A DNA stretch of 64,000 bases from Cellulosimicrobium sp. CUA-896 (GTDB lineage: Bacteria; Actinomycetota; Actinomycetes; Actinomycetales; Cellulomonadaceae). Below, piece by piece: positions 1-64,000 of this stretch. The translations under genes were made by a program, and so were the position numbers. Every line of letters begins with the position of its first letter. The stretch's first letter is position 1. The notes beneath the pieces were generated by a model, which saw nothing but the letters and a program-made list of their open reading frames with translations, was not told the DNA's origin and searched no databases. Where the stretch lies: positions 1 through 64,000 of the forward strand of contig NZ_MKKH01000010.1 in the NCBI RefSeq assembly GCF_001942335.1, in the 5' to 3' direction.

Positions 1-62
1 TCCCCGCGACGGGCGACCCGCACGACGTCACGCTTGAACTCAGGCGGGAACTTCTTGGGCAC
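1..62 (-). CDS. IS3-family transposase OrfA, N-terminal fragment cut by window edge
   Basis: Read on the minus strand from a GTG at 62, the start of the protein is MPKKFPPEFKRDVVRVARRG. This is the typical opening of the helix-turn-helix OrfA subunit of IS3-family transposases, which binds the terminal repeats of the element. Only about 20 codons lie in the window; the rest continues to the left. The two imperfect repeat copies just upstream (102-170) fit the end of the same element. Its presence at the edge of a low-GC block supports a mobile origin for the genes to the right. Confidence 0.7.
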   Translation of the reverse strand, partial: MPKKFPPEFKRDVVRVARRG

Positions 63-101
63 AGCGACATCCTTCCAGCAGGACCTCGTCCCACAGATGA
101 A

Positions 102-170
102 GTGTCAACCAATCCTGCAGCAGTCCCCGGCCTGACTCGAAGAGTCAACCGATCCTGGGGCAGTCCCTAG
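102..170. repeat. Tandem copies of a putative IS terminal repeat
   Basis: Two imperfect direct copies with a 40-bp period share the core GTCAACCRATCCTG followed by CAGTCCC (copies at about 102-130 and 142-170). They lie immediately outside the start of the IS3-type orfA. I infer that they are the terminal repeat and a sub-terminal copy, possibly the transposase-binding sites. The exact element end cannot be fixed without the other terminus. Confidence 0.5.
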
Positions 171-198
171 TCCCATTGTGGTCGAGTCGGCCGAAGGT

Positions 199-522
199 TC
201 ACGGACCTCGTCGACACGGAACGGACCTCATGCGCAGACGGACCAGCGCATCAAACACGGTGTCGGTCTCATCGCTCTCGAGCGGCGGTTCCCAGGACCG
301 ATATCCGGGCACACGGTACGGGACAATCTCAGCCCGGAAGTTTGAGCGCCCGACTTGCGGATGACGTGCGTCGCGAGGCATGTGCATCGCCGTGGCAACC
401 GACGGCCAAGAGCTGGCTGTGCACCCCGACTCACTGGCCGCAGTTGACCGGGGTTGTCGCGCACCAGCGTGCTTCGCAAGAGGCACCATGACTCGGCATA
501 TGTAATGGCAACGAGCAGCCAC
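199..522 (-). other. Region 171-697: no firm gene; one weak minus-strand ORF
   Basis: Between the IS end and the hsdM relic I see no secure gene. A 107-codon minus-strand frame has plausible protein-like composition in its second half (around PGYRSWEPPLESDETDTVF), with mixed third-position bases like the other island genes. It may be a gene remnant. No family was recognised and no clear ribosome binding site was seen. On the plus strand a good Shine-Dalgarno (AGGAGG near 637) precedes an ATG at 651 that encodes only 14 codons. That frame ends just where the ATG at 698 begins, so it looks like a short coupled leader. Confidence 0.25.
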
Positions 523-697
523 GGCGCCCCCGGGCCCGCGCGTTCGTCCCCGATCCGGCGGCCGCCCTCGATAGAGTCGTCCTTGCGGGGAAGCAGGTAT
601 TGTGTCATCTTTCTCGGCTTTTCGTTGTCAGATCCCAGGAGGACACAGGCATGACCGCGCAAACGCCAGCGCTCGCGACGGCTGGAGTGTGGCTCTG

Positions 698-1084
698 ATG
701 GCTCGCGCAGCCAAGATGGCGGCGCAGGCCAAGACGCTAGAGCAGCGCCTCTGGGAGGCCGCCGACGCGCTTCGGGCGAACCAGGGACCGAGCGCGTACA
801 AGCACGTCGTCCTCGGTCTGGTCTTCCTCAAGAGCGACGCTGCGGTCCTGCAGATGGGCGACGACACCCCGAAGAAGATGGCTGCGGAGCTGGTGACCTC
901 GATCCGCCAGAGCGACACGCTGGGCTGGAACCTCAAGGACTCGGTCCGCGCCGCGATGCGCACTAAGGTCCGCAGGCTGCTCGCCAAGTACGACTACCCG
1001 CCTGACCTGGAGGAGAAGGCGATCGAGCTAGTCCTTGAGCAGGCGGAGCTCTACGCCTCCGTCGATGGGGGTGCGCCCGCATGA
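698..1084 (+). pseudogene. Type I restriction-modification relic: HsdM N-terminus fused in frame to HsdR C-terminus
   Basis: The 128-residue product has two unrelated halves. Residues about 12-46 (LEQRLWEAADALRAN, YKHVVLGLVFLK) match the start of HsdM, the type I methyltransferase subunit. From about residue 47 (AAVLQMGDDTPKK, then VRRLLAKYDYPPDLEEKAIE and LVLEQAELY) it matches the last ~80 residues of HsdR, the motor/nuclease subunit (DUF3387 region). The catalytic parts of hsdM, all of hsdS and most of hsdR are missing, as expected from one in-frame deletion with its junction near 836. The stop overlaps the next ATG (ATGA at 1081), so it may still serve to couple translation into the SIR2 gene. 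A maintained function for the fusion cannot be excluded. Confidence 0.75.
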
Positions 1085-2301
1085 CGCTTGTCGTCAAGGA
1101 GTTGACGGCAGAGCGTCTGCGCGATCTGGTGCAGGACGCCCATTTGTCATTCCTGTTTGGGGCCGGCGCTTCGGCTCCCATGTTTCGCCTGCTCGGTGAC
1201 ATCGAGAACTTGCTAACGAGCCTTGACTCCTCCGATGCCGCGCACGACGCGAAGGCCTACGCGCGAGCATCTATCTACTCGGGCTTCTTCCGCTGCGTGG
1301 TGCTCAGAAACAACGACCTGCTCAACCAGAGCGGAACTGAGGCGCCCCACCTCCTGGAGCGGTACGAGGCGTTCCTCCAGACGATCAATCGCCTGCTTCT
1401 CGAGCGCCGCAGTTCGCTGCTCAACAAGCAGGTCAACCTCTTCACCACGAACGTCGACTTGGCCACGGAGATCGCTGCCGAGAGCCTCCAGGTCCACCTC
1501 AACGATGGCTTCGCAGGACGGCTGCAGCCGCGCTTCAGCACCTCGAACTTCGGATCGGTCGTCTCGCGGCGCAGCCTCCAGTACGACAATCTGTCGGAGG
1601 TACCGACCTTCAACCTGCTCAAGCTCCATGGCTCGGTCGGCTGGTCAGCCATAGGGGAGGAGGCGAGCCGCCCCGAAATTGGTCTCGACATCCGCCTGCG
1701 ACAGGTAGCCGAAGTCGCGGAGGAGCTTGACAAGGTCGACGCGATCTTGGCCGAGGTCGACGCAGATACGACCCTGGAGTCCTTGCTCGCTGGCCCAGTC
1801 CCACCGGACGCGGCGGACCTGCTGTCGCGCTTCCTGGACGCCTACAGCCAGCTGGCCATCGTCAATCCGACGAAGGCGAAGTTTCAGCAGACGGTGCTGA
1901 ACCAGAACTACTACGACCTACTTCGGATCTTTTCGAATGAGCTAGAGAAGGAGAATGCCGCCCTCTTCGTCATCGGCTTCTCCTGCCGCGACGAGCACAT
2001 CCGGGAGCTCATGGTGCGCGCCGCTCGCACCAACCCAACGCTCCAGATCGTCATCTTCGCCTACAGCCCGCACGCCGCCACGGAGATCGAGCAAGCCTTC
2101 GACGGCTACCCGATCACCAACAGCAACATCTGGCTGATCGCGCCGCCCGCGGACGCGGAGGGCGAAGAGCGGCTGCGCTACGACCTCCCGACCGTCACAT
2201 CCGAGTTCTTCGCGAAGGTCGCGCCCTCGTCGTCCGCTCCCAAGCAGTCGGTCGAAGTGAAGGTCTCGGTGCAAGAGCCGCTGGTCGACCTCGATGATTG
2301 A
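1081..2301 (+). CDS. SIR2-like protein of a SIR2-HerA anti-phage system
   Basis: The 406-residue protein has a SIR2-like NAD-binding fold: a glycine-rich LFGAGAS loop near residue 27, a TTNVD motif near 122, a catalytic-type histidine in LKLHGSVGW near 181, and a late VIGFSCRDEHI segment. In defence systems such domains hydrolyse NAD+ when infection is sensed. The start overlaps the stop of the hsd relic, and its own stop overlaps the HerA start by 8 nt, so the three are one translationally coupled unit. The pairing with a HerA ATPase is the known SIR2-HerA (Nezha) arrangement, where both proteins assemble into one complex. The gene is intact. NADase function is inferred from family and context. 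Confidence 0.85.
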   Translation: MTLVVKELTAERLRDLVQDAHLSFLFGAGASAPMFRLLGDIENLLTSLDSSDAAHDAKAYARASIYSGFFRCVVLRNNDLLNQSGTEAPHLLERYEAFLQTINRLLLERRSSLLNKQVNLFTTNVDLATEIAAESLQVHLNDGFAGRLQPRFSTSNFGSVVSRRSLQYDNLSEVPTFNLLKLHGSVGWSAIGEEASRPEIGLDIRLRQVAEVAEELDKVDAILAEVDADTTLESLLAGPVPPDAADLLSRFLDAYSQLAIVNPTKAKFQQTVLNQNYYDLLRIFSNELEKENAALFVIGFSCRDEHIRELMVRAARTNPTLQIVIFAYSPHAATEIEQAFDGYPITNSNIWLIAPPADAEGEERLRYDLPTVTSEFFAKVAPSSSAPKQSVEVKVSVQEPLVDLDD

Positions 2302-4315
2302 CCACGAACTGCTTACCCGCGATGCCGTCTTTCGCGTTGGTGAGGTCGTCGGGATCCAGGGCCGGACGGTTCGCATTCGCGTTGACAAGGCTAAGAACGG
2401 TGCGCACCTGATCTACCAAGGTCGGCTGCTGCGCAACGTTGGTGTCGGCGGCTTCCTCAAGATCAGCAAGGGCTTCGCCGAACTGGTCGGCAAGGTCGAT
2501 GGCGAAGAGGTTGCTGAGGCGCGCGGCGACGACAGCTACCGCAGCTCCCGCGACCGGGTCGAACGGATCCTGACTGTCAGTCTCATCGGCTTCATGTCCG
2601 GTGGCCAGTTCCGCCGCGGTGTACGCGAGCTGCCGCTCGTAGGCAACGAATGCTTCCTGCTCGACGAGGACGAGTTCGATCGCATCCACAGTTTCGTCGA
2701 CCCGAAGGACCGCGCGCTCACAATCGGCCGCCTGGCGATGGAGAAAGGACAGGACGTCCGGGTTGGCGTTAACAGCCTCTTCGCCAGCCATATCGGCATC
2801 TTCGGCAACACCGGCAGTGGTAAGTCGTACACCTTGACCAAGCTGTACCACGAGCTCTTCGCCGCCTACGGCGACTCCAAAGCGTTCAAGAAGAGGGCGC
2901 GAGTGCTCGTCATCGACTTCAACGGCGAGTACGTCAACCGGGCTGGTACCGCGGCCGGCGAGCGCAGCAGTTCCGTACTCACCGACAACGACCTGAAGAC
3001 CGAATTCGTGCTCTCTACACGAAACGACGACGGTGACCGCCTCCCGCTGAGCAAGGAAGCGATGGAGGATCCGGTCATCTGGACGGTGCTCCTTGACGCA
3101 ACGGAGAAGACCCAGGCGCCGTTCGTGCAGCGCACGCTCCAGCGCGACTACTGGGAGTCTCGGTTGGACACGGGAGAGGATCTCGCGGCTGCAGTCGCTG
3201 GCATTGTCTACGCCGCCATCCGCAGTTCCGACCCAGCGCTCGACAAAGGCCTCGTCGTCAAGTTCCTCGAGGAAGTCGAAGGCTGCATGGGCGGGGAGGC
3301 GCCTGATGCCCTAGGCGGCTACATCCGCGATATCCAGTCGAACCTTGGCTACCACGGCCAGAACAAGTGCTTCTACTACCGGCAAAGCAACGGCATCAAC
3401 GTCTACGCCAATGACCCGTCGTACGACTACTACTTCCAAGAGCTGACCTACACCCGCATCGGTGGGCTTGGCATCGATCCGAGCGCCCTGCAGAGCGTCG
3501 ACCGCATTCGGTTCAAGCTCGTGCTGCAGTACTACTCTGACATCTTCCACGGCTACGCGAACCGCGAACACCTCGGCCCGCTAATCAAGCGGCTGGAGTC
3601 GCGCATACCGCGCGTGAAGCGCCTGATCGAAGTCTCGGACGGCACGCTGCTGGACAAGCCATTGACTGTGATCTCACTGCGCGACGTCAACGTCGAGATG
3701 CGGAAGGTCATCCCGCTCCTCATCTGCCGCCAGCTCTACGACGAGAAGAAGCGCGACGGCGATCCATCGCGGTACCTCAACATTGTCGTCGATGAGGCGC
3801 ACAACATCCTGTCGAACGTGTCGTCCCGCGAGAGCGAGGCGTGGAAGGACTACCGGCTGGAGACCTTCGAGGAAATCATCAAGGAGGGTCGGAAGTTCGG
3901 CGTCTTTCTGACGATCGCGAGCCAGCGACCGCACGACATCTCCGAGACGATCATTTCCCAGCTGCACAACTACTTCCTGCACCGCCTGGTCAACAACCTC
4001 GACATCATGGCAATCGAGCGAGCTGTCGCGTACCTGGATCGTGTTTCATTTGAGTCCCTGCCGATCCTTCCGACAGGCTCGTGCGTCCTCTCCGGGCTAT
4101 CCACGCAGGTGCCGGTCGTCGTCGACATCGAGAAGTTGCCGGCTGCTTACGAGCCGAACAACAAGACGATGACCTTGGCCGATGGCTGGATCCCCGGCAC
4201 CGACCCCGATGGCGGTGGCTCGGGCGCGGCGACGACCGACCCGACCGACCCTTCCGACCCCTGGGACGACTTCGCCGGCAGCGGTGAGTGGGCTGCCGAG
4301 GAGTCTCCGTTCTGA
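2294..4315 (+). CDS. herA: HerA-like hexameric ATPase (DUF87) of a SIR2-HerA system
   Basis: The 673-residue protein has an N-terminal beta-barrel (HAS-barrel-like) region, then a FtsK/HerA ATPase core. The Walker A GNTGSGKS is near residue 172, Walker B LNIVVDEAH near 497, and the sensor-like TIASQRPHD near 540 is followed by a C-terminal segment with acidic and Pro/Asp-rich ends. HerA ATPases form hexameric rings that move DNA. In defence modules they partner with SIR2 or nuclease subunits. The ATG lies inside the end of the SIR2 gene (8-nt overlap). No frameshift is visible, and base composition is less GC-rich than the genes beyond 12 kb. The family is clear; defence activity is inferred from the partner. 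Confidence 0.9.
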   Translation: MIDHELLTRDAVFRVGEVVGIQGRTVRIRVDKAKNGAHLIYQGRLLRNVGVGGFLKISKGFAELVGKVDGEEVAEARGDDSYRSSRDRVERILTVSLIGFMSGGQFRRGVRELPLVGNECFLLDEDEFDRIHSFVDPKDRALTIGRLAMEKGQDVRVGVNSLFASHIGIFGNTGSGKSYTLTKLYHELFAAYGDSKAFKKRARVLVIDFNGEYVNRAGTAAGERSSSVLTDNDLKTEFVLSTRNDDGDRLPLSKEAMEDPVIWTVLLDATEKTQAPFVQRTLQRDYWESRLDTGEDLAAAVAGIVYAAIRSSDPALDKGLVVKFLEEVEGCMGGEAPDALGGYIRDIQSNLGYHGQNKCFYYRQSNGINVYANDPSYDYYFQELTYTRIGGLGIDPSALQSVDRIRFKLVLQYYSDIFHGYANREHLGPLIKRLESRIPRVKRLIEVSDGTLLDKPLTVISLRDVNVEMRKVIPLLICRQLYDEKKRDGDPSRYLNIVVDEAHNILSNVSSRESEAWKDYRLETFEEIIKEGRKFGVFLTIASQRPHDISETIISQLHNYFLHRLVNNLDIMAIERAVAYLDRVSFESLPILPTGSCVLSGLSTQVPVVVDIEKLPAAYEPNNKTMTLADGWIPGTDPDGGGSGAATTDPTDPSDPWDDFAGSGEWAAEESPF

Positions 4316-4530
4316 TGAGCACCGACCGCGTGTCTTTCACCTTGGCCCGCCGATCATTCGACCTGACAGCTGACAACGTACGACGCCGGCTCCAACAGCA
4401 CTATCCTGAGGCTGTCGACCACGCGCACAGCGCGCTATTGCGGGTCAGCCGGTGTTCTGGCGCCGTTGCAGTGGCGAGTCCGGTGTTAAATGTGGCGCTC
4501 TTCTGCCCGGCGACTTCCTTCAGAACGTGA
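4315..4530 (+). CDS. Small ORF coupled to HerA, function unknown
   Basis: The ATG overlaps the HerA stop (TGATG at 4313), giving a 71-residue product that starts MSTDRVSFTLARRSFDLT. The first ~35 residues look like a genuine folded segment. The later part, rich in Ala, Val and Ser with scattered Cys, looks less natural, so the gene may be truncated or frameshifted near 4420. It could be a third component of the defence operon or a relic of one. It converges with the dGTPase gene, and 80 bases separate them. Confidence 0.4.
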   Translation: MSTDRVSFTLARRSFDLTADNVRRRLQQHYPEAVDHAHSALLRVSRCSGAVAVASPVLNVALFCPATSFRT

Positions 4531-4611
4531 CTCGCCGATCAAGCACCCGGACGAACGCTCGCGCAGATGTCGCGCTTTCGACGCTCGTCGGGGTTGGGGA
4601 CTCCGCTACCG

Positions 4612-5976
4612 TCAGTTGCGATGCAGTTGGCCTGCATGTTCACGTCCGCGGAGAACTGCGTGGAGATGGTACGCCTCTGAGTCGCTGAGGCCTGCGATGT
4701 AATCGAGCAGCCCGCGAACGATCTTCTGCCGCAGTGTGTACCCCGATTCTTGCGACAGCCCGACACCGATCGCTCTTCTGAGCCCGTACGGCAGGCGGCG
4801 CAGAGCCTGCTCGCCGGGTGGCTCGGTACCCCCGCTGCCGTATGCCTCTTCGGCGACTGGGCGCAGTGCTTCGAAGATCTCGCGCAGCACTCGGCGCTGC
4901 CCCGCCTGGATGTTCGACAGCGTCGGATCATCAATTATGTGGAACCAGATGAGTTGCTTAAGAATTGAGTTCAATCTCTCTTGGATTGGCTCCCGGACGA
5001 GTGCCTGGGCGTCGACAGACGCCGCGTTGATGAACTGGGTCAAGAGTACGCCGCGTAGCCTGTCCAAAGCTGCAAGATCCTCTGTCCGGCCCGAGAAGCG
5101 TGCCGCCGGAAAAAACTCCAGCATGCTAGTGAGGGCATCCTTGACCTCTCCGGTTAACGGTCCAAGAGCGCGCGGAGATTCGACGTATTCGAGGAGGATG
5201 TCGAGCGTCTCGGTGTTGGACTTGTAGTCATCGACAGGCACAAGGCTGGCCCTGAAAAAATCCTCGACGTCATGGACGGCGTAGGAGATGTCGTCAGCCC
5301 AGTCCATGATTTGAGCATCAAGTGTAGGGTCGGCGTCCGTGGAGCCTAGCGCCCACTCCAAAGCGCCTGCATCGCAATCATAGCCACCCCACTTAGACTG
5401 CTTGCGGCCCGAAGTGCCTCTCGTCCACGGGTACTTAGTCGTCGCTGCTAGAGACCGTCTCGTTAAATCGAGGCCGATAGGGCGTCCTGGTGACTCGCGG
5501 TGGACCGCTAGAGCGGTCAGGATGCGGAACGACTGCGCATTCCCTTCGAAGCCGTCCTCTAGTAGGCAATTCGGGCACGGGTCAGCGGCGCGACGCTCAA
5601 AGGTGCGTGGGCCTTCCCGGTGCTCGGGGCAGACAACTAGTCGGTCGAGCTCCTGCTCGCCTGCGTGGCCGAATGGGGGGTGTCCCAAATCGTGGGCAAG
5701 GCAGGCGGCTCTAATCGCATCAGGGTCCGCATCGACATCGGAGGGCTGAGCGGTCAGTTTGCTATAAAGGGAAAACCCGACCTGCTCTACCTTTAGTGAG
5801 TGCGTCATCCGGTTGTGCAGCGCCATGCTGGGATCGCCTATCGCGACCTGTGTCACGCCGCCGAGTCGCCGAAAAGAGTCGGAGTACAAAATTCGGTCGC
5901 GGTCCCGAAGGGTCTCGCTCCTGAAAGACGGGTCGCGAGTGCTTCTGCCGGAGCGGCGCTCGACTGCACCCTCCAT
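4612..5976 (-). CDS. dgt: dGTP triphosphohydrolase-like HD-domain protein (dGTPase)
   Basis: The 454-residue protein has the dGTPase signature: RDRILYSDSFRRLGG at the start, HNRMTHSLKVEQVG with the first metal-binding His, then the HD pair in CLAHDLGHPPFGHAGE, and a later ADDISYAVHDVEDFF segment. dGTPases cleave dGTP to deoxyguanosine and triphosphate. In several bacteria, dNTP-depleting HD proteins block phage replication. The start ATG overlaps the stop of an upstream 72-residue gene (TAATG), so the two form an operon. The position beside SIR2-HerA suggests a defensive role, but a housekeeping dGTPase is possible. Length is close to family norm. Confidence 0.85.
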   Translation of the reverse strand: MEGAVERRSGRSTRDPSFRSETLRDRDRILYSDSFRRLGGVTQVAIGDPSMALHNRMTHSLKVEQVGFSLYSKLTAQPSDVDADPDAIRAACLAHDLGHPPFGHAGEQELDRLVVCPEHREGPRTFERRAADPCPNCLLEDGFEGNAQSFRILTALAVHRESPGRPIGLDLTRRSLAATTKYPWTRGTSGRKQSKWGGYDCDAGALEWALGSTDADPTLDAQIMDWADDISYAVHDVEDFFRASLVPVDDYKSNTETLDILLEYVESPRALGPLTGEVKDALTSMLEFFPAARFSGRTEDLAALDRLRGVLLTQFINAASVDAQALVREPIQERLNSILKQLIWFHIIDDPTLSNIQAGQRRVLREIFEALRPVAEEAYGSGGTEPPGEQALRRLPYGLRRAIGVGLSQESGYTLRQKIVRGLLDYIAGLSDSEAYHLHAVLRGREHAGQLHRN

Positions 5977-6194
5977 TACGGTTCGACGATCGTGTACTTG
6001 CTTGTCAACTTGAGAGTGCCATCCTTCACCAAGCCCTCGAGAGCCCGGACCGCGGCCTCGCCGGTATAGCCCATCGCTTCCATGTGCCTAACGTAGGTCA
6101 GCACCGTGACCGCACGGCGACCGCCGCTCTCATCGCGCGAGAGTTCTCGCACAACGTCCCGCGGGTCTATCCCCATCAACGTTTGTGCGCTCAC
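5976..6194 (-). CDS. Small protein upstream of dGTPase, probable helical/wHTH partner
   Basis: A 72-residue protein begins MSAQTLMGIDPRDVVREL and ends VKDGTLKLTSKYTIVEP. The pattern of helices followed by a basic beta-hairpin-like end (AAVRALEGLVKDGTL) resembles a small winged-helix protein. Its stop shares a base with the dGTPase start, so they are co-translated. It may regulate the dGTPase gene or bind the enzyme. No family was recognised with certainty. Confidence 0.6.
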   Translation of the reverse strand: MSAQTLMGIDPRDVVRELSRDESGGRRAVTVLTYVRHMEAMGYTGEAAVRALEGLVKDGTLKLTSKYTIVEP

Positions 6195-6876
6195 TCTGGC
6201 TCCCCTGTCGCTGTACTGTTTCGATCAAGGCGTGTGGACCATCGGGGCGGCACCTTCGCCGACTCCATCCCAGCATCGCACGTGGGTCTGTCTCGCACGC
6301 TAGCACGGTGGATGGTATCTACACGCGCCGACTCCCCGTAAGCTGATCATGTCGGCAGCCTGCGCGGCGGCTGGGATGTTGGACATGTCTGAAGTTGCTC
6401 CACAGGCGGCGGAGGGGGCATGACCTTCGCCCGTCTGTGCCCGTCCGGCTTCGAGCGCGGTTCGGGGCTCCGCGGGCCGCCTCGGCTGGTGGAACGGGCG
6501 GTCGTCCGAGTGCGGTGCCTCGTGGCCCAGCGCGCGGCATCGTCGATGTCGTCGCGTACCGCGAGCGCCGGCGATCCGGTCCCGGCGGTAGGCTTGGTGA
6601 TATTCGTGCGCTCGAACAGGGCCGCAACCAGCAGATCCCGCCCCTGCCATAGGTACGGGGACGCGCGCGGCGGTGTGTCGCCGCCGGCGCGACAGAGGCC
6701 CGACGACTGGGCCTGGGACGCTGTGCGGTGATCGGCGCCTCGTGCGCGCGCCTGGCTCATCCCGTTGACGCGACCCGTCGACGCTGACGCCCGTTATGCC
6801 CTGGACGACACGTCCTTTGGCGTTTGGCGGCGCACCGCGCCGTCGTTGCGACGTGTACGTCGCAGAAGGAGGAGAT
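6195..6876. other. Intergenic stretch without a convincing gene
   Basis: This lies between the divergent small-protein/dGTPase operon and the SNF2 gene. Open frames exist on both strands (for example minus 6760-6347), but they lack ribosome binding sites and recognisable domains and are Arg/Pro/Ser-rich in the manner of shadow frames. The promoters of both flanking units must lie here. I could not assign them with confidence. Confidence 0.3.
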
Positions 6877-9138
6877 GTGGCTCGAGCAGGCCGACGCCGG
6901 TCCGGCCGCGCGCGCACGGACGCAGACGCGCAGCCGAAGTCCGGCGGGCAGCGCCAGTCGGGCGGGCAGCGCCAGGGGAGCGGGAAGCGCCAGTCCGGTG
7001 CGCAGCGCCCTGCAGGGGTGCAGCGTCGTCGCGCCCCCCGCCGCGACGAGGAGGGGCTCATCCCCGTGCTCGCCGACATCACGCGCGAGGTGGAGAACGC
7101 GGTGCGGCGCCCGCCGGTCCGCCCGGCCGTGCGCACGCAGTTCCAGGTCGCCGCGCTGCTCGTTCGCGAGGAGCGCGCCCGGGTGAAGGCCGACACCGCG
7201 CTGACCCCCGCCAAGCGGGACCAGGAGCTCAAGCGGCTCGACGGTGTCGCGACGCTCCTCGCCAAGATCGCCGCCCGCGACACGTCGTTGCTGGCCCTGC
7301 TCGCCGAGGACGCCCGGGTCTCCGACGCGGCGCGCGAGTACAAGGCCTCCGTGATGCGCGCCGGCGGCATCGAGCCGCCGGAGGAGCCCGAGCGTCCGGC
7401 ACCCGCCGCACCGACGCAGGCGACCGACAGGCGCACGGAGAAGCGCGCCGAGAAGCGCGTGGTCCCGCAGTCGGTCATCTCGCGCCAGATGGCGAACCCG
7501 TTCCTCGCCCCGAACTTCGAGGCCGCCGCCGAGCGCGCCGCCGCGAAGCCGCGTCGGCTCGCCGGCTGGGAGCTGCTCGACCCGCTGTTCCGGTCCTTCG
7601 AGCGCGACGCGCCGGGTGCCCCCGCGTGCATGGACCTCCCCGAGCCGCGGCACGTCCCCGTCCCGCAGGGGCGCGACCTCATGCCGCACCAGGCACGTGT
7701 CGTCGCGGCGACCACGCGCGGCCACCGCACCTTCCTCCTCGCCGACGAGCCCGGTCTCGGCAAGACCGCCCAGGCCCTGCTCGCGGCGCAGGCGGCCGAC
7801 GCGTTCCCGCTGCTCGTCGTCGTCCCCAACGTGGTGAAGACGAACTGGGCGCACGAGGTCGGGCTGTGGACGCCGCTGCGTCGCGCCACGGTCGTCCACG
7901 GCGACGGCGACAAGGTCGACGCGTTCGCGGACGTCGTCATCGTCAACTACGAGATCCTCGACCGGCACGCCGGCTGGCTCGGCCAGCACGGCTTCCGCGG
8001 GATGATCGTCGACGAGGCGCACTTCATCAAGAACAAGAGCTCGCAGCGCTCGCAGAACGTGCTGGAGATCTCCGAGCGCATCCGCACCCGCACCGCCCGG
8101 CCGCTGCTCATGGCTCTCACCGGCACCCCGCTCATCAACGACATCGAGGACTTCCGCGCCATCTGGCAGTTCCTCGGCTGGATCGACGACGAGAAGCCGC
8201 TCGGCAAGCTCATGACCTCGCTCGAGGACACCGGCCTCACCCCGGCCGACCCCGGCTTCTACTCGGCGGCGCGGGCCAGCGTCGTCGACATGGGCATCGT
8301 GCGCCGCCGCAAGGTCGACGTCGTCGCCGACATCCCGGCCCGCCGCGTCGCGGACCTGCCGGTCGAGCTCGACGACGCCGCCGGCCGGTCGATCCGTGCG
8401 TCCGAGGAGGCGCTCACGAACCGGCTGGTCCAGCGCTACCGGGCCGCCGTGGAGGCGCGCATGGAGGGCGAGGTCGTGGACGGCGTCGACCACGCGCTCG
8501 CGCGCCGTGTCGCGGCCGCCGAGCTCAAGGACTCGAGCTCCAAGGCCAAGGGCGAGAACGTCTTCACGATGGTGCGCCGCATCGGCCAGGCCAAGGCCGG
8601 GCTCGCCGCCGACTACGCGGCCCAGCTCGCGCGCAACGTCGGCAAGGTCGTGTTCTTCGCCAAGCACGTCGACGTCATGGACCAGGCCGAGCAGACGTTC
8701 GCCGACCGCGGCATCCGGTACGCCTCGATCCGTGGCGACCAGACGCCCAAGGTGCGCGAGCAGAACATCGCCGCGTTCACCAACGACCCCGACGTCGAGA
8801 TCGTCGTGTGCTCCCTGACCGCCGCGGGCGTCGGGCTCAACCTCCAGGTCGCGTCCAACCTCGTGCTGGCCGAGCTGTCCTGGACCGACGCCGAGCAGAC
8901 CCAGGCGATCGACCGCATCCACCGCATCGGCCAGTCGGAGCCCGTCACGGCGTGGCGCATCATCGCCGCGCAGACCATCGACGCCACGATCGCCGCGCTC
9001 ATCGACAGCAAGTCCGGGCTCGCGGCGCGGGCGCTCGACGGCGCGTCGGAGGAGGACGTCCCGTCGTCGACGGACGTGCAGCTCGAGGCCCTCGTCACGC
9101 TGCTCACCGACGCGCTCGCCGGCGAGGGGGCCGCCTGA
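6877..9138 (+). CDS. SNF2-family DEAD/DEAH helicase-like ATPase
   Basis: I chose the GTG at 6877 because AAGGAGG ends about 4-5 nt before it; the frame stays open further upstream. The product is about 753 residues: a basic, low-complexity N-terminus, then an SF2 core with Walker A DEPGLGKTAQALL, motif II IVDEAHFIKNKSS, motif III LTGTPLIND, and a helicase C-terminal domain (KVVFFAKHVDVM, RIHRIGQSEPV). The order and motifs match SWI2/SNF2 proteins of the SMARCAL1/annealing-helicase type, which act on DNA forks or remodel protein-DNA complexes. The gene is intact and more GC-rich than its neighbours on both sides, so it may be native or from another donor. No partner nuclease is adjacent. Confidence 0.88.
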   Translation: MARAGRRRSGRARTDADAQPKSGGQRQSGGQRQGSGKRQSGAQRPAGVQRRRAPRRDEEGLIPVLADITREVENAVRRPPVRPAVRTQFQVAALLVREERARVKADTALTPAKRDQELKRLDGVATLLAKIAARDTSLLALLAEDARVSDAAREYKASVMRAGGIEPPEEPERPAPAAPTQATDRRTEKRAEKRVVPQSVISRQMANPFLAPNFEAAAERAAAKPRRLAGWELLDPLFRSFERDAPGAPACMDLPEPRHVPVPQGRDLMPHQARVVAATTRGHRTFLLADEPGLGKTAQALLAAQAADAFPLLVVVPNVVKTNWAHEVGLWTPLRRATVVHGDGDKVDAFADVVIVNYEILDRHAGWLGQHGFRGMIVDEAHFIKNKSSQRSQNVLEISERIRTRTARPLLMALTGTPLINDIEDFRAIWQFLGWIDDEKPLGKLMTSLEDTGLTPADPGFYSAARASVVDMGIVRRRKVDVVADIPARRVADLPVELDDAAGRSIRASEEALTNRLVQRYRAAVEARMEGEVVDGVDHALARRVAAAELKDSSSKAKGENVFTMVRRIGQAKAGLAADYAAQLARNVGKVVFFAKHVDVMDQAEQTFADRGIRYASIRGDQTPKVREQNIAAFTNDPDVEIVVCSLTAAGVGLNLQVASNLVLAELSWTDAEQTQAIDRIHRIGQSEPVTAWRIIAAQTIDATIAALIDSKSGLAARALDGASEEDVPSSTDVQLEALVTLLTDALAGEGAA

Positions 9139-9234
9139 GCCGTTCCCTTGCATGAAAGACGTCGTCGCGAGAGCGCCGGGCGACTCGCCTGTCGGTGATC
9201 GCTAGTCGCGAAAGTGGCGCCCCACAATCCACCC

Positions 9235-9262
9235 TTGACATTATGGCGATCCGTGCCACCAT
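9235..9262 (+). promoter_or_regulatory. Putative promoter for a leaderless transcript
   Basis: TTGACA at 9235-9240 is followed, after 16 bases, by CACCAT (a CANNNT-type -10). A start of transcription about 7 bases downstream would fall on the ATG at 9269. No Shine-Dalgarno sequence precedes that ATG, which agrees with a leaderless mRNA, common in actinobacteria. The -10 match is weak. Confidence 0.4.
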
Positions 9263-9268
9263 TCCGCT

Positions 9269-9883
9269 ATGGATGGCATTTGGGCTCTGACGCTCGCGCT
9301 AGGGATACCAATCGGAATTGCCGCAAGCGCGCTATACGAGTTTGCGCGCGCCTGCTGGGGGCGGGTTCGCCATGGCAAGCTAATGCTTGCAGGCGCGTGG
9401 GCAGAATGGGTCCCGGGGTGCGCGGGTCGACAATTCAGCGTTGGGCTCATTCGCTACGATATTATTCGTCGGCGCTACGTTTTCGACGGAACCAATTACA
9501 ACAACGATGGTTCGCCGTTCTGCCACTGGCGAACGGTTTCAAGTTACATCGATCTCGTCAGCCTTGAATACCACTATGTTTTTGCCACTAGGGATGTCAC
9601 TTCGATGCAGACGACGTCATATGGCTACGGCGTGGTGTCGCTTGTCCGAAGCGGTGGCCGTATTGTTCCCGCGGGTGGCCAGTACATGTACTCGGTCGGC
9701 CGGAACGTCGCCGTGCAGATGGATCACTCAATGAAGAGGGTTGACGCGGCTAGCGCCCCCAATGCCGACCGAAATGCCTCCGCGTTCCTCGCGCGAACTT
9801 TCCCCAAAGAATGGCCATGTCGCTCCGGCGTCGTGACGCGCGCGAAAACTGGTGGCGAGGAGCGTCTCCACGGAAGTGGGTAA
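9269..9883 (+). CDS. Membrane-anchored beta-rich protein, possibly Cap15/S-2TM-beta-like
   Basis: The 204-residue protein begins with a hydrophobic helix (ALTLALGIPIGIAASALYEF), followed by a predicted beta-rich domain with alternating aromatic and polar residues: GAWAEWVPG, IIRRRYVFDGTNYNNDG, FCHWRTVSSYID, YHYVFATRDVTS. This anchor plus lipocalin-like barrel layout resembles the CBASS effector Cap15 (SMODS-associated TM-beta domain), which senses cyclic nucleotides and disrupts membranes. No cyclase (CD-NTase) gene is nearby, so it would be an orphan or a different sensor. Base composition is much less GC-rich than core genes, and A/T-ending codons are frequent, indicating transfer. The family call is inference from pattern only. 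Confidence 0.45.
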   Translation: MDGIWALTLALGIPIGIAASALYEFARACWGRVRHGKLMLAGAWAEWVPGCAGRQFSVGLIRYDIIRRRYVFDGTNYNNDGSPFCHWRTVSSYIDLVSLEYHYVFATRDVTSMQTTSYGYGVVSLVRSGGRIVPAGGQYMYSVGRNVAVQMDHSMKRVDAASAPNADRNASAFLARTFPKEWPCRSGVVTRAKTGGEERLHGSG

Positions 9884-10080
9884 ACGCGGGCAAAACAACA
9901 CATGGCCTCGGCTTCACATTTGGCAAGAAAGTCGTGCGCGCGGCTCGAATCGGCCGGCGTTGTTGACGCCGATGGCGATGCGCTCCGCAGGTTTCGACCT
10001 GCGCTTGCGGTCGGTGCTCGATTGTGTCATCGCCGATCGACTTTTACCGTGCGTCTATACAAACCAGCGGCCAAGGCGGA

Positions 10081-10293
10081 TCACGGATCGATCGCGAAGA
10101 ACCGCGGCCCTGAGTAGTCGTCGCATACGATGTGCTCGGTAAACATTGCGGCGGGTCTTACCCAGTAGCTTCGGTCGCCATAAAGCTTCCGATAGAACAC
10201 AAATTCCTCCTGCGTTTCGCTGTGGCGGCCGACTCCGATGACTTCGTAACGGCGGCCTTTAAAGTGCGCGTAGACCCCTGGCTTAATGAGCAT
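10081..10293 (-). CDS. DUF1653 domain protein
   Basis: Starting at the ATG at 10293, the product is about 70 residues: LIKPGVYAHFKGRRYEVIGV, HSETQEEFVFYRKLYGD, YWVRPAAMFTEHI, ending PRFFAIDP. This is the compact DUF1653 fold, characterised by the PGxYxHFKG start and the YGDxxxWVRP core. The family has no proven function and is widespread in phages and bacteria. The start lies 11 bases inside the end of the upstream gene, so the two form an operon. The ORF is open to 10311, but the first few residues there do not fit the family. Confidence 0.85.
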   Translation of the reverse strand: MLIKPGVYAHFKGRRYEVIGVGRHSETQEEFVFYRKLYGDRSYWVRPAAMFTEHIVCDDYSGPRFFAIDP

Positions 10294-10705
10294 GAGCGCC
10301 ATACACCTCATTCCAGTTGTGAATTTGAGACATTGCGAAATGGCGTGTAGCGTCTCGCGTGTAATCGTGCGCTTCGAGCAGCCACTGTTCGACGGGGTGC
10401 CACTCGGTTCGGCCGAACCATATCCTTACGGGTTTGATCCTACGCGTTAGGCGCTCGCCGCGATGGTTCGTGTGGTCGATTACGACGTCGTTCGTAGCCA
10501 TGTCGACTATGGTAGTCGACGGAATGGTGCGAAGGCTGTTGCCGGCCGCGTAGCCACCAGGGGCTTCGGTTGGCCCCCTTTTGAATCTGTGACAGTCGCG
10601 CGCGGCTTCGACCAGAGCCGCAATAGTATTTCGCTTGGCGATTGCGCGCAAGAGTGCTCTGTTTCGCGCGTGTTGCAAGCCTTCGCCCCACGTGCCGTTC
10701 GACAA
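10283..10705 (-). CDS. Phage-type WYL-like small protein
   Basis: The C-terminal half (from about residue 69: DHTNHRGERLTRRIKPV, WFGRTEWHPVEQWLLEAHD, HFAMSQIHNWN) matches a small family common in phages and islands, with a TEWHP-x-xQWLLEA signature and a WYL-like beta-barrel. An internal ATG at 10501 could be the true start, giving a 72-residue protein of usual length. The upstream 68 residues are not recognised. It overlaps the DUF1653 gene by 11 bases. The base composition is that of the island. The role is unknown; WYL-like domains often bind nucleic-acid ligands. Confidence 0.65.
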   Translation of the reverse strand: MSNGTWGEGLQHARNRALLRAIAKRNTIAALVEAARDCHRFKRGPTEAPGGYAAGNSLRTIPSTTIVDMATNDVVIDHTNHRGERLTRRIKPVRIWFGRTEWHPVEQWLLEAHDYTRDATRHFAMSQIHNWNEVYGAHAH

Positions 10706-10897
10706 ATGCTCTCAGTTCACCTCCATCGCCGCCCTAGGAATGTCGGTGAGCCGTTCACGTCAGTCGCGACCGACGCTCTGAGGATGGAGATCCGCTATGG
10801 CGGTTGCACAATTAATCATCTCCACAGGCAGAAGGTCTGAGCTGATTGACGTGCGCTGACGTTTACTCCTGCCCGATTCCGCATGTTCGACCGCTGT

Positions 10898-11641
10898 TCA
10901 GGCGCACCGCCGCGCGACGAAGTACGCGCGGAACGGGTCGGGCTCGACCTCCTTCTCCTTGACGTGACCGAACCCCTCCTCGGCGAGCATCACCGCGGCG
11001 CGCTCGACGCCCCACACCGTGCCGAGCCCGTCACCGTCAAGGGCCAGGGAGACGCTCGTGCAGTGGTACGTCGACACCGCGTATAGGTGTGCCCTACGGC
11101 AAGCCCACGTTCTGCTCTAGCTGGCTCGACGCCTTGATGCCGACCATGAGGAACGTCCCGCCCGGTCGCACGGCGGGCCGCACGTTCGCGAGAACCGCGG
11201 CCGGGTGCGCCTGGTCGTAGACGGCATCGAACTCCGTCACGAGGTCGAACCCCGAGTCCAAGGCTGGCTCGGCGACGTCACGTACCTCGACCGACGCGTT
11301 CGTTATCCAGAGCTCCCGTGCTTCCTCGCGGGTCGCGCCGATCGCGACGGGCGAGAAGGCGTACCGGACGAACCGCCTGGCCGGGAAGGCCAGCGCCATG
11401 AGGCTGATCGCGTGCCCGCGCCCTCACCCGAAGTCGGCCACGTCGATCCTGTCGCGCAGCGCGTCGGTCATGCCGGCGAGCGGCAGGGTCGCGTCGACGA
11501 GGGTGGCGTTGTGCACCGCGGCGGTCGTCTCTGCCATATTGCGGTGGAAGCGCGGGAAGTCCGCGTACGACAGGCCGCCGCCGTGCGGAACCTCTCGATC
11601 GTCGCCTGCGCGATCTCACCCATCATCGTCGCTTGCTGCAT
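10898..11641 (-). pseudogene. Decayed SAM-dependent methyltransferase
   Basis: Across three minus-strand frames I can read an N-terminal winged-helix-like part (MQQATMMGEIAQATIERF), motif I of a class I methyltransferase, a mid region (FDLVTEFDAVYDQAHPAAVL, VRPGGTFLMVGIKASSQLE) and the C-terminus (TVWGVERAAVMLAEEGF, DPFRAYFVARR). In motif I, the expected Cys of DFG-C-GRGHA is a TGA stop (minus strand of 11424-11426), and there are frame changes before and after. It resembles actinobacterial methyltransferases of the Rv2258c type. Because a substitution stop is present, this is a genuine pseudogene rather than only an indel error. Confidence 0.7.
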
Positions 11642-11709
11642 GAGGACCGCGACGTTGCTCCGGCCCCCAGCTCGACCCCGCTCCGCGCGATCCGCTCCTC
11701 GGCGGCGGT

Positions 11710-12420
11710 CTAGCCGCCCTCCGCGCACAGGAGTTGGAGGCGGTGGACGCCGCAGATTCTCGAGGGAACGACCTCGCCCTGGAAATGCTCGCACCACTGC
11801 CCGGTCGCTTTGGCCCGCGTCCTCGTGCGGTCCAGGTCGCCGAGCTGGTGACAGGCACGGATGACCGTGGAGTACATCTCGTCGCCCACTCCGGTGGAGC
11901 GGCCCGGCGAGCATGGGCAGCATCGCCTCGGCGAGCTGGCCAAACCCCGCCGCCGTGCGGCCGCGCCGCGGGTCGCTCATCCCCGCTGAGACGAGGTCAG
12001 GGACGTGACCGCGAGGTCGTGGGTGCTGCGGGCGGTCCGCTCGACGTCGTCAGCCGCCCGCCGCAGGCCCTCCAGGTCCCACCGGGCGAGCGCGAGCGCG
12101 GCCCCCGCGTAGAAGAAGTACCCGCGCGGCGCGCTCTCCGGGCGGCGGCGTCACCCTCCTCCTCTAGGACGCGTGACGCGAGCTCGGTGAGTTCGAGGGA
12201 CTCCTGCGCCCTGCTAACCCACCAGCGGCGTCCCCGAGGACCGCCAGGTCCGGTGCTTCGAGCTCGGTTACCTCGCCGGCACACGACAGGGCGCGTAGGC
12301 GTCCTGCTGGTCGTCCCCGGGCAAACGCCGCGCGTCCCGCGGCGAGCGCGTCCGTACCCGATCATGCGGTCAACCCACGCTAGACGTTCCGGTCCGACGT
12401 CGTCCTCGCGCGTGGCCGTG
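11710..12420 (-). pseudogene. Remnant of a TPR/LuxR-type large regulator
   Basis: Minus-strand fragments in changing frames read like the helical repeats of large ATPase/LuxR-type regulators: RLAWVDRMIGYGRAR, QESLELTELASRVLEEEGDA, SDPRRGRTAAGFGQLAEAML and STVIRACHQLGDLDRTRTRA, then an in-frame TAG at 11710-11712. No ATP-binding or DNA-binding domain is left. The block is continuous with the decayed methyltransferase downstream, so both decayed together at the right edge of the island. The family call is tentative. Confidence 0.4.
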
Positions 12421-12467
12421 GAGCCCGCCGTAGGCTCGGACAAGGACCACCAGAGGAGGCAAGACCA

Positions 12468-12647
12468 ATGGGCTTGTTGAGGAATGTGATGAAAAGTGGG
12501 GTCGCGGCGAAGGCGGCCCGCGTCGCCCAGCGCGAGATGTCGAAGCCGGAGAACCAGCGCAAGGCCAAGGAGCTGCTCGGGCGGCTCACGCACCGCGGCG
12601 GCTCGACCGGCTCCGCGGGTTCGACCGGCGCGACCGGGCGGCGCTGA
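12468..12647 (+). CDS. Small basic protein, unknown function
   Basis: A 59-residue ORF starts at ATG 12468, with AGAGGAGG about 8 bases upstream. The product begins MGLLRNVMKSGVAAKAARVA, continues with a charged helix (QREMSKPENQRKAKELLGRL) and ends in a Gly/Ser/Thr-rich tail. Strong ribosome binding, GC-ending codons and a helical, basic composition support expression. I do not recognise a named family; similar short proteins are frequent in actinobacteria. It marks the return to core-like composition after the island. Confidence 0.65.
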   Translation: MGLLRNVMKSGVAAKAARVAQREMSKPENQRKAKELLGRLTHRGGSTGSAGSTGATGRR

Positions 12648-12710
12648 CGACGCGTCGGTGCCCCCGCGTACGGTGATGGGCGTCACATCGTCGATCACGG
12701 AGGCGCTGCC

Positions 12711-13286
12711 ATGACCCACCCCGCCTGGGACCCGCCGCTCGCCGGGTCCGACGCCGAGCACCTGGTCGGCACGCTCGAACGCCTCCGCGCGACGTTCCGC
12801 TGGAAGGCGGACGGGCTCGACGTCGACCAGCTGCGCCGGCGCGCGGTGCCGACGTCCGAGCTGACGGTCGGCGGCCTGCTCAAGCACCTCGCCGTGGTCG
12901 AGGACGACGTCTTCTGCTGGCGGATGACCGGTCGCCCGCCGGTGACGTGGATGGCCGTGCCCGAGGACGACGTCGCCCGGTGGCAGTTCACCGTCGACCC
13001 CGACGAGACCGCCGAGCAGGTCTACGCGATCTGGGCGGACGCCGTGGGACGCTCCCGCGCGACGCTCCGCGACCTCATCGCCGACGGCGGCCTGGATCAG
13101 CCGGGACACCTCGAGTTCGGCGACACCCGCCCCACCGTGCGGCGCCACTTGCACGACATGATCGAGGAGTACGGGCGGCACACCGGGCACATGGACCTGC
13201 TGCGCGAGGCGATCGACGGCCGCGTTGGCGAGGACCCTCCCGCCGACTGGCCGATGCTCCCGCCGGTCAGCGCCGTCGCGCCGTGA
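12711..13286 (+). CDS. DinB/DUF664-family protein
   Basis: The 191-residue protein belongs to the DinB-like four-helix family that includes mycothiol-dependent enzymes. Features are a start helix with LVGTLERLRATFRWKADGLD, the first metal-type His in VGGLLKHLAVVEDD, and the late HLHDMIEEYGRHTGHMDLLR segment with the other two His ligands. Such proteins act as thiol-dependent transferases or detoxifying enzymes. The gene is intact. It converges on a methyltransferase gene whose corrected end overlaps it by about 20 bases. Confidence 0.85.
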   Translation: MTHPAWDPPLAGSDAEHLVGTLERLRATFRWKADGLDVDQLRRRAVPTSELTVGGLLKHLAVVEDDVFCWRMTGRPPVTWMAVPEDDVARWQFTVDPDETAEQVYAIWADAVGRSRATLRDLIADGGLDQPGHLEFGDTRPTVRRHLHDMIEEYGRHTGHMDLLREAIDGRVGEDPPADWPMLPPVSAVAP

Positions 13287-14141
13287 GCGTGAAGGACGCG
13301 GGCACCTCTCCGGGCGGTCGCGCAGGCGGTACTCGCCGACGCGCGCGTCCTCCACCATCAGGCCGGGGAGGGCGTCCCACGGGACGCTGTCGTGCTCGGA
13401 CAGTGAGGTGAGCTCGAGACCGGCGTCGAGCACGGCCGTGACGATCTCGCCGAGGCCGTGGTTCCACTCCATCGAGCGCGGCTGCGCGACGCGGTCGGTC
13501 CCGGCGTAGCTGTACTCGTCCTCCCAGACGAGTGGCTCCGGCTGCTCGAAGTAGGGGAGCTCGAGCGCGGGCGTCAGCGCGCCCGGGCCGCTGATCCACG
13601 CCTGCTGCGCGCGGTCGTCGTGCTCAGCACCGACCGTCACCGCGAGCGTCGACAGCAGCACGGGGTGGGCGTCCCGGATGAACAGCCGGCCGCCGGGCCG
13701 CAGCAGGTCGGCGACAGTCCGGGCCCACCGGTCGATGCTCGGCAGCCAGCAGATCGCCCCGATCCCGGTATACACGAGGTCGAAGCGCCGACCGTCGAGC
13801 GCCTGCGGCGCCGCGTACACGTCGGAATGCACGTACTCGACGTCCGCGCCCGCGCGCTCGGCCAGCCGACGAGCCTCGTCGAGGGACGCACCCGACAGGT
13901 CGACGCCCGTGACGCGCGCACCGAGGCGGGCGAGGCTCAGGGTGTCCGTGCCGATGTGGCACTGCAGATGGACGACGTCGAGGCCGCCGAGGTCCCCGAG
14001 CCGCGGGCGGTCGAACGCCACGACGCCGGAGAGGCGCTCCGGGTCAGCCAGCAGCGCGTCCGTGTCGTAGGCCCGCGCATGGATCGGCGCGCGGCTGTCC
14101 CAGTTCGTGCGGTTGACGTCCAGGTACTCGTCGGCAGACAC
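13267..14141 (-). CDS. Class I SAM-dependent methyltransferase (frameshifted near its end)
   Basis: The product opens MSADEYLDVNRTNWDSRAP, then has SAM-binding motif I as VVHLQCHIGTDTLSLARLGA, a following GVDLSGASLDEARRLAE, and the post-core IGAICWLPSIDRWA and LLRPGGRLFIRDAHP. About 285 residues are expected. Close to 13310 the frame is lost; moving one frame over gives the natural ending VPASFTLTARRR, with a stop at 13267. The substrate is unknown. The change is a single base in a G/C-rich run and may be a sequence error. The gene is convergent with the DinB-like gene. Confidence 0.8.
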
Positions 14142-14173
14142 CCGCCGGACGCTAGCACCCGGTGCGGGGGGCC

Positions 14174-15319
14174 TCAGGTCCCGGGGGCGGCCGAGGGCGC
14201 GGGCGCAGGCTGGGCGGTGCCGCCGCCCGTCCCGCCGGAGCCCGCGGTGCCCGACGACGCGTCGGCGCCCGTCCCGGCCCCACCCGACCCGGTCCCGTCG
14301 GAGCCGGTCCCACCGGACCCATCCGTCTCACCGGCACCCGGCCCGGCGGTGCCGCCCGAGCCGTCCGTCCCACCGGTCCCGCCGTCACTGGTCTCGTCCT
14401 CGCCGGTGCCCGGCGTCTCCGTCGGCGCGGGCGTCGGGGTACTCGGCTCGGTGGGTTGCGTCGGCTCGTCCGTCGGGGCCTCGGTGGGCTCGTCCGTCGG
14501 GACCGTCGGCGCCTCCTCGCCGGGCACGGTCGTCGGCGCGGGTGCCGGAGTCGTGCCGTCGGCGGGCCGCTCCTGCGACGGGACGACGTCCCGCGAGCCG
14601 TCGTCGGTCGTCGTGCGGCTGAACGTCGTCCCTGAGCCCTCCTGGCCGCGCACCGCGTCCGAGATCGGCTTGCCGATGACGAGCTCGGCGACCAGCACGA
14701 CACCCATGACCACGACGAACAGAGCGAGCGCCGACAGCGTGAACACCTTGGCCTTGCCGTGGCGGTCGATGAGCCGGAACCACGGACCCGGCCGCGGCTG
14801 CTCCGTGGGCCCTACGCCCGCGTCGTCGGGCACGCCGCCGCTCGCGAGCACGGTCGGCAGCACCGCGGTGTCGCCCGCCCCGCGCCGGACCGGTGCGGTG
14901 ACGGGCGCCGCGTCCGTGACCTCCTGGCGCACCGCGGTCATCGGCTGCGTCCCGCCGTCCCGCGGGACCACGGGCATCGTCGCCGTCGTCGAGCCGCGCG
15001 GACGGCTCGTCACGGCGCCGTTCTTCGACAGCTGCGTGACGACCGGCTTGAGCTGCTCGCGCGTCTTCTGGATCGAGCGCGTGTACGCGTAGTTGCCCAG
15101 CACCGTGATGACGCTCGCCGCGCCGGCCCCGATGATCGTGCCGGCGATGCCGAAGTAGGACAGCAGCACGGTCGTGCTCACGGCCGCGAGCGCGCTCGCG
15201 ACGATCTGCGTGAGCGAGAGCGCGGGCGCGTCGGCCATCTCCTCGGGGGCGTCGGGGGCACCGGGGGCACCGTCGGCCGGGGCGACGGCAGCGGGGCGGG
15301 AGGCGGGTGGTGTCTTCAC
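14174..15319 (-). CDS. Membrane protein with two helices and long Thr/Pro/Gly-rich tail
   Basis: Starting at GTG 15319, the product is about 381 residues. A first hydrophobic segment (TTVLLSYFGIAGTIIGAGAA) lies near residue 50, a second (TLSALALFVVVMGVVLVAELVIG) near 185. The C-terminal ~170 residues are low complexity: repeated PTDEPTEAP-type and then GGTGGTDGSG-type segments. This looks like an envelope protein with an external unstructured stalk. No family was recognised. The upstream open frame has no start signal and was excluded. Confidence 0.7.
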   Translation of the reverse strand: MKTPPASRPAAVAPADGAPGAPDAPEEMADAPALSLTQIVASALAAVSTTVLLSYFGIAGTIIGAGAASVITVLGNYAYTRSIQKTREQLKPVVTQLSKNGAVTSRPRGSTTATMPVVPRDGGTQPMTAVRQEVTDAAPVTAPVRRGAGDTAVLPTVLASGGVPDDAGVGPTEQPRPGPWFRLIDRHGKAKVFTLSALALFVVVMGVVLVAELVIGKPISDAVRGQEGSGTTFSRTTTDDGSRDVVPSQERPADGTTPAPAPTTVPGEEAPTVPTDEPTEAPTDEPTQPTEPSTPTPAPTETPGTGEDETSDGGTGGTDGSGGTAGPGAGETDGSGGTGSDGTGSGGAGTGADASSGTAGSGGTGGGTAQPAPAPSAAPGT

Positions 15320-15642
15320 GTCAGGGGTTCGTCCAGGTCCGTCGAGAGCGAGGGGTCGTCGCCCGCTCGTCTCGTCCGGCGCGTGCCGACGTGCCGCAGT
15401 CCGGCGTCGGGTGCGGGCGCGTCCACGGTAGCGGCGCGGTGTGCAGGCGTCCGACGGCGCCGGTGCACCTGCCGTGAGGGCGCGCGGAGATCCTGTGAGG
15501 GGCGTCCGTGTGACCGACACCTCGCCACCGGACGCGCGTCCAGGAGCACCCTGTGCCTACGGTCGAAGAACGCCCGGCGACCGGTCGTCGTCCCCTCGGC
15601 GGGCCGCCCGGCGACTGCACGCAGCACTCGAGAGGAGCTCGC
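15320..15642. other. Intergenic region between divergent genes
   Basis: These 323 bases separate the divergent membrane-protein and alcohol dehydrogenase genes. I see no gene with a credible start. The dehydrogenase ribosome binding site (AGAGGAG near 15630) lies at the right end. Promoters for both genes are expected here but were not resolved. Confidence 0.4.
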
Positions 15643-16680
15643 ATGAAGGCCGTCCAGTACCGCGAGATCGGCGCACGACCCGAGGTCGTCGAGATCGACA
15701 AGCCCGAGCCGAAGCCGGGGGAGGTGCTCCTCAAGGTCACGGCCTCCGGTCTGTGCCACTCGGACGTCTTCGTCATGGAGCAGCCCGCCGACCAGTACGC
15801 CTACGGGCTCCCGCTGACCTCGGCCACGAGGCGTCGGGATCGTCGAGGCGGTCGGCGAGGGCGTCGACGAGAGCATCGTCGGCTACGCGGTCGCCGTGTA
15901 CGGGCCGTGGGGCTGCGGCATCTGCGAGCGCTGCGCCGCCGGCCAGGAGAACTACTGCCTGCGCGCCGCCGAGCTCGGCATCGCCCCTCCCGGGCTCGGG
16001 GCACCCGGCTCGATGGCCGAGTACATGATCGTCGACTCGCCGCGCCACCTCGTGCCGATCGGCGACCTCGACCCCGTCCAGGCCGCGCCGCTGACCGACG
16101 CCGGCCTCACGCCGTACCACGCGATCAAGCGCTCGCTGCCGAAGCTCGTCGGCGGCACGACGGCGGTCGTGCTCGGCGTCGGCGGCCTGGGCCACGTCGG
16201 CATCCAGATCATCAAGGCGCTGAGCGGTGCGCAGGTCGTGGCGCTCGACGTCGACGACGAGAAGCTCGCGCTCGCCCGCGAGGTGGGGGCCGACCACGCG
16301 CTGATGTCCGACGACTCGGCCGTCGACGCCGTGCGCGACCTCACGCACGGGCGCGGCGCCGACCTCGTGATCGACTTCGCCGGCATCCAGCCGACCATCG
16401 ACCTCGGGCAGAAGATGCTCGGCGTGGGCGGGGACTTCTCGCTCGTCGGTATCGGCCACGGCACGCCCACCGCGAAGGTCGGGTTCTTCCAGTCGCCGTA
16501 CGAGGCGTCGTTCCTCGTCCCGTACTGGGGCTACCGGCAGGAGCTGTTCGAGGTGATCCACCTCGCTCAGCAGGGCAAGCTCACCGTGCACACGGAGACG
16601 TTCTCGGTGGACCAGGCGCCGGAGGCTACGGCAAGCTCTGGGACGGCACGCTGCGCGGACGCGCCGTCGTGCAGTTCTGA
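15643..16680 (+). CDS. Zinc-containing NAD(P)-dependent alcohol dehydrogenase (frameshifted)
   Basis: After joining frames, the product is about 345 residues of the medium-chain dehydrogenase family. It has SGLCHSDVFVMEQ with the catalytic Cys, GHEASGIVEAVGEG with the zinc His-Glu, a structural zinc loop CGICERCAAGQENYC, and a Rossmann motif VVLGVGGLGHVGIQIIKA. It ends KLWDGTLRGRAVVQF. It would interconvert alcohols and aldehydes/ketones. Three apparent one-base losses break it: two near 15820-15840 (acc-tcgg and cgtcggg runs) and one near 16626. Each is restored by adding one C or G to a short run. AGAGGAG precedes the ATG. The substrate is unknown. Confidence 0.85.
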   Translation: MKAVQYREIGARPEVVEIDKPEPKPGEVLLKVTASGLCHSDVFVMEQPADQYAYGLPLTSATRRRDRRGGRRGRRREHRRLRGRRVRAVGLRHLRALRRRPGELLPARRRARHRPSRARGTRLDGRVHDRRLAAPPRADRRPRPRPGRAADRRRPHAVPRDQALAAEARRRHDGGRARRRRPGPRRHPDHQGAERCAGRGARRRRREARARPRGGGRPRADVRRLGRRRRARPHARARRRPRDRLRRHPADHRPRAEDARRGRGLLARRYRPRHAHREGRVLPVAVRGVVPRPVLGLPAGAVRGDPPRSAGQAHRAHGDVLGGPGAGGYGKLWDGTLRGRAVVQF

Positions 16681-16815
16681 GCGCACATTTTCTGCACCGG
16701 GTCGCCACATTCTTCCCCGGCATTTCTCAGCGGCGGAGATGAACGGCCGTCCAGGTGGTCCGCCGGGTCGAGCGGGTGACTCCGCGGCGGTCGGTGCACA
16801 GGGCGTCCTGGCGAG

Positions 16816-16844
16816 TTGACGTGCACGGGGGCAGCGTGCAAACT
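16816..16844 (+). promoter_or_regulatory. Putative promoter for small RNA
   Basis: TTGACG (16816-16821), 17 bases, then CAAACT (16839-16844) forms a good sigma-70-like promoter. It lies in a region with no coding gene and is aligned with a strong terminator about 105 bases downstream, which supports transcription of a short non-coding RNA. Confidence 0.5.
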
Positions 16845-16850
16845 AGAGCC

Positions 16851-16958
16851 CGACGACGCGCATCGCCTGCCCCCTGCGCGGTGCGCGTCGTTTCACACGT
16901 CCCGGCGGTACGCCGGATCGAAGAGCCCTGGACCACTGGTCCAGGGCTCTTCGCCTTT
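16851..16958 (+). ncRNA. Candidate structured small RNA of about 105 nt
   Basis: The interval between a sigma-70-like promoter and a perfect terminator can fold into three hairpins: GACGCGC pairing with GCGCGTC around a C-rich loop (about 16857-16891), CCGGCG-GTA-CGCCGG (about 16903-16917), and the terminator stem (16919-16953). There is no plausible short ORF. The C-rich loop is faintly like actinobacterial 6C RNA, but I cannot confirm that. The region 16681-17160 otherwise holds no gene. Confidence 0.5.
16919..16953 (+). terminator. Strong intrinsic terminator
   Basis: A perfect 16-bp stem, CGAAGAGCCCTGGACC with its complement, closes on a 3-base loop (ACT) and is followed by a pyrimidine-rich CGCCTTTCCC. 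It lies 240 bases after the dehydrogenase stop and 100 bases after the candidate promoter, so it most likely ends the small RNA. Confidence 0.8.
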
Positions 16959-17160
16959 CCCTCTCTGACACCTGTCCGGACGCGGCGGCGGCGCGGACCG
17001 GGGCGTCGATTCCCCGCCCCGGCCGCACGTCCAGCTGAACGCCCGACCTGCCCGGACCAGGCCTCGACCCGACCCCGGAACGGGTCCTGCCGGCCTCCGG
17101 AGCGCTCTTGCCCCGGCGTGCCTCTGTCCGCGCGGGGCCTGTCGCCGTTAGCGTCGGAGC

Positions 17161-20100
17161 GTGAATGCCGCAGCCCGCACCAGCTCTGCCGCCCCGAGCG
17201 TGGCCGATCCTGCCCGGCTGCCCGCCGACCCGGACGGGGCGCACCCCGCCCCCGCGGGCGACCTGCCGCACCGCCCGGTCCTCGTGCCCGAGCCGACCAC
17301 CGCCGAGCTCGTCGAGGAGGCCGTCGGGCGCTGGCGCGCCGGCCTCGTCCGTCTCGCCGGGGGCTCGTCGCTCGCCGACGTGTCCCTGCTCGGCGACGCC
17401 GTCGTCGACCTGACGGCCGCCCACCCCTCCGGCATCGCGCAGCTCTTCGCCGGGCGCCGACGCGCCTGTCCAACCTCTTCCGCGAGGGCGGCTCGCTGCC
17501 CGCCGCGCGCCGTCGCGCCCGCGCCGTGGTCGCGCAGGGCGCCGACCACGCCCAGCGCTACGGCGTCGCGCCCACCTACCTCGCCATCGGTGTCGCGACG
17601 TGGACCGAGGCGGACCCCGCCCCGACCGTGCGCGAGGACGACGTCGCCGCGCTCGCGCGCGTCACCGGTCGCCCCGCCACGACCGTCGAGGTCGGCCCCG
17701 ACCGACCGCAGATCACCGCCGGCGGCGAGGACGACGTCGCCCACCCCGACGCCGGCACCGCGGTCGACGCGCCGCGCACCCGCACCGTGCGCGCACCCGT
17801 GCTGCTGCCGCCCCCTCACCGTCACGCCGCGCGGCGACGGCGAGACCGACTACGAGCTCACCCTCGAGCCGACCGCCGAGATCAACCCGCTCCTCGCGCG
17901 CACGCTGCGGGCCCACGGCGCGTTGCTCGACCCGGTCACCCTGGCCCGCAGCACGTTCACCGGCGCCGGTTTCGACCCCGCCGACGCGACGACGCGCATC
18001 GCCGCCCTCGGCCGCGCGGTGCTCGGCGACTTCGAGCTCACCCACCGGGTCCTCGCCGGCGCGTTCGTGCACCCCGGGCAGGCGCTCGTCGACGACCTCG
18101 ACGAGCACGGCACGAGCATCGGCGAGCACGAGATCGTCGCCGCGCTCGCCGGGGACGCGGACGCCGCCGAGGCGATCCACCGTGAGCTCCCCGCGCCGCG
18201 CGTCGGCGACGCCGACCCGGAGCTGGAGCGCGGCGTCGGCGACCTCGACCCCTCGCAGCGCTACGTCGTCGACGCGCTCGCGACGGGATCGCACCTGTTC
18301 GTCGACGCCCCGGCCGCGCCGACGTCGCCGGGACCCTCGCGGCCGTCGTCGCCGAGGCCGCGGCGAGCGGTCGCCAGGTGCTCTACGTCTCCGGCCACCG
18401 GCGCGCCGCGGACCAGCTCGTCGCCCGGCTCGAGAGCCTCGGGCTCGGCGGCCTCGTGCTCGACGTCGCGCCGGAGCCCACCTGGCGCACGAGCGTGACG
18501 CACCGCCTGCTGTCCGCGATGGCGGGGGAGGCCGAGCCCGCCGAGGGCGACGACGTCGTGCGCACCCGCGACGCGCTGCTCGGGGCACGGGCACGCCTCG
18601 CCGGGTACATCGAGGCGCTGCACCTCGTCCGCGAGCCGTGGCACGTGTCCGCCTACGACGCGCTCCAGGCGCTCGCGCGGATCGTCGCCGAGCGCCCCGC
18701 GCCCGACACCCGGGTGCGGCTCGCGCCCGAGGTCGTGGTCGCCGTCGGGCCGCAGCGCGCGAACGTCGCCGCCGACCTGCGGGAGGCCGCAGAGCTGGGC
18801 GCGTTCACCGCCCGCGCCGCGGCCACGCCCTGGTACGGCGCGGACCTCACCACCTGGCAGGAGGCGCACGACGCCCTTCTGCGCGTGGAGCGCGTGCGCG
18901 CGCACACGCTGCCGCAGCTGCGCGCGCAGGTCGCGACCGTCGCCGAGGTCACCGGCCTCACCCCCGCGACGACGCTGCGCCAGTGGGGCGACCAGCTCAC
19001 CATGCTCGGGGGCATGCGCGGCACGCTCGACGTGTTCCAGCCGATGATCTTCGAGCGCACCGCGCAGGACATGGTCGAGGCCACCGCGAGCAAGCAGTGG
19101 CGCACGGAGCACGGCGTCGAGATGGGCTGGTTCGCCCGGCGCCGCCTGCGCCGCCAGGCGCGGGACATGATGCGGCCCGGCGTGCGCGTGCCCGACCTGC
19201 ACGGGGCGCTCGTCGAGGTCCAGGCCCAGCGCGCCGTCTGGCAGGCGCACGCCCCCGGCGGCGGCTGGCCCCGCCTGCCCGAGGGCCTCGCGTCGATCGA
19301 GGACACGCACGAGGCCGTGCGGATCGACGTCGAGGAGCTCGAGCCGGTGCTCGCCACCACCCGCCAGGGTGGCGGCCTGCTCGACGTGCCGCTCGACGAG
19401 CTCGCCGCGCGCCTGCACGACCTCGCCGAGGACAGCGAGTCCCTCGAGCACCTCCCGGCCCGCACCGCCGTGCTGCGCCGCCTCACCGCCCTCGGCCTGT
19501 CCGACCTGCTCGAGGACCTCATGGCGCGCCGCGTCGAGGGCGACCTCGTCGGCGCCGAGCTCGACCTCGCGTGGTGGAGCTCGGTCTTCGAGCAGATCCT
19601 CGCGCAGGACCAGGCGCTGGCGGGGCAGGACGGCGCCGGTCTCGACGCCCTCGCCCGTCGCTTCCGCGACCTCGACCGCGCCCACGTCGACGCCCTCGCC
19701 GTGCCGGTGCGGGCCGCCGTCCGCGAGCACCTCGCGAGCGCCATGCGCGACCACCGGGACGAGGCCGAGGCCCTGTTCACGGAGCTCCTCGCAGGCCGGC
19801 TCGTCAGCCTGCGGGAGGCCGCGGAGCAGCACCCGGCGGTGCTCCCGCGGCTGCGCCCCGTGCTCGTGGCGACCCCGACGCTCGTCCCGCACCTGCTGCC
19901 CCCGACGCGCACCGTCGACCTCGTGGTGCTCGACGCGATCGAGCACACGCCCGTCGAGATCGTGCTCGCGGCGCTCGCGCGCGGCCGGCAGGTCGTCGCC
20001 GTCGGCGACGCCCGGGCCGCGTCCGCCACGACCGTGGGCGACCTCGCGGAGCTGCTGCCGGCCGTCCCGCTCCTCGCGGACGGGTCGCGGCGCGACCCCT

Positions 20101-21185
20101 TCGTCACGTCGTTCCTCGCCCGGCACGGGTACGAGGGGGTGCTGCGGCCGGCGCCGCTGCCGCGTCCGGAGGAGCTGGTCCAGCTCGACCTCGTCGACGG
20201 CACGGGCATGCCCGACCAGGAGTCCGGCGCGGTCGAGAGCACGCAGGCCGAGGTGGACCGCGTCGTCGAGGCCGCGATCGAGCACGCGCTCACGCGGCCC
20301 GACGAGTCGCTCGCGATCGTCACCGTCACGCCGCTGCACGCCGACCGGGTGCGCGACGCGCTCGCCGTCGAGGTCCGCCAGAACCCGGCCTTGTCCGCAT
20401 TCTTCTCCGGGACCCGGCCGGAACCGGTCGTGGTCGCCGACGTCTCCGGCGTCGCGGGCCTCGTGCGCGACACGATCCTGTTCTCCGTCGGCTTCGGCCG
20501 CACGCCGCACCGCCGCGTGCTCCATCGGTTCGGCATCCTCAACACGGCCGGCTCCGAGGCGATGCTGCTCGACACCGTGGGCGCCGCGCGACGCCGCCTC
20601 CACGTCGTCTCGTGCTTCACCGCCTCCGACCTCGACCCCGAGCGCCTGCGCGGCGCGGGGGCGCGCCTGCTCGCCGAGGTGCTCGAGCTGGCCGAACGGC
20701 GCAGCGGTGCGGCCGACCAGGTCACGCTCGGCAACGGCGTCGACGTCGGGGGCAGCCCCGACCGGCTCGTGCTCGACCTCGCGGAGCGCCTGTGGCGCGC
20801 CGGCCTCGTCGTCGAGACCGACTACGGCATCGGCGACGGCGACCGCGTCCCGCTCGTCGTGGGGCACCCGGACCTGCCGGGCGAGCTGCTCGTCGCCGTC
20901 CTCACGGACGACGCGGCGTACGTCGCCGAGCGCAGCGTCCGCGTGCGCGACCGCCAGGTGGCCGAGCGGCTCGAGCGGCTGGGGTGGACCGTCGCCCAGG
21001 TGTGGTCGGCCGCGGCGTTCCTCGACCCCGCCACGGAGGCCGAGCGCATCCGCCGCGTCGTGCAGGAGGTGCGCGACGCGCGGCTCCCGGAGCTCGGCGG
21101 CGTCGCCCAGACCGGTGGGGGCGACAAGATCGTCGTCGTGCCGGTGCTCGACGACGACGCCGACCACGGCGACCCGACGCTCTGA
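17161..21185 (+). CDS. Very large SF1-helicase-like protein with C-terminal nuclease-like domain (frameshifted)
   Basis: Joined frames give about 1,340 residues. The N-terminal third is alpha/beta without a recognised domain (NLFREGGSLPAARRRARA, AINPLLARTLRAHGALLD-type segments). From about residue 365 (LDPSQRYVVDALATGSHLFV, SGRQVLYVSGHRRAADQLVA) it resembles superfamily I helicases, and further on has VVADVSGVAGLVRDTILFSV and ERRSGAADQV segments. The C-terminus (VPLVVGHPDLPGELLVAVL, RLERLGWTVAQVWSAAAFL) resembles the Vsr/DUF559-like nuclease ends of such proteins. The P-loop lacks the usual GK[ST]. Frame changes lie near 17455, 17815 and 18320; from 18378 to the end the frame is open. The function is unknown. 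Confidence 0.75.
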
Positions 21186-21251
21186 GCTCCCGCGACGATC
21201 TCCGACTGCGACGGTCTCCGGCCGCGGCGCGACCGGTGGGACGATGAGGGC

Positions 21252-21554
21252 GTGAGCCCCGCACCGCCCGACGACGCGAGCCCGACCGAGCCCGACGACG
21301 CGAGCCCGGCGTCGGGCGCAGGTCCCGACGACCCGGGCCCGCCGGACGCTCGTGCAGACGGCCCGCGCCGGCCGGCCGGCCGCCGTCCCCGGCGCGCCGT
21401 GCGGCGGGGGACCGAACGCACGTCCGTGCCCGGTGCGAGCGCCGACGAGCGTGCCGCCGGCTGGGGCGACGAGCGGCCGTTCGGTCCCGGGACGGGCGGC
21501 GGGAACGACGACCGGCTGCTGCGCGACGTCCCGCCGCACTACGGCCGGCACTGA
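21252..21554 (+). CDS. Small disordered protein
   Basis: A GTG-started 100-residue ORF is rich in Pro, Asp, Gly and Arg and ends DERPFGPGTGG...DDRLLRDVPPHYGRH. The ending with an aromatic/His motif (VPPHY) is a recurrent feature of short actinobacterial proteins of unknown function. It follows the helicase-like gene by about 65 bases on the same strand and may be co-transcribed. Low complexity makes the call moderate. Confidence 0.55.
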   Translation: MSPAPPDDASPTEPDDASPASGAGPDDPGPPDARADGPRRPAGRRPRRAVRRGTERTSVPGASADERAAGWGDERPFGPGTGGGNDDRLLRDVPPHYGRH

Positions 21555-21590
21555 TTGAAGCGCTGATCGAAGCGCTGAACGAAGCGCTGA
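21551..21590. repeat. Three tandem 12-bp repeats over a stop codon
   Basis: The unit CTGANNGAAGCG occurs three times in a row (21551-21586), followed by a further CTGA. It overlaps the stop codon of the preceding small gene and lies between convergent genes. The repeat could vary in copy number without harming either coding region. Confidence 0.7.
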
Positions 21591-21619
21591 GGCGGAGCGC
21601 CGACCGGCGCTCGATCCGC

Positions 21620-22099
21620 TCAGGCCTCGTGCCGCGGCCGGCCGTCCGGGCCCGGCCCGCCACCGGATCCGCCGGCGGGCGCCTGGGCCGCGAGGAGGTC
21701 CCGGATCTCCTGGAGCACGCGCACATCCTCCGCCGGTGCCTCGGGCTCGGGGACCTCGTCCTTCTTGCGCCGTTCGGCGAGCTTGTTCATCGGCAGCACC
21801 AGGAGGAAGTACAGCGCGATCGCGACGAGCAGGAACTGCAGGACCGCGTTGAGCACGCCGCCGACCGAGATCACGGACGCCTCGAGCTCGCGGGCGGGGT
21901 CGCCCTCCCGCAGCGTGATGTCCCAGAGCCCGGTGAGGTCGGGCTTGCCGAACACCGCCCCGATGAGCGGGTTGAGCAGGTCCTCGACGAGCGCCGTGAC
22001 GATCGCGGTGAACGCGGCGCCGATGACGACGCCGACCGCCAGGTCGATCGCGTTGCCGCGGAGCACGAAGTCCTTGAACCCGGTGAGCACGCCCTTCAT
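21620..22099 (-). CDS. mscL: Large-conductance mechanosensitive channel MscL
   Basis: The ATG at 22099 has GAAGGGGA upstream. The 159-residue product starts KGVLTGFKDFVLRGNAIDLA, has the first pore helix VGVVIGAAFTAIVTALVEDL, the second VLNAVLQFLLVAIALYFLLV, and an Arg/Lys cluster (NKLAERRKK) before a cytoplasmic helix LQEIRDLLAAQ and a Gly/Pro-rich tail. MscL opens under membrane tension to release solutes on osmotic downshock. The gene is intact and slightly longer than the E. coli protein. Confidence 0.97.
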   Translation of the reverse strand: MKGVLTGFKDFVLRGNAIDLAVGVVIGAAFTAIVTALVEDLLNPLIGAVFGKPDLTGLWDITLREGDPARELEASVISVGGVLNAVLQFLLVAIALYFLLVLPMNKLAERRKKDEVPEPEAPAEDVRVLQEIRDLLAAQAPAGGSGGGPGPDGRPRHEA

Positions 22100-22214
22100 C
22101 ACTTCCCCTTCATGTCGATGCGTCGCGGGCGAAGGCGCCACGACGGAGCACCGTGATCCTTCCAACGACCGCGTGCGCCGGCAACGAGAGACGGACCGGC
22201 GTGCCGTGCTCGGG

Positions 22215-22940
22215 CTACGGCACGAGCACGGCGGTCACCGTGCCCCAGCCGGCGACGGCGGCGAGGCGTTCCGCCTCCTCCGGGCGGACGGCGACGAGCG
22301 TGGCGGCCTGGTCGGGGGCCGTGGTGGACCCCAGCAGCCCGCCCGACGGCGCCGGGGCGCGTCCCGGCACGACGACCGCGTCGCGCGCGAGGTAGGGGTC
22401 CGGCCGTCCCGTCGGGGCCGCCCCCTCGACGCGCCGGGCGAGGGCTCCGCCGACCCGGACGCGACGAGCAGGTCGACCCGGTCGCCGGCGGCCAGCAGCG
22501 CCGCCACCCCGGGGTCGAGCCGCACGGCCGCGACGACCGTCCCGTCGGGCGCGGCGGACGCCAGCTCGCCCGCTGCGAGCAGCGACGGCTGGAGCGCGGT
22601 GCCGGGGGAGAGGGGGACGGAGGCGCTGCGGCCGACCGCGTCGTCGACGGTGCGCAGCGCGTCGGGCGCGACCTCGGCCGCCACGCGGCGCACCTCGACG
22701 TCGGCGGCGACGAGCGCCGTGCCGACGGGCACCGGGCGCGCGGCCACGACGACGGGCACGGTCGCCGGGGGAGCGGGGCGTGCCGCGGAGACGGCCGGCG
22801 ACGCGGCGAGACCGCAGCACACGGCCGCGACGACGAAGCGCAGCCGCCACCACAGCGCGCCCGCGCGGCGGCGGGCGGAGCGGGCGCGCGACCAGCGCGT
22901 CGTCGGGCGGCGCGCTGCCCCGGCGGGCGGAGGAGGTCAT
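22215..22940 (-). CDS. SAF-domain protein, CpaB/RcpC-like (frameshifted)
   Basis: With frames joined, the product is about 240 residues: a cytoplasmic start (MTSSARRGSAPPDDALV), one membrane helix (RFVVAAVCCGLAASPA), then an SAF domain PVVVAARPVPVGTALVAADV and a region LDPGVAALLAAGDRVDLLVA, ending LAAVAGWGTVTAVLVP. SAF proteins of this type (CpaB/RcpC) belong to Flp pilus assembly in many bacteria, but no pilus genes are nearby. Frame changes occur near 22870 and 22430. The start ATG follows AGGAGG closely on its other side, so I keep 22940. Confidence 0.75.
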   Translation of the reverse strand: MTSSARRGSAPPDDALVARPLRPPPRGRAVVAAALRRRGRVLRSRRVAGRLRGTPRSPGDRARRRGRAPGARRHGARRRRRRGAPRGGRGRARRAAHRRRRGRPQRLRPPLPRHRAPAVAARSGRAGVRRARRDGRRGRAARPRGGGAAGRRRPGRPARRVRVGGALARRVEGAAPTGRPDPYLARDAVVVPGRAPAPSGGLLGSTTAPDQAATLVAVRPEEAERLAAVAGWGTVTAVLVP

Positions 22941-23086
22941 GGCCGGCGACCGTAGCCGCCGCGCCCGCCCGTGCGCCGCCGCCCTGTGGACGGTCGCGGC
23001 GCGGCCGGCCGGGGTCGGCCTCCGCGGTCGTGCTGTGGTCGGCCGACGAGGACCGCGGGCGCTCGCGCCGCCCAGGTCAGGTCAGG

Positions 23087-23410
23087 TCAGGACGACGCGG
23101 CCTTGGCGCCCGTGGACGAGCTCGACGAGCTCGACGAGGCGGAGGAGGAGCCGGAGCCGGACGAGCCGGAGCCGGACGAGCCCGAGGAGGAGCTGCCGGA
23201 GCCGCCCGACGACCCGGACCCGGACGTCGAGCCCGCGCGGGAGTCCGTGCGGTAGAAGCCGGATCCCTTGAACGTCACCCCGACGGAGGAGAAGACCTTG
23301 CGCAGCCGGCCGGAGCACTCGGGGCAGACCGTGAGGGCGTCGTCGGTGAAGGCCTGGTGGATGTCGAAGGCGTGACCGCAGGCGGTGCAGGTGTACGCGT
23401 AGGTGGGCAC
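23087..23410 (-). CDS. FmdB-family zinc ribbon with serine-rich tail (Ruc-like)
   Basis: GTG 23410 is preceded by GAGGAGA. The 107-residue product starts PTYAYTCTACGHAFDIHQAF and holds two CxxC knuckles (CTAC, CPEC) that bind zinc, then a KVFSSVGVTFKGSGFYRTDS core. The last ~45 residues are almost only Ser and Gly. The M. tuberculosis relative Rv0991c (Ruc) is also Ser-rich, is a redox-controlled chaperone, and lies beside the 5-FTHF cyclo-ligase gene Rv0992c; the same two genes lie near each other here. Chaperone function is inferred from that homology and synteny. Confidence 0.85.
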   Translation of the reverse strand: MPTYAYTCTACGHAFDIHQAFTDDALTVCPECSGRLRKVFSSVGVTFKGSGFYRTDSRAGSTSGSGSSGGSGSSSSGSSGSGSSGSGSSSASSSSSSSSTGAKAASS

Positions 23411-23545
23411 GGGGTCTCCTCGTTCACGTGACGGTGGGCGGCCGCAGACGGCCGGCGTCAGGTCAACAGTCGCTGGCACTCGAAACTTCCGAGTGCTAAT
23501 CATACGCGGGCGGCCCGGCGTCCGTGCCGGGGTAGTCTCGCACCC

Positions 23546-26187
23546 GTGTCTGCCCACGAGTCCGCCGAGAACCCTGCCGGCACGACGGCCGAGGACCCGA
23601 CGCCTGTGGCGCCGCCGCGCGTCCCGGGGCGGGCGGACGCCGGGTGCTCGTCGTCGTCGCGGCGCTGCTCGCCGTGGTCCTCGTCGCGGGCGCGGCGCTC
23701 ACGGTCGTGACGGTGCGCCGTCCGCTGCCGGAGGCCGGCGGCGAGGTGTCCCTCCCGGGACTCGGCGCCGAGGCGACCGTCGTGCGCGACGAGCGCGGCG
23801 TGCCGCAGGTCTACGCGGACACGTCGGAGGACCTGTTCCGCGCCCAGGGCTACGTGCAGGCGCAGGACCGCTTCTTCGAGATGGACTACCGGCGGCACGT
23901 CACGTCGGGCCGGCTCGCCGAGCTCGTCGGCGACAACCCCGACGCGATCGCGGCCGACGCGGTGACGCGCACGTTCGGGTGGCGCCGCGTCGCCGAGCAG
24001 GAGTGGGAGCTCGTCTCGCCCGAGACGCGCGCGTACCTCCAGGCGTACGCCGAGGGCGTCAACGCGTACCTCGAGAACCGCAGCCCGGGCGACGTCGCGC
24101 TCGAGTACACGGTGCTCGGGCTCCAGGTCGAGGTCGCCGAGCCGGAGCCGTGGGACCCGATCGACTCCCTGGCGTGGCTCAAGGCGATGGCCTGGGACCT
24201 GCGCGGCAACTACGGCGACGAGCTCGAGCGCGCCCTCGCCTACGGGACGCTCCAGGACCCGGCCCGCGTCGCGGAGCTCTTCCCGCCGTACCCGGCGGAG
24301 GTCCACGCGACCGTCCTCGACCCGGGCGAGCTCGAGAACCCGCAGCGCGTGGCGCAGGAGCTGACGCCGGACGGGGCGCGGACGTACGGCTCGGACCACC
24401 TGCAGGCCGCCGTGGACGCGGCCGAGCGCGCCCTCGACGCCGTCCCCGTGCTCGTCGCCCGCGGCGAGGGCACCGGCTCGAACTCGTGGGTCGTCTCGGG
24501 CGAGCACACCGCGAGCGGCAGCCCGATCCTCGCGAACGACCCCCACCTGAGCCTTGGGGCGCCCGGCATCTGGGCCCAGGTCGGGCTGCACTGCACCGAG
24601 GTCGGCCCGGACTGCGCGTTCGACGTCGCGGGCTTCTCCTTCGCCGGCTTCCCCGGCGTGATCATCGGGCACAACGCCCGGCTCGCGTGGGGCCTGACGA
24701 ACATGGGCGCCGACGTCACCGACTTCTTCATCGAGCGCGTCCGGGACGACACCTACCTGCGCGGCGACCGGTGGGAGCCGCTGGAGACCCGCACGGAGAC
24801 CCTGCGCGTCGCGGGCGGCGAGGACGTCGAGCTCGAGGTGCGCGAGACCGTCCACGGGCCGGTCGTCTCGACGGTGCTCGACGGCACGGACGCGGTCACC
24901 GACTCGCCCGTCGACGGGACGCGGCTGGGGGAGTACGCCGTCGCGCTGCAGTGGACGGCGCTCGAGCCCGGGCGCACGGCCGACGCGGTCTTCGCGTTCA
25001 ACCTCGCGGCGGACGCCGCGGACATGCAGGCCGCCGCCGCGCTGTTCGAGGTGCCCGCGCAGAACATCGTGTTCGCGACGACCGACGGCCAGATCGGCTA
25101 CCAGGCGCCGGGCAGGATCCCCGTGCGCCAGCAGGTGCCCGGACCCGTGCCCTCGGACGGCACGTGGCCGCGGCCCGGCTGGGACGAGCGCTACGACTGG
25201 ACCGGGTACGTGCCGAGCGAGCAGATGCCGCGCGCCGTCGACCCGGCGGAGGGCTTCGTCGTGGCGGCGAACCAGGCGGTGCTGCCCGCGGGCGTCGCGC
25301 CGTTCCTCACGACCGACTGGGACTACGGGTACCGCTCGCAGCGCATCCGCGAGCTCCTCGAGGAGGAGATCGCGGCGGGCGGCGCGATCGACGTGGACAC
25401 GATGAACACGATCCAGGTCGACGACCGCAGCCCGTACGCCGAGGCGCTCGTGCCGATCCTGCTGGACCAGGAGATCGACGACGACTTCGCGGCGCAGGGC
25501 CAGGAGCTCCTCGCCGGGTGGGACTACCGCACCGACACCGACTCCGCCGCCGCGGCCTACTTCGCCGCCGTGTGGCGCAACCTGCTCCAGCTGACGTTCT
25601 GGGACGACCTGCCCGCGTCCGCCCGGCCCGACGGCGGCAGCCGGTGGCTCGCCGTGGTGCAGGGGCTCGTCGAGGACCCGACCGACCCCTTCTGGGACGA
25701 CCGGCAGACCGTGAGCGTCGTGGAGACGCGCGACGAGGTGCTCACCCAGGCACTGGTCTCCGCACGGCTCGACCTCACCGTCGAGCAGAGCAAGGAGCCC
25801 GCCGACTGGGCGTGGGGAGACCTGCACGTGCTCGCGCTGCAGCACCCGGTGCTCGGCGGCGAGTCGGTCCCGGCGCCCGTGCGCGAGTACGTCAACCCCG
25901 ACCCGGTCGGGATGCCCGGCAGCTCGTCGATCGTCAACGCGACGTCCTGGGACGCGTCGTCGGGCTCCTTCGAGGTGACCGCGGGACCGTCGATGCGCAT
26001 GGTGGTCGACCTCGGTGACCTCGACCGCTCGACGTGGGTGACGGTGACCGGCGCGTCGGGCCACCCGGCGTCGCCGCACTACGACGACCAGCTCCGCGCC
26101 TGGGCGGCGGGCGAGACGTTCCCGTGGCCGTTCAGCCGCGACGCGGTCGACGAGGCCGGCCGGGACGAGCTCACGCTCGTCCCCTGA
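23546..26187 (+). CDS. Penicillin-amidase family hydrolase, membrane-anchored (N-terminal frameshift)
   Basis: The start GTG 23546 encodes SAHESAENPAGTTAEDP in one frame. The remaining ~845 residues run in another frame from about 23640, starting with a membrane helix (VLVVVAALLAVVLVAGAALT). The protein is an Ntn hydrolase of the penicillin G acylase family: an alpha-chain (ERGVPQVYADTSEDLFRAQG), a cleavage site with nucleophile Ser in GTGSNSWVVSG near residue 280, and beta-chain motifs (ILANDPHLSLGAPGIW, YGYRSQRIRELL, PGMPGSSSIVNATSW-like). Such enzymes cleave amides, including acyl-homoserine lactones and beta-lactam side chains. The substrate is unknown. Confidence 0.85.
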
Positions 26188-26197
26188 GCCGGCGCGC

Positions 26198-26829
26198 TCA
26201 GGGCAGCCAGCGCCACCCGAGCGGCGTGGCGACCGCGTCCACCGGCCGGTCGTGCGGCTGCACCGGCAGGGGCCGGTCCGCGGCGTCGTAGACCTCCTCC
26301 GGGAAGACCACCGCCACCACCTTCGTCCCCGGGCGCGTGTGCTCGAGCGCGCGGTCGTACCAGCCGCCGCCCTGGCCGAGGCGCACCCCGCGCGTGTCGA
26401 CGGCGAGCGCGGGCGCGATGACGACGTCGGCGTGCGCGAGCGCCTCGGGGCCGAGCGGGGGAGTGCCGGGCTCGGGCGGCCGTCCGGGCGCGCGGACCTG
26501 CAGGTCCGAGGGGCCCGCGTACTCCGCCCAGTCGCGCTGCAGCCCGGCGCCCAGCACGGGCAGCAGGACGCGCGCGCCGCGCGCCGCGAGCCGTTCGAGC
26601 ACGTCGAGCGTCCCGGGCTCGGAGGGTCGTGCGGCGTAGGTCGCGACGCACGCGGCGGCGCCGACCTCGGGGATGGTCTCGACGACGTCCGCGATCGCGA
26701 CCGCCGCTCCTTGCGGAGTCGGTCGGACCGGGACTGCCGGTTCGTCCGGATGGCCTTGCGGAGGATCTCCTTCGCGTCCTCGGCTTCGATGCTTCCGTGC
26801 AGGGGGTACGGCTGGACCGGGCCACTCAT
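26198..26829 (-). CDS. 5-formyltetrahydrofolate cyclo-ligase (frameshifted)
   Basis: The N-terminus (AEDAKEILRKAIRTNRQSRS) reads from ATG 26829. The remaining part (LERLAARGARVLLPVLGAGL, GVRLGQGGGWYDRALEH, ending VATPLGWRWLP) is in another frame after about 26705. The GQGGGWYDR motif binds ATP/substrate in this family. The enzyme converts 5-formyl-THF to 5,10-methenyl-THF with ATP. A lost G in GAGCGG[G]CGGTC would explain the break. It follows the Ruc-like gene in the same chromosomal neighbourhood as in mycobacteria, on the same strand. Confidence 0.85.
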
Positions 26830-27011
26830 GTCCCTATTGTCACCCGGAAACCGGTGTCCGTCGCACCGGTCCGTCCCGTGGCGCACCCCACCGACGCGCG
26901 GGTGGTGGCGCCGGTCCTGTCCGTGGTACACCCTGTCAGCGAGGCCGGACCGACCGTGCTTCGGCACGGGCGAGGAGGGCCGCGGGTGGACGTCGGACGA
27001 GGGGCTCCGCG

Positions 27012-27659
27012 ATGACGGCGAGGACGGGCCGGGCGTGGGCCGTCGCCAGGCCCTGGCCGGTGACCCTGCGCGAGGACGCCCTCGACGGCTCGGTCGTGCT
27101 GCGGCCCCTGCGCCGGCGCGACGGCCAGGCCTGGATGGCGCTGCGGGCGCGCAACGCCGAGTGGCTCGACCGGTGGGAGGCCACGGCGCCGCGCCGCGGA
27201 CCGGGCGGTCCGCCGACCTTCGCCGAGTACGTCCGCACGCTGTCGGCGCAGGCCCGCAGCGGTGCGTCCCTGCCGTTCGCCGTGGAGTTCGACGGCGAGC
27301 TCGTGGGCCAGCTCACGGTCTCCTCCATCACGTACGGCTCGCTCTGCGGGGCCAGCATCGGGTACTGGGTCAGCGAGCACGTCGCCGGCCGCGGCATCAT
27401 CCCGACGGCGGTGGCGATGGCGACGGACTACTGCTTCGGCGTGCTGGGGCTCCACCGCATCGAGATCAACATCCGCCCGGAGAACGCACCGAGCCTCCGG
27501 GTGGTGGAGAAGCTGGGGCTGCGCGACGAGGGCGTGCGCGAGCGCTTCCTGCACATCCAGGGCGAGTGGCGCGACCACCGCTCGTTCGCGATCACCGCCG
27601 AGGAGGTCCCCGGCGGGCTGCTCGCGCGGTGGCAGGCAACACGGCGGGCGGCCGGATGA
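27012..27659 (+). CDS. GNAT acetyltransferase, RimJ/RimL type
   Basis: Starting at ATG 27012, the product is 215 residues: SVVLRPLRRRDGQAWMALRA, LPFAVEFDGELVGQLTVSSI, IGYWVSEHVAGRGIIPTAVA with the acetyl-CoA loop, then GLHRIEINIRPENAPSLRVV and LGLRDEGVRERFLHIQG. This is the classic RimJ pattern (N-terminal protein acetylation or small-molecule acetylation). In M. tuberculosis the counterpart rimJ (Rv0995) lies beside the Rv0996 membrane gene, as here. The gene is intact. The upstream open frame extends the ORF but lacks the family's sequence. Confidence 0.88.
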   Translation: MTARTGRAWAVARPWPVTLREDALDGSVVLRPLRRRDGQAWMALRARNAEWLDRWEATAPRRGPGGPPTFAEYVRTLSAQARSGASLPFAVEFDGELVGQLTVSSITYGSLCGASIGYWVSEHVAGRGIIPTAVAMATDYCFGVLGLHRIEINIRPENAPSLRVVEKLGLRDEGVRERFLHIQGEWRDHRSFAITAEEVPGGLLARWQATRRAAG

Positions 27660-27719
27660 CAACCCGACACGCCGGGGAGCGTGCGGAGCCGCGCCCCTCG
27701 CCTCGCCTACCGTCGTGAC

Positions 27720-29097
27720 GTGGAATCGGCCTCGGGGATCGTCGCGCTCGCGGTGTTCCTGCTGTGGTTCGGCTTCTACGTGCCGCACCGGGCGGGGCAC
27801 CGGCAGCAGCTGCTGGAGGCGCGCACGGACGACCGCTTCTCCGGAGCGCTGCGCGTGCTGGCCGTCGTCGGCCCGGCGGTCGCGCGTCCGGTCCTCGGGT
27901 CGGCGGGCCGGCTGGACGTGGTCGGCAGCGGGGTCGCGGCGGTGGCCGCGGTCCCCACGGGGGCGCCTCGCGCGCTCCTCGGTCCCGGGCCAGGAGGGCC
28001 CGGCGGAGCGGTACAGCGGGCCCGGTCGGAGCACCGGGCGCACCAGGAGGGAGAGGATGCCATGGACGGCACGGTCAGCGCGGCGCCCCGACGGGGGCCG
28101 GCCTCGCGCTCGGCGGGCACCTCTCCTCCGGTGAGCACGCCCAGCGCGTCGCCTTCGCGCCTCGCGATGCTCGAGCGCCGGGCCGCCGCCGCACGCCGCC
28201 GGCTCGCGCTCACCGTGGTGCTGCTCCTCGCCGGTGCGGGCGCGTGGGTCGTGGTGGCGCTGGGGCTCGCGCCCTGGTGGGCGGCCGTCGTCCCGACGGC
28301 GCTCCTCGCCCTGGTCCTCGTGCTCGGCCGCCGCGCGGTGCTCTCCGCGCAGCGGTCCGACGCCGCGTGGCTCGCCGAGCGTCGCGCCGAGACGCGCGTC
28401 GCGCGCGGCCCGGTGGCTCGCCGAGCGTCGCGCCGAGACGCGCGTCGCGCGCGGCCCGGTGGCGGCCGCTCCCCCGGCACCCCGGGCGGCACGCCCCCGC
28501 GTCACCGGTCGTGCCGTGCACGGTTCGCAGGTGACCACGCAGATGATCCCGCGGGTCTCCGTGCAGGAGGCCGTGCGCGCGGCGGCCGCGACGTCGGTCT
28601 CGCGCGGCGCGGAGGGCGCGGCGGTCGGCGCGGGCCGGCAGGACGACGCGGCGGACGACGCCCCGGAGGGCTCCGCAGGCCTCGTCGCCGCGGACGGCGC
28701 CGAGGAGCCGGGCTCCGCACGGACCGACGTCGCCGAGCCGAGCGGCGCCGGTCGGTCGGGCGCCGAGCCGACGGGCGGCGAGGCGACGCGCGACGAGCCG
28801 GGGGACGCCGAGCACGGCGACGCCGACGGCGCGCGCGCGGACCTCGTCCCGTCGGGCCGTGCCTGGGACCCCGTTCCCGTCCCGCGGCCGACGTACACGA
28901 TGAAGCCCAGCGCGCCGCGCCGGGAGCCGGCGCCGCTGCCGCAGGAGGACCCTGCACCCGCGGCCGGTGCGCGGACCGCGGTCGAGGCGCCGCCCGCGCC
29001 CGAGCGCGCGGAGGGCGACGTGCAGAAGCCGAGGACGGAGACGCTCGGCCTCGACCTCAACGAGATCCTGGCCCGGCGCCGGGCGGCGGGGCAGTAG
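27720..29097 (+). CDS. Rv0996-like two-helix membrane protein, frame broken by a 46-bp duplication
   Basis: GTG 27720 starts an N-terminal helix ESASGIVALAVFLLWFGFYV, followed by a long linker, then a second hydrophobic pair (LTVVLLLAGAGAWVVVALGL, WWAAVVPTALLALVLVLGRR) and an acidic, Pro/Ala-rich tail ending ETLGLDLNEILARRR. Two identical 46-bp blocks (28367-28458) shift the frame by one; with only one copy the tail continues WLAERRAETRVARGPVAAAP. The position after a rimJ-like gene matches Rv0996, whose corynebacterial relative was described as a membrane receptor for the gephyrin-like Glp in cell division. That role is an inference here, and no moeA/glp gene is adjacent. Confidence 0.65.
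28367..28458 (+). repeat. Perfect 46-bp tandem duplication within a gene
   Basis: Units 28367-28412 and 28413-28458 are identical and begin GTGGCTCGCCGAGCG; GTGGC follows again at 28459. Because 46 is not a multiple of 3, the second copy causes a frameshift in the membrane-protein gene. It could be a recent slippage mutation or phase-variation event, or an assembly artefact. Confidence 0.9.
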
Positions 29098-29163
29098 CGC
29101 CGCGAGGAGCCGTCGCGGTTTGCGAGACCCTGCCATCGGGGTGCTAGTCTGTACACCGCTCGA

Positions 29164-29236
29164 GGGGCTATGGCGCAGTTGGTAGCGCGTCTCGTTCGCA
29201 ATGAGAAGGTCGGGGGTTCGAATCCCCCTAGCTCCA
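29164..29236 (+). tRNA. tRNA-Ala (anticodon CGC)
   Basis: The acceptor arm GGGGCTA pairs with TAGCTCC, with discriminator A. The D-arm contains GCGCAGTTGGTAGCGC, and the anticodon stem TCTCG/TGAGA (with a wobble) closes the loop TTCGCAA with anticodon CGC for codon GCG. The T-arm GGGGG-TTCGAAT-CCCCC is perfect. CCA is not encoded. Total 73 nt. Confidence 0.96.
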
Positions 29237-29380
29237 CAGATCACGAAGGCCGCCGGTCGACCGACCGGCGGCCTTCGTCATGTCCGGAGGCATCGGGCAC
29301 CGGGCAGGGGCGCCGGCCGGGGCCCCGCCCGCTCGACGGCCCGGGCCGCCCGCGGTTCACTGGTGGCGGAGGTGAGGGAC

Positions 29381-29671
29381 ATGTCCGCATCGACGAGGCG
29401 CGGGGGCACGATCGCCCTGCTCGCCGTGGGTCTGCTGCTCCTCGGGGCGTGCGCCGCCGGACCGAACGTGGCGGAGAACCCCGGTGGCTACGGGTTCTGG
29501 TGGGGGCTGTGGCAGGGCGCGATCCTGCCGGTCACGTTCATCGTGTCGCTGTTCACCGACACGGTGAGCGTGTACGAGGTCGACAACAACGGGAACTGGT
29601 ACGACGTCGGGTTCGTGCTGGGGATCGCGCTGTTCTCCGCGCCCGTGCTGGCGCTGCGCAGCCGCCGGTAG
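29381..29671 (+). CDS. Small lipoprotein with membrane helices
   Basis: ATG 29381 follows GGAGGTGAG. The 96-residue product has a signal peptide with lipobox LLLLGAC (Cys about residue 24), then YGFWWGLWQGAILPVTFIVS and a C-terminal helix VGFVLGIALFSAPVLALRSR. It is a short membrane-associated lipoprotein of a type frequent in actinobacteria, with unknown function. A perfect terminator follows 32 bases after its stop. Confidence 0.75.
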   Translation: MSASTRRGGTIALLAVGLLLLGACAAGPNVAENPGGYGFWWGLWQGAILPVTFIVSLFTDTVSVYEVDNNGNWYDVGFVLGIALFSAPVLALRSRR

Positions 29672-29703
29672 TCGGCCGCGCGCGTGCTCGGCCCTCGGAC
29701 GCA

Positions 29704-29738
29704 CGAGAGCCCCGGACCGTGGCGGTCCGGGGCTCTCG
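29704..29738. terminator. Bidirectional intrinsic terminator
   Basis: A perfect 15-bp stem, CGAGAGCCCCGGACC and its complement, with a 5-base loop GTGGC lies between the converging lipoprotein (plus) and DUF4190 (minus) genes. The long GC stem would terminate transcription from both sides. Confidence 0.8.
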
Positions 29739-29757
29739 CGTCTCGGCGTCGGCCGCG

Positions 29758-30318
29758 TCAGGGGCAGGTGACGGGCTCCCCGCGGATCTCGACGACCGTG
29801 CCCGAGGGCTGGCCCTCGCACGCGTCCACCAGCTCCTGGCCGACCTCGCCGACGAAGCTGAAGAACAGGATCGAGCCGACGATGGTGGCGATGAGCACGA
29901 CGGCGCCGACGATGATGCCCGCCACCGCGACGCCGTTGCCGTACCCGGCCTTCTTCGACCGGTTGAGCGCGACGATGCTGAGGATGATGCCGACGACCGA
30001 CAGACAGCCGAGGAACGACAGGACGAGGCCGATGATGCCCATCGTCCGGCCCGGGTTCTCCCCGGTGGTCGAGGAGCCGGGCGCCTGGCCGTACTGCGGG
30101 GCCTGCGGCGCGCCGTACTGCGGCGCCTGGCCCTGCCCGTACTGGGGTGCCTGGCCCTGCCCGTACTGGGGCGTCTGGCCCTCGCCGTACTGAGGCGTCT
30201 CGCTCTGCTGCCCGTACCGGGGCGTCTCGCCGGGCTCCTGCGAGCCGTAGGCCGGCGGCCCGGACGGCGTCGGGTCCTGCGGGTCGCGGGGCCGCTCGGG
30301 CTGGTCGGGGGTCGACAT
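29758..30318 (-). CDS. DUF4190 membrane protein with YGQ-type repeats
   Basis: The ATG at 30318 starts a 186-residue protein. Residues 20-80 are Gln/Gly/Pro/Tyr repeats (units like QYGQGQAP). A two-helix DUF4190 unit follows (TMGIIGLVLSFLGCLSVVGI, GVAVAGIIVGAVVLIATIVG) and a short periplasmic end with two Cys (DACEGQPSG...VTCP). DUF4190 proteins are small membrane proteins of unknown role; the repeat-rich cytoplasmic segment suggests a disordered scaffold. GAGGAGA is near the start. The gene is intact. Confidence 0.85.
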   Translation of the reverse strand: MSTPDQPERPRDPQDPTPSGPPAYGSQEPGETPRYGQQSETPQYGEGQTPQYGQGQAPQYGQGQAPQYGAPQAPQYGQAPGSSTTGENPGRTMGIIGLVLSFLGCLSVVGIILSIVALNRSKKAGYGNGVAVAGIIVGAVVLIATIVGSILFFSFVGEVGQELVDACEGQPSGTVVEIRGEPVTCP

Positions 30319-30445
30319 GCGATCTCCTCGAGGTATGGGTGGGGTCGTGCGCCAGTATGCCGGTGCCACCGGGAGGCCGCGAGCGCACCGCACCCGTCAC
30401 GAGATCCTCACCCGGCGCGGGTCGTGAGCACGCGGACCGTGCGCC

Positions 30446-32061
30446 ATGATGGGGCACGTGAAATTACGGAAGGTCCGATTCGTCACGATCGTCTCGGCGG
30501 CCGTCCTCGCCGCCGCGGCGGCCTCCGTCGTCGCCGCCTGCGCGACGCAGACGGCCGAGGCCGACAGCGCACCGCGCGGGGCGGAGCTCGTCGCGCAGGC
30601 GGCCGAGCCGGCCGACAGCGTGCTCGTGCTCGGGTCGAGCGACGCCGCGGAGCTCGCCCTCACGGCGAGCCAGACCTTCTTCGCCGCGGCGCCGGTCGTG
30701 GTCCTCGCCTCCGCGCAGGACCCCGCCGCCCAGGCCACCGCCGCCGCGGCGGCGGCACGCTTCACGGCGCCCGTCCTGCTCGTGGGCGGGGGCATCTCCG
30801 ACGACGGCGTCCGCACCGAGCTCGCGCGCCTGGGGGCGGTCGCGGTCGTCGAGGTCAGCGCGCAGGAGCTCCCGCCCGGGGGTGCGGGCGAGGGTGGCGC
30901 TGAGGTCGCCCCGGTGGCCGCGGTCGACGGGCTCGACGGCGTCCTCACCGTCCACCTCGACGCGGACGCCCTGACGGACGGGGGCGAGCTCGACCCGCGC
31001 GACGTCGACGACGTGCTCGAGGCGCTCCCCGAGCGCGGCGACGCGGACGTGCTGACCGAGGTGCTCGTCCTCGCGCAGCCGGGCGAGGCCCAGGTCGCGG
31101 CCGTCGCGACGGCACGCGCGGCGGGTGCGCTGCCCGTCGAGGTCGACGACGGCGACCCGCGCTCGGACACGGCGGTCGTGGAGACGATCGCGGCGGCGAA
31201 GGCGCTCGCGGTCGTCGGTATCGGCGCGGGGTTCGGCACGTCGGAGGACCTCGCGTGGCGGCTGCGTGCCGCCGAGACCGGCGTCCTGCTGCCGACGGGC
31301 TCGCAGCTCGCCCTCGCGGGGGACGCACGGTACGTCGTCACGACCGCCGAGGCGGTCACGCCGCGTCTGGCCGCGGTGAGCGAGGCCGACGCCCGCGCCG
31401 AGCTCGAGCGGGCGCGGGCGGCCGCCGCCGCCTTCGACGCGCTCGACCCGCGGACCACGGTCCCGGTGGTCGAGGTCCCGGCGACGGTCGCGTCCTCGCG
31501 CGCGGGGGCCGACGGCGACTACTCGACCGAGGTGCCCGCGGACGAGCTGCGCCCGTTCGTCGACGCCGCGGCGGCGGCGGGGGTGCAGGTGCTCCTGCGG
31601 TTCGAGCCGGGGCGCGCGACGTTCGACGAGCAGGTGGACCGGTACGCGGACCTGCTCGCGCGGCCGGGTGTCGGGGCGGCGTTCGACGTCGCGGAGCGGC
31701 GCGCGGACGGCCGGGCCGGGACCGTGGAGGCGTCCGAGCTCCAGGCTGCCGTCGACGCGGTGGCCGGCGTCGTGCGGGCCGAGGGCCTGCCGCAGAAGCT
31801 GCTCGTGGTGCAGGCGCCCGCCGCCGACGCGTCGAGGGTCTCGCGGGCCTCGGCACCGGCGCCGGCGAGGTGGCCGTCGTCGTGCAGTCCGTGGCGGGCG
31901 GCGGGTACGGGCCGCGGCTCGACGCCTGGGGCGAGGTCCTCGACGCGCTGCCGGCTGGCGCGGTGGGCGGCTGGACGACCGGCTCGTCGGACCCCGCGCT
32001 CGACGCCGACGGCGTCCTCGCGCTCGACCCGACCCCGCGGTACGTGGCCGCACGGTCCTGA
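30446..32061 (+). CDS. Lipoprotein A with cell-wall-binding-repeat-like domain (paralog of 33718-35462)
   Basis: A signal peptide with lipobox-like VVAAC near residue 32 is followed by alpha/beta repeats typical of the CWB2 fold (DSVLVLGSSDAAELALTASQ, APVLLVGGGISDDGV, ALAVVGIGAGFGTSEDLAWR). A C-terminal barrel-like domain has TVASSRAGADGDYSTEVPAD and VQVLLRFEPGRATFDEQVDR. The frame changes near 31850; the end reads VVQSVAGGGYGPRL...PRYVAARS. The second lipoprotein 3 kb downstream has the same layout. In A the segment that reads LDPEWR in B is FDVAERR. GTG 30458 is an alternative start. Likely an envelope surface protein; catalytic activity unknown. Confidence 0.75.
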
Positions 32062-32152
32062 GCGCGCGCGGCCCGCGCCTTGGCCGGCCCGACGATCCCC
32101 TTTAGGGTGGGGTCCTCGCAAATTGCTCCGCCCCGACGACACCGAGGTCCCG

Positions 32153-33632
32153 ATGGTCGCGCTCATCCCTCAGCCCCTGCACGTCGACGTGGCCGACGGC
32201 CACCTCCTCCTGGAGGCCGTGCACCTGCGGTCGGAGGGGCTGGGCGACGAGGCCGGTGACGTCGAGTCGCTCGTCGCCGAGCTGCTCCCTGTCCGGGTCG
32301 CGCCGCACCCGGCCGCCGACGAGCCCGCGGCGACGACCGCCGGGACGGGCGCGGTGCCCGTCGTCCTGCGCGTCGACCCGGCCGCCGGCCCGGACGGCGC
32401 CGCCGGGGACGAGCGGTACTCCCTCGTCGTCGACGCCGACGGCGTGCGGCTCACCGCGCCGGGCCGCGCCGGTCTCCTGCACGCCGCGCGCACCCTGCGC
32501 CAGCTCGTGGAGCCCGTGGCCGGGGGCGAGCCGACGGCGAGGCTGCCGCACGTCGTCGTGCACGACGCGCCCCGCTACCCGTGGCGCGGGCTCTCCCTCG
32601 ACGTCGCGCGGCACTTCTTCGGCCCGGCCCAGCTCCGCGCCGTCGTCGACGTCATCGCCGCCTACAAGCTCGACGTGCTCCACCTGCACCTCACCGACGA
32701 CCAGGGCTGGCGCATCGAGACCCCGTCCCGGCCCGAGCTCGTGCGCCGCTCCTCGGGCAGCGACGTCTCGGGTGGCACCGGCGGCCACCTGTCCCTCGAG
32801 GAGTTCCGCGAGCTGCAGGAGTACGCGGCGCGGCGCGGCGTCCGGGTGGTCCCCGAGATCGACCTGCCGGGTCACGTCAACGCGGCGACGCACGCGTACG
32901 GCGAGCTCCGACCCGACGGCGTCGCGACCGAGGTGTACCAGGGCATCGAGGTCGGCTTCTCCCGGCTGACGTACGACCTGCCCGCGACCGAGCCCTTCGT
33001 GCGCGACGTCCTGGCCGACCTCGCGCGCGCGACGCTCGGCGACCACGTGCACGTCGGCGGGGACGAGGTGCTGACGATGGAGGCGGACGAGTACGCGCGG
33101 TTCGTCGGGCTCGCCGCGCAGGTGGTGCGCGAAGAGGGCAAGACGCCCGTCGTGTGGCAGGAGGGCGCGAAGGCGCCGCTCGGTCCCGGGGCGGTGGTGC
33201 AGTACTGGGACACGAACGCGAAGGACCTCACGCACCTCTCGACGCGGCCCGCGCGGGCGCCGGGTCGTCCTGTCGCCGGGCAACCGTGCCTACCTCGACA
33301 TGAAGTACACCGAGGGCTTTCCCCTCGGCCTGCAGTGGGCCGGGTTCGTCGAGCTGCGCGACGCGTACGACTGGGAGCCGGAGGACCTCGTCGACGGCCT
33401 GCCGGCGACGGCGATCGAGGGCGTCGAGGCAGCGGTGTGGACCGAGACGCTCACCACGACGGACGACTTGTTCACCATGCTCCTGCCCCGCCTCTCGGCG
33501 GTCGCGGAGGTCGCCTGGAGCGCGCCCGGGCGCAAGGACTGGGACGACTACCGCCGTCGCGTCGCGCAGGAGGCGGCGGCGTGGCGGCGCGACGGTCTCG
33601 CGTTCCACCTGACGCCCCAGGTGGCCTGGTGA
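32153..33632 (+). CDS. GH20 beta-N-acetylhexosaminidase (frameshifted)
   Basis: From ATG 32153 the product (about 490 residues with frames joined) has an N-terminal GH20b domain, then the catalytic barrel: YPWRGLSLDVARHFF, LDVLHLHLTDDQGWRIE, VVPEIDLPGHVNAATHAYGE, and the acid/base pair in DHVHVGGDEVL. It continues in another frame after about 33256 (AYLDMKYTEGFPLGLQWAGF, VEAAVWTETLTTTDDLFTML). It releases terminal N-acetylglucosamine from chitin or muropeptide fragments. No signal peptide is seen, so it is probably cytoplasmic. It sits between two paralogous lipoproteins, suggesting a cell-wall or chitin turnover locus. Confidence 0.9.
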
Positions 33633-33717
33633 CCCGCGCCCGCGCGGTGGTCGCCGTCACGCGTGGGGGAGGCGTCCCGGGGTAGCGCGCGGGCCGAGTC
33701 ATTGACAGCATCGACCG

Positions 33718-35462
33718 ATGCCCTCCCGCACCGCTCGCCCGTCCGTCATCCCGGACCACCCCGGTCCCGGGGCGCGCGCCCGACGGCGCGGCCTCGCCCT
33801 CGCCGCCGCGCTCGCGCTGGCCGTGGGCGCCGCAGCGTGCACGAACGGGTCGTCGGAGCCGACGGCGACGGGGTCGTCGGGCACGTCGTCCGCGGCCCCC
33901 GCGCCGCCCGCCGTCCGCGCCGCGGCGGTCGACGGCGTGACGACGCTGCCCGACGCCGACCCGGCTGCCCTCACGCTCGCCGCGAGCCGGACGTTCTTCG
34001 AGGCAGCGCCGGTCGTCGTGCTCACGAGCGCGGGCGACGGCGTCGTCAGCACCGCGGCGGCGGCGGTCGCGGCGGCGGTGCCCGCGCCCGTCCTCGTGAC
34101 CGGCGGTGCGGGCGAGGGCGTCGCGGACGAGGTCGAGCGGCTCGGTGCGGTCGGCGTCGTCGTCGTCGCAGCCGACGACTCCGACGACTCCGGCGCCGCC
34201 GGTGCGGCGGGCACCGGGGAGGACGGTGCCACCCCGGGTACCGAGGAGGACACGTCGCGTCGGATGACGGCGCGGATCCCGCGCCCGCGGGCGACCTGCC
34301 GACGGCCCGCGTCGCGCCCGCCGACGTGCTCGCGGACGACGGGACGGTGAACGAGGACGCCCTCGACGCCGCGGTCGCGGCCGCGCTCGACGAGCTGCCC
34401 GCGACAGGGGAGGCGGAGACCTCGTCGGGCGTGCTGGCGCTCACGGACGTCGCCACCACCCCGGCCTCGGCCCTCGCTGGTGCGACGGCCCGCGCGTCGG
34501 GGGCGACGGTCGTCGACGCGCCGGGCGGTGACCCGCGCGCGACGTCGGCCACGGTCCAGGCCGTGCACGACGCGCAGGAGGCGGGGACGAGCGCGACCGT
34601 CGGCGTCGGGCCGTCGTTCGGGAGCGCGGACGACCTCGCGTGGCGCCTCGAGAGCGCGGCGACCGGCGTGGAGCTGCCCGGCGGCGGCCAGATCGCCCTG
34701 CCCGGCAAGCGCTACGTCGCGCTCTACGGCTCTCCGCAGGCCCCCGTGCTCGGCGTGCTCGGCGAGCAGGACGTGCCCGCGACGATCGCGCGCGCCCAGG
34801 AGCACGCGGCCTGGTACCAGGGCTTCACGGGGGAGCCGGTGGTCCCCACGCTCGAGATCATCACGACCGTCGCGTCCGGCTCGGCGGGCGGCGACGGGAA
34901 CTACTCGAACGAGCGGCCGGTGGACCTGATCCGCCCGCTCGTCGACGCCGCGCGCGAGGCCGGCGTCTACGTCGTCCTCGACTTCCAGCCCGGTCGCACG
35001 GACTTCCTCACGCAGGTCCGTCAGTACGAGGACCTCGTCGCGCAGCCGCACGTCGGCGTCGCGCTCGACCCCGAGTGGCGGCTCGGACCCGACCAGGTGC
35101 ACCTGGCGCAGATCGGGTCGGTCGGGATCGACGAGGTCAACGCCGTCGGGGACTACCTCGCGGGCCTCGTGCGCGAGCGCGACCTGCCGCAGAAGATCTT
35201 CCTGCTGCACCAGTTCCGCACGTCGATGATCGTCGACCGAGCGCGCCTCGACACGGCCCACCCGGAGCTCGCCGTCGTCATCCACGCCGACGGGCAGGGC
35301 GGCCAGGAGGCGAAGGCCGGGACCTGGGCGAACCTGCACACGGACGCGCCGGCCGGGGTGTTCTGGGGCTGGAAGAACTTCTACGACGAGGACGTCCCGA
35401 TGCTCACGCCCGAGCAGACGTGGGCCGTGCAGCCCACGCCGGACTTCATCAGCTACCAGTGA
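33718..35462 (+). CDS. Lipoprotein B with cell-wall-binding-repeat-like domain (paralog of 30446-32061)
   Basis: ATG 33718 encodes an N-terminal basic segment, a hydrophobic helix and lipobox AVGAAAC (Cys about residue 41). CWB2-like repeats follow (FFEAAPVVVLTSAGDGVVST, APVLVTGGAGEGVADEVERL). After a frame change near 34255 come DDLAWRLESAATGVELPGGG and the C-terminal domain: IITTVASGSAGGDGNYSNER, VYVVLDFQPGRTDFLTQVRQ, VGVALDPEWRLGPDQVH, ending WGWKNFYDEDVPMLTPEQTW. The conserved acidic and aromatic residues of the C-domain suggest a carbohydrate-active or binding barrel. The substrate is unknown. Confidence 0.75.
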
Positions 35463-35463
35463 G

Positions 35464-35479
35464 GCGCCGGACCCGGCGC
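35464..35479. terminator. Short hairpin between converging genes
   Basis: GCGCCGG-AC-CCGGCGC forms a perfect 7-bp stem in the 18-base gap between lipoprotein B and the minus-strand PMT gene. The two-base loop is tight, so termination efficiency is uncertain. Confidence 0.3.
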
Positions 35480-35480
35480 G

Positions 35481-37208
35481 TCACACCCAGCTCGGCAGCC
35501 ACATGTGGAGGTTCCAGAACCAGTACGGCACCTGCCACGCCGTCCAGACCGGGTAGAAGAAGGCGCTCACCACGCCGATCACCGTGAGGAGCGCGACCGC
35601 GGCCGTGCGCACCCGGGCGCGGGCGCGCGGCCGGTGCTCGGTGCGTTCGAGACCGACGGCCAGCACGTACACGAGCGTCAGCACGACCCACGGCGTGAAG
35701 ACGATCGAGTAGAAGGTGAAGATGGTCCGCTCGGCGTACAGGAACCACGGCGCCCAGCCGGCGACGAGGCCGCTCAGCACGGCGGTCGCGCGCCAGTCCC
35801 GCAGGCGCACCAGCAGGACGACCGTCACGACGACGGCGAGCGCCGCCGCCCACCACAGCACGGGGTTGCCGAGCGAGGTGATGGCGCGCGCGCACCGCTC
35901 GACCTCGCAGCCGGCCTCGCCCGGGTCGTACGAGCGCCAGTAGAACGAGGTGGGCCGCCACTGCACGATCCACCCGAGCGGGTGCGCCTCGTACGGGTGC
36001 TCGGACGTGAGGCCGGTGTGGAACTCCCACATGCGCGCGTGGTACTCCGCCAGCGAGCGCAGGGCGGGCGGGAGCCACGCCACGCCCTCGCCCGGGTTCT
36101 CCAGCGCCCACCGGCGCAGGTACGCCCCGGGTGAGGCGAACCACGACGTCCACGTCGCCAGGTACGCGAGCGCGGCCGTCGGCAGCATGACGAGCGCGGC
36201 CGGGACCGCGTCGACGAGCAGCGCGTCCTCCCACCAGCGACGGATGCCGGCCGTGCGGCGCGCCGTCGCGTCCCACAGCACGGAGAGCACGGCGAGGACG
36301 GCGAGGAAGTACAGCCCCGACCACTTCACCCCGCACGCGAGACCGAGCGAGACCGCGGCGGCGAGGCGCCACCAGCGCCAGCCGAGGTGCGGCCCGTAGC
36401 GACCGATCGTGCCGCCGGCGTCGAGGATCGCGCCGCAGCGGTCGGCGAGCCGCCGCCGCGCCTGCTCGCGGTCCAGCAGCAGGCACCCGAACGCCACGAG
36501 CACCCACAGCATGAGCATGTTGTCGAGCAGGCCCGTGCGGGCGTGCACGATCGCCGCGCCGTCGACCGCCATGAGCGCGCCCGCGACGATCCCCATCGCC
36601 GTCGACGCGAACAGCCGCCGCGCGATGCGCGCCACGAGCACGACGGCGACCACCCCGACGACCGCCGACGCGATCCGCCACGACCACGGGTTCTCCGCGC
36701 CCCCGAGCGCACGCATGCCGAGCGCGATCATCCACTTGCCGAGCGGCGGGTGGACCACGTAGTCCGCCGTCGGCAGGTACGAGTCGACGTCGCCCGCCTC
36801 GAACGCCGGGTTCGGCTCCTCCGGCCAGTCCGCCTCGTAGCCGACCTGCAGCAGCGTCCACGCCTGCTTGACGTAGTACGTCTCGTCGAACACCAGCGTG
36901 CCGGGCCGCCCCAGGTTCCACAGGCGCAGCACGGCCGCGACGGCCGCGACGACCGCCACGCCGAGCCAGCCCCACAGGCGGTCGTGCGCCGTGGCGCCCA
37001 GGGCCAGCCGGCGCGGACCGAGGAGGGCGAGGAGCAGCCGCTCGCGGTGCGAGGCGGCGGGCGGGTCGGGCGCGTCGGGCGGTGCGGCGGGACCGTCCAC
37101 CGGGGCGGGGACGCCCGGGCCCACGGGGGCGTCGTGGTCCGGCACCGGCGGCGGGCCGGTCGGCGCGCCGGAGCGGGCGTCGGCGGGCGGGTGGGGCACG
37201 ACCGCCAT
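35481..37208 (-). CDS. pmt: Polyprenyl-phosphate-mannose-protein mannosyltransferase (PMT, GT39)
   Basis: From ATG 37208 the product is 575 residues with about ten membrane helices. The first external loop carries the catalytic FDETYYVKQAW acidic pair. Other family marks are YVVHPPLGKWMIALGMRALG, SWRIASAVVGVVAVVLVARI, ARTGLLDNMLMLWVLVAFGC, CGVKWSGLYFLAVLAVLSVL and a late ERTIFTFYSIVFTPW. Actinobacterial PMT transfers mannose from polyprenyl-phosphomannose to secreted proteins during Sec export. It is divergent from rsmI, the same arrangement as in mycobacteria. A Pro/Asp-rich cytosolic N-terminus precedes helix 1. The gene is intact. Confidence 0.95.
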   Translation of the reverse strand: MAVVPHPPADARSGAPTGPPPVPDHDAPVGPGVPAPVDGPAAPPDAPDPPAASHRERLLLALLGPRRLALGATAHDRLWGWLGVAVVAAVAAVLRLWNLGRPGTLVFDETYYVKQAWTLLQVGYEADWPEEPNPAFEAGDVDSYLPTADYVVHPPLGKWMIALGMRALGGAENPWSWRIASAVVGVVAVVLVARIARRLFASTAMGIVAGALMAVDGAAIVHARTGLLDNMLMLWVLVAFGCLLLDREQARRRLADRCGAILDAGGTIGRYGPHLGWRWWRLAAAVSLGLACGVKWSGLYFLAVLAVLSVLWDATARRTAGIRRWWEDALLVDAVPAALVMLPTAALAYLATWTSWFASPGAYLRRWALENPGEGVAWLPPALRSLAEYHARMWEFHTGLTSEHPYEAHPLGWIVQWRPTSFYWRSYDPGEAGCEVERCARAITSLGNPVLWWAAALAVVVTVVLLVRLRDWRATAVLSGLVAGWAPWFLYAERTIFTFYSIVFTPWVVLTLVYVLAVGLERTEHRPRARARVRTAAVALLTVIGVVSAFFYPVWTAWQVPYWFWNLHMWLPSWV

Positions 37209-37251
37209 GGTAGGCGGTGGGCCCCGGCGCCCGGTGTGGAACGCTGGGCGC

Positions 37252-38130
37252 ATGACGAGCCCCGCCGTGCCCGACGACGCCCGCCCCGCCGAGTCCGGTC
37301 GGCTCGTGCTCGCCGGGACGCCCATCGGCAACGTCGAGGACGCCAGCCCACGCCTGCGGCGGCTGCTCGCGTCGGCCGACGTCGTCGCGGCGGAGGACAC
37401 GCGGCGGCTGCGCGCCCTCGCCGGGCGGCTCGACGTCGAGATCGCCGGGCGGGTCACGAGCTTCCACGAGCACAACGAGGCCGAGCGCGCCGACGACCTG
37501 CTCGACGTCGTGGAGGACGGCGGCACGGTGCTCGTCGTCTCCGACGCGGGCATGCCGAGCGTCTCGGACCCGGGGTTCCGCGTCGTCGCGCGCGCCGTGG
37601 AGCGCGGCGTGCCCGTGACCGCCGCCCCCGGGCCCAGCGCCGTCCTCACCGCGCTCGCGCTCTCCGGCCTGCCGACGGACCGGTTCTGCTTCGAGGGGTT
37701 CCTGCCGCGCAAGGCCGGCGACCGCGCGCGGGCGCTCGCGGCCCTCGCCGACGAGCCGCGCACGACCGTGTTCTTCGAGGCCCCGCACCGCGTCGCCGAC
37801 GCGCTCGCCGCGATGGCGGAGGCCTTCGGCCCCGACCGCCCGGCCGCCGTCGCCCGCGAGCTGACGAAGACCTACGAGGAGGTGCTGCGCGGGACGCTCG
37901 GAGAGCTGGCGGCCCGGGCGACCGACGAGCCGCTGCGCGGCGAGATCTGCGTCGTCGTCGGGGGTGCGCCGCCGCGCGGCCCCGTCCCGGTGGCGGAGCT
38001 CGTGCCCGCGGTGCTCGCGCGCGTCGACGGCGGCGAGCGGCTCAAGGACGTCGTCGGGGACGTCGCCGCGGGCAGCGGCGTGCCGAAGCGCGAGCTGTAC
38101 GCGGCGGCGCTCGCGGCCCGGGGGCGCTGA
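37252..38130 (+). CDS. rsmI: 16S rRNA (cytidine1402-2'-O)-methyltransferase
   Basis: ATG 37252 gives a 292-residue protein of the tetrapyrrole-methylase fold: LVLAGTPIGNVEDASPRLRR, VVAAEDTRRLRALAGRL, TSFHEHNEAERADDLLD, LVVSDAGMPSVSDPGFRVV and APGPSAVLTALALSGLPTDR, then FCFEGFLPRKAGDRARALAA. It methylates the 2'-OH of C1402 in 16S rRNA using SAM. The C-terminal helical domain (GERLKDVVGDVAAGSGVPKR) is present, and the gene is complete. Divergent from pmt with a 43-base gap. Confidence 0.96.
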   Translation: MTSPAVPDDARPAESGRLVLAGTPIGNVEDASPRLRRLLASADVVAAEDTRRLRALAGRLDVEIAGRVTSFHEHNEAERADDLLDVVEDGGTVLVVSDAGMPSVSDPGFRVVARAVERGVPVTAAPGPSAVLTALALSGLPTDRFCFEGFLPRKAGDRARALAALADEPRTTVFFEAPHRVADALAAMAEAFGPDRPAAVARELTKTYEEVLRGTLGELAARATDEPLRGEICVVVGGAPPRGPVPVAELVPAVLARVDGGERLKDVVGDVAAGSGVPKRELYAAALAARGR

Positions 38131-38136
38131 CGCGGG

Positions 38137-38640
38137 CTACTCCGCGAGGCCCTCGGCGCTGCCGGTGAGCTTCTCGAGGTCGACGTCGAACACGAGGCAC
38201 AGCACCTCGCGGTCGCCCTGGCCCCAGCTGCTCTCCGTCGGGGTCATGGGCCAGTAGCCGAGACGGGACACGTCGTAGGAGATGCCGACGAACGGCTCGA
38301 ACTCCGCGAGGCAGCGCTCGTCCGCGATCACCTGGATCTCGTCGGTGCCCGGGAACTCGTCCCCGTCGACGTCGAACGCCGCGTAGACCTCGTTGTCGTG
38401 CGGCTCGTCGCACGGGACCGCCTCGACGGACGAGACCTCCGTGGCGTCCACGTCGCCGTCGTTCGTGCAGTCGCCGACGGTGATGCTGAAGACGTCGGCA
38501 TTCGCCTCCGCCTCGACGATGGCGCCGTCGTCGCCCCGCACCGGGTCGGCGGCGGGCAGCAGGCCGCAGCCGGCGAGGCCGAGGGTGGTGACGCCGAGGA
38601 GGGCGAGCGGGCGGCGGGCGGTGCGTGCAGCGGAGGGCAT
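38137..38640 (-). CDS. Lipoprotein with septum-formation-like domain
   Basis: The 167-residue product from ATG 38640 has a signal peptide and lipobox LGLAGC (Cys about residue 25). It then has the Septum_form-type pattern: VGDCTNDGDVDATEVSSVEA, VPCDEPHDNEVYAAFDVDGD, ADERCLAEFEPFVGISYD and CLVFDVD. Four conserved Cys probably form disulfides outside the membrane. The family name is historical; its role in division is not proven. Converges on rsmI with 6 bases between stops. Confidence 0.8.
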   Translation of the reverse strand: MPSAARTARRPLALLGVTTLGLAGCGLLPAADPVRGDDGAIVEAEANADVFSITVGDCTNDGDVDATEVSSVEAVPCDEPHDNEVYAAFDVDGDEFPGTDEIQVIADERCLAEFEPFVGISYDVSRLGYWPMTPTESSWGQGDREVLCLVFDVDLEKLTGSAEGLAE

Positions 38641-38738
38641 GTCGTGCTTTCTCTCGGTGGTGCGTCCACCCGGCGGGAGCCGGGGGCCACCGAACGGTAG
38701 CGCGAGCCGCCCGGCGTGCGCCGGGGTCGTGACGTGCG

Positions 38739-39350
38739 TCACCGACGGGCGGCGTCCTCGCTGGTCACGAGGTCGACGCCGGCCGCCTGGAGCTCCGCGC
38801 GCGCCTGCGCGCCCAGCTCGGGGGTGACCGGGACCGTGAGGTCGGTGAGCACGCGGGTGGTGAGCCCGAGGGCGTGCGCGTCGAGCGCCGTCGCGCGCAC
38901 GCAGTGCGACTCGGCGATGCCGACCACGTCGACCTCGCGCACCCCGGCGTCGCGCAGCACGTCGGCCAGGGCGCGACCCTGGGTGTCGACGCCCTCGAAC
39001 CCGGAGTACGCCGCCTCGAACTCGCCCTTCTTGAAGCTCACGTCCGGCGCCAGGTCCGCGAGAGCCGGGTGGAGCTCCGCGTTCGGCGTGCCCGCGATCC
39101 CGTGCGGGGGCCACGTGTCGACGAAGTCGGGGGAGGGGCTCCAGTGCTCGCCGGGGTCGACGTGCCAGTCCTGCGTCGTGACGACGACGTCGTACCGGTC
39201 CCGGTGGGACCGCGCGAAGTCGCCGATGCGCTCCGCGACGGCGTTCCCGCCCTCGACGCCGAGCTCGCCTCCCTCACAGAACGTCGGCTGGACGTCGACC
39301 ACGATCAGGGCGCGTGCCACGTGCGCGGTCGGGCTCTCGCTCTCGCTCAT
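38739..39350 (-). CDS. pncA: Nicotinamidase/isochorismatase-family hydrolase
   Basis: The 203-residue product has the cysteine-hydrolase triad: Asp in ALIVVDVQPTFCEGG, Lys in VSFKKGEFEAAYSG and Cys in VVGIAESHCVRATALDA. Metal-type residues lie in VVTTQDWHVDPGEHWSP. Close to PncA, it would deamidate nicotinamide to nicotinate in NAD salvage. Whether its metal ligands match true PncA cannot be settled by eye. Divergent from a MarR-like gene, with about 100 bases between starts. Confidence 0.85.
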   Translation of the reverse strand: MSESESPTAHVARALIVVDVQPTFCEGGELGVEGGNAVAERIGDFARSHRDRYDVVVTTQDWHVDPGEHWSPSPDFVDTWPPHGIAGTPNAELHPALADLAPDVSFKKGEFEAAYSGFEGVDTQGRALADVLRDAGVREVDVVGIAESHCVRATALDAHALGLTTRVLTDLTVPVTPELGAQARAELQAAGVDLVTSEDAARR

Positions 39351-39450
39351 ACGCCCACTCTGCCACCCGCCGGGCGCGTCGGCGGCGGGGTGCCAGGGTG
39401 GTGCCCGAGGGTGGACGCGACGACGACGTCACGACGACGGGGAGGACGGC

Positions 39451-39891
39451 ATGACGCAGGAGCGACCGATCGGGTACTGGCTCAAGCTCGTCGACCGGCT
39501 CATCGACGAGAGCCTCGACGACGTCTTCCACCACACCGGCCTGACTCGGCGGCACTGGCAGGTGCTCACGATGATCCGGGACGGGGTGAGCGAGGAGACG
39601 GCCGTCGACGGCGTCCTGTCGCCGTTCACCGGCGCGTCCGCCGGCGGTGTCCCCGGCGCGCACGCCACGGCGGTCAGCGCCGAGGTCGACGACCTCGAGC
39701 GGCGCGGCTGGGTGACGCGCACGGACGGGCGGCTCGGCGTCACGGTCGCGGGCAACCACGCCTACCACGACCTGCTCGAGGGGGTGTCCCGCGCCCGGGA
39801 GCGCGTCGCCGAGGGGATCCCGCCCGAGCAGTTCGAGGCGACCCTCGCGACGCTGCGGCAGATGGCGCACAACCTCGGTCACGGCGGCTGA
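39451..39891 (+). CDS. MarR-like winged-helix regulator
   Basis: ATG 39451 follows GGGGAGGAC. The 146-residue product has a first helix YWLKLVDRLIDESLDDVFH, then a winged-helix core: TRRHWQVLTMIRDG, a long insertion with HATAVSAEVDDLERRGWVTR, and RLGVTVAGNHAYHDLLEGVS. It ends in a dimerisation helix LRQMAHNLGHGG. MarR proteins are dimeric repressors answering to small molecules. The likely target is its own promoter or the divergent nicotinamidase. The wing sequence is somewhat unusual. Confidence 0.75.
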   Translation: MTQERPIGYWLKLVDRLIDESLDDVFHHTGLTRRHWQVLTMIRDGVSEETAVDGVLSPFTGASAGGVPGAHATAVSAEVDDLERRGWVTRTDGRLGVTVAGNHAYHDLLEGVSRARERVAEGIPPEQFEATLATLRQMAHNLGHGG

Positions 39892-40016
39892 CGCGCCCGC
39901 CCGGCACACCGGGCGAGACGTCCGCCCGCGGCGTCGGGCACGGGCGTACCCTGCCGGGACGCGCGAGCCGCGCGCACCCCGCGCCCGGACGCGCCCGAGA
40001 GAGCTGGAGCACTGCG

Positions 40017-41198
40017 ATGGAGTTCCGCCGGATCCCCGGTCTGCCGCCCTACGTCTTCACGATCATCGACGGGCTCAAGATCGAGGCACGGCGAGCGGGG
40101 CGCGACGTCGTGGACCTCGGCTTCGGCAACCCCGACCTCCCGAGCCCGCAGGTCGCGGTCGACAAGCTCGCCGAGGCGGCGCAGAACGCGCGCAACCACC
40201 GCTACTCCGCGTCGCGCGGCATCCCCAAGCTGCGCGAGGCCGTCGCGGGGCTGTACCAGCGCCGGTTCCGGGTGAGCCTCGACCCGGAGACCGAGATCAT
40301 CTCGACCATCGGCGCGAAGGAGGGGTTCAGCCACCTCATGTGGGTGCTCCTCCAGCCGGGCGACGTCGCGCTCGTCCCCACGCCGAGCTACCCGATCCAC
40401 ATCTGGGGGCCGTACTTCGCGGGCGCGGACGCGCGGCAGGTACCCATCGGCGACGGGACCGACGCCGCGGGGTACATCGAGCGGCTCATCGAGGCGTGGG
40501 AGCTGGGCTGGCCCAAGCCGCGCGTCGTCGTGCTGTCGTTCCCGCACAACCCCACGACGACGGTCGCGACCAAGGAGGAGCTCCAGCGCCTCGTCGACTG
40601 GGCCCGCGACAAGGACGTCGTGCTCGTGCACGACCTCGCCTACGCCGACATGACGTTCGACGGGTTCCGCCCGCCGTCGATCATGGAGTGCGACGGCGCC
40701 CGCGAGGTCGCGGTCGAGCTGTACTCGATGACGAAGTCGTTCTCCATGGCGGGCTGGCGCGTCGCGTTCCTCGTGGGCCGGCGCGACGTCGTCGGCGCGC
40801 TCGCCAAGCTCAAGAGCTACCTCGACTACGGCACCTTCCAGCCCATCCAGATCGCCGCGACGGTCACGCTCAACGAGGCCACGGAGCACCCGCAGGAGAT
40901 CTCGTCCGTGTACGAGTCCCGGCGCGACGCGCTCGTCGACGGGCTGCAGCGGATCGGGTGGGACATCCACCGGCCCGGCGGCACGATGTTCGCCTGGGCC
41001 CGCATCCCCGAGCCGTACCGCGACATGGGCTCGATCGAGTTCGCCACCCACCTCGTCGAGGAGTGCGACGTCGCCGTGTCCCCGGGCGTCGGGTTCGGCC
41101 CGGGCGGCGACGAGTTCGTGCGGTTCGCGCTCATCGAGAACGAGCAGCGCATCGCGCAGGCGGTCCGCGGCCTCAAGCGGGGCCTGACGCGGCTCTGA
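40017..41198 (+). CDS. Class I/II PLP aminotransferase, AlaC-like
   Basis: ATG 40017 begins MEFRRIPGLPPYVFTIIDGL. The 393-residue protein is a fold-type I aminotransferase: VVDLGFGNPDLPSPQVAVDK, HRYSASRGIPKLREAVAGLY, SFPHNPTTTVATKEELQRLV, DLAYADMTFDGFRPPSIME, the PLP lysine in YSMTKSFSMAGWRVAFLVGR, and FVRFALIENEQRIAQAVRGL. Strong likeness to AlaC/LL-DAP-type enzymes suggests pyruvate/glutamate-alanine transamination. The gene is intact, standing alone on the plus strand. Confidence 0.92.
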   Translation: MEFRRIPGLPPYVFTIIDGLKIEARRAGRDVVDLGFGNPDLPSPQVAVDKLAEAAQNARNHRYSASRGIPKLREAVAGLYQRRFRVSLDPETEIISTIGAKEGFSHLMWVLLQPGDVALVPTPSYPIHIWGPYFAGADARQVPIGDGTDAAGYIERLIEAWELGWPKPRVVVLSFPHNPTTTVATKEELQRLVDWARDKDVVLVHDLAYADMTFDGFRPPSIMECDGAREVAVELYSMTKSFSMAGWRVAFLVGRRDVVGALAKLKSYLDYGTFQPIQIAATVTLNEATEHPQEISSVYESRRDALVDGLQRIGWDIHRPGGTMFAWARIPEPYRDMGSIEFATHLVEECDVAVSPGVGFGPGGDEFVRFALIENEQRIAQAVRGLKRGLTRL

Positions 41199-41260
41199 CT
41201 CCTCGGGCGTGCTCCGACGTGACCGAGCCGCGGGTGCGGGACCGTCGCGCGGCGGTGACC

Positions 41261-42530
41261 ATGGGGGGCATGGCGGCTCCCCACGGCACGACGACGCGTG
41301 CGCGCCGCGTCGTGGCCGGCGCCGTGCTCGTCGTGCTCGTCGTGCTCCTCGCCGGGTGCACGGGCGACGGCGCGGGCGGGCCCACGCCGACGCGACCGGC
41401 ACCACCCCGTCGCCGCCCGCGCAGGAGTCGGACGATCCCGGCACGCCCACGGTCGAGCCCGCGCCGGCGCTCGCCGTCGTGCCCGAGGCCGAGGTGACGG
41501 CCGAGGACGTCGTCACCGGACTCGACGCGCCGTGGGGGCTCGCGCCGCTGCCGGACGGCACGCTGCTCGTGTCCCAGCGGGACGAGCGCACCCTCGTCGT
41601 CGTCGACCCGGCGACGGGCGCGGTCGAGCCGGTGGGCGGGCCGGGCGCGACGACCTGCGCGAGGGCACGGTCGCGGACGGGGAGGCGGGCCTGCTCGGGC
41701 TCGCCGTCGGCCCGCCGGAGGGCGACGCGCCCGGCGCGGTGTTCGTCTACCGCACGGCGCCGGACGGGAACGAGGTGCTGCGCGGCACGCTCGCGGGGCG
41801 CGAGCTGTCCGCCCTGACCCCGGTCGTCGAGGGGATCCCCGCCGCGAGCAACCACGACGGCGGACGGATCGCGTTCGGACCGGACGGGTACCTGTACGTG
41901 GCGACGGGCGACGCGCAGCGGGAGGGCACGTCCCAGGACCCGGCGTCGCTCGGCGGCAAGATCCTGCGGGTCACGGTCGACGGCGCACCCGCCCCCGACA
42001 ACCCCGACCCCGGGTCACCCGTGTGGAGCCTGGGCCACCGCAACGTGCAGGGCCTCGCGTGGGACGCCACGGGCCGCATGCTCGCGAGCGAGTTCGGGCA
42101 GAACACCTTCGACGAGCTCAACGTGATCGTCCCCGGGGGGAACTACGGGTGGCCCGACGTCGAGGGCGCCGGCGGCGCGGACGCCGGGTTCGTCGACCCC
42201 GTGACCACGTGGGCGACGGACGACGCGTCGCCCAGCGGCCTCGCGGTGACGCGCGAGGGTGCGTACCTCGCCGGGCTGCGCGGCCAGGCGCTGCTGCGCG
42301 TGCCGTTCGTCACGCCCGACGGCGGGACGGGGGCCGACGCGTTCGGCGAGCCGCAGGCCCTGCTGACGGATCGTGGGCGCCTGCGGGCGGTCCTCCCCGA
42401 CCCGGCCAACCCACCGGGAGAGGACGGCAGCGCCGTGCTGTTCGTGCTGACGAACAACACCGACGGGCGCGGCGACCCGCGCGAGGGCGACGACAGGCTC
42501 CTGCGGGTGAGGGTGCAGCCGACGGGCTGA
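41261..42530 (+). CDS. Sugar dehydrogenase (GSDH/PQQ-type) lipoprotein (two frameshifts)
   Basis: From ATG 41261 (or 41270) a signal peptide with lipobox VVLLAGC is followed by a Pro/Thr linker. The beta-propeller of the glucose/sorbosone dehydrogenase family is then read through two frame changes near 41400 and 41645: DAPWGLAPLPDGTLLVSQRD, GEAGLLGLAVGPPEGDAPGA, SNHDGGRIAFGPDGYLYVAT, SLGHRNVQGLAWDATGRMLA, VIVPGGNYGWPDVEGAGGAD. It would oxidise aldoses at the cell surface with a quinone cofactor. The likely losses lie in C/G runs. The sugar is unknown. Confidence 0.85.
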
Positions 42531-42596
42531 CCGTCGGCCGCGGCGGGAGGGGTCGGAGGAGCCCTCGTGAAGACCGTGTGCCCGCAGCGCCGCGGT

Positions 42597-42625
42597 TTGG
42601 CCCTCGATAACGAATCGGTTACGGT
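42597..42625 (+). promoter_or_regulatory. Conserved promoter of rpf-like gene 1
   Basis: TTGGCC, 17 bases, TACGGT. The spacer contains CGATAACGAATCGG, nearly identical to the spacer of the rpfB promoter at 50279 and containing a TAAC/GTTA dyad that could be an operator. The start codon lies about 200 bases downstream, implying a long 5' leader. Confidence 0.7.
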
Positions 42626-42837
42626 CGAGTGTCTCGCGCGGTGAGCGCCCTGGCCCGGTGTAGCGATCCCGCCCCGAGACGAGGCGCCATGTCCGCCCGG
42701 GAGCAGCCCGAACGGCGGTGGAGCGGCGCCGTGGAACGGCCGGATCGGCCGGACGACGAGAGAGCGCCCAAGAGGCGCCGGTGCGCGTGCGCCCGTCGAC
42801 CGCCGTGCCGGGAACCCCCCGATCGACTTGGACCACT

Positions 42838-44097
42838 GTGCGCAACTTCTTCCGCTCGGCCGCGCCCGCGGCCGGAACTCCTGCCGAGAACGCCCCGGAC
42901 GCCCTCGTGACCGCCGAGGCCGCGACGCCCACCCGTGCCGCCGCCCGCGCCGGTCGCCGTGCGTCGCGCCGCCGGTCGGTCGTCCTCGTCGCCGCCACCG
43001 TCGCCGCGGTCGCCACCGGCACGGGCGCCGTCGCCTACGGTCAGGCCAGCAAGACCGTGACCCTCGACGTCGACGGCACCGTCACGACCGTCACCACCAC
43101 CGCCGGCTCCGTGCAGGGCGCGCTCGACGCCGCCGGCGTCGAGGTCGACGACCGAGACCTCGTCGCCCCCGAGCCCGACGCCGCCCTGCGCGAGGGCGCG
43201 GACGTCGTCGTGCGCCTCGGCAAGCAGGTCACCGTCCAGGCCGACGGCGAGCAGGACGACGTCTGGCTCACCGCCCTCGACGCCGACGAGGCGCTGCGGA
43301 CCCTCGCCGAGCGCGGCGGCGACGTGCGCCTCGTCGCGTCCCGCTCCGGCGAGCGCGCCTCCCTCGACCTCCAGCTCGACGCGGACGGCCCCGTCAACGT
43401 CGTCGCGGACGGCGAGACGACCGTGGCGCCCGACGGCAGCGTCGGCGTGGAGCGGCTCCTCGCCGACCGCGGCGTCGAGCTCGGCGAGCTCGACCGCGTC
43501 AGCGTGCAGCGCGACGAGGCCGCCGACCCCGCCGTCTCCCTCGTCGTGCAGCGCGTCACCGTCGAGCGTCAGGAGACGACGGCGCCCGTCCCGCACGAGA
43601 CCGTGGAGAAGGCGGACGGCAACCGGTACAGCGACGACCCGGCCGTCGTCGAGCAGCAGGGCGCCGACGGCGTCACCACCACCGTGTTCGACGTCACCCT
43701 GGTCGACGGCGTCGAGGAGTCGCGCGAGGTCGTCTCCGAGGACGTCACCACCGCGCCCGTCGACCACGTCGTCGTCAAGGGCACCAAGGAGCGCCCGAAG
43801 GACCCGCGCGCGCTCGGCCGCCTCATGGCCTCCGAGCGCGGCTGGGGCGGCGACCAGTTCGCGTGCCTCGACAAGCTGTGGACCAAGGAGTCCAACTGGC
43901 GCGTGAACGCCGACAACCCGACGTCGAGCGCCTACGGCATCCCGCAGTCCCTCCCGGGCTCGAAGATGGCGAGCAAGGGCGCCGACTGGGCGACCAACCC
44001 CGCGACCCAGATCGCGTGGGGCCTGGACTACATCGCCGGCTCGTACGGCACCCCGTGCAGCGCCTGGGCGCACTCGCAGGCGAACAACTGGTACTGA
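42838..44097 (+). CDS. Rpf-like secreted protein 1: DUF348/G5 with APF-type lysozyme-like C-terminus
   Basis: GTG 42838 is used (alternatives at 42805, 42781). The ~419-residue product has a signal anchor VVLVAATVAAVATGTGAVAY, ubiquitin-like DUF348 repeats ([40 protein letters not shown]), a G5 domain ([33 protein letters not shown]) and a C-terminal domain DQFACLDKLWTKESNWRVNA...SSAYGIPQSLPGSKMA. The Glu in KESNW is the catalytic-type residue of lysozyme-like transglycosylases. The C-domain is not the canonical Rpf type but the aggregation-promoting-factor type. It would cleave peptidoglycan outside the cell. Complete. Confidence 0.85.
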   Translation: MRNFFRSAAPAAGTPAENAPDALVTAEAATPTRAAARAGRRASRRRSVVLVAATVAAVATGTGAVAYGQASKTVTLDVDGTVTTVTTTAGSVQGALDAAGVEVDDRDLVAPEPDAALREGADVVVRLGKQVTVQADGEQDDVWLTALDADEALRTLAERGGDVRLVASRSGERASLDLQLDADGPVNVVADGETTVAPDGSVGVERLLADRGVELGELDRVSVQRDEAADPAVSLVVQRVTVERQETTAPVPHETVEKADGNRYSDDPAVVEQQGADGVTTTVFDVTLVDGVEESREVVSEDVTTAPVDHVVVKGTKERPKDPRALGRLMASERGWGGDQFACLDKLWTKESNWRVNADNPTSSAYGIPQSLPGSKMASKGADWATNPATQIAWGLDYIAGSYGTPCSAWAHSQANNWY

Positions 44098-44161
44098 GCC
44101 GTTCCGCCGGGTGAGGTGCGCGGGCTGGGCCCGCGGTCCTGCACCGAGGGGCGCGCGGGTC

Positions 44162-44490
44162 TTCCATCCGCCGCTCGTCCCTCGCGGCTCCCGCCAGGCT
44201 CGCCACGACCCGCGCGCCCCTCGGCTCCGGCCCGCTCGTCCCGCACCGTGCCGCGGCGTGACGATCCGCGCGCCCCTCGACTCCGGCCCGCTCGTCCCAC
44301 ACCTCGCCCTCGCGCCGCCTCGCCGGTGACGCGTCCGGGCCGGGTGCGGGACGTCGTCGTACGGGAGCGACGGCACCAGGCGACCCGACCGCCGAGGGCG
44401 GGACGGGTGGGAGGCGGCGGGCCGTGGCGGGCCTGGCGGGAGCCCGCGAGGTACGAGCGGGCGGATGGTAGGCCCGCCGCCTCCCACCCC
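44162..44490. repeat. Large imperfect inverted-repeat element between rpf1 and metG
   Basis: A 46-base arm at 44162-44207 (TTCCATCCGCCGCTCGTCCC...) is repeated in inverted orientation at 44423-44468 with only a few differences. A second nested palindrome pairs 44405-44423 (GGGTGGGAGGCGGCGGGCC) with 44471-44490. Between the arms, a 37-base unit occurs twice (44211-44247 and 44267-44303, period 56). The whole 44098-44602 interval has no gene. Such a composite palindrome looks like a dispersed intergenic repeat family, or a MITE-like element, but no target duplication was found. Confidence 0.7.
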
Positions 44491-44602
44491 GGGACGCCCG
44501 GACGCGACCGTCGCACCCCGACCACCGCACCCCGACCACCGCACCCCCACCACGGCGAGACGGACGACGCCCCGGGACAGCGGACCACTAGGATCGGGCC
44601 CC

Positions 44603-46405
44603 ATGACCCACATCCTCTCGGCCGTGGCGTGGCCGTACGCGAACGGCCCGCGCCACATCGGTCACGTCGCAGGTTTCGGTGTCCCGTCGGACGTCTTCAG
44701 CCGGCACATGCGGATGGCGGGTCACGACGTGCTGATGGTCTCGGGGACGGACGAGCACGGGACGCCGATCCTCGTGCAGGCCGACAAGGAGGGCGTGAGC
44801 CCGCAGGCGCTGGCGGACCGGTACAACCGGGTGATCGTCGAGGATCTCCACCAGCTCGGCCTGTCCTACGACCTGTTCACGCGGACGACGACGCGCAACC
44901 ACTACGCCGTGGTGCAGGAGATGTTCCGCACGGTGCACAAGAACGGGTACATGGTCGAGCAGACGACCATGGGCGCGATCTCGCCGTCGACGGGCCGTAC
45001 GCTGCCGGACCGCTACATCGAGGGCACGTGCCCGATCTGCGGGTACGACGGCGCGCGCGGCGACCAGTGCGACAACTGCGGCAACCAGCTCGACGCGATC
45101 GACCTGATCAACCCGAAGAGCCGCATCAACGGCGAGACGCCGAAGTTCGTCGAGTCGGACCACTTCTTCCTGGACCTGCCGGCGTTCGTGGACGCGCTGG
45201 GGGACTGGCTGCGCACGCGCACGGAGTGGCGCCCGAACGTGCTGAAGTTCTCGCTGAACCTGCTCGACGACGTGCGCCCGCGCGCGATGACGCGCGACAT
45301 CGACTGGGGCATCCCGGTGCCGCTGGACGGCTGGGAGCAGAACTCGAGCAAGCGTCTGTACGTGTGGTTCGACGCGGTGATCGGCTACCTGTCGGCGTCG
45401 ATCGAGTGGGCGCGCCGCACGGGCGACCCGGAGGCGTGGCGCGCGTACTGGAACGACCCCGACGCGCGGTCGTACTACTTCATGGGCAAGGACAACATCA
45501 CGTTCCACTCCCAGATCTGGCCGGCGGAGCTGCTGGCTTACGACGGTCGGGGCAGCAAGGGCGGCACGCCGGGCGCGTACGGGAACCTCCAGCTGCCGAC
45601 GGAGGTGGTCTCGAGCGAGTTCCTCAACGTGGAGGGGCAGAAGTTCTCGTCCTCGCGCGGCGTCGTGATCTACGTGCGCGACATGCTCGCGCGCTACCAG
45701 CCGGACGCGTTCCGCTACTACGTCGCGGCGGCGGGGCCGGAGAACCAGGACGTCGACTTCACGTGGGCGGACTTCCAGCGCCGCACCAACGACGAGCTCG
45801 TCGCGGGCTGGGGCAACCTCGTGAACCGCACGGCGAACCTCGTGCACAAGAACTTCGGCGAGATCCCCGCACCCACGGAGCGGCAGCCGGTCGACGAGGG
45901 CCTGCTCGCGACGACGACGACGGCGTTCGGCCGCGTGGGCGAGCTCATCGCGACGCACCGCCAGCGCGCCGCCGTCGCGGAGGCGATGAAGACGGTCGGC
46001 GAGGTGAACAAGTACGTCTCGGACACCGAGCCGTGGAAGCTCAAGACGGACCCGGACCGGCTCGCGACGGTGCTGCACACCGTCACGCAGGCGGTGAGCG
46101 ACCTCAACACGATCCTGTCGCCGTTCCTGCCGCACTCGGCGCAGCAGGTGCACGAGGCCTTCGGGGGCACGGGCACGATCGCGCCGCAGCCGCGCATCGA
46201 GGAGGTCACGGACCTCGACGACGACTCGCGGCACTACCCGGTCATCACGGGCGACTACCGGCGCGGCGAGGGCGGCACGCTCCCGGCGTGGGAGCCGCGC
46301 CCGGTGGTGCCCGGCACGCCGGTGGGCAAGCCGTCGCCGGTGTTCACCAAGCTCGACGACTCGATCGTCGAGGAGGAGCTCGAGCGCCTGCGCGAGTCGG
46401 CCTGA
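44603..46405 (+). CDS. metG: Methionyl-tRNA synthetase
   Basis: The 600-residue product starts [20 protein letters not shown] with the HIGH-type motif, has [18 protein letters not shown], four zinc-type Cys in [38 protein letters not shown] and a KMSKS equivalent [10 protein letters not shown]. It ends without an extra tRNA-binding domain. It charges tRNA-Met for translation start and elongation. tatD follows after 2 bases, so they are co-transcribed. Intact. Confidence 0.98.
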
Positions 46406-46407
46406 CG

Positions 46408-47357
46408 GTGGCGAAGCAGCGCGAGCGCGGGTGGCCGCCCGACCCGGAGCCGCTGCCGTCCCGGTGGTGGACAACCACACGCACCTCGACTCGATCGCGG
46501 ACGTCCTGCGGGACGGCGATCCCGTCCCGACGGTGGCGGAGCACCTCGCGCGCGCGGCCGCGGTCGGCGTGGACCGCGTGGTCCAGGTGGGGTGCGACCT
46601 GCCGGCCGTGCGGTGGACGGACGCCCTGCTGCGCGGTGACGCCGCGGCCTGGGGAGGGCGTCCGGACGACGCCGCGGTGGGCCGGCTGCTCGGTGCGGTC
46701 GCGATCCACCCGAACGAGGCCGTCCTGCACGGCGGCGTGCGCGAGGTGGGTCCGGACGGGCTCGAGCCCGAGCCGCAGCCCCACCACGCGACGTCGCTCG
46801 ACGACGCGGTCGTCGAGGTCGCGGCCGTCGCGCGTGCCGGCGACCGGGTGCGCGCGATCGGGGAGACGGGCATGGACCTGTTCCGCACGGGACCGCGGGG
46901 CGCGGAGGTCCAGCGCGAGGCGTTCCGCGCGCACGTCGCGCTCGCCAAGGAGCTCGGGCTCGCCCTGCAGATCCACGACCGCGACGCGCACGCGGAGGTG
47001 CTCGACGTGCTCGCGCGCGACGGCGCGCCGGAGCGCACGGTCTTCCACTGCTACTCCGGCGACGCGGCGATGGCGCGCTTCTGCGCCGCGCAGGGCTGGT
47101 ACCTGTCGTTCGCCGGCCCGGTGACGTTCCGGGCGAACGACGAGCTGCGCGCGGCGCTGCGCGAGGTCCCGCTCGGCCAGGTCCTCGTCGAGACCGACGC
47201 GCCCTACCTCACGCCGCACCCGTTCCGGGGCCGTCCCAACGCGCCGTACGTGCTGCCGGCGACCGTGCGCGCGGTCGCCGAGGCGACCGGCACGCCGCTC
47301 GACGTCGTGTGCGCGCGCGTCGCCGCGACGTCGGTCGAGGTCTACGGGCCGTGGTGA
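46408..47357 (+). CDS. tatD: TatD-family metal-dependent DNase (N-terminal frameshift)
   Basis: GTG 46408 gives AKQRERGWPPDPEPLP, then the frame slips near 46460 and continues VVDNHTHLDSIADVL. The HxH metal pair in DNHTHLD, VAIHPNEAVLHGGV, AIGETGMDLFRTGP, LALQIHDRDAHAEVL, VFHCYSGDAAMARF and LVETDAPYLTPHPFRGRPN are all TatD signatures. The enzyme is a 3'-5' exonuclease/DNase linked to repair. One lost G in CTGCCG[G]TCCCGG explains the break. Follows metG directly, as in other actinobacteria. Confidence 0.9.
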
Positions 47358-47384
47358 ATTCCGTCCGGGGGACGGCTGGGTGGT

Positions 47385-47413
47385 TTCGTCCGGGATCGCC
47401 GTTCCGCTACGGT
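47385..47413 (+). promoter_or_regulatory. Conserved promoter of rpf-like gene 2
   Basis: TTCGTC, 17 bases, TACGGT. The -10 and the following TCA/GG match the other two rpf promoters of the window, but the spacer differs. The start GTG is only about 85 bases downstream. Confidence 0.6.
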
Positions 47414-47504
47414 CAGGTCCGTGCGCCGCAGGTCGGCGCCGACCTCGACGTCGTGCCCGGTGCTTCCCGGGCGCCGATCCGCCCGCTCAGGAGGGACGAC
47501 ACGC

Positions 47505-48670
47505 GTGCTCGCACCTGACGGGACGAGGCGTCGCCGCGCGCTGCGGCTCGTGGCCCAGGGGGTCGTCGTCGTCGGGATCGTGGGGACGACCGGCGCCTTC
47601 GCGACGCTGCACAAGAGCGTCACGCTGGACCTCGACGGCGAGCTGCACGACGTGTCCGCCTACGGCCGCACGGTGGCGGAGGTGCTCGACTACCAGGACG
47701 TGGCCGTCGCGCCGCAGGACCTCGTCGAGCCGGGTCTCGCGGAGGCCGCGCACGACGGCGGCACGATCCTGGTCCGCACGAGCCGCGAGCTCGTCGTGGA
47801 GATCGACGGCCAGGAGCAGACCGTCGCGACGACGGCGCGGACGGTCGGGGAGCTCCTCGCGTCCCTGGGCCCGCGCGCCGAGGGTGCCGTGACGGACGTG
47901 TCGCGCTCCGCGACGCTCGGGCGCGAGCCGGTCCGTGTCTCCACGCTCAAGACGGTGCACGTCGCGGTGGACGGTGCGGTGCTGCCCATCACGACGTCGG
48001 AGTCGACGGTCCGCGGCGTGCTGCAGGCCGCGGGGATCGTCCTCGGCGAGGAGGACCACACCTCCGTGCCGCTCGACGCCGCGGCGGTCGACGAGATGCT
48101 CGTCCTCGTGAGCCGTGCGGCGGCGACGTCGGCGACGGTCACCGAGGTGCTGCCGTTCGCGACCCAGGAGGTCGAGGACCCGAACCTGCCGGAGGGCCAC
48201 CGCGTCGTCACGCAGACGGGTCGTGTCGGGGAGGCCGTCACGACGTACGCGGTGCAGACGCTCGGCGGCGCGGAGGTGTCCCGCACGGTCCTGACGCGCA
48301 CGGTGACGGCGGAGCCGCGCGACGAGATCATCACGATCGGCACGATGGACGTGTCGGTCTCCGTGGACCCCGGCTCGGCGCGCGCCGTCGGGCGTTCCCT
48401 CGCCGCCCAGCGCGGCTGGGGCGACGACCAGTTCGCGTGCCTCGACAAGCTGTGGACGAAGGAGTCCAACTGGCGCGTGGACGCGGACAACCCGTCGTCG
48501 AGCGCGTACGGGATCCCGCAGGCGCTGCCGGGCTCGAAGATGGCGAGCGCCGGGGCCGACTGGCGCACGAACCCGGCCACGCAGATCACATGGGGCCTCG
48601 GGTACATCGAGGGCCGCTACGGCACGCCGTGCTCGGCGTGGTCGCACTCGGTGGCCAAGGCTGGTACTGA
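47505..48670 (+). CDS. Rpf-like secreted protein 2: DUF348/G5 with APF-type C-terminus (end frameshift)
   Basis: GTG 47505 follows AGGAGGGACG. The product (about 388 residues) has a membrane anchor LVAQGVVVVGIVGTTGAFAT, DUF348-type repeats (VTLDLDGELHDVSAYGRTVA, LVVEIDGQEQTVATTARTVG, VHVAVDGAVLPITTSESTVR), a G5-like region and the C-domain DQFACLDKLWTKESNWRVDA...SSAYGIPQALPGSKMA. The last codons are shifted by a lost G at GCCAAG[G]GCTGG; corrected, it ends KGWY, like its paralog (NNWY). It follows tatD, the position where rpfB sits in other actinobacteria. Confidence 0.85.
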
Positions 48671-48691
48671 CCGCGCCACGTCCCGGCGTGC

Positions 48692-49099
48692 TCAGCGCGG
48701 CCCGCGGTCGAGCATCTCGAGGTAGTGGGGGTTCTCCATGATCCCCAGCACGTTGCCGAACGGGTCGACGACCGCCGCGGTGACGAACCCCTCACCGTTC
48801 CCGCGCTCCACGACGCCCTCGTACTCGGTCGCGCCGAGGTGGAGCAACCGGGCGAAGGTTGCGCGGACGTCGTCGACGTGCCAGTTCACGATCGCCCCGC
48901 CCGGGGCGTCCGGCTGCGGGTGCGGTGAGTACGCCCGGGCGATGATCCCGAGCTCGTCCAGGCGGTCCCCGATGCGGAACTCCACGTAGCCGCCCGGGAC
49001 CGCGTAGTACGGCTCGACGCCCAGCACCCTCGCGTACCAGGCCGCGGCGGCGTCCAGGTCGTCGGCCCACAGGTTCAGCGTCGCCATCCCTCGCAGCAT
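48692..49099 (-). CDS. VOC/glyoxalase-like dioxygenase-superfamily protein
   Basis: From ATG 49099 (or 49087) the ~135-residue product is one vicinal-oxygen-chelate unit: TLNLWADDLDAAAAWYARVL, YVEFRIGDRLDELGIIARAY, IVNWHVDDVRATFARLLHLG and FVTAAVVDPFGNVLGIMENP. Such proteins bind small molecules or metals and often pair with WYL regulators. Divergent from a YafY-type WYL regulator with an inverted repeat between them, so it is probably the regulator's target. Confidence 0.85.
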   Translation of the reverse strand: MLRGMATLNLWADDLDAAAAWYARVLGVEPYYAVPGGYVEFRIGDRLDELGIIARAYSPHPQPDAPGGAIVNWHVDDVRATFARLLHLGATEYEGVVERGNGEGFVTAAVVDPFGNVLGIMENPHYLEMLDRGPR

Positions 49100-49190
49100 G
49101 GTCGTCCCTCTCGTCCTCGGTCGGCCGGCGGGGCGGTGTCCCGGCGGCGGGCCCCCCGGCGGGGCCGTCTCCTCGACGGTACGAGCCGTC

Positions 49191-49209
49191 GCGGAACGTG
49201 CGGTTCCGC
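49191..49209. promoter_or_regulatory. Inverted-repeat operator between VOC and WYL genes
   Basis: GCGGAAC-N5-GTTCCGC is a perfect 7-bp dyad within the 124-base divergent intergenic region. It lies 15 bases before the regulator's GTG, a usual place for autoregulation. Binding is inferred. Confidence 0.55.
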
Positions 49210-49223
49210 ATGGCCGGCGACGG

Positions 49224-50267
49224 GTGAAGACTGAGACGGTGCTCGACACCTCGGTCCGCTTGCTGCGGCTGCTCGCCCTGCTGCCGACGCGCGCGGCGTG
49301 GTCGGGGCCCGAGCTCGCGGACCGCCTCGGCGTGACGACGCGCACGGTCCGCAACGACGTCGAACGCCTGCGGCTCCTGGGCTACCAGGTGCTGTCGGCG
49401 CCCGGTGCCGCCGGCGGGTACCGGCTGGGCGCCGGGTCCGCGCTGCCGCCCCTCCTCCTCGACGACGACGAGGCGACGGCCGTCGCCCTGTCGCTGCGGG
49501 CGGCGACCGGCGGGACGGTGGCCGGGGCCGAGGAGGCATCGCTGCGCGCCCTCACGAAGCTCGACGCCGTGCTGCCCGCGCGGCTGCGCGCCCGCGCGGA
49601 CGCCCTGCGGACGGCGGTGGTGAGCGTCCCCGCCGGTGGCCCGTCCGTCGACCCGCAGGCCCTCGCCGACGTGGCGACGGCCGTGCGGGACCGGCGAGGC
49701 CTCCGGCTGGAGTACCGCACGCACGACGGACGGACGGACGTGCGCACCGTGGAGCCGCACCGTCTCGTCCACGTCGGGCGCCGGTGGTACCTGCTCGCGT
49801 TCGACACCGGCCGCGACGACTGGCGCACCTTCCGGATGGACCGCCTGCGGCTGCGCACGCCCGGCGGGCCGCGGTTTGGCCCCCGCGAGGTCCCCGGTGG
49901 TGACGCGGTCGCCCACGTCCTGCGCGGCGTCGGCTCCGTGGCGTGGGAGCACCCCGCACGGGTGCGCCTGCACGCTCCTGCGGCCGCGATGGCTGCCCGC
50001 CTCACGCCCGCGGCCGGGGTGCTGACGGACGACGGCCCCGACGCGTGCGTCCTGGAGACGGGAGGGGCGTCGCTCGCGAACCTCGTGGGGTTCTTGCTCA
50101 GCCTGGAGGTGGAGCTCACCGTGCTCGACCCGCCCGCGCTGCGCGAGACCCTCGCGAGCGCGGGGGAGCGCGCAGCGCGGGCGTCACGCGCTGTGCGCGC
50201 TGGTGAAGAGGCGGTGGAGAACGCTACGACATTCACGTCGAAAAACGGACAGAACCTACTATCCTAG
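49224..50267 (+). CDS. HTH/WYL-domain transcriptional regulator (YafY type)
   Basis: GTG 49224 (alternative 49239) starts KTETVLDTSVRLLRLLALLP. The N-terminal winged helix (GPELADRLGVTTRTVRNDVE, RLGYQ-like wing ending GGYRLG) is followed by a helical linker, the WYL domain (LRLEYRTHDGRTDVRTVEPH, RRWYLLAFDTGRDDWRTFRM) and a WCX-type C-terminal extension. Such proteins repress or activate adjacent genes on binding nucleotides or other ligands. Divergent to the VOC gene. The last residues run close to the rpfB promoter at 50279. Confidence 0.9.
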   Translation: MKTETVLDTSVRLLRLLALLPTRAAWSGPELADRLGVTTRTVRNDVERLRLLGYQVLSAPGAAGGYRLGAGSALPPLLLDDDEATAVALSLRAATGGTVAGAEEASLRALTKLDAVLPARLRARADALRTAVVSVPAGGPSVDPQALADVATAVRDRRGLRLEYRTHDGRTDVRTVEPHRLVHVGRRWYLLAFDTGRDDWRTFRMDRLRLRTPGGPRFGPREVPGGDAVAHVLRGVGSVAWEHPARVRLHAPAAAMAARLTPAAGVLTDDGPDACVLETGGASLANLVGFLLSLEVELTVLDPPALRETLASAGERAARASRAVRAGEEAVENATTFTSKNGQNLLS

Positions 50268-50278
50268 CGCCGCCACGG

Positions 50279-50307
50279 TTGGTCTTCGATAACGGATCGG
50301 TTACGGT
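50279..50307 (+). promoter_or_regulatory. Conserved promoter of rpfB
   Basis: TTGGTC, 17 bases, TACGGT. The spacer CGATAACGGATCGG matches that of the first rpf-like gene except for one base and forms TAAC-N-GATC-N-GTTA, a dyad that could bind a regulator. About 200 bases of leader precede the start. Both leaders share GCCGGATCGGCC-type and GAGGCGCC segments. Confidence 0.7.
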
Positions 50308-50509
50308 CGAACGTCGCTGGTGCGCGAGCGGCGCCGTCGTGAGCCCTTCCCGGGGCCTCGTCGGTCCCGCGCCGCACGGGCGACGCGCCACCGTCGGGCC
50401 CTGGGGAAGGGGTGTCGAGGAGGCGCCGGCAGCCGGATCGGCCGCTCGAGACCCGTGACGTGCACCGCGGTGCGCGCCCGGGGAGGCGCACGTCGCCGTC
50501 GAGCACGCC

Positions 50510-51937
50510 GTGCCCGGGAATGACGACGACTGGACCCGAGTGAAGAACCCCTTCCACCGGACCGCGCACGCGGCCGGCGCGCCCGAGGGCGCCGAGACCC
50601 AGAACCTCGACCTCACCGACCCCGCCGCCGAGGGCCCCGCCGGCCCCGCGGCCACCACGACGGCACGCCGCCGTCGCCGCTGGCCCCTCGTGGCCGGCTC
50701 CACCGCCGTCGTGCTCCTCGCGACGGGCGCCGTCGCGTACGGCAACGCGCGCAAGACCGTCGAGCTCGACGTCGACGGCCAGATCACCACCGTCACGACC
50801 TTCGCCGGCTCCGTCGAGGGCCTGCTCGAGGAGCAGGGCGTCGCGGTCGGCGAGCGCGACCAGGTCGTCCCCGACGCGGACGCCGCGCTGCGCGGCGGCT
50901 CCGACGTCGTCGTGCGGTACGGGCGCGAGGTGCCCGTGCAGGTCGACGGCTCGCAGACCTCCGTCTGGCTCACCGCGCTCGACGCGGAGGAGGCCCTGGA
51001 CACCCTCGGCTCGCGGGGCAGCGACGTGCGCCTCGTCGCGTCGCGCTCGGGCGAGCGGGCCTCGCTGCCGATCCGTCTCGACGTGGACGGCCCCGTGCAC
51101 GTGGTCGCCGACGGCGAGACGCAGGTCGCGCCCGACGGCAGCGTCGGCATCGACGCCATCCTCGAGCAGCAGGGCGTCGAGCTCGGCGAGCTCGACCGCG
51201 TGCACGTCGCGAAGAGCGACGCGGTCGCCGCCGCCCCCGCCTCCGCGGAGACGGCCGGCGACGAGACGGCCACGGCGGACGAGACCGCGGCCGGCGACGA
51301 GACGGCGACCGCGGACGACGAGGCCGAGGTCTCGCTCGTCGTGCAGCGCGTGAAGGTCGAGGAGGTGCCGACGACCGAGCCGGTGCCGTTCGAGACCGTC
51401 ACCGAGGAGGACCCGAACCGCTTCGAGGACCTCGAGCAGGTCGTGAAGCAGGAGGGCGTCGAGGGCGTCCACACGACCGTCCACCGCGTCACGACGGTCG
51501 ACGGCGTGGAGGAGTCCCGCGAGCTCGTCTCGGACGGCGTCACCACCCCGCCCGTGTCGAAGATCCTCGTCCAGGGCACCAAGGAGCGACCCGAGCCCGA
51601 GCCCGAGCCGGAGCCCGCGGCGCAGCCGCGCGCCTCGTCGAGCGGCTCGTCCAGCGGCAGCTCGGCCGCGCCCGCCCCGGCGGACCTCGGCTCGGCGCCC
51701 CCCGGCGTGTGGGCCCAGCTCGCGCAGTGCGAGTCGGGCGGCAACCCCGCGACGAACACGGGCAACGGCTACTACGGCCTGTACCAGTTCTCGCTGCCCA
51801 CCTGGCAGGCGATGGGCGGCTCCGGTCTGCCGTCGGAGGCCTCGGCCGCCGAGCAGACGCAGCGCGCCCAGGCGCTCCAGGCCCAGTCGGGCTGGGGCCA
51901 GTGGCCCGCGTGCGCCCGCAAGCTCGGGCTGCTCTGA
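50510..51937 (+). CDS. rpfB: Resuscitation-promoting factor RpfB
   Basis: From GTG 50510 (alternative 50540) the 475-residue product has an anchor [23 protein letters not shown]348 repeats ([60 protein letters not shown]), a Glu/Ala/Thr repeat linker, a G5 domain ([20 protein letters not shown]) and the canonical Rpf lysozyme-like domain at the end ([39 protein letters not shown]). The catalytic Glu is in QCESGG. Rpf proteins cleave peptidoglycan and wake dormant cells. It precedes rsmA-ispE, the standard synteny. Intact. Confidence 0.95.
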
Positions 51938-51995
51938 GCGAGCCTCGAGGGGAGCGGCCGACCGAGCCGGTAGGCAGTCGGTAGGCTCTGCCCCC

Positions 51996-52895
51996 ATGAA
52001 CGACACCAGAGGCGCCCTGCTGGGTCCGGCCGAGATTCGCGACCTGGCAGGGCGCCTCGGCGTGCGCCCGACGAAGACGCTCGGCCAGAACTTCGTGCAC
52101 GACGGCGGCACCGTGCGCAAGATCGTGCGCACCGCCGACGTGCAGCCCGGTGAGCGCGTCGTCGAGATCGGGCCCGGTCTCGGCTCCCTGACGCTCGGCC
52201 TGCTCGAGGCGGGGGCGAGCGTCGTCGCCGTCGAGATCGACCCCGTGCTCGCGGGCCGCCTCCCGACGACGGTCGCCGCGCACGTCCCGGACGTCGGCGA
52301 CCGGCTCGAGGTCGTCGGCGCCGACGCGCTCGAGGTGACGTCGCTGCCGGGCGAGCCTCCCACCGCGCTCGTCGCGAACCTGCCCTACAACGTCGCGGTC
52401 CCGGTGCTGCTCACGTTCCTCGAGCGCTTCGACTCCCTGGAGCGCGTGCTCGTCATGGTCCAGGCCGAGGTCGCGGACCGGCTCGCCGCGCAGCCCGGCA
52501 GCCGCACGTACGGCGTGCCGTCCGTCAAGGCCGCCTGGTACGTCTCCGCGCGCCGCGCCGGCACGATCGGCCGCGCCGTGTTCTGGCCCGTGCCGAACGT
52601 CGACTCGGCGCTCGTCGCGCTGGAGCGGCGCGACCCGCCCGCGACGACCGCGTCGCGCGAGCAGGTGTTCGCCGTCGTCGACGCGGCGTTCGCCCAGCGC
52701 CGCAAGATGCTGCGCTCCGCGCTCGCGGGCGTCGCCGGGTCGTCGACGGCGGCCGCCGCCGCGCTCGAGGCGGCCGGCGTGGACCCGCAGGCCCGGGGGG
52801 AGACGCTCGACGTCGCCGCCTTCGCCCGGATCGCCGAGCACCTGGACGTCTCCCCGCGCGCCCGCGGCGCGCGACCTGGCACAGTGGACGCGTGA
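51996..52895 (+). CDS. rsmA: 16S rRNA dimethyladenosine transferase
   Basis: The 299-residue product from ATG 51996 has the KsgA marks [74 protein letters not shown] (NLPY catalytic motif) and [19 protein letters not shown]. It dimethylates A1518/A1519 in 16S rRNA. Its stop overlaps the ispE start (GTGA at 52892), so they are coupled. Intact. Confidence 0.97.
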
Positions 52896-53826
52896 GCTCC
52901 CACCTCGCCGCCGCGCCGGAGCCGTTCGTGCGGGTGCGGGCGCGGGCAAGGTCAACCTCTCGCTGCAGGTCGGGCCGCTGCAGGACGACGGCTACCACCC
53001 GCTCGTGACGATCTTCCAGGCCGTCGGGCTGAGCGAGGAGGTCATCGCGCACCAGGTGCCGCCCGGCGCCGGGACCTCGCTGACGGTCGACGGGCTGCAG
53101 GCCGACGTCGTCCCCGCCGACGCGACGAACCTCGCGTGGCGCGCCGCCGAGGCGCTCGCCCGGCACGTCGGGATCGATCCCGACGTGCGCCTCCAGGTCG
53201 TCAAGGGCGTCCCCGTCGCGGGCGGCATGGCCGGCGGGTCCGCGGACGCCGCGGCGGCGCTCGTCGCGTGCGACACGCTCTGGGAGACCGGGCTGCCGCG
53301 CGCCGAGCTCGCGCGCCTCGCGTCCGGGCTGGGCGCCGACGTCGCGTTCGGCCTCGTGGGTCACACCGCCGTCGGCACGGGCCGCGGCGACGTGCTCACG
53401 CCCGCGATGACGCGGGGGGAGTTCCACTGGGTGTTCGCGGTGCAGGCGGAGGGGTTGTCCACGCCGGAGGTGTACCGGGCGTTCGACGAGACCGTCGGCG
53501 GCACCGAGCCGGAGCTCGGCGACGACACGGCGCTCATGCAGGCCCTGCGCGCCGGGGACGCCGTGGGGCTGGGCCGGGCGCTGCACAACGACCTCGAGGC
53601 GGCCGCGCTCGCGCTGCGCCCGGAGCTCGCGCGCACCCTCGCCGTCGCGCGCGAGGCGGACGCGCTCGGCGCGATCGTGTCCGGGTCGGGGCCGACCGTC
53701 GCCGCCCTCGCCCGCAGCCGTCAGCACGCGCTCGCGATCGCGGCCGCTTGGACCGCCGCCGACGCGTGCGACAGCGTGTGGTGCACGACGGCACCCGCGC
53801 CGGGCGCGCGCGTCGTCGCGCACTGA
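52892..53826 (+). CDS. ispE: 4-diphosphocytidyl-2-C-methyl-D-erythritol kinase (frameshifted start)
   Basis: GTG 52892 reads [16 protein letters not shown], then the frame changes near 52945 (GCGC[C]GGGC, one lost C) and continues [24 protein letters not shown]-kinase marks: the ATP loop [39 protein letters not shown] and [14 protein letters not shown]. It phosphorylates CDP-ME in the MEP isoprenoid pathway. Essential in actinobacteria, so the break is most likely a sequence error. Coupled to rsmA. Confidence 0.93.
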
Positions 53827-53860
53827 GCCCGGCCGCCTCGCGAGGCGCGACGTCGCGCGG

Positions 53861-54913
53861 TCAGCGGCCCAGGTGCGTGCGCAGCCACGCGCGCTGGCGC
53901 GGGAAGCGGTACCCCTGCCCGCCCTCGTGGTCGTTGAAGCGGTAGACGTCGATCTCCCGCGTGCCGGGGACCCCGCCCGGACGGGCGCCGGGACGTCCTG
54001 ACGCCCGAGCGCCCCAGGCGTCGTACGCGGCGTACACGGTCGACGGCGGGCACGTCGCGTCCCGGAGCGCCACGGAGAAGAGCGCGGGCACGGTGGCCCG
54101 CCGCGCGAGCAGGGCGACGTCGACGTACGACAGCGTGCGGAACACCGTCTCCTCCGCGCCGCGGTGCACCGCGAGGTAGCGGCAGACCTCTCCGTACGGG
54201 TCCCGGTCGGTGAGGTCGACGGCGCGCCGGAAGTGCGAGAGGAACGGGACGTCGGGCATGGCCGCCGCGACGTCGCCGACGAGGGCGGCGACCGCGATCG
54301 TGATGCCGCCGCCCTGGCTGATGCCGGTCACCGCGACACGGGCGGGGTCGATCCCGGGCAGCGAGCGGACGGCGTCGACGGCGCGCACGCCGTCGGTGTA
54401 GACGCGACGGTAGTAGTGGTCGTGCGGGTCCTCGATGCCGCGGGTGAGGAAACCGGGCGCCGCGGGCCCCGCGCCGACCGGGTCCGGGGTGCCGCCCCCG
54501 GTGCCCCAGCCGCTGCCCTGGCCGCGCGTGTCGACCACGAGGTGCGCGAACCCGGCGCTCGCCCACGTCAGGTGCTCGTGCGGCAGGCCGCGCCCGCCGC
54601 CGTACCCGAGGAACTCCACGACGGCGGGGAGTCGAGCCGCGTCGCCGGCGTCGGCCGCCCGGGCGGCTGCGGCCGGCCGCACGAGCCACGCCCGGACCGG
54701 GTGCCCGCCGAAGCCGGGGAACGTCACGTCGTCGACGTCGACGAGGTCGAGACCGGCGTCGACGCGCTCGAGGCGGACCGTCGCGGCCGGGTCACCGCCC
54801 GCCTCGCGCGACTCGGCGAGCGTCGACGCCCAGAACGCGTCGAGGTCGTCCGGCTCCTCGATCACGGGGGAGTAGGTCTCGAGCTCGGCGAGGGGCAGGT
54901 CGAACAGCGGCAC
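53861..54913 (-). CDS. Acetyl-xylan esterase / cephalosporin-C deacetylase (CE7)
   Basis: The 350-residue product starts PLFDLPLAELETYSPVIEEP, the CE7 opening, and has the RGQGSGWG motif in VVDTRGQGSGWGTGGGTPDP, the nucleophile Ser in VAVTGISQGGGITIAVAAL, and a late Asp/His pair ALRDATCPPSTVYAAYDAWG and RFNDHEGGQGYRFP. CE7 enzymes remove acetyl groups from xylo-oligosaccharides and cephalosporins inside the cell. Converges with ispE. Intact. Confidence 0.93.
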   Translation of the reverse strand: MPLFDLPLAELETYSPVIEEPDDLDAFWASTLAESREAGGDPAATVRLERVDAGLDLVDVDDVTFPGFGGHPVRAWLVRPAAAARAADAGDAARLPAVVEFLGYGGGRGLPHEHLTWASAGFAHLVVDTRGQGSGWGTGGGTPDPVGAGPAAPGFLTRGIEDPHDHYYRRVYTDGVRAVDAVRSLPGIDPARVAVTGISQGGGITIAVAALVGDVAAAMPDVPFLSHFRRAVDLTDRDPYGEVCRYLAVHRGAEETVFRTLSYVDVALLARRATVPALFSVALRDATCPPSTVYAAYDAWGARASGRPGARPGGVPGTREIDVYRFNDHEGGQGYRFPRQRAWLRTHLGR

Positions 54914-54971
54914 GCCAGGACCCTACCGGCTCGTTTCCCGCCCACGCCGGGCGACGCCTAGGCTCGACGGC

Positions 54972-56857
54972 GTGGCTCATCTCCTCGGCGCGGACGGCAT
55001 CTCGCTGACCGTCGGCACCCGCACCCTGCTCGACGACGTCTCCCTCGGTCTCGACGACGGCGACCGGGTCGGCATCGTCGGCCCCAACGGCGCCGGGAAG
55101 TCGACGCTGCTGCGCCTCCTCGGGGGTACCCAGCAGCCCGACGCCGGGCGGGTCACCCGGGTCGGCGGCCTGCGCCCCGGCCTGCTGGACCAGCGCGACG
55201 ACGTCGGCACCGGCGCGACGATCCGCGACCTCGTCCACGGCGACGCGGCGACCCACGCGTGGGCGTCGGACGCGAGCGTGCGCGCCGTCCACGACGGTCT
55301 GCTCACCGACCTCGACCTCGACGCTCCCGCCGACACCCTGTCCGGCGGGCAGCGTCGCCGCGTGGCGCTCGCGGCCCTGCTCGTCGCCGACCACGACGTG
55401 CTGTTCCTCGACGAGCCGACGAACCACCTCGACGTCGAGGGCGTCGCGTGGCTCGCCGAGCACCTGCAGGGCCGCTTCGCGCGCCCGGGTGCGCGGGGCG
55501 CGCTCGTCGTCGTGACCCACGACCGCTGGTTCCTCGACGCGGTGTGCTCGCGGATGTGGGAGGTGCGCGGCGACGGCTCCGGCCAGGTCGAGGGCTACGA
55601 GGGCGGGTACGCCGCCTACGTGCTCGCGCGCGCCGAGCGGGCACGGACCGCGGCCGTGGCCGCGGAGAAGCGGGACAACCTGCTGCGCAAGGAGCTCGCG
55701 TGGCTGCGGCGCGGTGCGCCCGCGCGCACGAGCAAGCCGAAGTTCCGGCTCGACGCGGCGGCCGCGCTCATCGCCGACGTCCCGCCCCCGCGCGACTCGC
55801 TCGAGCTGACGCGCACGGCCACGAAGCGCCTCGGCAAGGACGTGCTCGACCTCGAGGACGTCACGGTGACGGTGCCCGCGCGCGGGGAGTCCGACGCCCC
55901 GCGCGTGCTGCTCGACGACATCACCTGGCGCCTCGGCCCGGGGGACCGGTACGGCGTCGTCGGGGTCAACGGCGCGGGCAAGACGACGCTCCTCGCGCTG
56001 CTCGCGGGCCGGCGCGAGCCCGACGCGGGCCGGGTCAAGCGGGGCAAGACCGTCCACGTCGCGGAGCTCTCGCAGGACGTCGGCGAGCTCGACGACATCG
56101 CCGGGCGCCGCGTCGTGCAGGTGATCGAGGACGAGAAGCGCTCGGTCGTCGTCGACGGCAAGGAGCTCACGGCCTCCCAGCTCGTGGAGCGGCTCGGGTT
56201 CACGCGCGAGCGCGCGCAGACGCTCGTGCGCGACCTGTCCGGCGGCGAGCGCCGCCGCCTGCAGCTCCTGCGCCTGCTCGTCGCCGAGCCCAACGTCCTG
56301 CTGCTCGACGAGCCCACGAACGATCTCGACACCGACACGCTCGCCGCGCTGGAGGACCTGCTCGACGGCTGGCCGGGGACGCTCGTCGTCGTGTCACACG
56401 ACCGCTACCTGCTCGAGCGCGTCGCCGACCGCCAGGTCGCGCTGCTCGGGGACGGGCAGGTCCGGGACCTGCCGGGCGGCGTCGAGCAGTACCTCGACCT
56501 GCGGCGGGCCGCGATCGCCACCGGCGGCACCTCGTCGGGCACCTCCTCGGGCAACTCGGCGGGCACCGCCGCGGCCCGAACGGCCGACGCCCACGGGGCG
56601 GCGGCGACGCCGCCGCGGCGGACGGCGGGCCGGCGCCCAGCGCCGCCGAGGTCCGCGCCGCCAAGAAGGAGATCAACCGCATCGAGCGCCGGCTCACGAA
56701 GATCGCGGACGCCGAGGCCCGGCTGCACGAGCGGATCGCCGCGCAGGCGACGGACTTCGCCGCCGTGGCGGAGCTCGACGGCGAGCTGCGCGCGCTGGCG
56801 GCGGAGAAGGACGAGCTCGAGGCGGCCTGGCTCGAGGCGGCGGAGGTCGCGGGATGA
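54972..56857 (+). CDS. ABC-F family ATPase (frameshift in the linker)
   Basis: GTG 54972 starts AHLLGADGISLTVGTRTLL. Two ABC domains: Walker A GPNGAGKSTLLRLLGG and signature LSGGQRRRVALAALLVA, then GVNGAGKTTLLALLAGR and LSGGERRRLQLLRLLVAEP with LLLDEPTNDLDTDTLAALED. The C-terminal coiled coil (AKKEINRIERRLTKIADAEA) reads in another frame after about 56570. ABC-F proteins act on the ribosome, or protect it from antibiotics; this one is of the Uup-like C-terminal type. The next gene overlaps its stop (ATGA). Confidence 0.92.
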
Positions 56858-57171
56858 CGGGCGCCCGGATGCGCGTCGCGCTGTCCGCGCGCGGCGTCGA
56901 GGTCGACGACGGCGCGGGCGGGGTGCTCGCGCCCTGGGGCGACGTCGACCGCGTGACCGCGTTCGCGCTCGGCACGGTCCGCTACGTGTCGTTCGACCTC
57001 GTGAACGGGCACAGCGTCGAGGTCGACGACGGCGCCCCCGAGTGGGACGAGATGGTCGCCGCGCTGCCCGCGCACGTGGACGGCGGGGTCGACGACCTGC
57101 CGGCCGCGCTGGCCGCGCTGGCGCACGACGACCCCGTGCTGGTCGTCGGCGCACCGGTGCTGCCCCGCTGA
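56854..57171 (+). CDS. Small protein of unknown function after ABC-F
   Basis: The ATG overlaps the ABC-F stop. The 105-residue product (MTGARMRVALSARGVEVDDG, VLAPWGDVDRVTAFALGTVR, YVSFDLVNGHSVEVDDGAPE) looks like a compact beta-sheet domain with repeated GxxVxVDDG turns. It is PH-like in pattern, but no family is certain. Coupling suggests co-expression with the ABC-F protein. Intact. Confidence 0.65.
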   Translation: MTGARMRVALSARGVEVDDGAGGVLAPWGDVDRVTAFALGTVRYVSFDLVNGHSVEVDDGAPEWDEMVAALPAHVDGGVDDLPAALAALAHDDPVLVVGAPVLPR

Positions 57172-57196
57172 CGCGCAGGCATGCCTCCGCCGGGGC

Positions 57197-58503
57197 TCAG
57201 CGCGACGCTCGGTCCCGGCCGGTGAGGACGAGCCCGACGGCCGTCATGACCGCGAGGCCGCCGAGCACGACGGCGACCGGCGCCGTCCAGGTGCCCGTCG
57301 CCGTCTGCAGCGCACCCGCCGCCGTCGGGGCGAGGGCGGCGAACGAGTAGCCGACCGACTGGACCGTCGCCGACGCCTGGCGGCCGCGGCGCACCGTCGG
57401 GAACCGGTGCGCGACGAGCGTGAACACGACGACGAAGTTCGCCGCCTGGGCGACCCCGGCCGCGGACACCCACAGGACCCAGGCGCCGGGCGCCAGGAGC
57501 AGCCCGGCGGGCAGGAGCAGCCAGAGCGCGGCGATGCCCGCGAACGTCGTGCGCAGCGACACCCGGCGCAGGGCGAGCGGGACGGCGAGACCGCCGACGA
57601 TGGCGAAGCCTGGAACAGGGACGCCGCCCCGCCCGCCGCGCTGCGCGGGACGCCGGCGAGGTCCTCGAGGACGAGGGGCAGCCAGGCGGTGAGGGCGTAG
57701 AAGCTCGACGACTGGAGCGCGAACATCAGGCAGAGCGCCCAGGTGAACGGTGTCGCGAGCACGTGACGTTCGCGCGCCGCCGCGGGCTCCGTGCCTGTCA
57801 CCCCTCGGGCCATGCCCTCGGCGAGCCCGTCGGTGGCGGCGTCGGTGTCGGCGGTGTCGGCGCGGCGTCGGCGCCCCGCGCGGGGCGGGCGGGCGCGCGC
57901 GGGCTCGGGCGGGACCACCCGCCACCACCAGGCCAGCGCGACGACGGCGAGCAGCCCCCAGGAGGCGAGCGCCCAGCGCCAGCCGACGGCGCCGGCGAGC
58001 GGCGCGGTGAGCGCCGTCGTGACGACCGTGCCGACGTTGATGGCCGCGGTGTACAGGCCGGTCACGGTGCTGACGTGCCCCGGGAAGTCGCGCTGGGCGA
58101 TCATCGGGACGGAGAGGTTCGCGGTCGTGATGCCGAGCCCGATGAGCACCGTCCCCGCGAACGTGCCGAGGTGGCCGCCGGGCGCGACGCCCGACAGGTC
58201 GAGCGAGCGCAGCACGGTCCCGGCGAGAACCAGGACGAGGGCGACCGCGACCGCGGTCCGCAGCGACGAGCGGCCCAGCAGGCCGGCGACCGCGGGCGTC
58301 GCGAGCGCGAAGCAGAGCACCGGGATCCCGGTGAGCAGCCCGGCGGTCGCCGCCGTGAGGCCGAGGTCGGCCGCGACCTCGGCGACGACGGGCGGGACGG
58401 CCGTGAGCGGGGCGCGCAGGTTCACCGCGACGAGGAGGACGGCGACGAGGAGCACGCCGTCGATCCCGCCGCGGAACGCGCCGGGGCGGCGCGGGGTGCT
58501 CAT
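57197..58503 (-). CDS. MFS transporter, CynX/NimT-like (frameshifted)
   Basis: The product from ATG 58503 is about 435 residues and twelve membrane helices: VLLVAVLLVAVNLRAPLTAV, GLLTGIPVLCFALATPAVAG, GLYTAAINVGTVVTTALTAP and later FAIVGGLAVPLALRRVSLRT, FVVVFTLVAHRFPTVRRGRQ. A long charged loop lies between helices 6 and 7. The N-terminal LRAPLTAVPPVVAEVA motif is typical of cyanate/2-nitroimidazole exporters. The frame changes near 57620. It lies 44 bases after the MarR gene on the same strand, so it is likely under its control. Confidence 0.88.
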
Positions 58504-58546
58504 GCGGGTCGCCTCCGGGCGTCGGGTCGGTCGCGGGCGCGCCGCG

Positions 58547-59071
58547 TCAGCTCTCGAACTGCCCGACCACCGTCCGCAGCAGCGCGGCGAGCGCCGGGCG
58601 GCCGCCGGGCTCGAGCACGTCGAGGATGCGCGACTCGACGTCGAGGAGGTCGGTCATTGCCGTGTCCACACGCTCGAGCCCGTCCGGCGTGAGCTCCACG
58701 AGCACCCCGCGACGGTCGTCGGGGGAGCGGCGCCGTACCACGAGGCCGCGCGACTCGAGCCGGTCGATGCGGTTGGTCATCGTCCCGCTCGTGACGAGGG
58801 TCTGCGTGACGAGCGCGCCGGGGGACAGGCGGTACGGCTCGCCGGCCCTCCGCAGCGCCGAGAGCACGTCGAACTCCCAGGTCTCCAGGTGGCCGCGCGC
58901 GAACGCCGTGCGGCGCGCGCGGTCGAGGTGGCGGGCGAGGCGGTCGACGCGCGAGAACACCGTGAGCGGCTCGAGGTCCAGGTCCGGCCGCTCGTGCTGC
59001 CAGGCGGCGACGATGCGGTCGACCTCGTCGGGTCGCCCGTCGGGTCGCGCGCGGTCGTCGTGCGGCGTCAT
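58547..59071 (-). CDS. MarR-family regulator upstream of MFS transporter
   Basis: From ATG 59071 the product is 174 residues: LEPLTVFSRVDRLARHLDRA, FARGHLETWEFDVLSALRRA, LSPGALVTQTLVTSGTMTNR (recognition helix), LESRGLVVRRRSPDDRRGVL (wing) and VELTPDGLERVDTAMTDLL. This is the MarR group with HTH plus DDRR wing. A TCTyGA dyad at 59093 lies just upstream, so autoregulation is likely. The downstream MFS gene is the expected efflux target. The upstream open frame (to 59128) would run over the operator and was not used. Confidence 0.92.
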   Translation of the reverse strand: MTPHDDRARPDGRPDEVDRIVAAWQHERPDLDLEPLTVFSRVDRLARHLDRARRTAFARGHLETWEFDVLSALRRAGEPYRLSPGALVTQTLVTSGTMTNRIDRLESRGLVVRRRSPDDRRGVLVELTPDGLERVDTAMTDLLDVESRILDVLEPGGRPALAALLRTVVGQFES

Positions 59072-59092
59072 GACGCGAGGGTACTCGACGTG

Positions 59093-59106
59093 TCTCGACA
59101 TCAAGA
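59093..59106. promoter_or_regulatory. MarR-type palindromic operator
   Basis: TCTCGA-CA-TCAAGA forms a near-perfect dyad (TCTyGA half-sites) 22 bases before the MarR start. This half-site is common for actinobacterial MarR proteins. A further TCTTGA occurs at 59108. Binding is inferred. Confidence 0.65.
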
Positions 59107-59146
59107 GTCTTGACGGCACGTCGTGCACGTCGCGAGGGTCACGCAG

Positions 59147-59204
59147 CCGAACCCGGGGTCGTGCACCGCTCGGCGCTCCGAACGGTGCGCGACCCCGGGT
59201 TCGG
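59147..59204 (-). terminator. Long inverted repeat ending the ABC exporter operon
   Basis: CCGAACCCGGGGTCGTGCACCG (59147-59168) pairs with CGGTGCGCGACCCCGGGTTCGG (59183-59204) with one mismatch, closing a 14-base loop. It lies 34 bases downstream of the permease stop on the minus strand and before the MarR operator, so it most likely terminates the exporter operon. Confidence 0.7.
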
Positions 59205-59237
59205 CACGTCAGCCGGCGCGCAGCGCGTCCGAGAGCT

Positions 59238-60443
59238 TCACGCGGGCGCGGTGCGCAGCACCGCGTTGGAGTAGATCTTCGCGGCGAGCCAGACCAGCAC
59301 GGGGATCAGGGCCACGGACAGGCCGAGCGCGAGCAGCGCCTCCCACGTCTCGGCGCTGCCGAGCGCGATGCGCACCGGCATGAGCAGCGGCGAGCACAGC
59401 GGCACGTACGACAGCCACACGACGAGCGGGTTGTCCGGCGCCCACGGCGCCACCGAGACGCCGACGACGTACGGCACGACCATGAGGAACGTGACGGGCG
59501 TGGTGACCGCGCCGACGTCCTCCTGGCGCGAGACGAGCGCCCCGAGGCCGGCCATGAGCAGCGCGTAGCTGACGAAGCCGACGACGAACCACACGAGCGC
59601 CCAGGCCGCCGCCGCCCCGAGGTCGATCGTCGACGCGTCCACCAGGCCGAGCCCCAGCGCCGTCCCCACCCCCGCCGCGACGACGAGCGCGACCTGACCC
59701 AGCCCGACGAGGCCGATGCCGAGGACCTTGCCGGCCATGAGGTGCCACGGCCGCACGGTCGCGAGCAGCAGCTCGACGACGCGGCTCGTCTTCTCCTCGA
59801 CGACGCCCTGCGCGATGAGCTGGCCGCTGATCATGATGGCCATGAACAGCAGGATCCCCGTCACGAGACCGGTGACGTAGCGTGCGGGGTCGAACTCGCT
59901 CGGCTCGCCGATCGTCCGCACGCTCGGCTGGGCCGTCGCCATCTCGGACGACACCTCCGCCGGGTCCCCGCCGAGCTCCTCCACCGCGTCGGCGAGCGCC
60001 GTCTGCCGCGCCATGGTCGTCAGGACCGGGCCGAGCGTCTCGCCGAGCCCCGACTCGACGACGACGGTCCAGTCCTCGGCGGTCCCCGTGAGCAGGGCGT
60101 CGAGGTCGCCGTCGCGCACCTGCTCCTCGCCCGCGGCCTCGTCCGGCACCTCCACCGTCTCGACCTGCGTGCCGAGCGCGTCGCCCGTCGCCGTGACGGT
60201 CTGCGCGAGCGGCGCAGTCCCGGGCGTGAGCCCGACGCGCTGCGCGCTCGGCCCCGACGACGACGCCAGGTTCAGCACGACGCCGCCGAGCACCACGGCC
60301 GCGACGAGCAGCACGGTCAGCCACACGAACGACTTCGAGCGCAGGCGCGTCGTGATCTCGCGCCCCGCGACGAGACGGATCGCGCCCCAGGACGAGAGCT
60401 CCGTCGCGCCCGGCTCGACGGTGGTCGGACGGGTCGTGCTCAT
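59238..60443 (-). CDS. ABC-2 type permease, NatB-like
   Basis: The 401-residue product starts with a cytosolic segment, helix FVWLTVLLVAAVVLGGVVLN, a large external domain (VRTIGEPSEFDPARYVTGLV), then five helices: TGILLFMAIMISGQLIAQGV, ASTIDLGAAAAWALVWFVVG, FVSYALLMAGLGALVSRQED, TFLMVVPYVVGVSVAPWAPD and LLALGLSVALIPVLVWLAAK. This NatB/YhaP layout pairs with a NatA ATPase and exports Na+ or small compounds. ATG overlaps the ATPase stop (ATGA). Intact. Confidence 0.9.
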   Translation of the reverse strand: MSTTRPTTVEPGATELSSWGAIRLVAGREITTRLRSKSFVWLTVLLVAAVVLGGVVLNLASSSGPSAQRVGLTPGTAPLAQTVTATGDALGTQVETVEVPDEAAGEEQVRDGDLDALLTGTAEDWTVVVESGLGETLGPVLTTMARQTALADAVEELGGDPAEVSSEMATAQPSVRTIGEPSEFDPARYVTGLVTGILLFMAIMISGQLIAQGVVEEKTSRVVELLLATVRPWHLMAGKVLGIGLVGLGQVALVVAAGVGTALGLGLVDASTIDLGAAAAWALVWFVVGFVSYALLMAGLGALVSRQEDVGAVTTPVTFLMVVPYVVGVSVAPWAPDNPLVVWLSYVPLCSPLLMPVRIALGSAETWEALLALGLSVALIPVLVWLAAKIYSNAVLRTAPA

Positions 60444-61405
60444 GCCGGCACCTCTTCCTTCGTCTCCGTCCGTGCCGCGGCGCCGTCCGCCCCGGCCGAG
60501 CTGACCACGTCCCGGTACAGCTCGGTGAGCGACGGCCGCACGACCGCGAACTCGTGCACCGGACCTGCGGCGAGCGCGGCGTGGAGCACCGCCTGCTCGC
60601 CTCCCGGCGCGTCGCCCGCCCGCGAACCCGGGGCGAGCTCCACGACGGTGCGCGACCCCTCGAGGCTCACGGCCCGCGCCCCGGGGACGGCGCCGATCCA
60701 CGAGGCGCCCGGCGGGCCGTCGACGACCCACCGTTCCGTCTCGGTGCGGCGCAGCTCGGCGATCGTGCCGACCGCGACCATCTCGCCGTCCCGGATGATC
60801 CCCACGCGGTCGCAGAGCCGCTCGACGAGGTCGAGCTGGTGCGAGGAGAAGACGACGGGGACCCCGGCGTCGGCGCGGTCGCGCAGGACGTCGCTCATCA
60901 CGTCGACGGCGACGGGGTCGAGGCCGGAGAACGGCTCGTCGAGGACGAGCGCGTCCGGGTCGTGCGCGAGCGCGGCGGCGAGCTGGACGCGCTGCTGGTT
61001 GCCGAGCGAGAGCTTCTGCACCTCGTCGCCGCGGCGCTCGGCCACGCCGAGCGTGTCGGTCCAGCGCGTCATCGCGTCGCGCGCGGCGCCGGCGGAGAGC
61101 CCGTGCAGCCGCGCGAGGTACGTCAGCTGGTCCCCGACGGGCATGCGGGGGTACAGGCCGCGCTCCTCGGGCATGTAGCCGATGCGGCGGCGCGCGTCGG
61201 CGTCGATGGGCCGTCCGTCCCACCGGACCTCGCCCGCGTCCGCGGCGAGCACCCCGAGGACGATCCGCATCGTCGTCGTCTTGCCCGCGCCGTTGGACCC
61301 GACGAAGCCGAAGATCTCCCCGGCGCGCACGTCGAACGACGTGCCCCGCAGCGCCCGGACGGAGCCGTAGGACTTGGTCAGCGAGTCGATCTCGAGAGTC
61401 GCCAT
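60440..61405 (-). CDS. ABC transporter ATPase, NatA-like
   Basis: The 321-residue product has Walker A GFVGSNGAGKTTTMRIVLGV, the Q-loop region RRIGYMPEERGLYPRM, signature LSLGNQQRVQLAAALAHDPD and Walker B ALVLDEPFSGLDPVAVDVMS. A ~90-residue C-terminal extension (YDRVGIIRDGEM-type, then ELYRDVVSSAG) is typical of NatA/EcsA-like ATPases. LSLGNQQ replaces LSGGQ, as in this subfamily. Coupled to the permease by a 4-base overlap. Confidence 0.93.
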   Translation of the reverse strand: MATLEIDSLTKSYGSVRALRGTSFDVRAGEIFGFVGSNGAGKTTTMRIVLGVLAADAGEVRWDGRPIDADARRRIGYMPEERGLYPRMPVGDQLTYLARLHGLSAGAARDAMTRWTDTLGVAERRGDEVQKLSLGNQQRVQLAAALAHDPDALVLDEPFSGLDPVAVDVMSDVLRDRADAGVPVVFSSHQLDLVERLCDRVGIIRDGEMVAVGTIAELRRTETERWVVDGPPGASWIGAVPGARAVSLEGSRTVVELAPGSRAGDAPGGEQAVLHAALAAGPVHEFAVVRPSLTELYRDVVSSAGADGAAARTETKEEVPA

Positions 61406-61617
61406 GGCACCACGGAACCACGGCGGGCGGTCGTCCGGGAGGGACAGATGTCACGTCCTCGGCACGAGATGCCTGTGGCGTCGCGCCCGCGGGCGTCGCG
61501 ACGGCGCGCGCCGGCACCGCCACGGGTGAAACGGGAGGGTGAAGCCTGGCCCCGCCTCGTCGGGCACGCCGGGCCGCTGACCTGCGACGACGCATCCAGG
61601 TACCCCTCCGAACGAAG

Positions 61618-61647
61618 TTGGACGGTCGTCCAGTTCGGCCCTAGTGT
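61618..61647 (+). promoter_or_regulatory. Promoter of the surface protein gene
   Basis: TTGGAC, 18 bases, TAGTGT, within the 337-base gap 61406-61742 that otherwise holds no gene. GGACGGTCGTCC at 61620-61631 is a dyad overlapping the -35. Predicted transcription starts about 90 bases before the ATG. Confidence 0.5.
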
Positions 61648-61742
61648 GGCGCCACCCCCGCACACGCGCGGCCTGCTCGACCTCTCGCGACGGAGCGAGG
61701 ACCGAGAAGGCCGTCCTCCTCCAGGAAGGTCGTCACCGCCCC

Positions 61743-62721
61743 ATGCGCACGGCGACGGGGGCAGCGCTCGGCGCTGCTCTCCTCCTTGTCCTCTCGGCGC
61801 CTCCCGCCCTCGCCGGCGGCTCCGACGCCCCGACCCCCTACGACGTCCTCCCCGGGGGCCTGCAGCTGCGCGACGGGGACTCGTTCCCCGACGCGGGGCA
61901 CGTCAACATCGCCTACACGGCCGGCGGGGTGCCGCACCAGGCCGGGATCCACTTCGACAGCCTCAACGGGCAGCCCTCGGCGCGTACATCGGGTCGTCCT
62001 TCCTGCCGTGGAGCGTCCTGGTCCCCGACGGGGCCTTCTGCATCACGTGGGTGCAGGTCGGTCACCACGACGAGCACTTCGGCGAGGGCGGCCAGCGACC
62101 CGTGTGCTCGGGGTCCTCCGCACCTGCCGGGTCGGAGGCTCCCGTCGCGCCCCCGGGACCGGCCGACCCCCCGGTGCCCGAGAGGCCCGCGCCGGGTCGG
62201 CCGCGCCCGGGGACGCCGCACCGGAGGAGTCCGCGCCCGGCGCGCCTGTGCCCGGGACGCCGGTGCCCGGGAACCCTGACGTGTCCGCCGACCACGGCGC
62301 GTCGGACGAGCCCGCCGGGTCGACGCCGCCCGGGGTGCCGCCCGTCGCCGGTGCGCCGGGCAGCACGGCGGCGCCCGCCGACGACGCCGACGCCGGCACC
62401 GCCGACGACGCCGACGACGCCGCCGCCGGCCCGGACCGGTCGGTGGGCGGTCCCTCCGCCGGTGCGGACGCGGCCGGTGCGGTCGGCACCGCAGCCGTGG
62501 CCGCCGTCGGTTCCCTCGACGCTGCGGCACGGCCGGGAGCGTCCGACGACGCGGGAGGAGCCCCGCAGGCGTCGCCGGGCTGGATGGGGGCGACGGGCGC
62601 CGCGGTGATCGGGGCCATCCTGGCCGCCGGGGCGCTCGTCCTCGGAGGCTTCGCCCTCGTCGACGCCCGCCGCCGGCGACGACGCGCCTCCGCCCGCGTC
62701 AGCGCCTCGTCGTCGTCGTGA
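61743..62721 (+). CDS. Secreted surface protein with Pro/Ala stalk and C-terminal anchor (two frameshifts)
   Basis: ATG 61743 starts a signal peptide RTATGAALGAALLLVLSAPP with AxA-type site (ALAGG), then a globular part GGLQLRDGDSFPDAGHVNIA and, after a lost C near 61977, GAYIGSSFLPWSVLVPDGAF and TWVQVGHHDEHFGEGGQRPV. A Pro/Ala/Asp-rich stalk of about 150 residues (after another frame change near 62200) leads to a membrane helix GAAVIGAILAAGALVLGGFA and a basic end. There is no LPxTG before the helix. Probably an envelope-exposed protein; the function is unknown. It overlaps the TetR gene end by 23 bases. Confidence 0.75.
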
Positions 62722-63337
62722 GCCGGGGCCGCTTCTCCATGTCGGCGAGACCGTTCCACGCGAGGTTGACGAGGTGCGCGGCGACCTCGGTCTTGCGCGG
62801 GCTGCGCGCGTCGAGCCAGTACTGCCCGGTGAGCGCGACCATGCCGACGAGCATCTGCGCGTAGATCGGGGCGACCTTCGGGTCCAGGCCCCGCGTGGAG
62901 AACTGCTCGGCGAGGAGGTGCTCCACCTGCGTCGCGACGTCCCCGATGAGGCTCGAGAACGTGCCCGTGGCCTGGGCGACGGGCGAGTCGCGCACGAGGA
63001 TCCGGAAGCCGTCCTCCGAGGTCTCGATGTAGGTCAGCAGGGCGAGCGCCGTCCGCTCGAGGAGCACCTTCGGGTGCCCGCCCTCGGCGAGAGCGCCCGA
63101 CAGCGCCGCGGTGAGCGCCTGGACCTCCCGGTCCACGACGACCGCGTAGACGCCCTCCTTGCCGCCGAAGTGCTCGTAGACGACCGGCTTCGACACCTCC
63201 GCGCGGGTGGCGATCTCCTCCACGCTCGTGCCCTCGAACCCCTTCTCCGCGAACAGCCCGCGGCTGACGGCGAGCAGCTGCTCGCGTCGCTGGCTCGCGG
63301 TCATGCGGGAACGGGGGGTGCGTCGGGAGTCGGCCAC
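62699..63337 (-). CDS. TetR-family transcriptional regulator
   Basis: GTG 63337 (alternative ATG 63304) yields about 212 residues. The N-terminal HTH is typical: LLAVSRGLFAEKGFEGTSVE, EIATRAEVSKPVVYEHFGGK, then a ligand domain LLTYIETSEDGFRILVRDSP and YAQMLVGMVALTGQYWLDAR, ending DMEKRPRLTTTTRR. The group (AcrR/RHA-like) often controls lipid or efflux genes. The promoter side faces tRNA-Gln. The stop overlaps the convergent surface-protein gene. Intact. Confidence 0.93.
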   Translation of the reverse strand: MADSRRTPRSRMTASQRREQLLAVSRGLFAEKGFEGTSVEEIATRAEVSKPVVYEHFGGKEGVYAVVVDREVQALTAALSGALAEGGHPKVLLERTALALLTYIETSEDGFRILVRDSPVAQATGTFSSLIGDVATQVEHLLAEQFSTRGLDPKVAPIYAQMLVGMVALTGQYWLDARSPRKTEVAAHLVNLAWNGLADMEKRPRLTTTTRR

Positions 63338-63479
63338 GGGACCATCATGCCGTGCCCCGCCCGGGCGTCCGGGACCGCGGCGCCGGGCACGAGCCGCGAC
63401 CTGGCAGACTGTTCCCGGACGCACGACGCCGCCGCGGCCCCGGGCGCCAGCCCGGTGCCGGTCCTGCGTCAGGGTCCGG

Positions 63480-63551
63480 TCCGCCTTGGTGTAATCGGCA
63501 GCACAAGGGTTTTTGGTGCCCTTGGTCCAGGTTCGAGTCCTGGGGGCGGAG
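63480..63551 (+). tRNA. tRNA-Gln (anticodon TTG)
   Basis: Acceptor TCCGCCT pairs with GGGCGGA, with discriminator G. The D-arm has TGGTGTAATCGGCAGCAC, anticodon stem AGGGT/GCCCT closes loop TTTTGGT with anticodon TTG (codon CAA), and T-arm CCAGG-TTCGAGT-CCTGG is perfect. CCA is not encoded. 72 nt. It directly precedes glmU, the usual actinobacterial order. Confidence 0.96.
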
Positions 63552-63581
63552 CACGTGCCACCGATCCCGAGGGGAACATCC

Positions 63582-64000
63582 ATGGAAGCTCAGCAGGGCA
63601 CCGACGCGCGCGTCGCCCCCGCTGCCGTGATCGTCCTCGCCGCCGGCGAGGGAACGCGGATGAAGTCGTCCACCCCGAAGATGCTGCACACGCTCGCGGG
63701 GCGCAGCCTGCTCGGCACGTGCTCGTCGCGACGCGTTCGCTCGACCCGGCGCTGCTGGCCGTCGTGGTGCGGTACGAGCGCGACCGCGTCGCCGAGCACG
63801 CGCTGGCGTCGACGCCGGGGTGCTCGTCGTCGACCAGGACGAGGTGCCGGGGACCGGCCGTGCCGTGCAGTGCGCGCTCGCCGCGCTCGACGCGAAGGCG
63901 CACGCGCTCGCGGTCGTCGACGGCGTCCCCGACGGCGAGGAGGGGCGCGGGCTCGGCGACGGGCTCGAGGGCCCGGTCGTCGTCACGGCGGGCGACACCC
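63582..64000 (+). CDS. glmU: Bifunctional GlmU (N-terminal part, cut by window edge, frameshifted)
   Basis: ATG 63582 follows GAGGGGAA. The N-terminal uridyltransferase domain reads [20 protein letters not shown] and [12 protein letters not shown], then shifts at about 63712 (GGC[C]ACG) to [20 protein letters not shown] and again near 63815 to [20 protein letters not shown]. The GEGTRMKS loop binds UTP. GlmU makes UDP-GlcNAc for peptidoglycan. Both breaks are one-base losses. The acetyltransferase half lies beyond the window. Confidence 0.95.

Follow-up and report, generated by a model that had tools for sequence, protein, structure and literature searches.

Defence genes have been found inside type I restriction operons and next to their remains. 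The classical case is PrrC, which is embedded in the EcoprrI hsd operon (PMC3874165, PMC12707154), and a review notes that accessory genes are coupled to some of the restriction systems (PMC12707154). An hsdR relic was described in 2008: upstream of rloC in Geobacillus kaustophilus lies a remnant C-terminal part of hsdR, from which the authors infer an origin in a full restriction system (Davidov and Kaufmann 2008, PMC2610378). Within a restriction operon itself, hsdM and hsdS of EcoKI overlap by one base, with translational coupling (PMC3510504). Our literature search, which had partial coverage, returned no paper that describes hsdM::hsdR scars before SIR2-HerA genes or treats the hsdR stop as a site of docking, which is weak evidence that the two patterns are new.

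The subject of this study is the open reading frame at positions 698-1084 of a 64,000-nt stretch of contig NZ_MKKH01000010.1 from Cellulosimicrobium sp. CUA-896 (hereafter, the window). The frame joins the start of hsdM to the end of hsdR and runs into a SIR2-HerA gene pair. As argued below, it is very probably a scar left by deletion, in which the operon head and, within the 3′ end of hsdR, the ribosome site of SIR2 are retained, and not an adaptor protein.

Make-up of the frame and its surroundings

The frame consists of 128 codons and a TGA, and the TGA (1082-1084) overlaps the ATG of the SIR2 gene (1081-1083) in the sequence ATGA. An earlier note on this DNA had read it as an in-frame fusion of about 46 HsdM and about 80 HsdR residues that stays open and ends on the SIR2 start. 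The fusion, the open frame and the overlap all hold; the lengths are corrected here to about 45 and about 83 residues. In Pfam, residues 14-54 match HsdM_N (profile positions 1-41 of 135, E 6e-8), and T1RH-like_C, which represents the C-terminus of HsdR, is matched by residues 46-120 (profile positions 253-327 of 329, E 2.9e-23). The two halves fell in hsdM and hsdR, two genes about 5.5 kb apart in complete actinobacterial operons (L003, L005 and L010; in L003 the matches lie at 2465-2596 and 8001-8288). In comparisons within the family, the hsdM-side DNA matches of G027, G511, G479, G485 and G060 stop at window position 832 and the hsdR-side matches of G053 and G511 start at 831, so the junction is sharp. 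Intact hsdM encodes FLKYISD at this point, intact hsdR QNDAAV and the window FLKSDAAV; by our own reading of the junction alignment, the join would have at most two or three shared bases, fitting a deletion without long repeats. The complete set of HsdM, HsdS and HsdR is absent from the locus, where these two remnants are what is left, and the locus does not hold a complete type I restriction-modification system.

One could suppose that the fusion is an artefact of assembly, given a draft genome of 78 contigs at 83.2% completeness and a window that begins at a contig end. However, the open frame is clean, the fusion query matches a single place in the genome, and the same operon with a scar is present in a one-contig genome (G071, described below). 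Because the query has one place to match, misassembly driven by repeats is unlikely, a view that the G071 scar supports, and we regard an artefact as extremely improbable.

The features of the locus are collected in Table 1. The TGA of the leader ORF overlaps the ATG of the fusion (TGATG). No sigma-70 consensus was found between window positions 100 and 4700, which says little for such a genome. The duplex estimates for ribosome sites were made with an anti-Shine-Dalgarno sequence that we assume to apply here.

Table 1. Features of the scar and of the SIR2-HerA genes, in window coordinates
Feature	Position	Strand	Basis
Operon head, region common to G071, presumed promoter	534..697	+	window 534-735 matches G071 at 87.6%
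15-codon leader ORF MTAQTPALATAGVWL, AGGAGG just before it	651..698	+	sequence; G071 counterpart MTTQTTALVTAGVWL; ribosome-site estimate -10.3
hsdM start, HsdM residues ~1-45	698..832	+	Pfam HsdM_N; hsdM-side DNA matches stop at 832
Stretch missing from the G071 copy (further or larger in-frame deletion)	736..1035	+	DNA and reading-frame comparison with G071
hsdR end, last ~83 residues and stop	833..1084	+	Pfam T1RH-like_C; tail alignment
Likely SIR2 ribosome site GGGGG (1067-1071) in the hsdR 3′ end, and ATGA overlap (1081-1084)	1067..1084	+	duplex estimate -12.0
SIR2-family gene, 406 aa	1081..2301	+	PADLOC SIR2, E 2.2e-59; Pfam SIR2_2; dN/dS 0.12 against G071
HerA-type ATPase gene, 673 aa, start overlapping the SIR2 end	2294..4315	+	PADLOC HerA, E 2.2e-167; Pfam DUF87; dN/dS 0.10 against G071

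The two genes behind the scar are likely anti-virus genes and make up a predicted SIR2-HerA defence system. The Pfam match of the SIR2 protein is above cut-off (E 9.7e-8), and the protein contains GAGAS, TTN and KLHG stretches, which we take to be SIR2-family motifs; the DUF87 match of the HerA protein is likewise above cut-off, and a GNTGSGKS stretch is visible. The NCBIfam scores were below their cut-offs for SIR2_antiphage (92 of 500 bits), HerA_antiphage (114.8 of 800 bits) and HerA_antiphage_2 (118.6 of 850 bits). Directly behind the pair, at 4615-5976 on the minus strand, lies a dGTPase-family gene (PADLOC dGTPase, E 4.5e-79), a possible further phage-defence gene, and at 6796-9138 on the plus strand a SNF2-type helicase gene matching DpdE and ZorD models. 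The region around these genes may be a defence island. The contig starts inside an apparent transposase start (VPKKFPPEFKRDVVRVARRG, 1-62, minus strand), presumably of the IS3 type.

A different scar in the same operon

G071, which belongs to the same family as the window genome and to another genus, encodes SIR2 and HerA proteins 93% and 94% identical to those of the window. Its DNA is colinear with the window over 534-735 and over 1036-4421 (90.7%), with the stretch between them skipped. The resulting frame, MARAAKMAAQAKTLDEQAELCASVDGGVSA, has 30 codons, is in frame, overlaps the SIR2 ATG and is preceded by a 15-codon leader of the same kind, and both scars keep the TGATG and ATGA overlaps. 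This scar could be the product of further shrinkage of a window-like scar or of one larger deletion of the restriction genes, either being possible. By either route, the intervening protein is dispensable and both ends were kept. Apart from the SIR2-HerA block, window positions 1-12000 showed no similarity to the 19.9 kb surrounding the block in G071, and a move of the block is suggested by this. A tRNA-Leu (gag) gene lies 650 bp upstream of the block in G071 (L122, 11983-12068), a possible integration site.

Comparison of the window with G071 gave dN 0.039 and dS 0.323 for SIR2 and dN 0.031 and dS 0.321 for HerA, and these values indicate that both genes are under purifying selection. Such conservation in two lineages with scars speaks against an obligate cis link to a restriction enzyme. 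Among the codons of the scar shared with G071, there are three synonymous and three other changes in the leader, four synonymous and no other changes on the hsdM side, and four synonymous and three other changes on the hsdR side; many of these may predate the deletions.

The fusion protein departs from the conservation of HsdM and HsdR. When judged by near-invariant columns, whose definition on the intact sequences gives these sequences an advantage, the fusion differs at 3 of 29 HsdM columns (G27A, E30G and E33A) and at 4 of 37 HsdR columns (L58P, I75L, D76G and N46S, which sits at the junction). Of 48 intact HsdM sequences, 42 differ at none of these columns and 6 at one; for the 46 intact HsdR sequences the numbers are 28 at none, 12 at one, 4 at two and 2 at three. 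Six of the seven changes fall in columns that are invariant in the intact set (48/48 or 46/46). Three of 49 tails and four of 52 heads, with less than 58% identity to the window, were dropped from this test. The intact set left out the window's own loci, L156 and L158 (cargo and lengths as in L027 and L043) and the short loci L082-L085, and two of its members, L154 and L157, could repeat another included locus. The changes are what relaxed constraint would look like.

These results bear on a second suggestion of the earlier note, that the fusion was retained as a small adaptor. One could envision a selected adaptor or regulator that binds SIR2 or HerA and reuses HsdM and HsdR helices; the frame is open, its stop overlaps SIR2, and five helices are predicted. 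The predicted model, built from 18 sequences, is nevertheless of low confidence (pLDDT 65, pTM 0.43), the seven near-invariant positions are changed, and G071 retains only 30 codons while its SIR2-HerA genes are conserved. No end-to-end relative was found in the relatives, order genomes, contigs or phage record described next. We think an adaptor very unlikely, and the suggestion is not borne out.

A conserved family aligning with the whole protein beside SIR2-HerA was, according to the earlier note, the finding that would speak against a relic. Matches to the fusion protein were present in 23 of 149 relative genomes (E 1e-3) and in 58 of 396 genomes of the order (E 1e-6), the window genome being counted in both, and outside the window none was an end-to-end match to the 128 residues in one short frame. 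The window alone covers residues 1-128 in one place, and the reading as a relic stands. A search of genome contigs gave 166 relatives, of which the best 80 were inspected. In 215 plasmid records, the single match covering 80% or more, among 30 listed, is annotated HsdR; of four phage records, the one covering 81% (MT835479.1) is a complete hsdR gene of 1080 residues; and five viral contigs held no end-to-end relative. We rejected a stand-alone family beside SIR2-HerA, because the long matches, in MT835479.1 and in L012, L027, L034, L041 and L044, proved to be complete hsdR frames; in these five loci the match lies at the end of the frame and hsdM is matched separately.

Short frames were followed up in G208, G386, G363 and G322, with G165, G266, G436, G283, G223, G206 and G365 left out or represented by short loci only. 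As fusions these four were rejected: in G208 a complete hsdM is preceded by a loose hsdM head (residues 1-43), in G386 the hsdM of an otherwise complete operon has a broken frame, and G363 and G322 have hsdR-end fragments without an hsdM head. The loose head of G208 lies at 3596-3724 of L190 (minus strand), and no hsdR tail was found with it. The hsdR fragments of L054, L037, L057, L077, L081, L120 and L121 were not counted as hsdM::hsdR scars, nor was that of L056, which overlaps a chorismate-binding/glutamine-amidotransferase gene and not a defence gene. The L037 fragment has an internal stop and is adjoined by AAA-type and other genes (L037 2120-5146).

Intact operons and second genes at the hsdR stop

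In our preferred explanation of the two scars, an ancestral operon had the order hsdM-hsdS-hsdR-SIR2-HerA, with the SIR2 start on the hsdR stop codon, and deletions within it took out the restriction system and brought the hsdM start and the hsdR end together. The earlier note had similarly suggested a pair nested directly behind hsdR that outlived it. The survival is supported: the fusion is a relic of an hsdM-S-R deletion, and the pair has outlived the restriction genes, in agreement with G071, with the L159/L062 comparison and with the second genes of 20 of 46 operons (both below). The nested ancestor, in turn, we infer rather than observe, because the proposed search for hsdMSR with SIR2-HerA directly behind it found none in the sampled genomes of the family, order, class and phylum, the last three being samples. 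SIR2 matches occurred in 9 of 396 order genomes (E 1e-8) and 1 of 217 phylum genomes (E 1e-15), and HerA matches in 2 of 221 family genomes (E 1e-60) and 1 of 394 class genomes (E 1e-40), the window genome being counted each time. Besides the window genome and G071, seven genomes of the order bear SIR2; no hsd genes were found around it in G308, G205, G432 and G420, and G167, G332 and G020 were left out. None of the 8 plasmid SIR2-HerA loci examined, out of 126 records, starts on a restriction gene in its incomplete gene table, and the viral contigs held no intact hsdMSR-SIR2-HerA. As a possible accessory gene pair of the PrrC/RloC kind, SIR2-HerA stands behind an hsdM::hsdR scar, and its intact operon form was not found in the sampled genomes. 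In the plasmid locus L185, hsd genes lie nearby on the opposite strand. G308 offers a parallel with a type III restriction gene: with one choice among several start codons, its SIR2 gene (42% identity) can begin on the stop codon of that gene (TGATG). The upstream gene matches PADLOC REase_III (E 0), and the contig ends before any HerA gene. Both genes lie in L123 at 6800-11092.

An independent deletion was found in L062 (uncultured Arachnia sp.), in which HsdM 1-196 is joined to HsdR 975 onwards. L062 is colinear, at 89.1% and 92.0%, with L159 (genome G091), a complete hsd operon, minus L159 2181-8014 (5,834 bp). The same AlbA_2-type gene follows in both, starting on the hsdR stop; a close relative of this gene in L021 has an SLFN/AlbA_2 domain, and in L062 a PDC-S53 helicase gene comes after it. 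This pair of loci shows, for cargo other than SIR2-HerA, that a docked gene can survive deletion of the restriction core. The L062 join is out of frame; the frame is nonetheless open to 8193, beyond the ATG of the next gene at 8186.

Second genes at the hsdR stop were surveyed in 46 complete hsdR genes, most of them drawn from the 80 best among 166 loci and therefore biased to relatives of the window. In 20 of these 46, hsdR is followed by a second gene, at least 200 codons long, whose start lies no more than 4 nt from the hsdR stop (10 at -3, 6 at 0, and 4 at +3 or +4, with the L017 gene counted at its ATG and not at a longer TTG start). Seven others have an ORF that starts further off (a contig end truncates one of these), and the remaining 19 lack one in the searched range. 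Overlapping gene starts are common within operons generally; the part of the pattern that may be notable is the defence content of the second genes. They represent 15 sequence families, and 16 of the 20 match PADLOC models at E 1e-4 or better. The models are GajA (L024 and L026), Old or AriA-like ATPases (L010, L017, L046 and, partly covered only, L003), Tmn (L027, L034 and L040), the SIR2-type Dsr1 (L038 and L043), CBASS cyclase (L028), SduA (L047), HamA (L018), PDC-S54 (L025) and methyltransferase or mad2 models (L005). The second genes of L013, L044, L021 and L159 had no PADLOC match.

One hypothesis is that, in this actinobacterial restriction family, the hsdR stop serves generally as a docking port, where second defence systems (SIR2-type, Gabija, OLD, Hachiman, Shedu, CBASS, Tmn and others) borrow the promoter and translation of the operon, and that after loss of restriction, selection keeps the hsdM-hsdR frame open as a translational relay, the scars being maintained expression parts and not debris. 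If this is true, the scars would belong to the expression unit of the second system.

The arrangement of expression signals can also be explained by the deletion scar itself. The surviving hsdM end would supply the upstream region, leader and first ribosome site to SIR2-HerA, and the last ~20 nt of hsdR would supply the SIR2 ribosome site and the stop/start overlap. The frame between the ends would be a leader with an unneeded protein, which may aid ribosomes to SIR2 by termination-reinitiation. A ribosome-site-like stretch for the second gene was present within the hsdR end in most of the 18 operons scored (of 20), and loss of the hsdR end should therefore weaken the cargo. Without the hsdM end, the leader and presumably also the promoter would be gone, and the two effects together would explain why just these ends survive. 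Because SIR2's own ribosome site scores as well as that of the leader (Table 1), coupling may be unnecessary.

When breakpoints were placed at random in 49 intact hsdR ends, the path to the next start was open in 4165/4165, 1950/4165 and 645/4165 cases for the three frames, or 0.54 overall. The frame is open to the next gene's start in all three scars, which has a chance probability of about 0.16 and is not significant. Frame conservation as proof of coupling was rejected for this reason and for the out-of-frame join of L062.

The same results raise the possibility of a purely passive relic, a sub-case of the deletion scar whose odds overlap with it, in which the deletion is in frame by chance, SIR2-HerA rely on a ribosome site of their own and the fusion frame does nothing, not even as a leader. 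This agrees with the good ribosome site just ahead of SIR2, with the changes of the fusion at conserved HsdM and HsdR positions, with the frame statistics and the L062 join, and with the 8 examined plasmid SIR2-HerA pairs, which have no such leader in their gene tables. It accounts less readily for two different in-frame scars in one operon that both retain the TGATG and ATGA overlaps, and for the purely synonymous changes in the shared hsdM codons, though these could predate the deletions. We give a relic of this kind somewhat less than an even chance.

Two loci have further arrangements of hsdR ends. L028 (8303-13746) holds a complete hsdMSR, an overlapping CBASS cyclase gene and then an hsdR-tail ORF (11378-11767) that overlaps a GajA gene; its modules are stacked and separated by an hsdR end. 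In L055 (7734-8168), an hsdR tail is in one frame with a putative tRNA-like sequence and GajA comes after it, an arrangement that suggests an island at a tRNA gene. The hsdR tails before GajA in both loci would be expected if cassettes of an hsdR end and a second gene were exchanged at the conserved hsdR 3′ end by homologous recombination, the hsdM start being joined meanwhile. However, a single deletion relative to L159 explains L062, and the window fusion holds the hsdM start at the operon head, as it would after a plain deletion. We think that such recombination is unlikely. Because the frame statistics are not significant, the SIR2 site scores as well as that of the leader and the L062 join is out of frame, our strong preference is for the deletion scar that keeps both ends, and the docking port with a selected relay is offered as a tentative and rather doubtful proposal.

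Relation to known systems

The scars would document how one defence system rode on another and then outlived it. The purifying selection on SIR2-HerA in two scar-only lineages suggests that the pair has no need for adjacent restriction genes, and the second genes at the hsdR stop suggest a simple route for stacking and co-expressing defence systems. The DNA directly behind hsdR and hsdR fragments is a place to look for new ones.

In gene order, a SIR2-family gene followed by a HerA-type ATPase gene, the window is like the SIR2-HerA systems of the PADLOC models. It is unlike the 8 plasmid loci examined, which have no upstream restriction-gene scar or overlap in their incomplete gene tables. PrrC is similar in being a second defence gene inside a type I restriction operon; it is silenced by the restriction complex and released on its inhibition (PMC3874165, PMC12707154), whereas the SIR2-HerA genes of the window are under purifying selection where the restriction genes of the locus are gone. 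EcoKI shares with the window a stop/start overlap at an hsd gene, and coupled translation is stated for EcoKI; its overlap lies between hsdM and hsdS, that of the window between the hsdR end and a second defence system (PMC3510504). The rloC locus, like the window, has a defence gene with an hsdR remnant upstream. As described in the parts of the paper cited here, its relic comprises 568 C-terminal residues, in DNA whose annotation is non-coding, beside the transposon that carries rloC, and its second gene is an anticodon nuclease where the window has SIR2-HerA. Those parts present the relic without an hsdM start, an in-frame join or a stop/start overlap, and the window has all three (PMC2610378).
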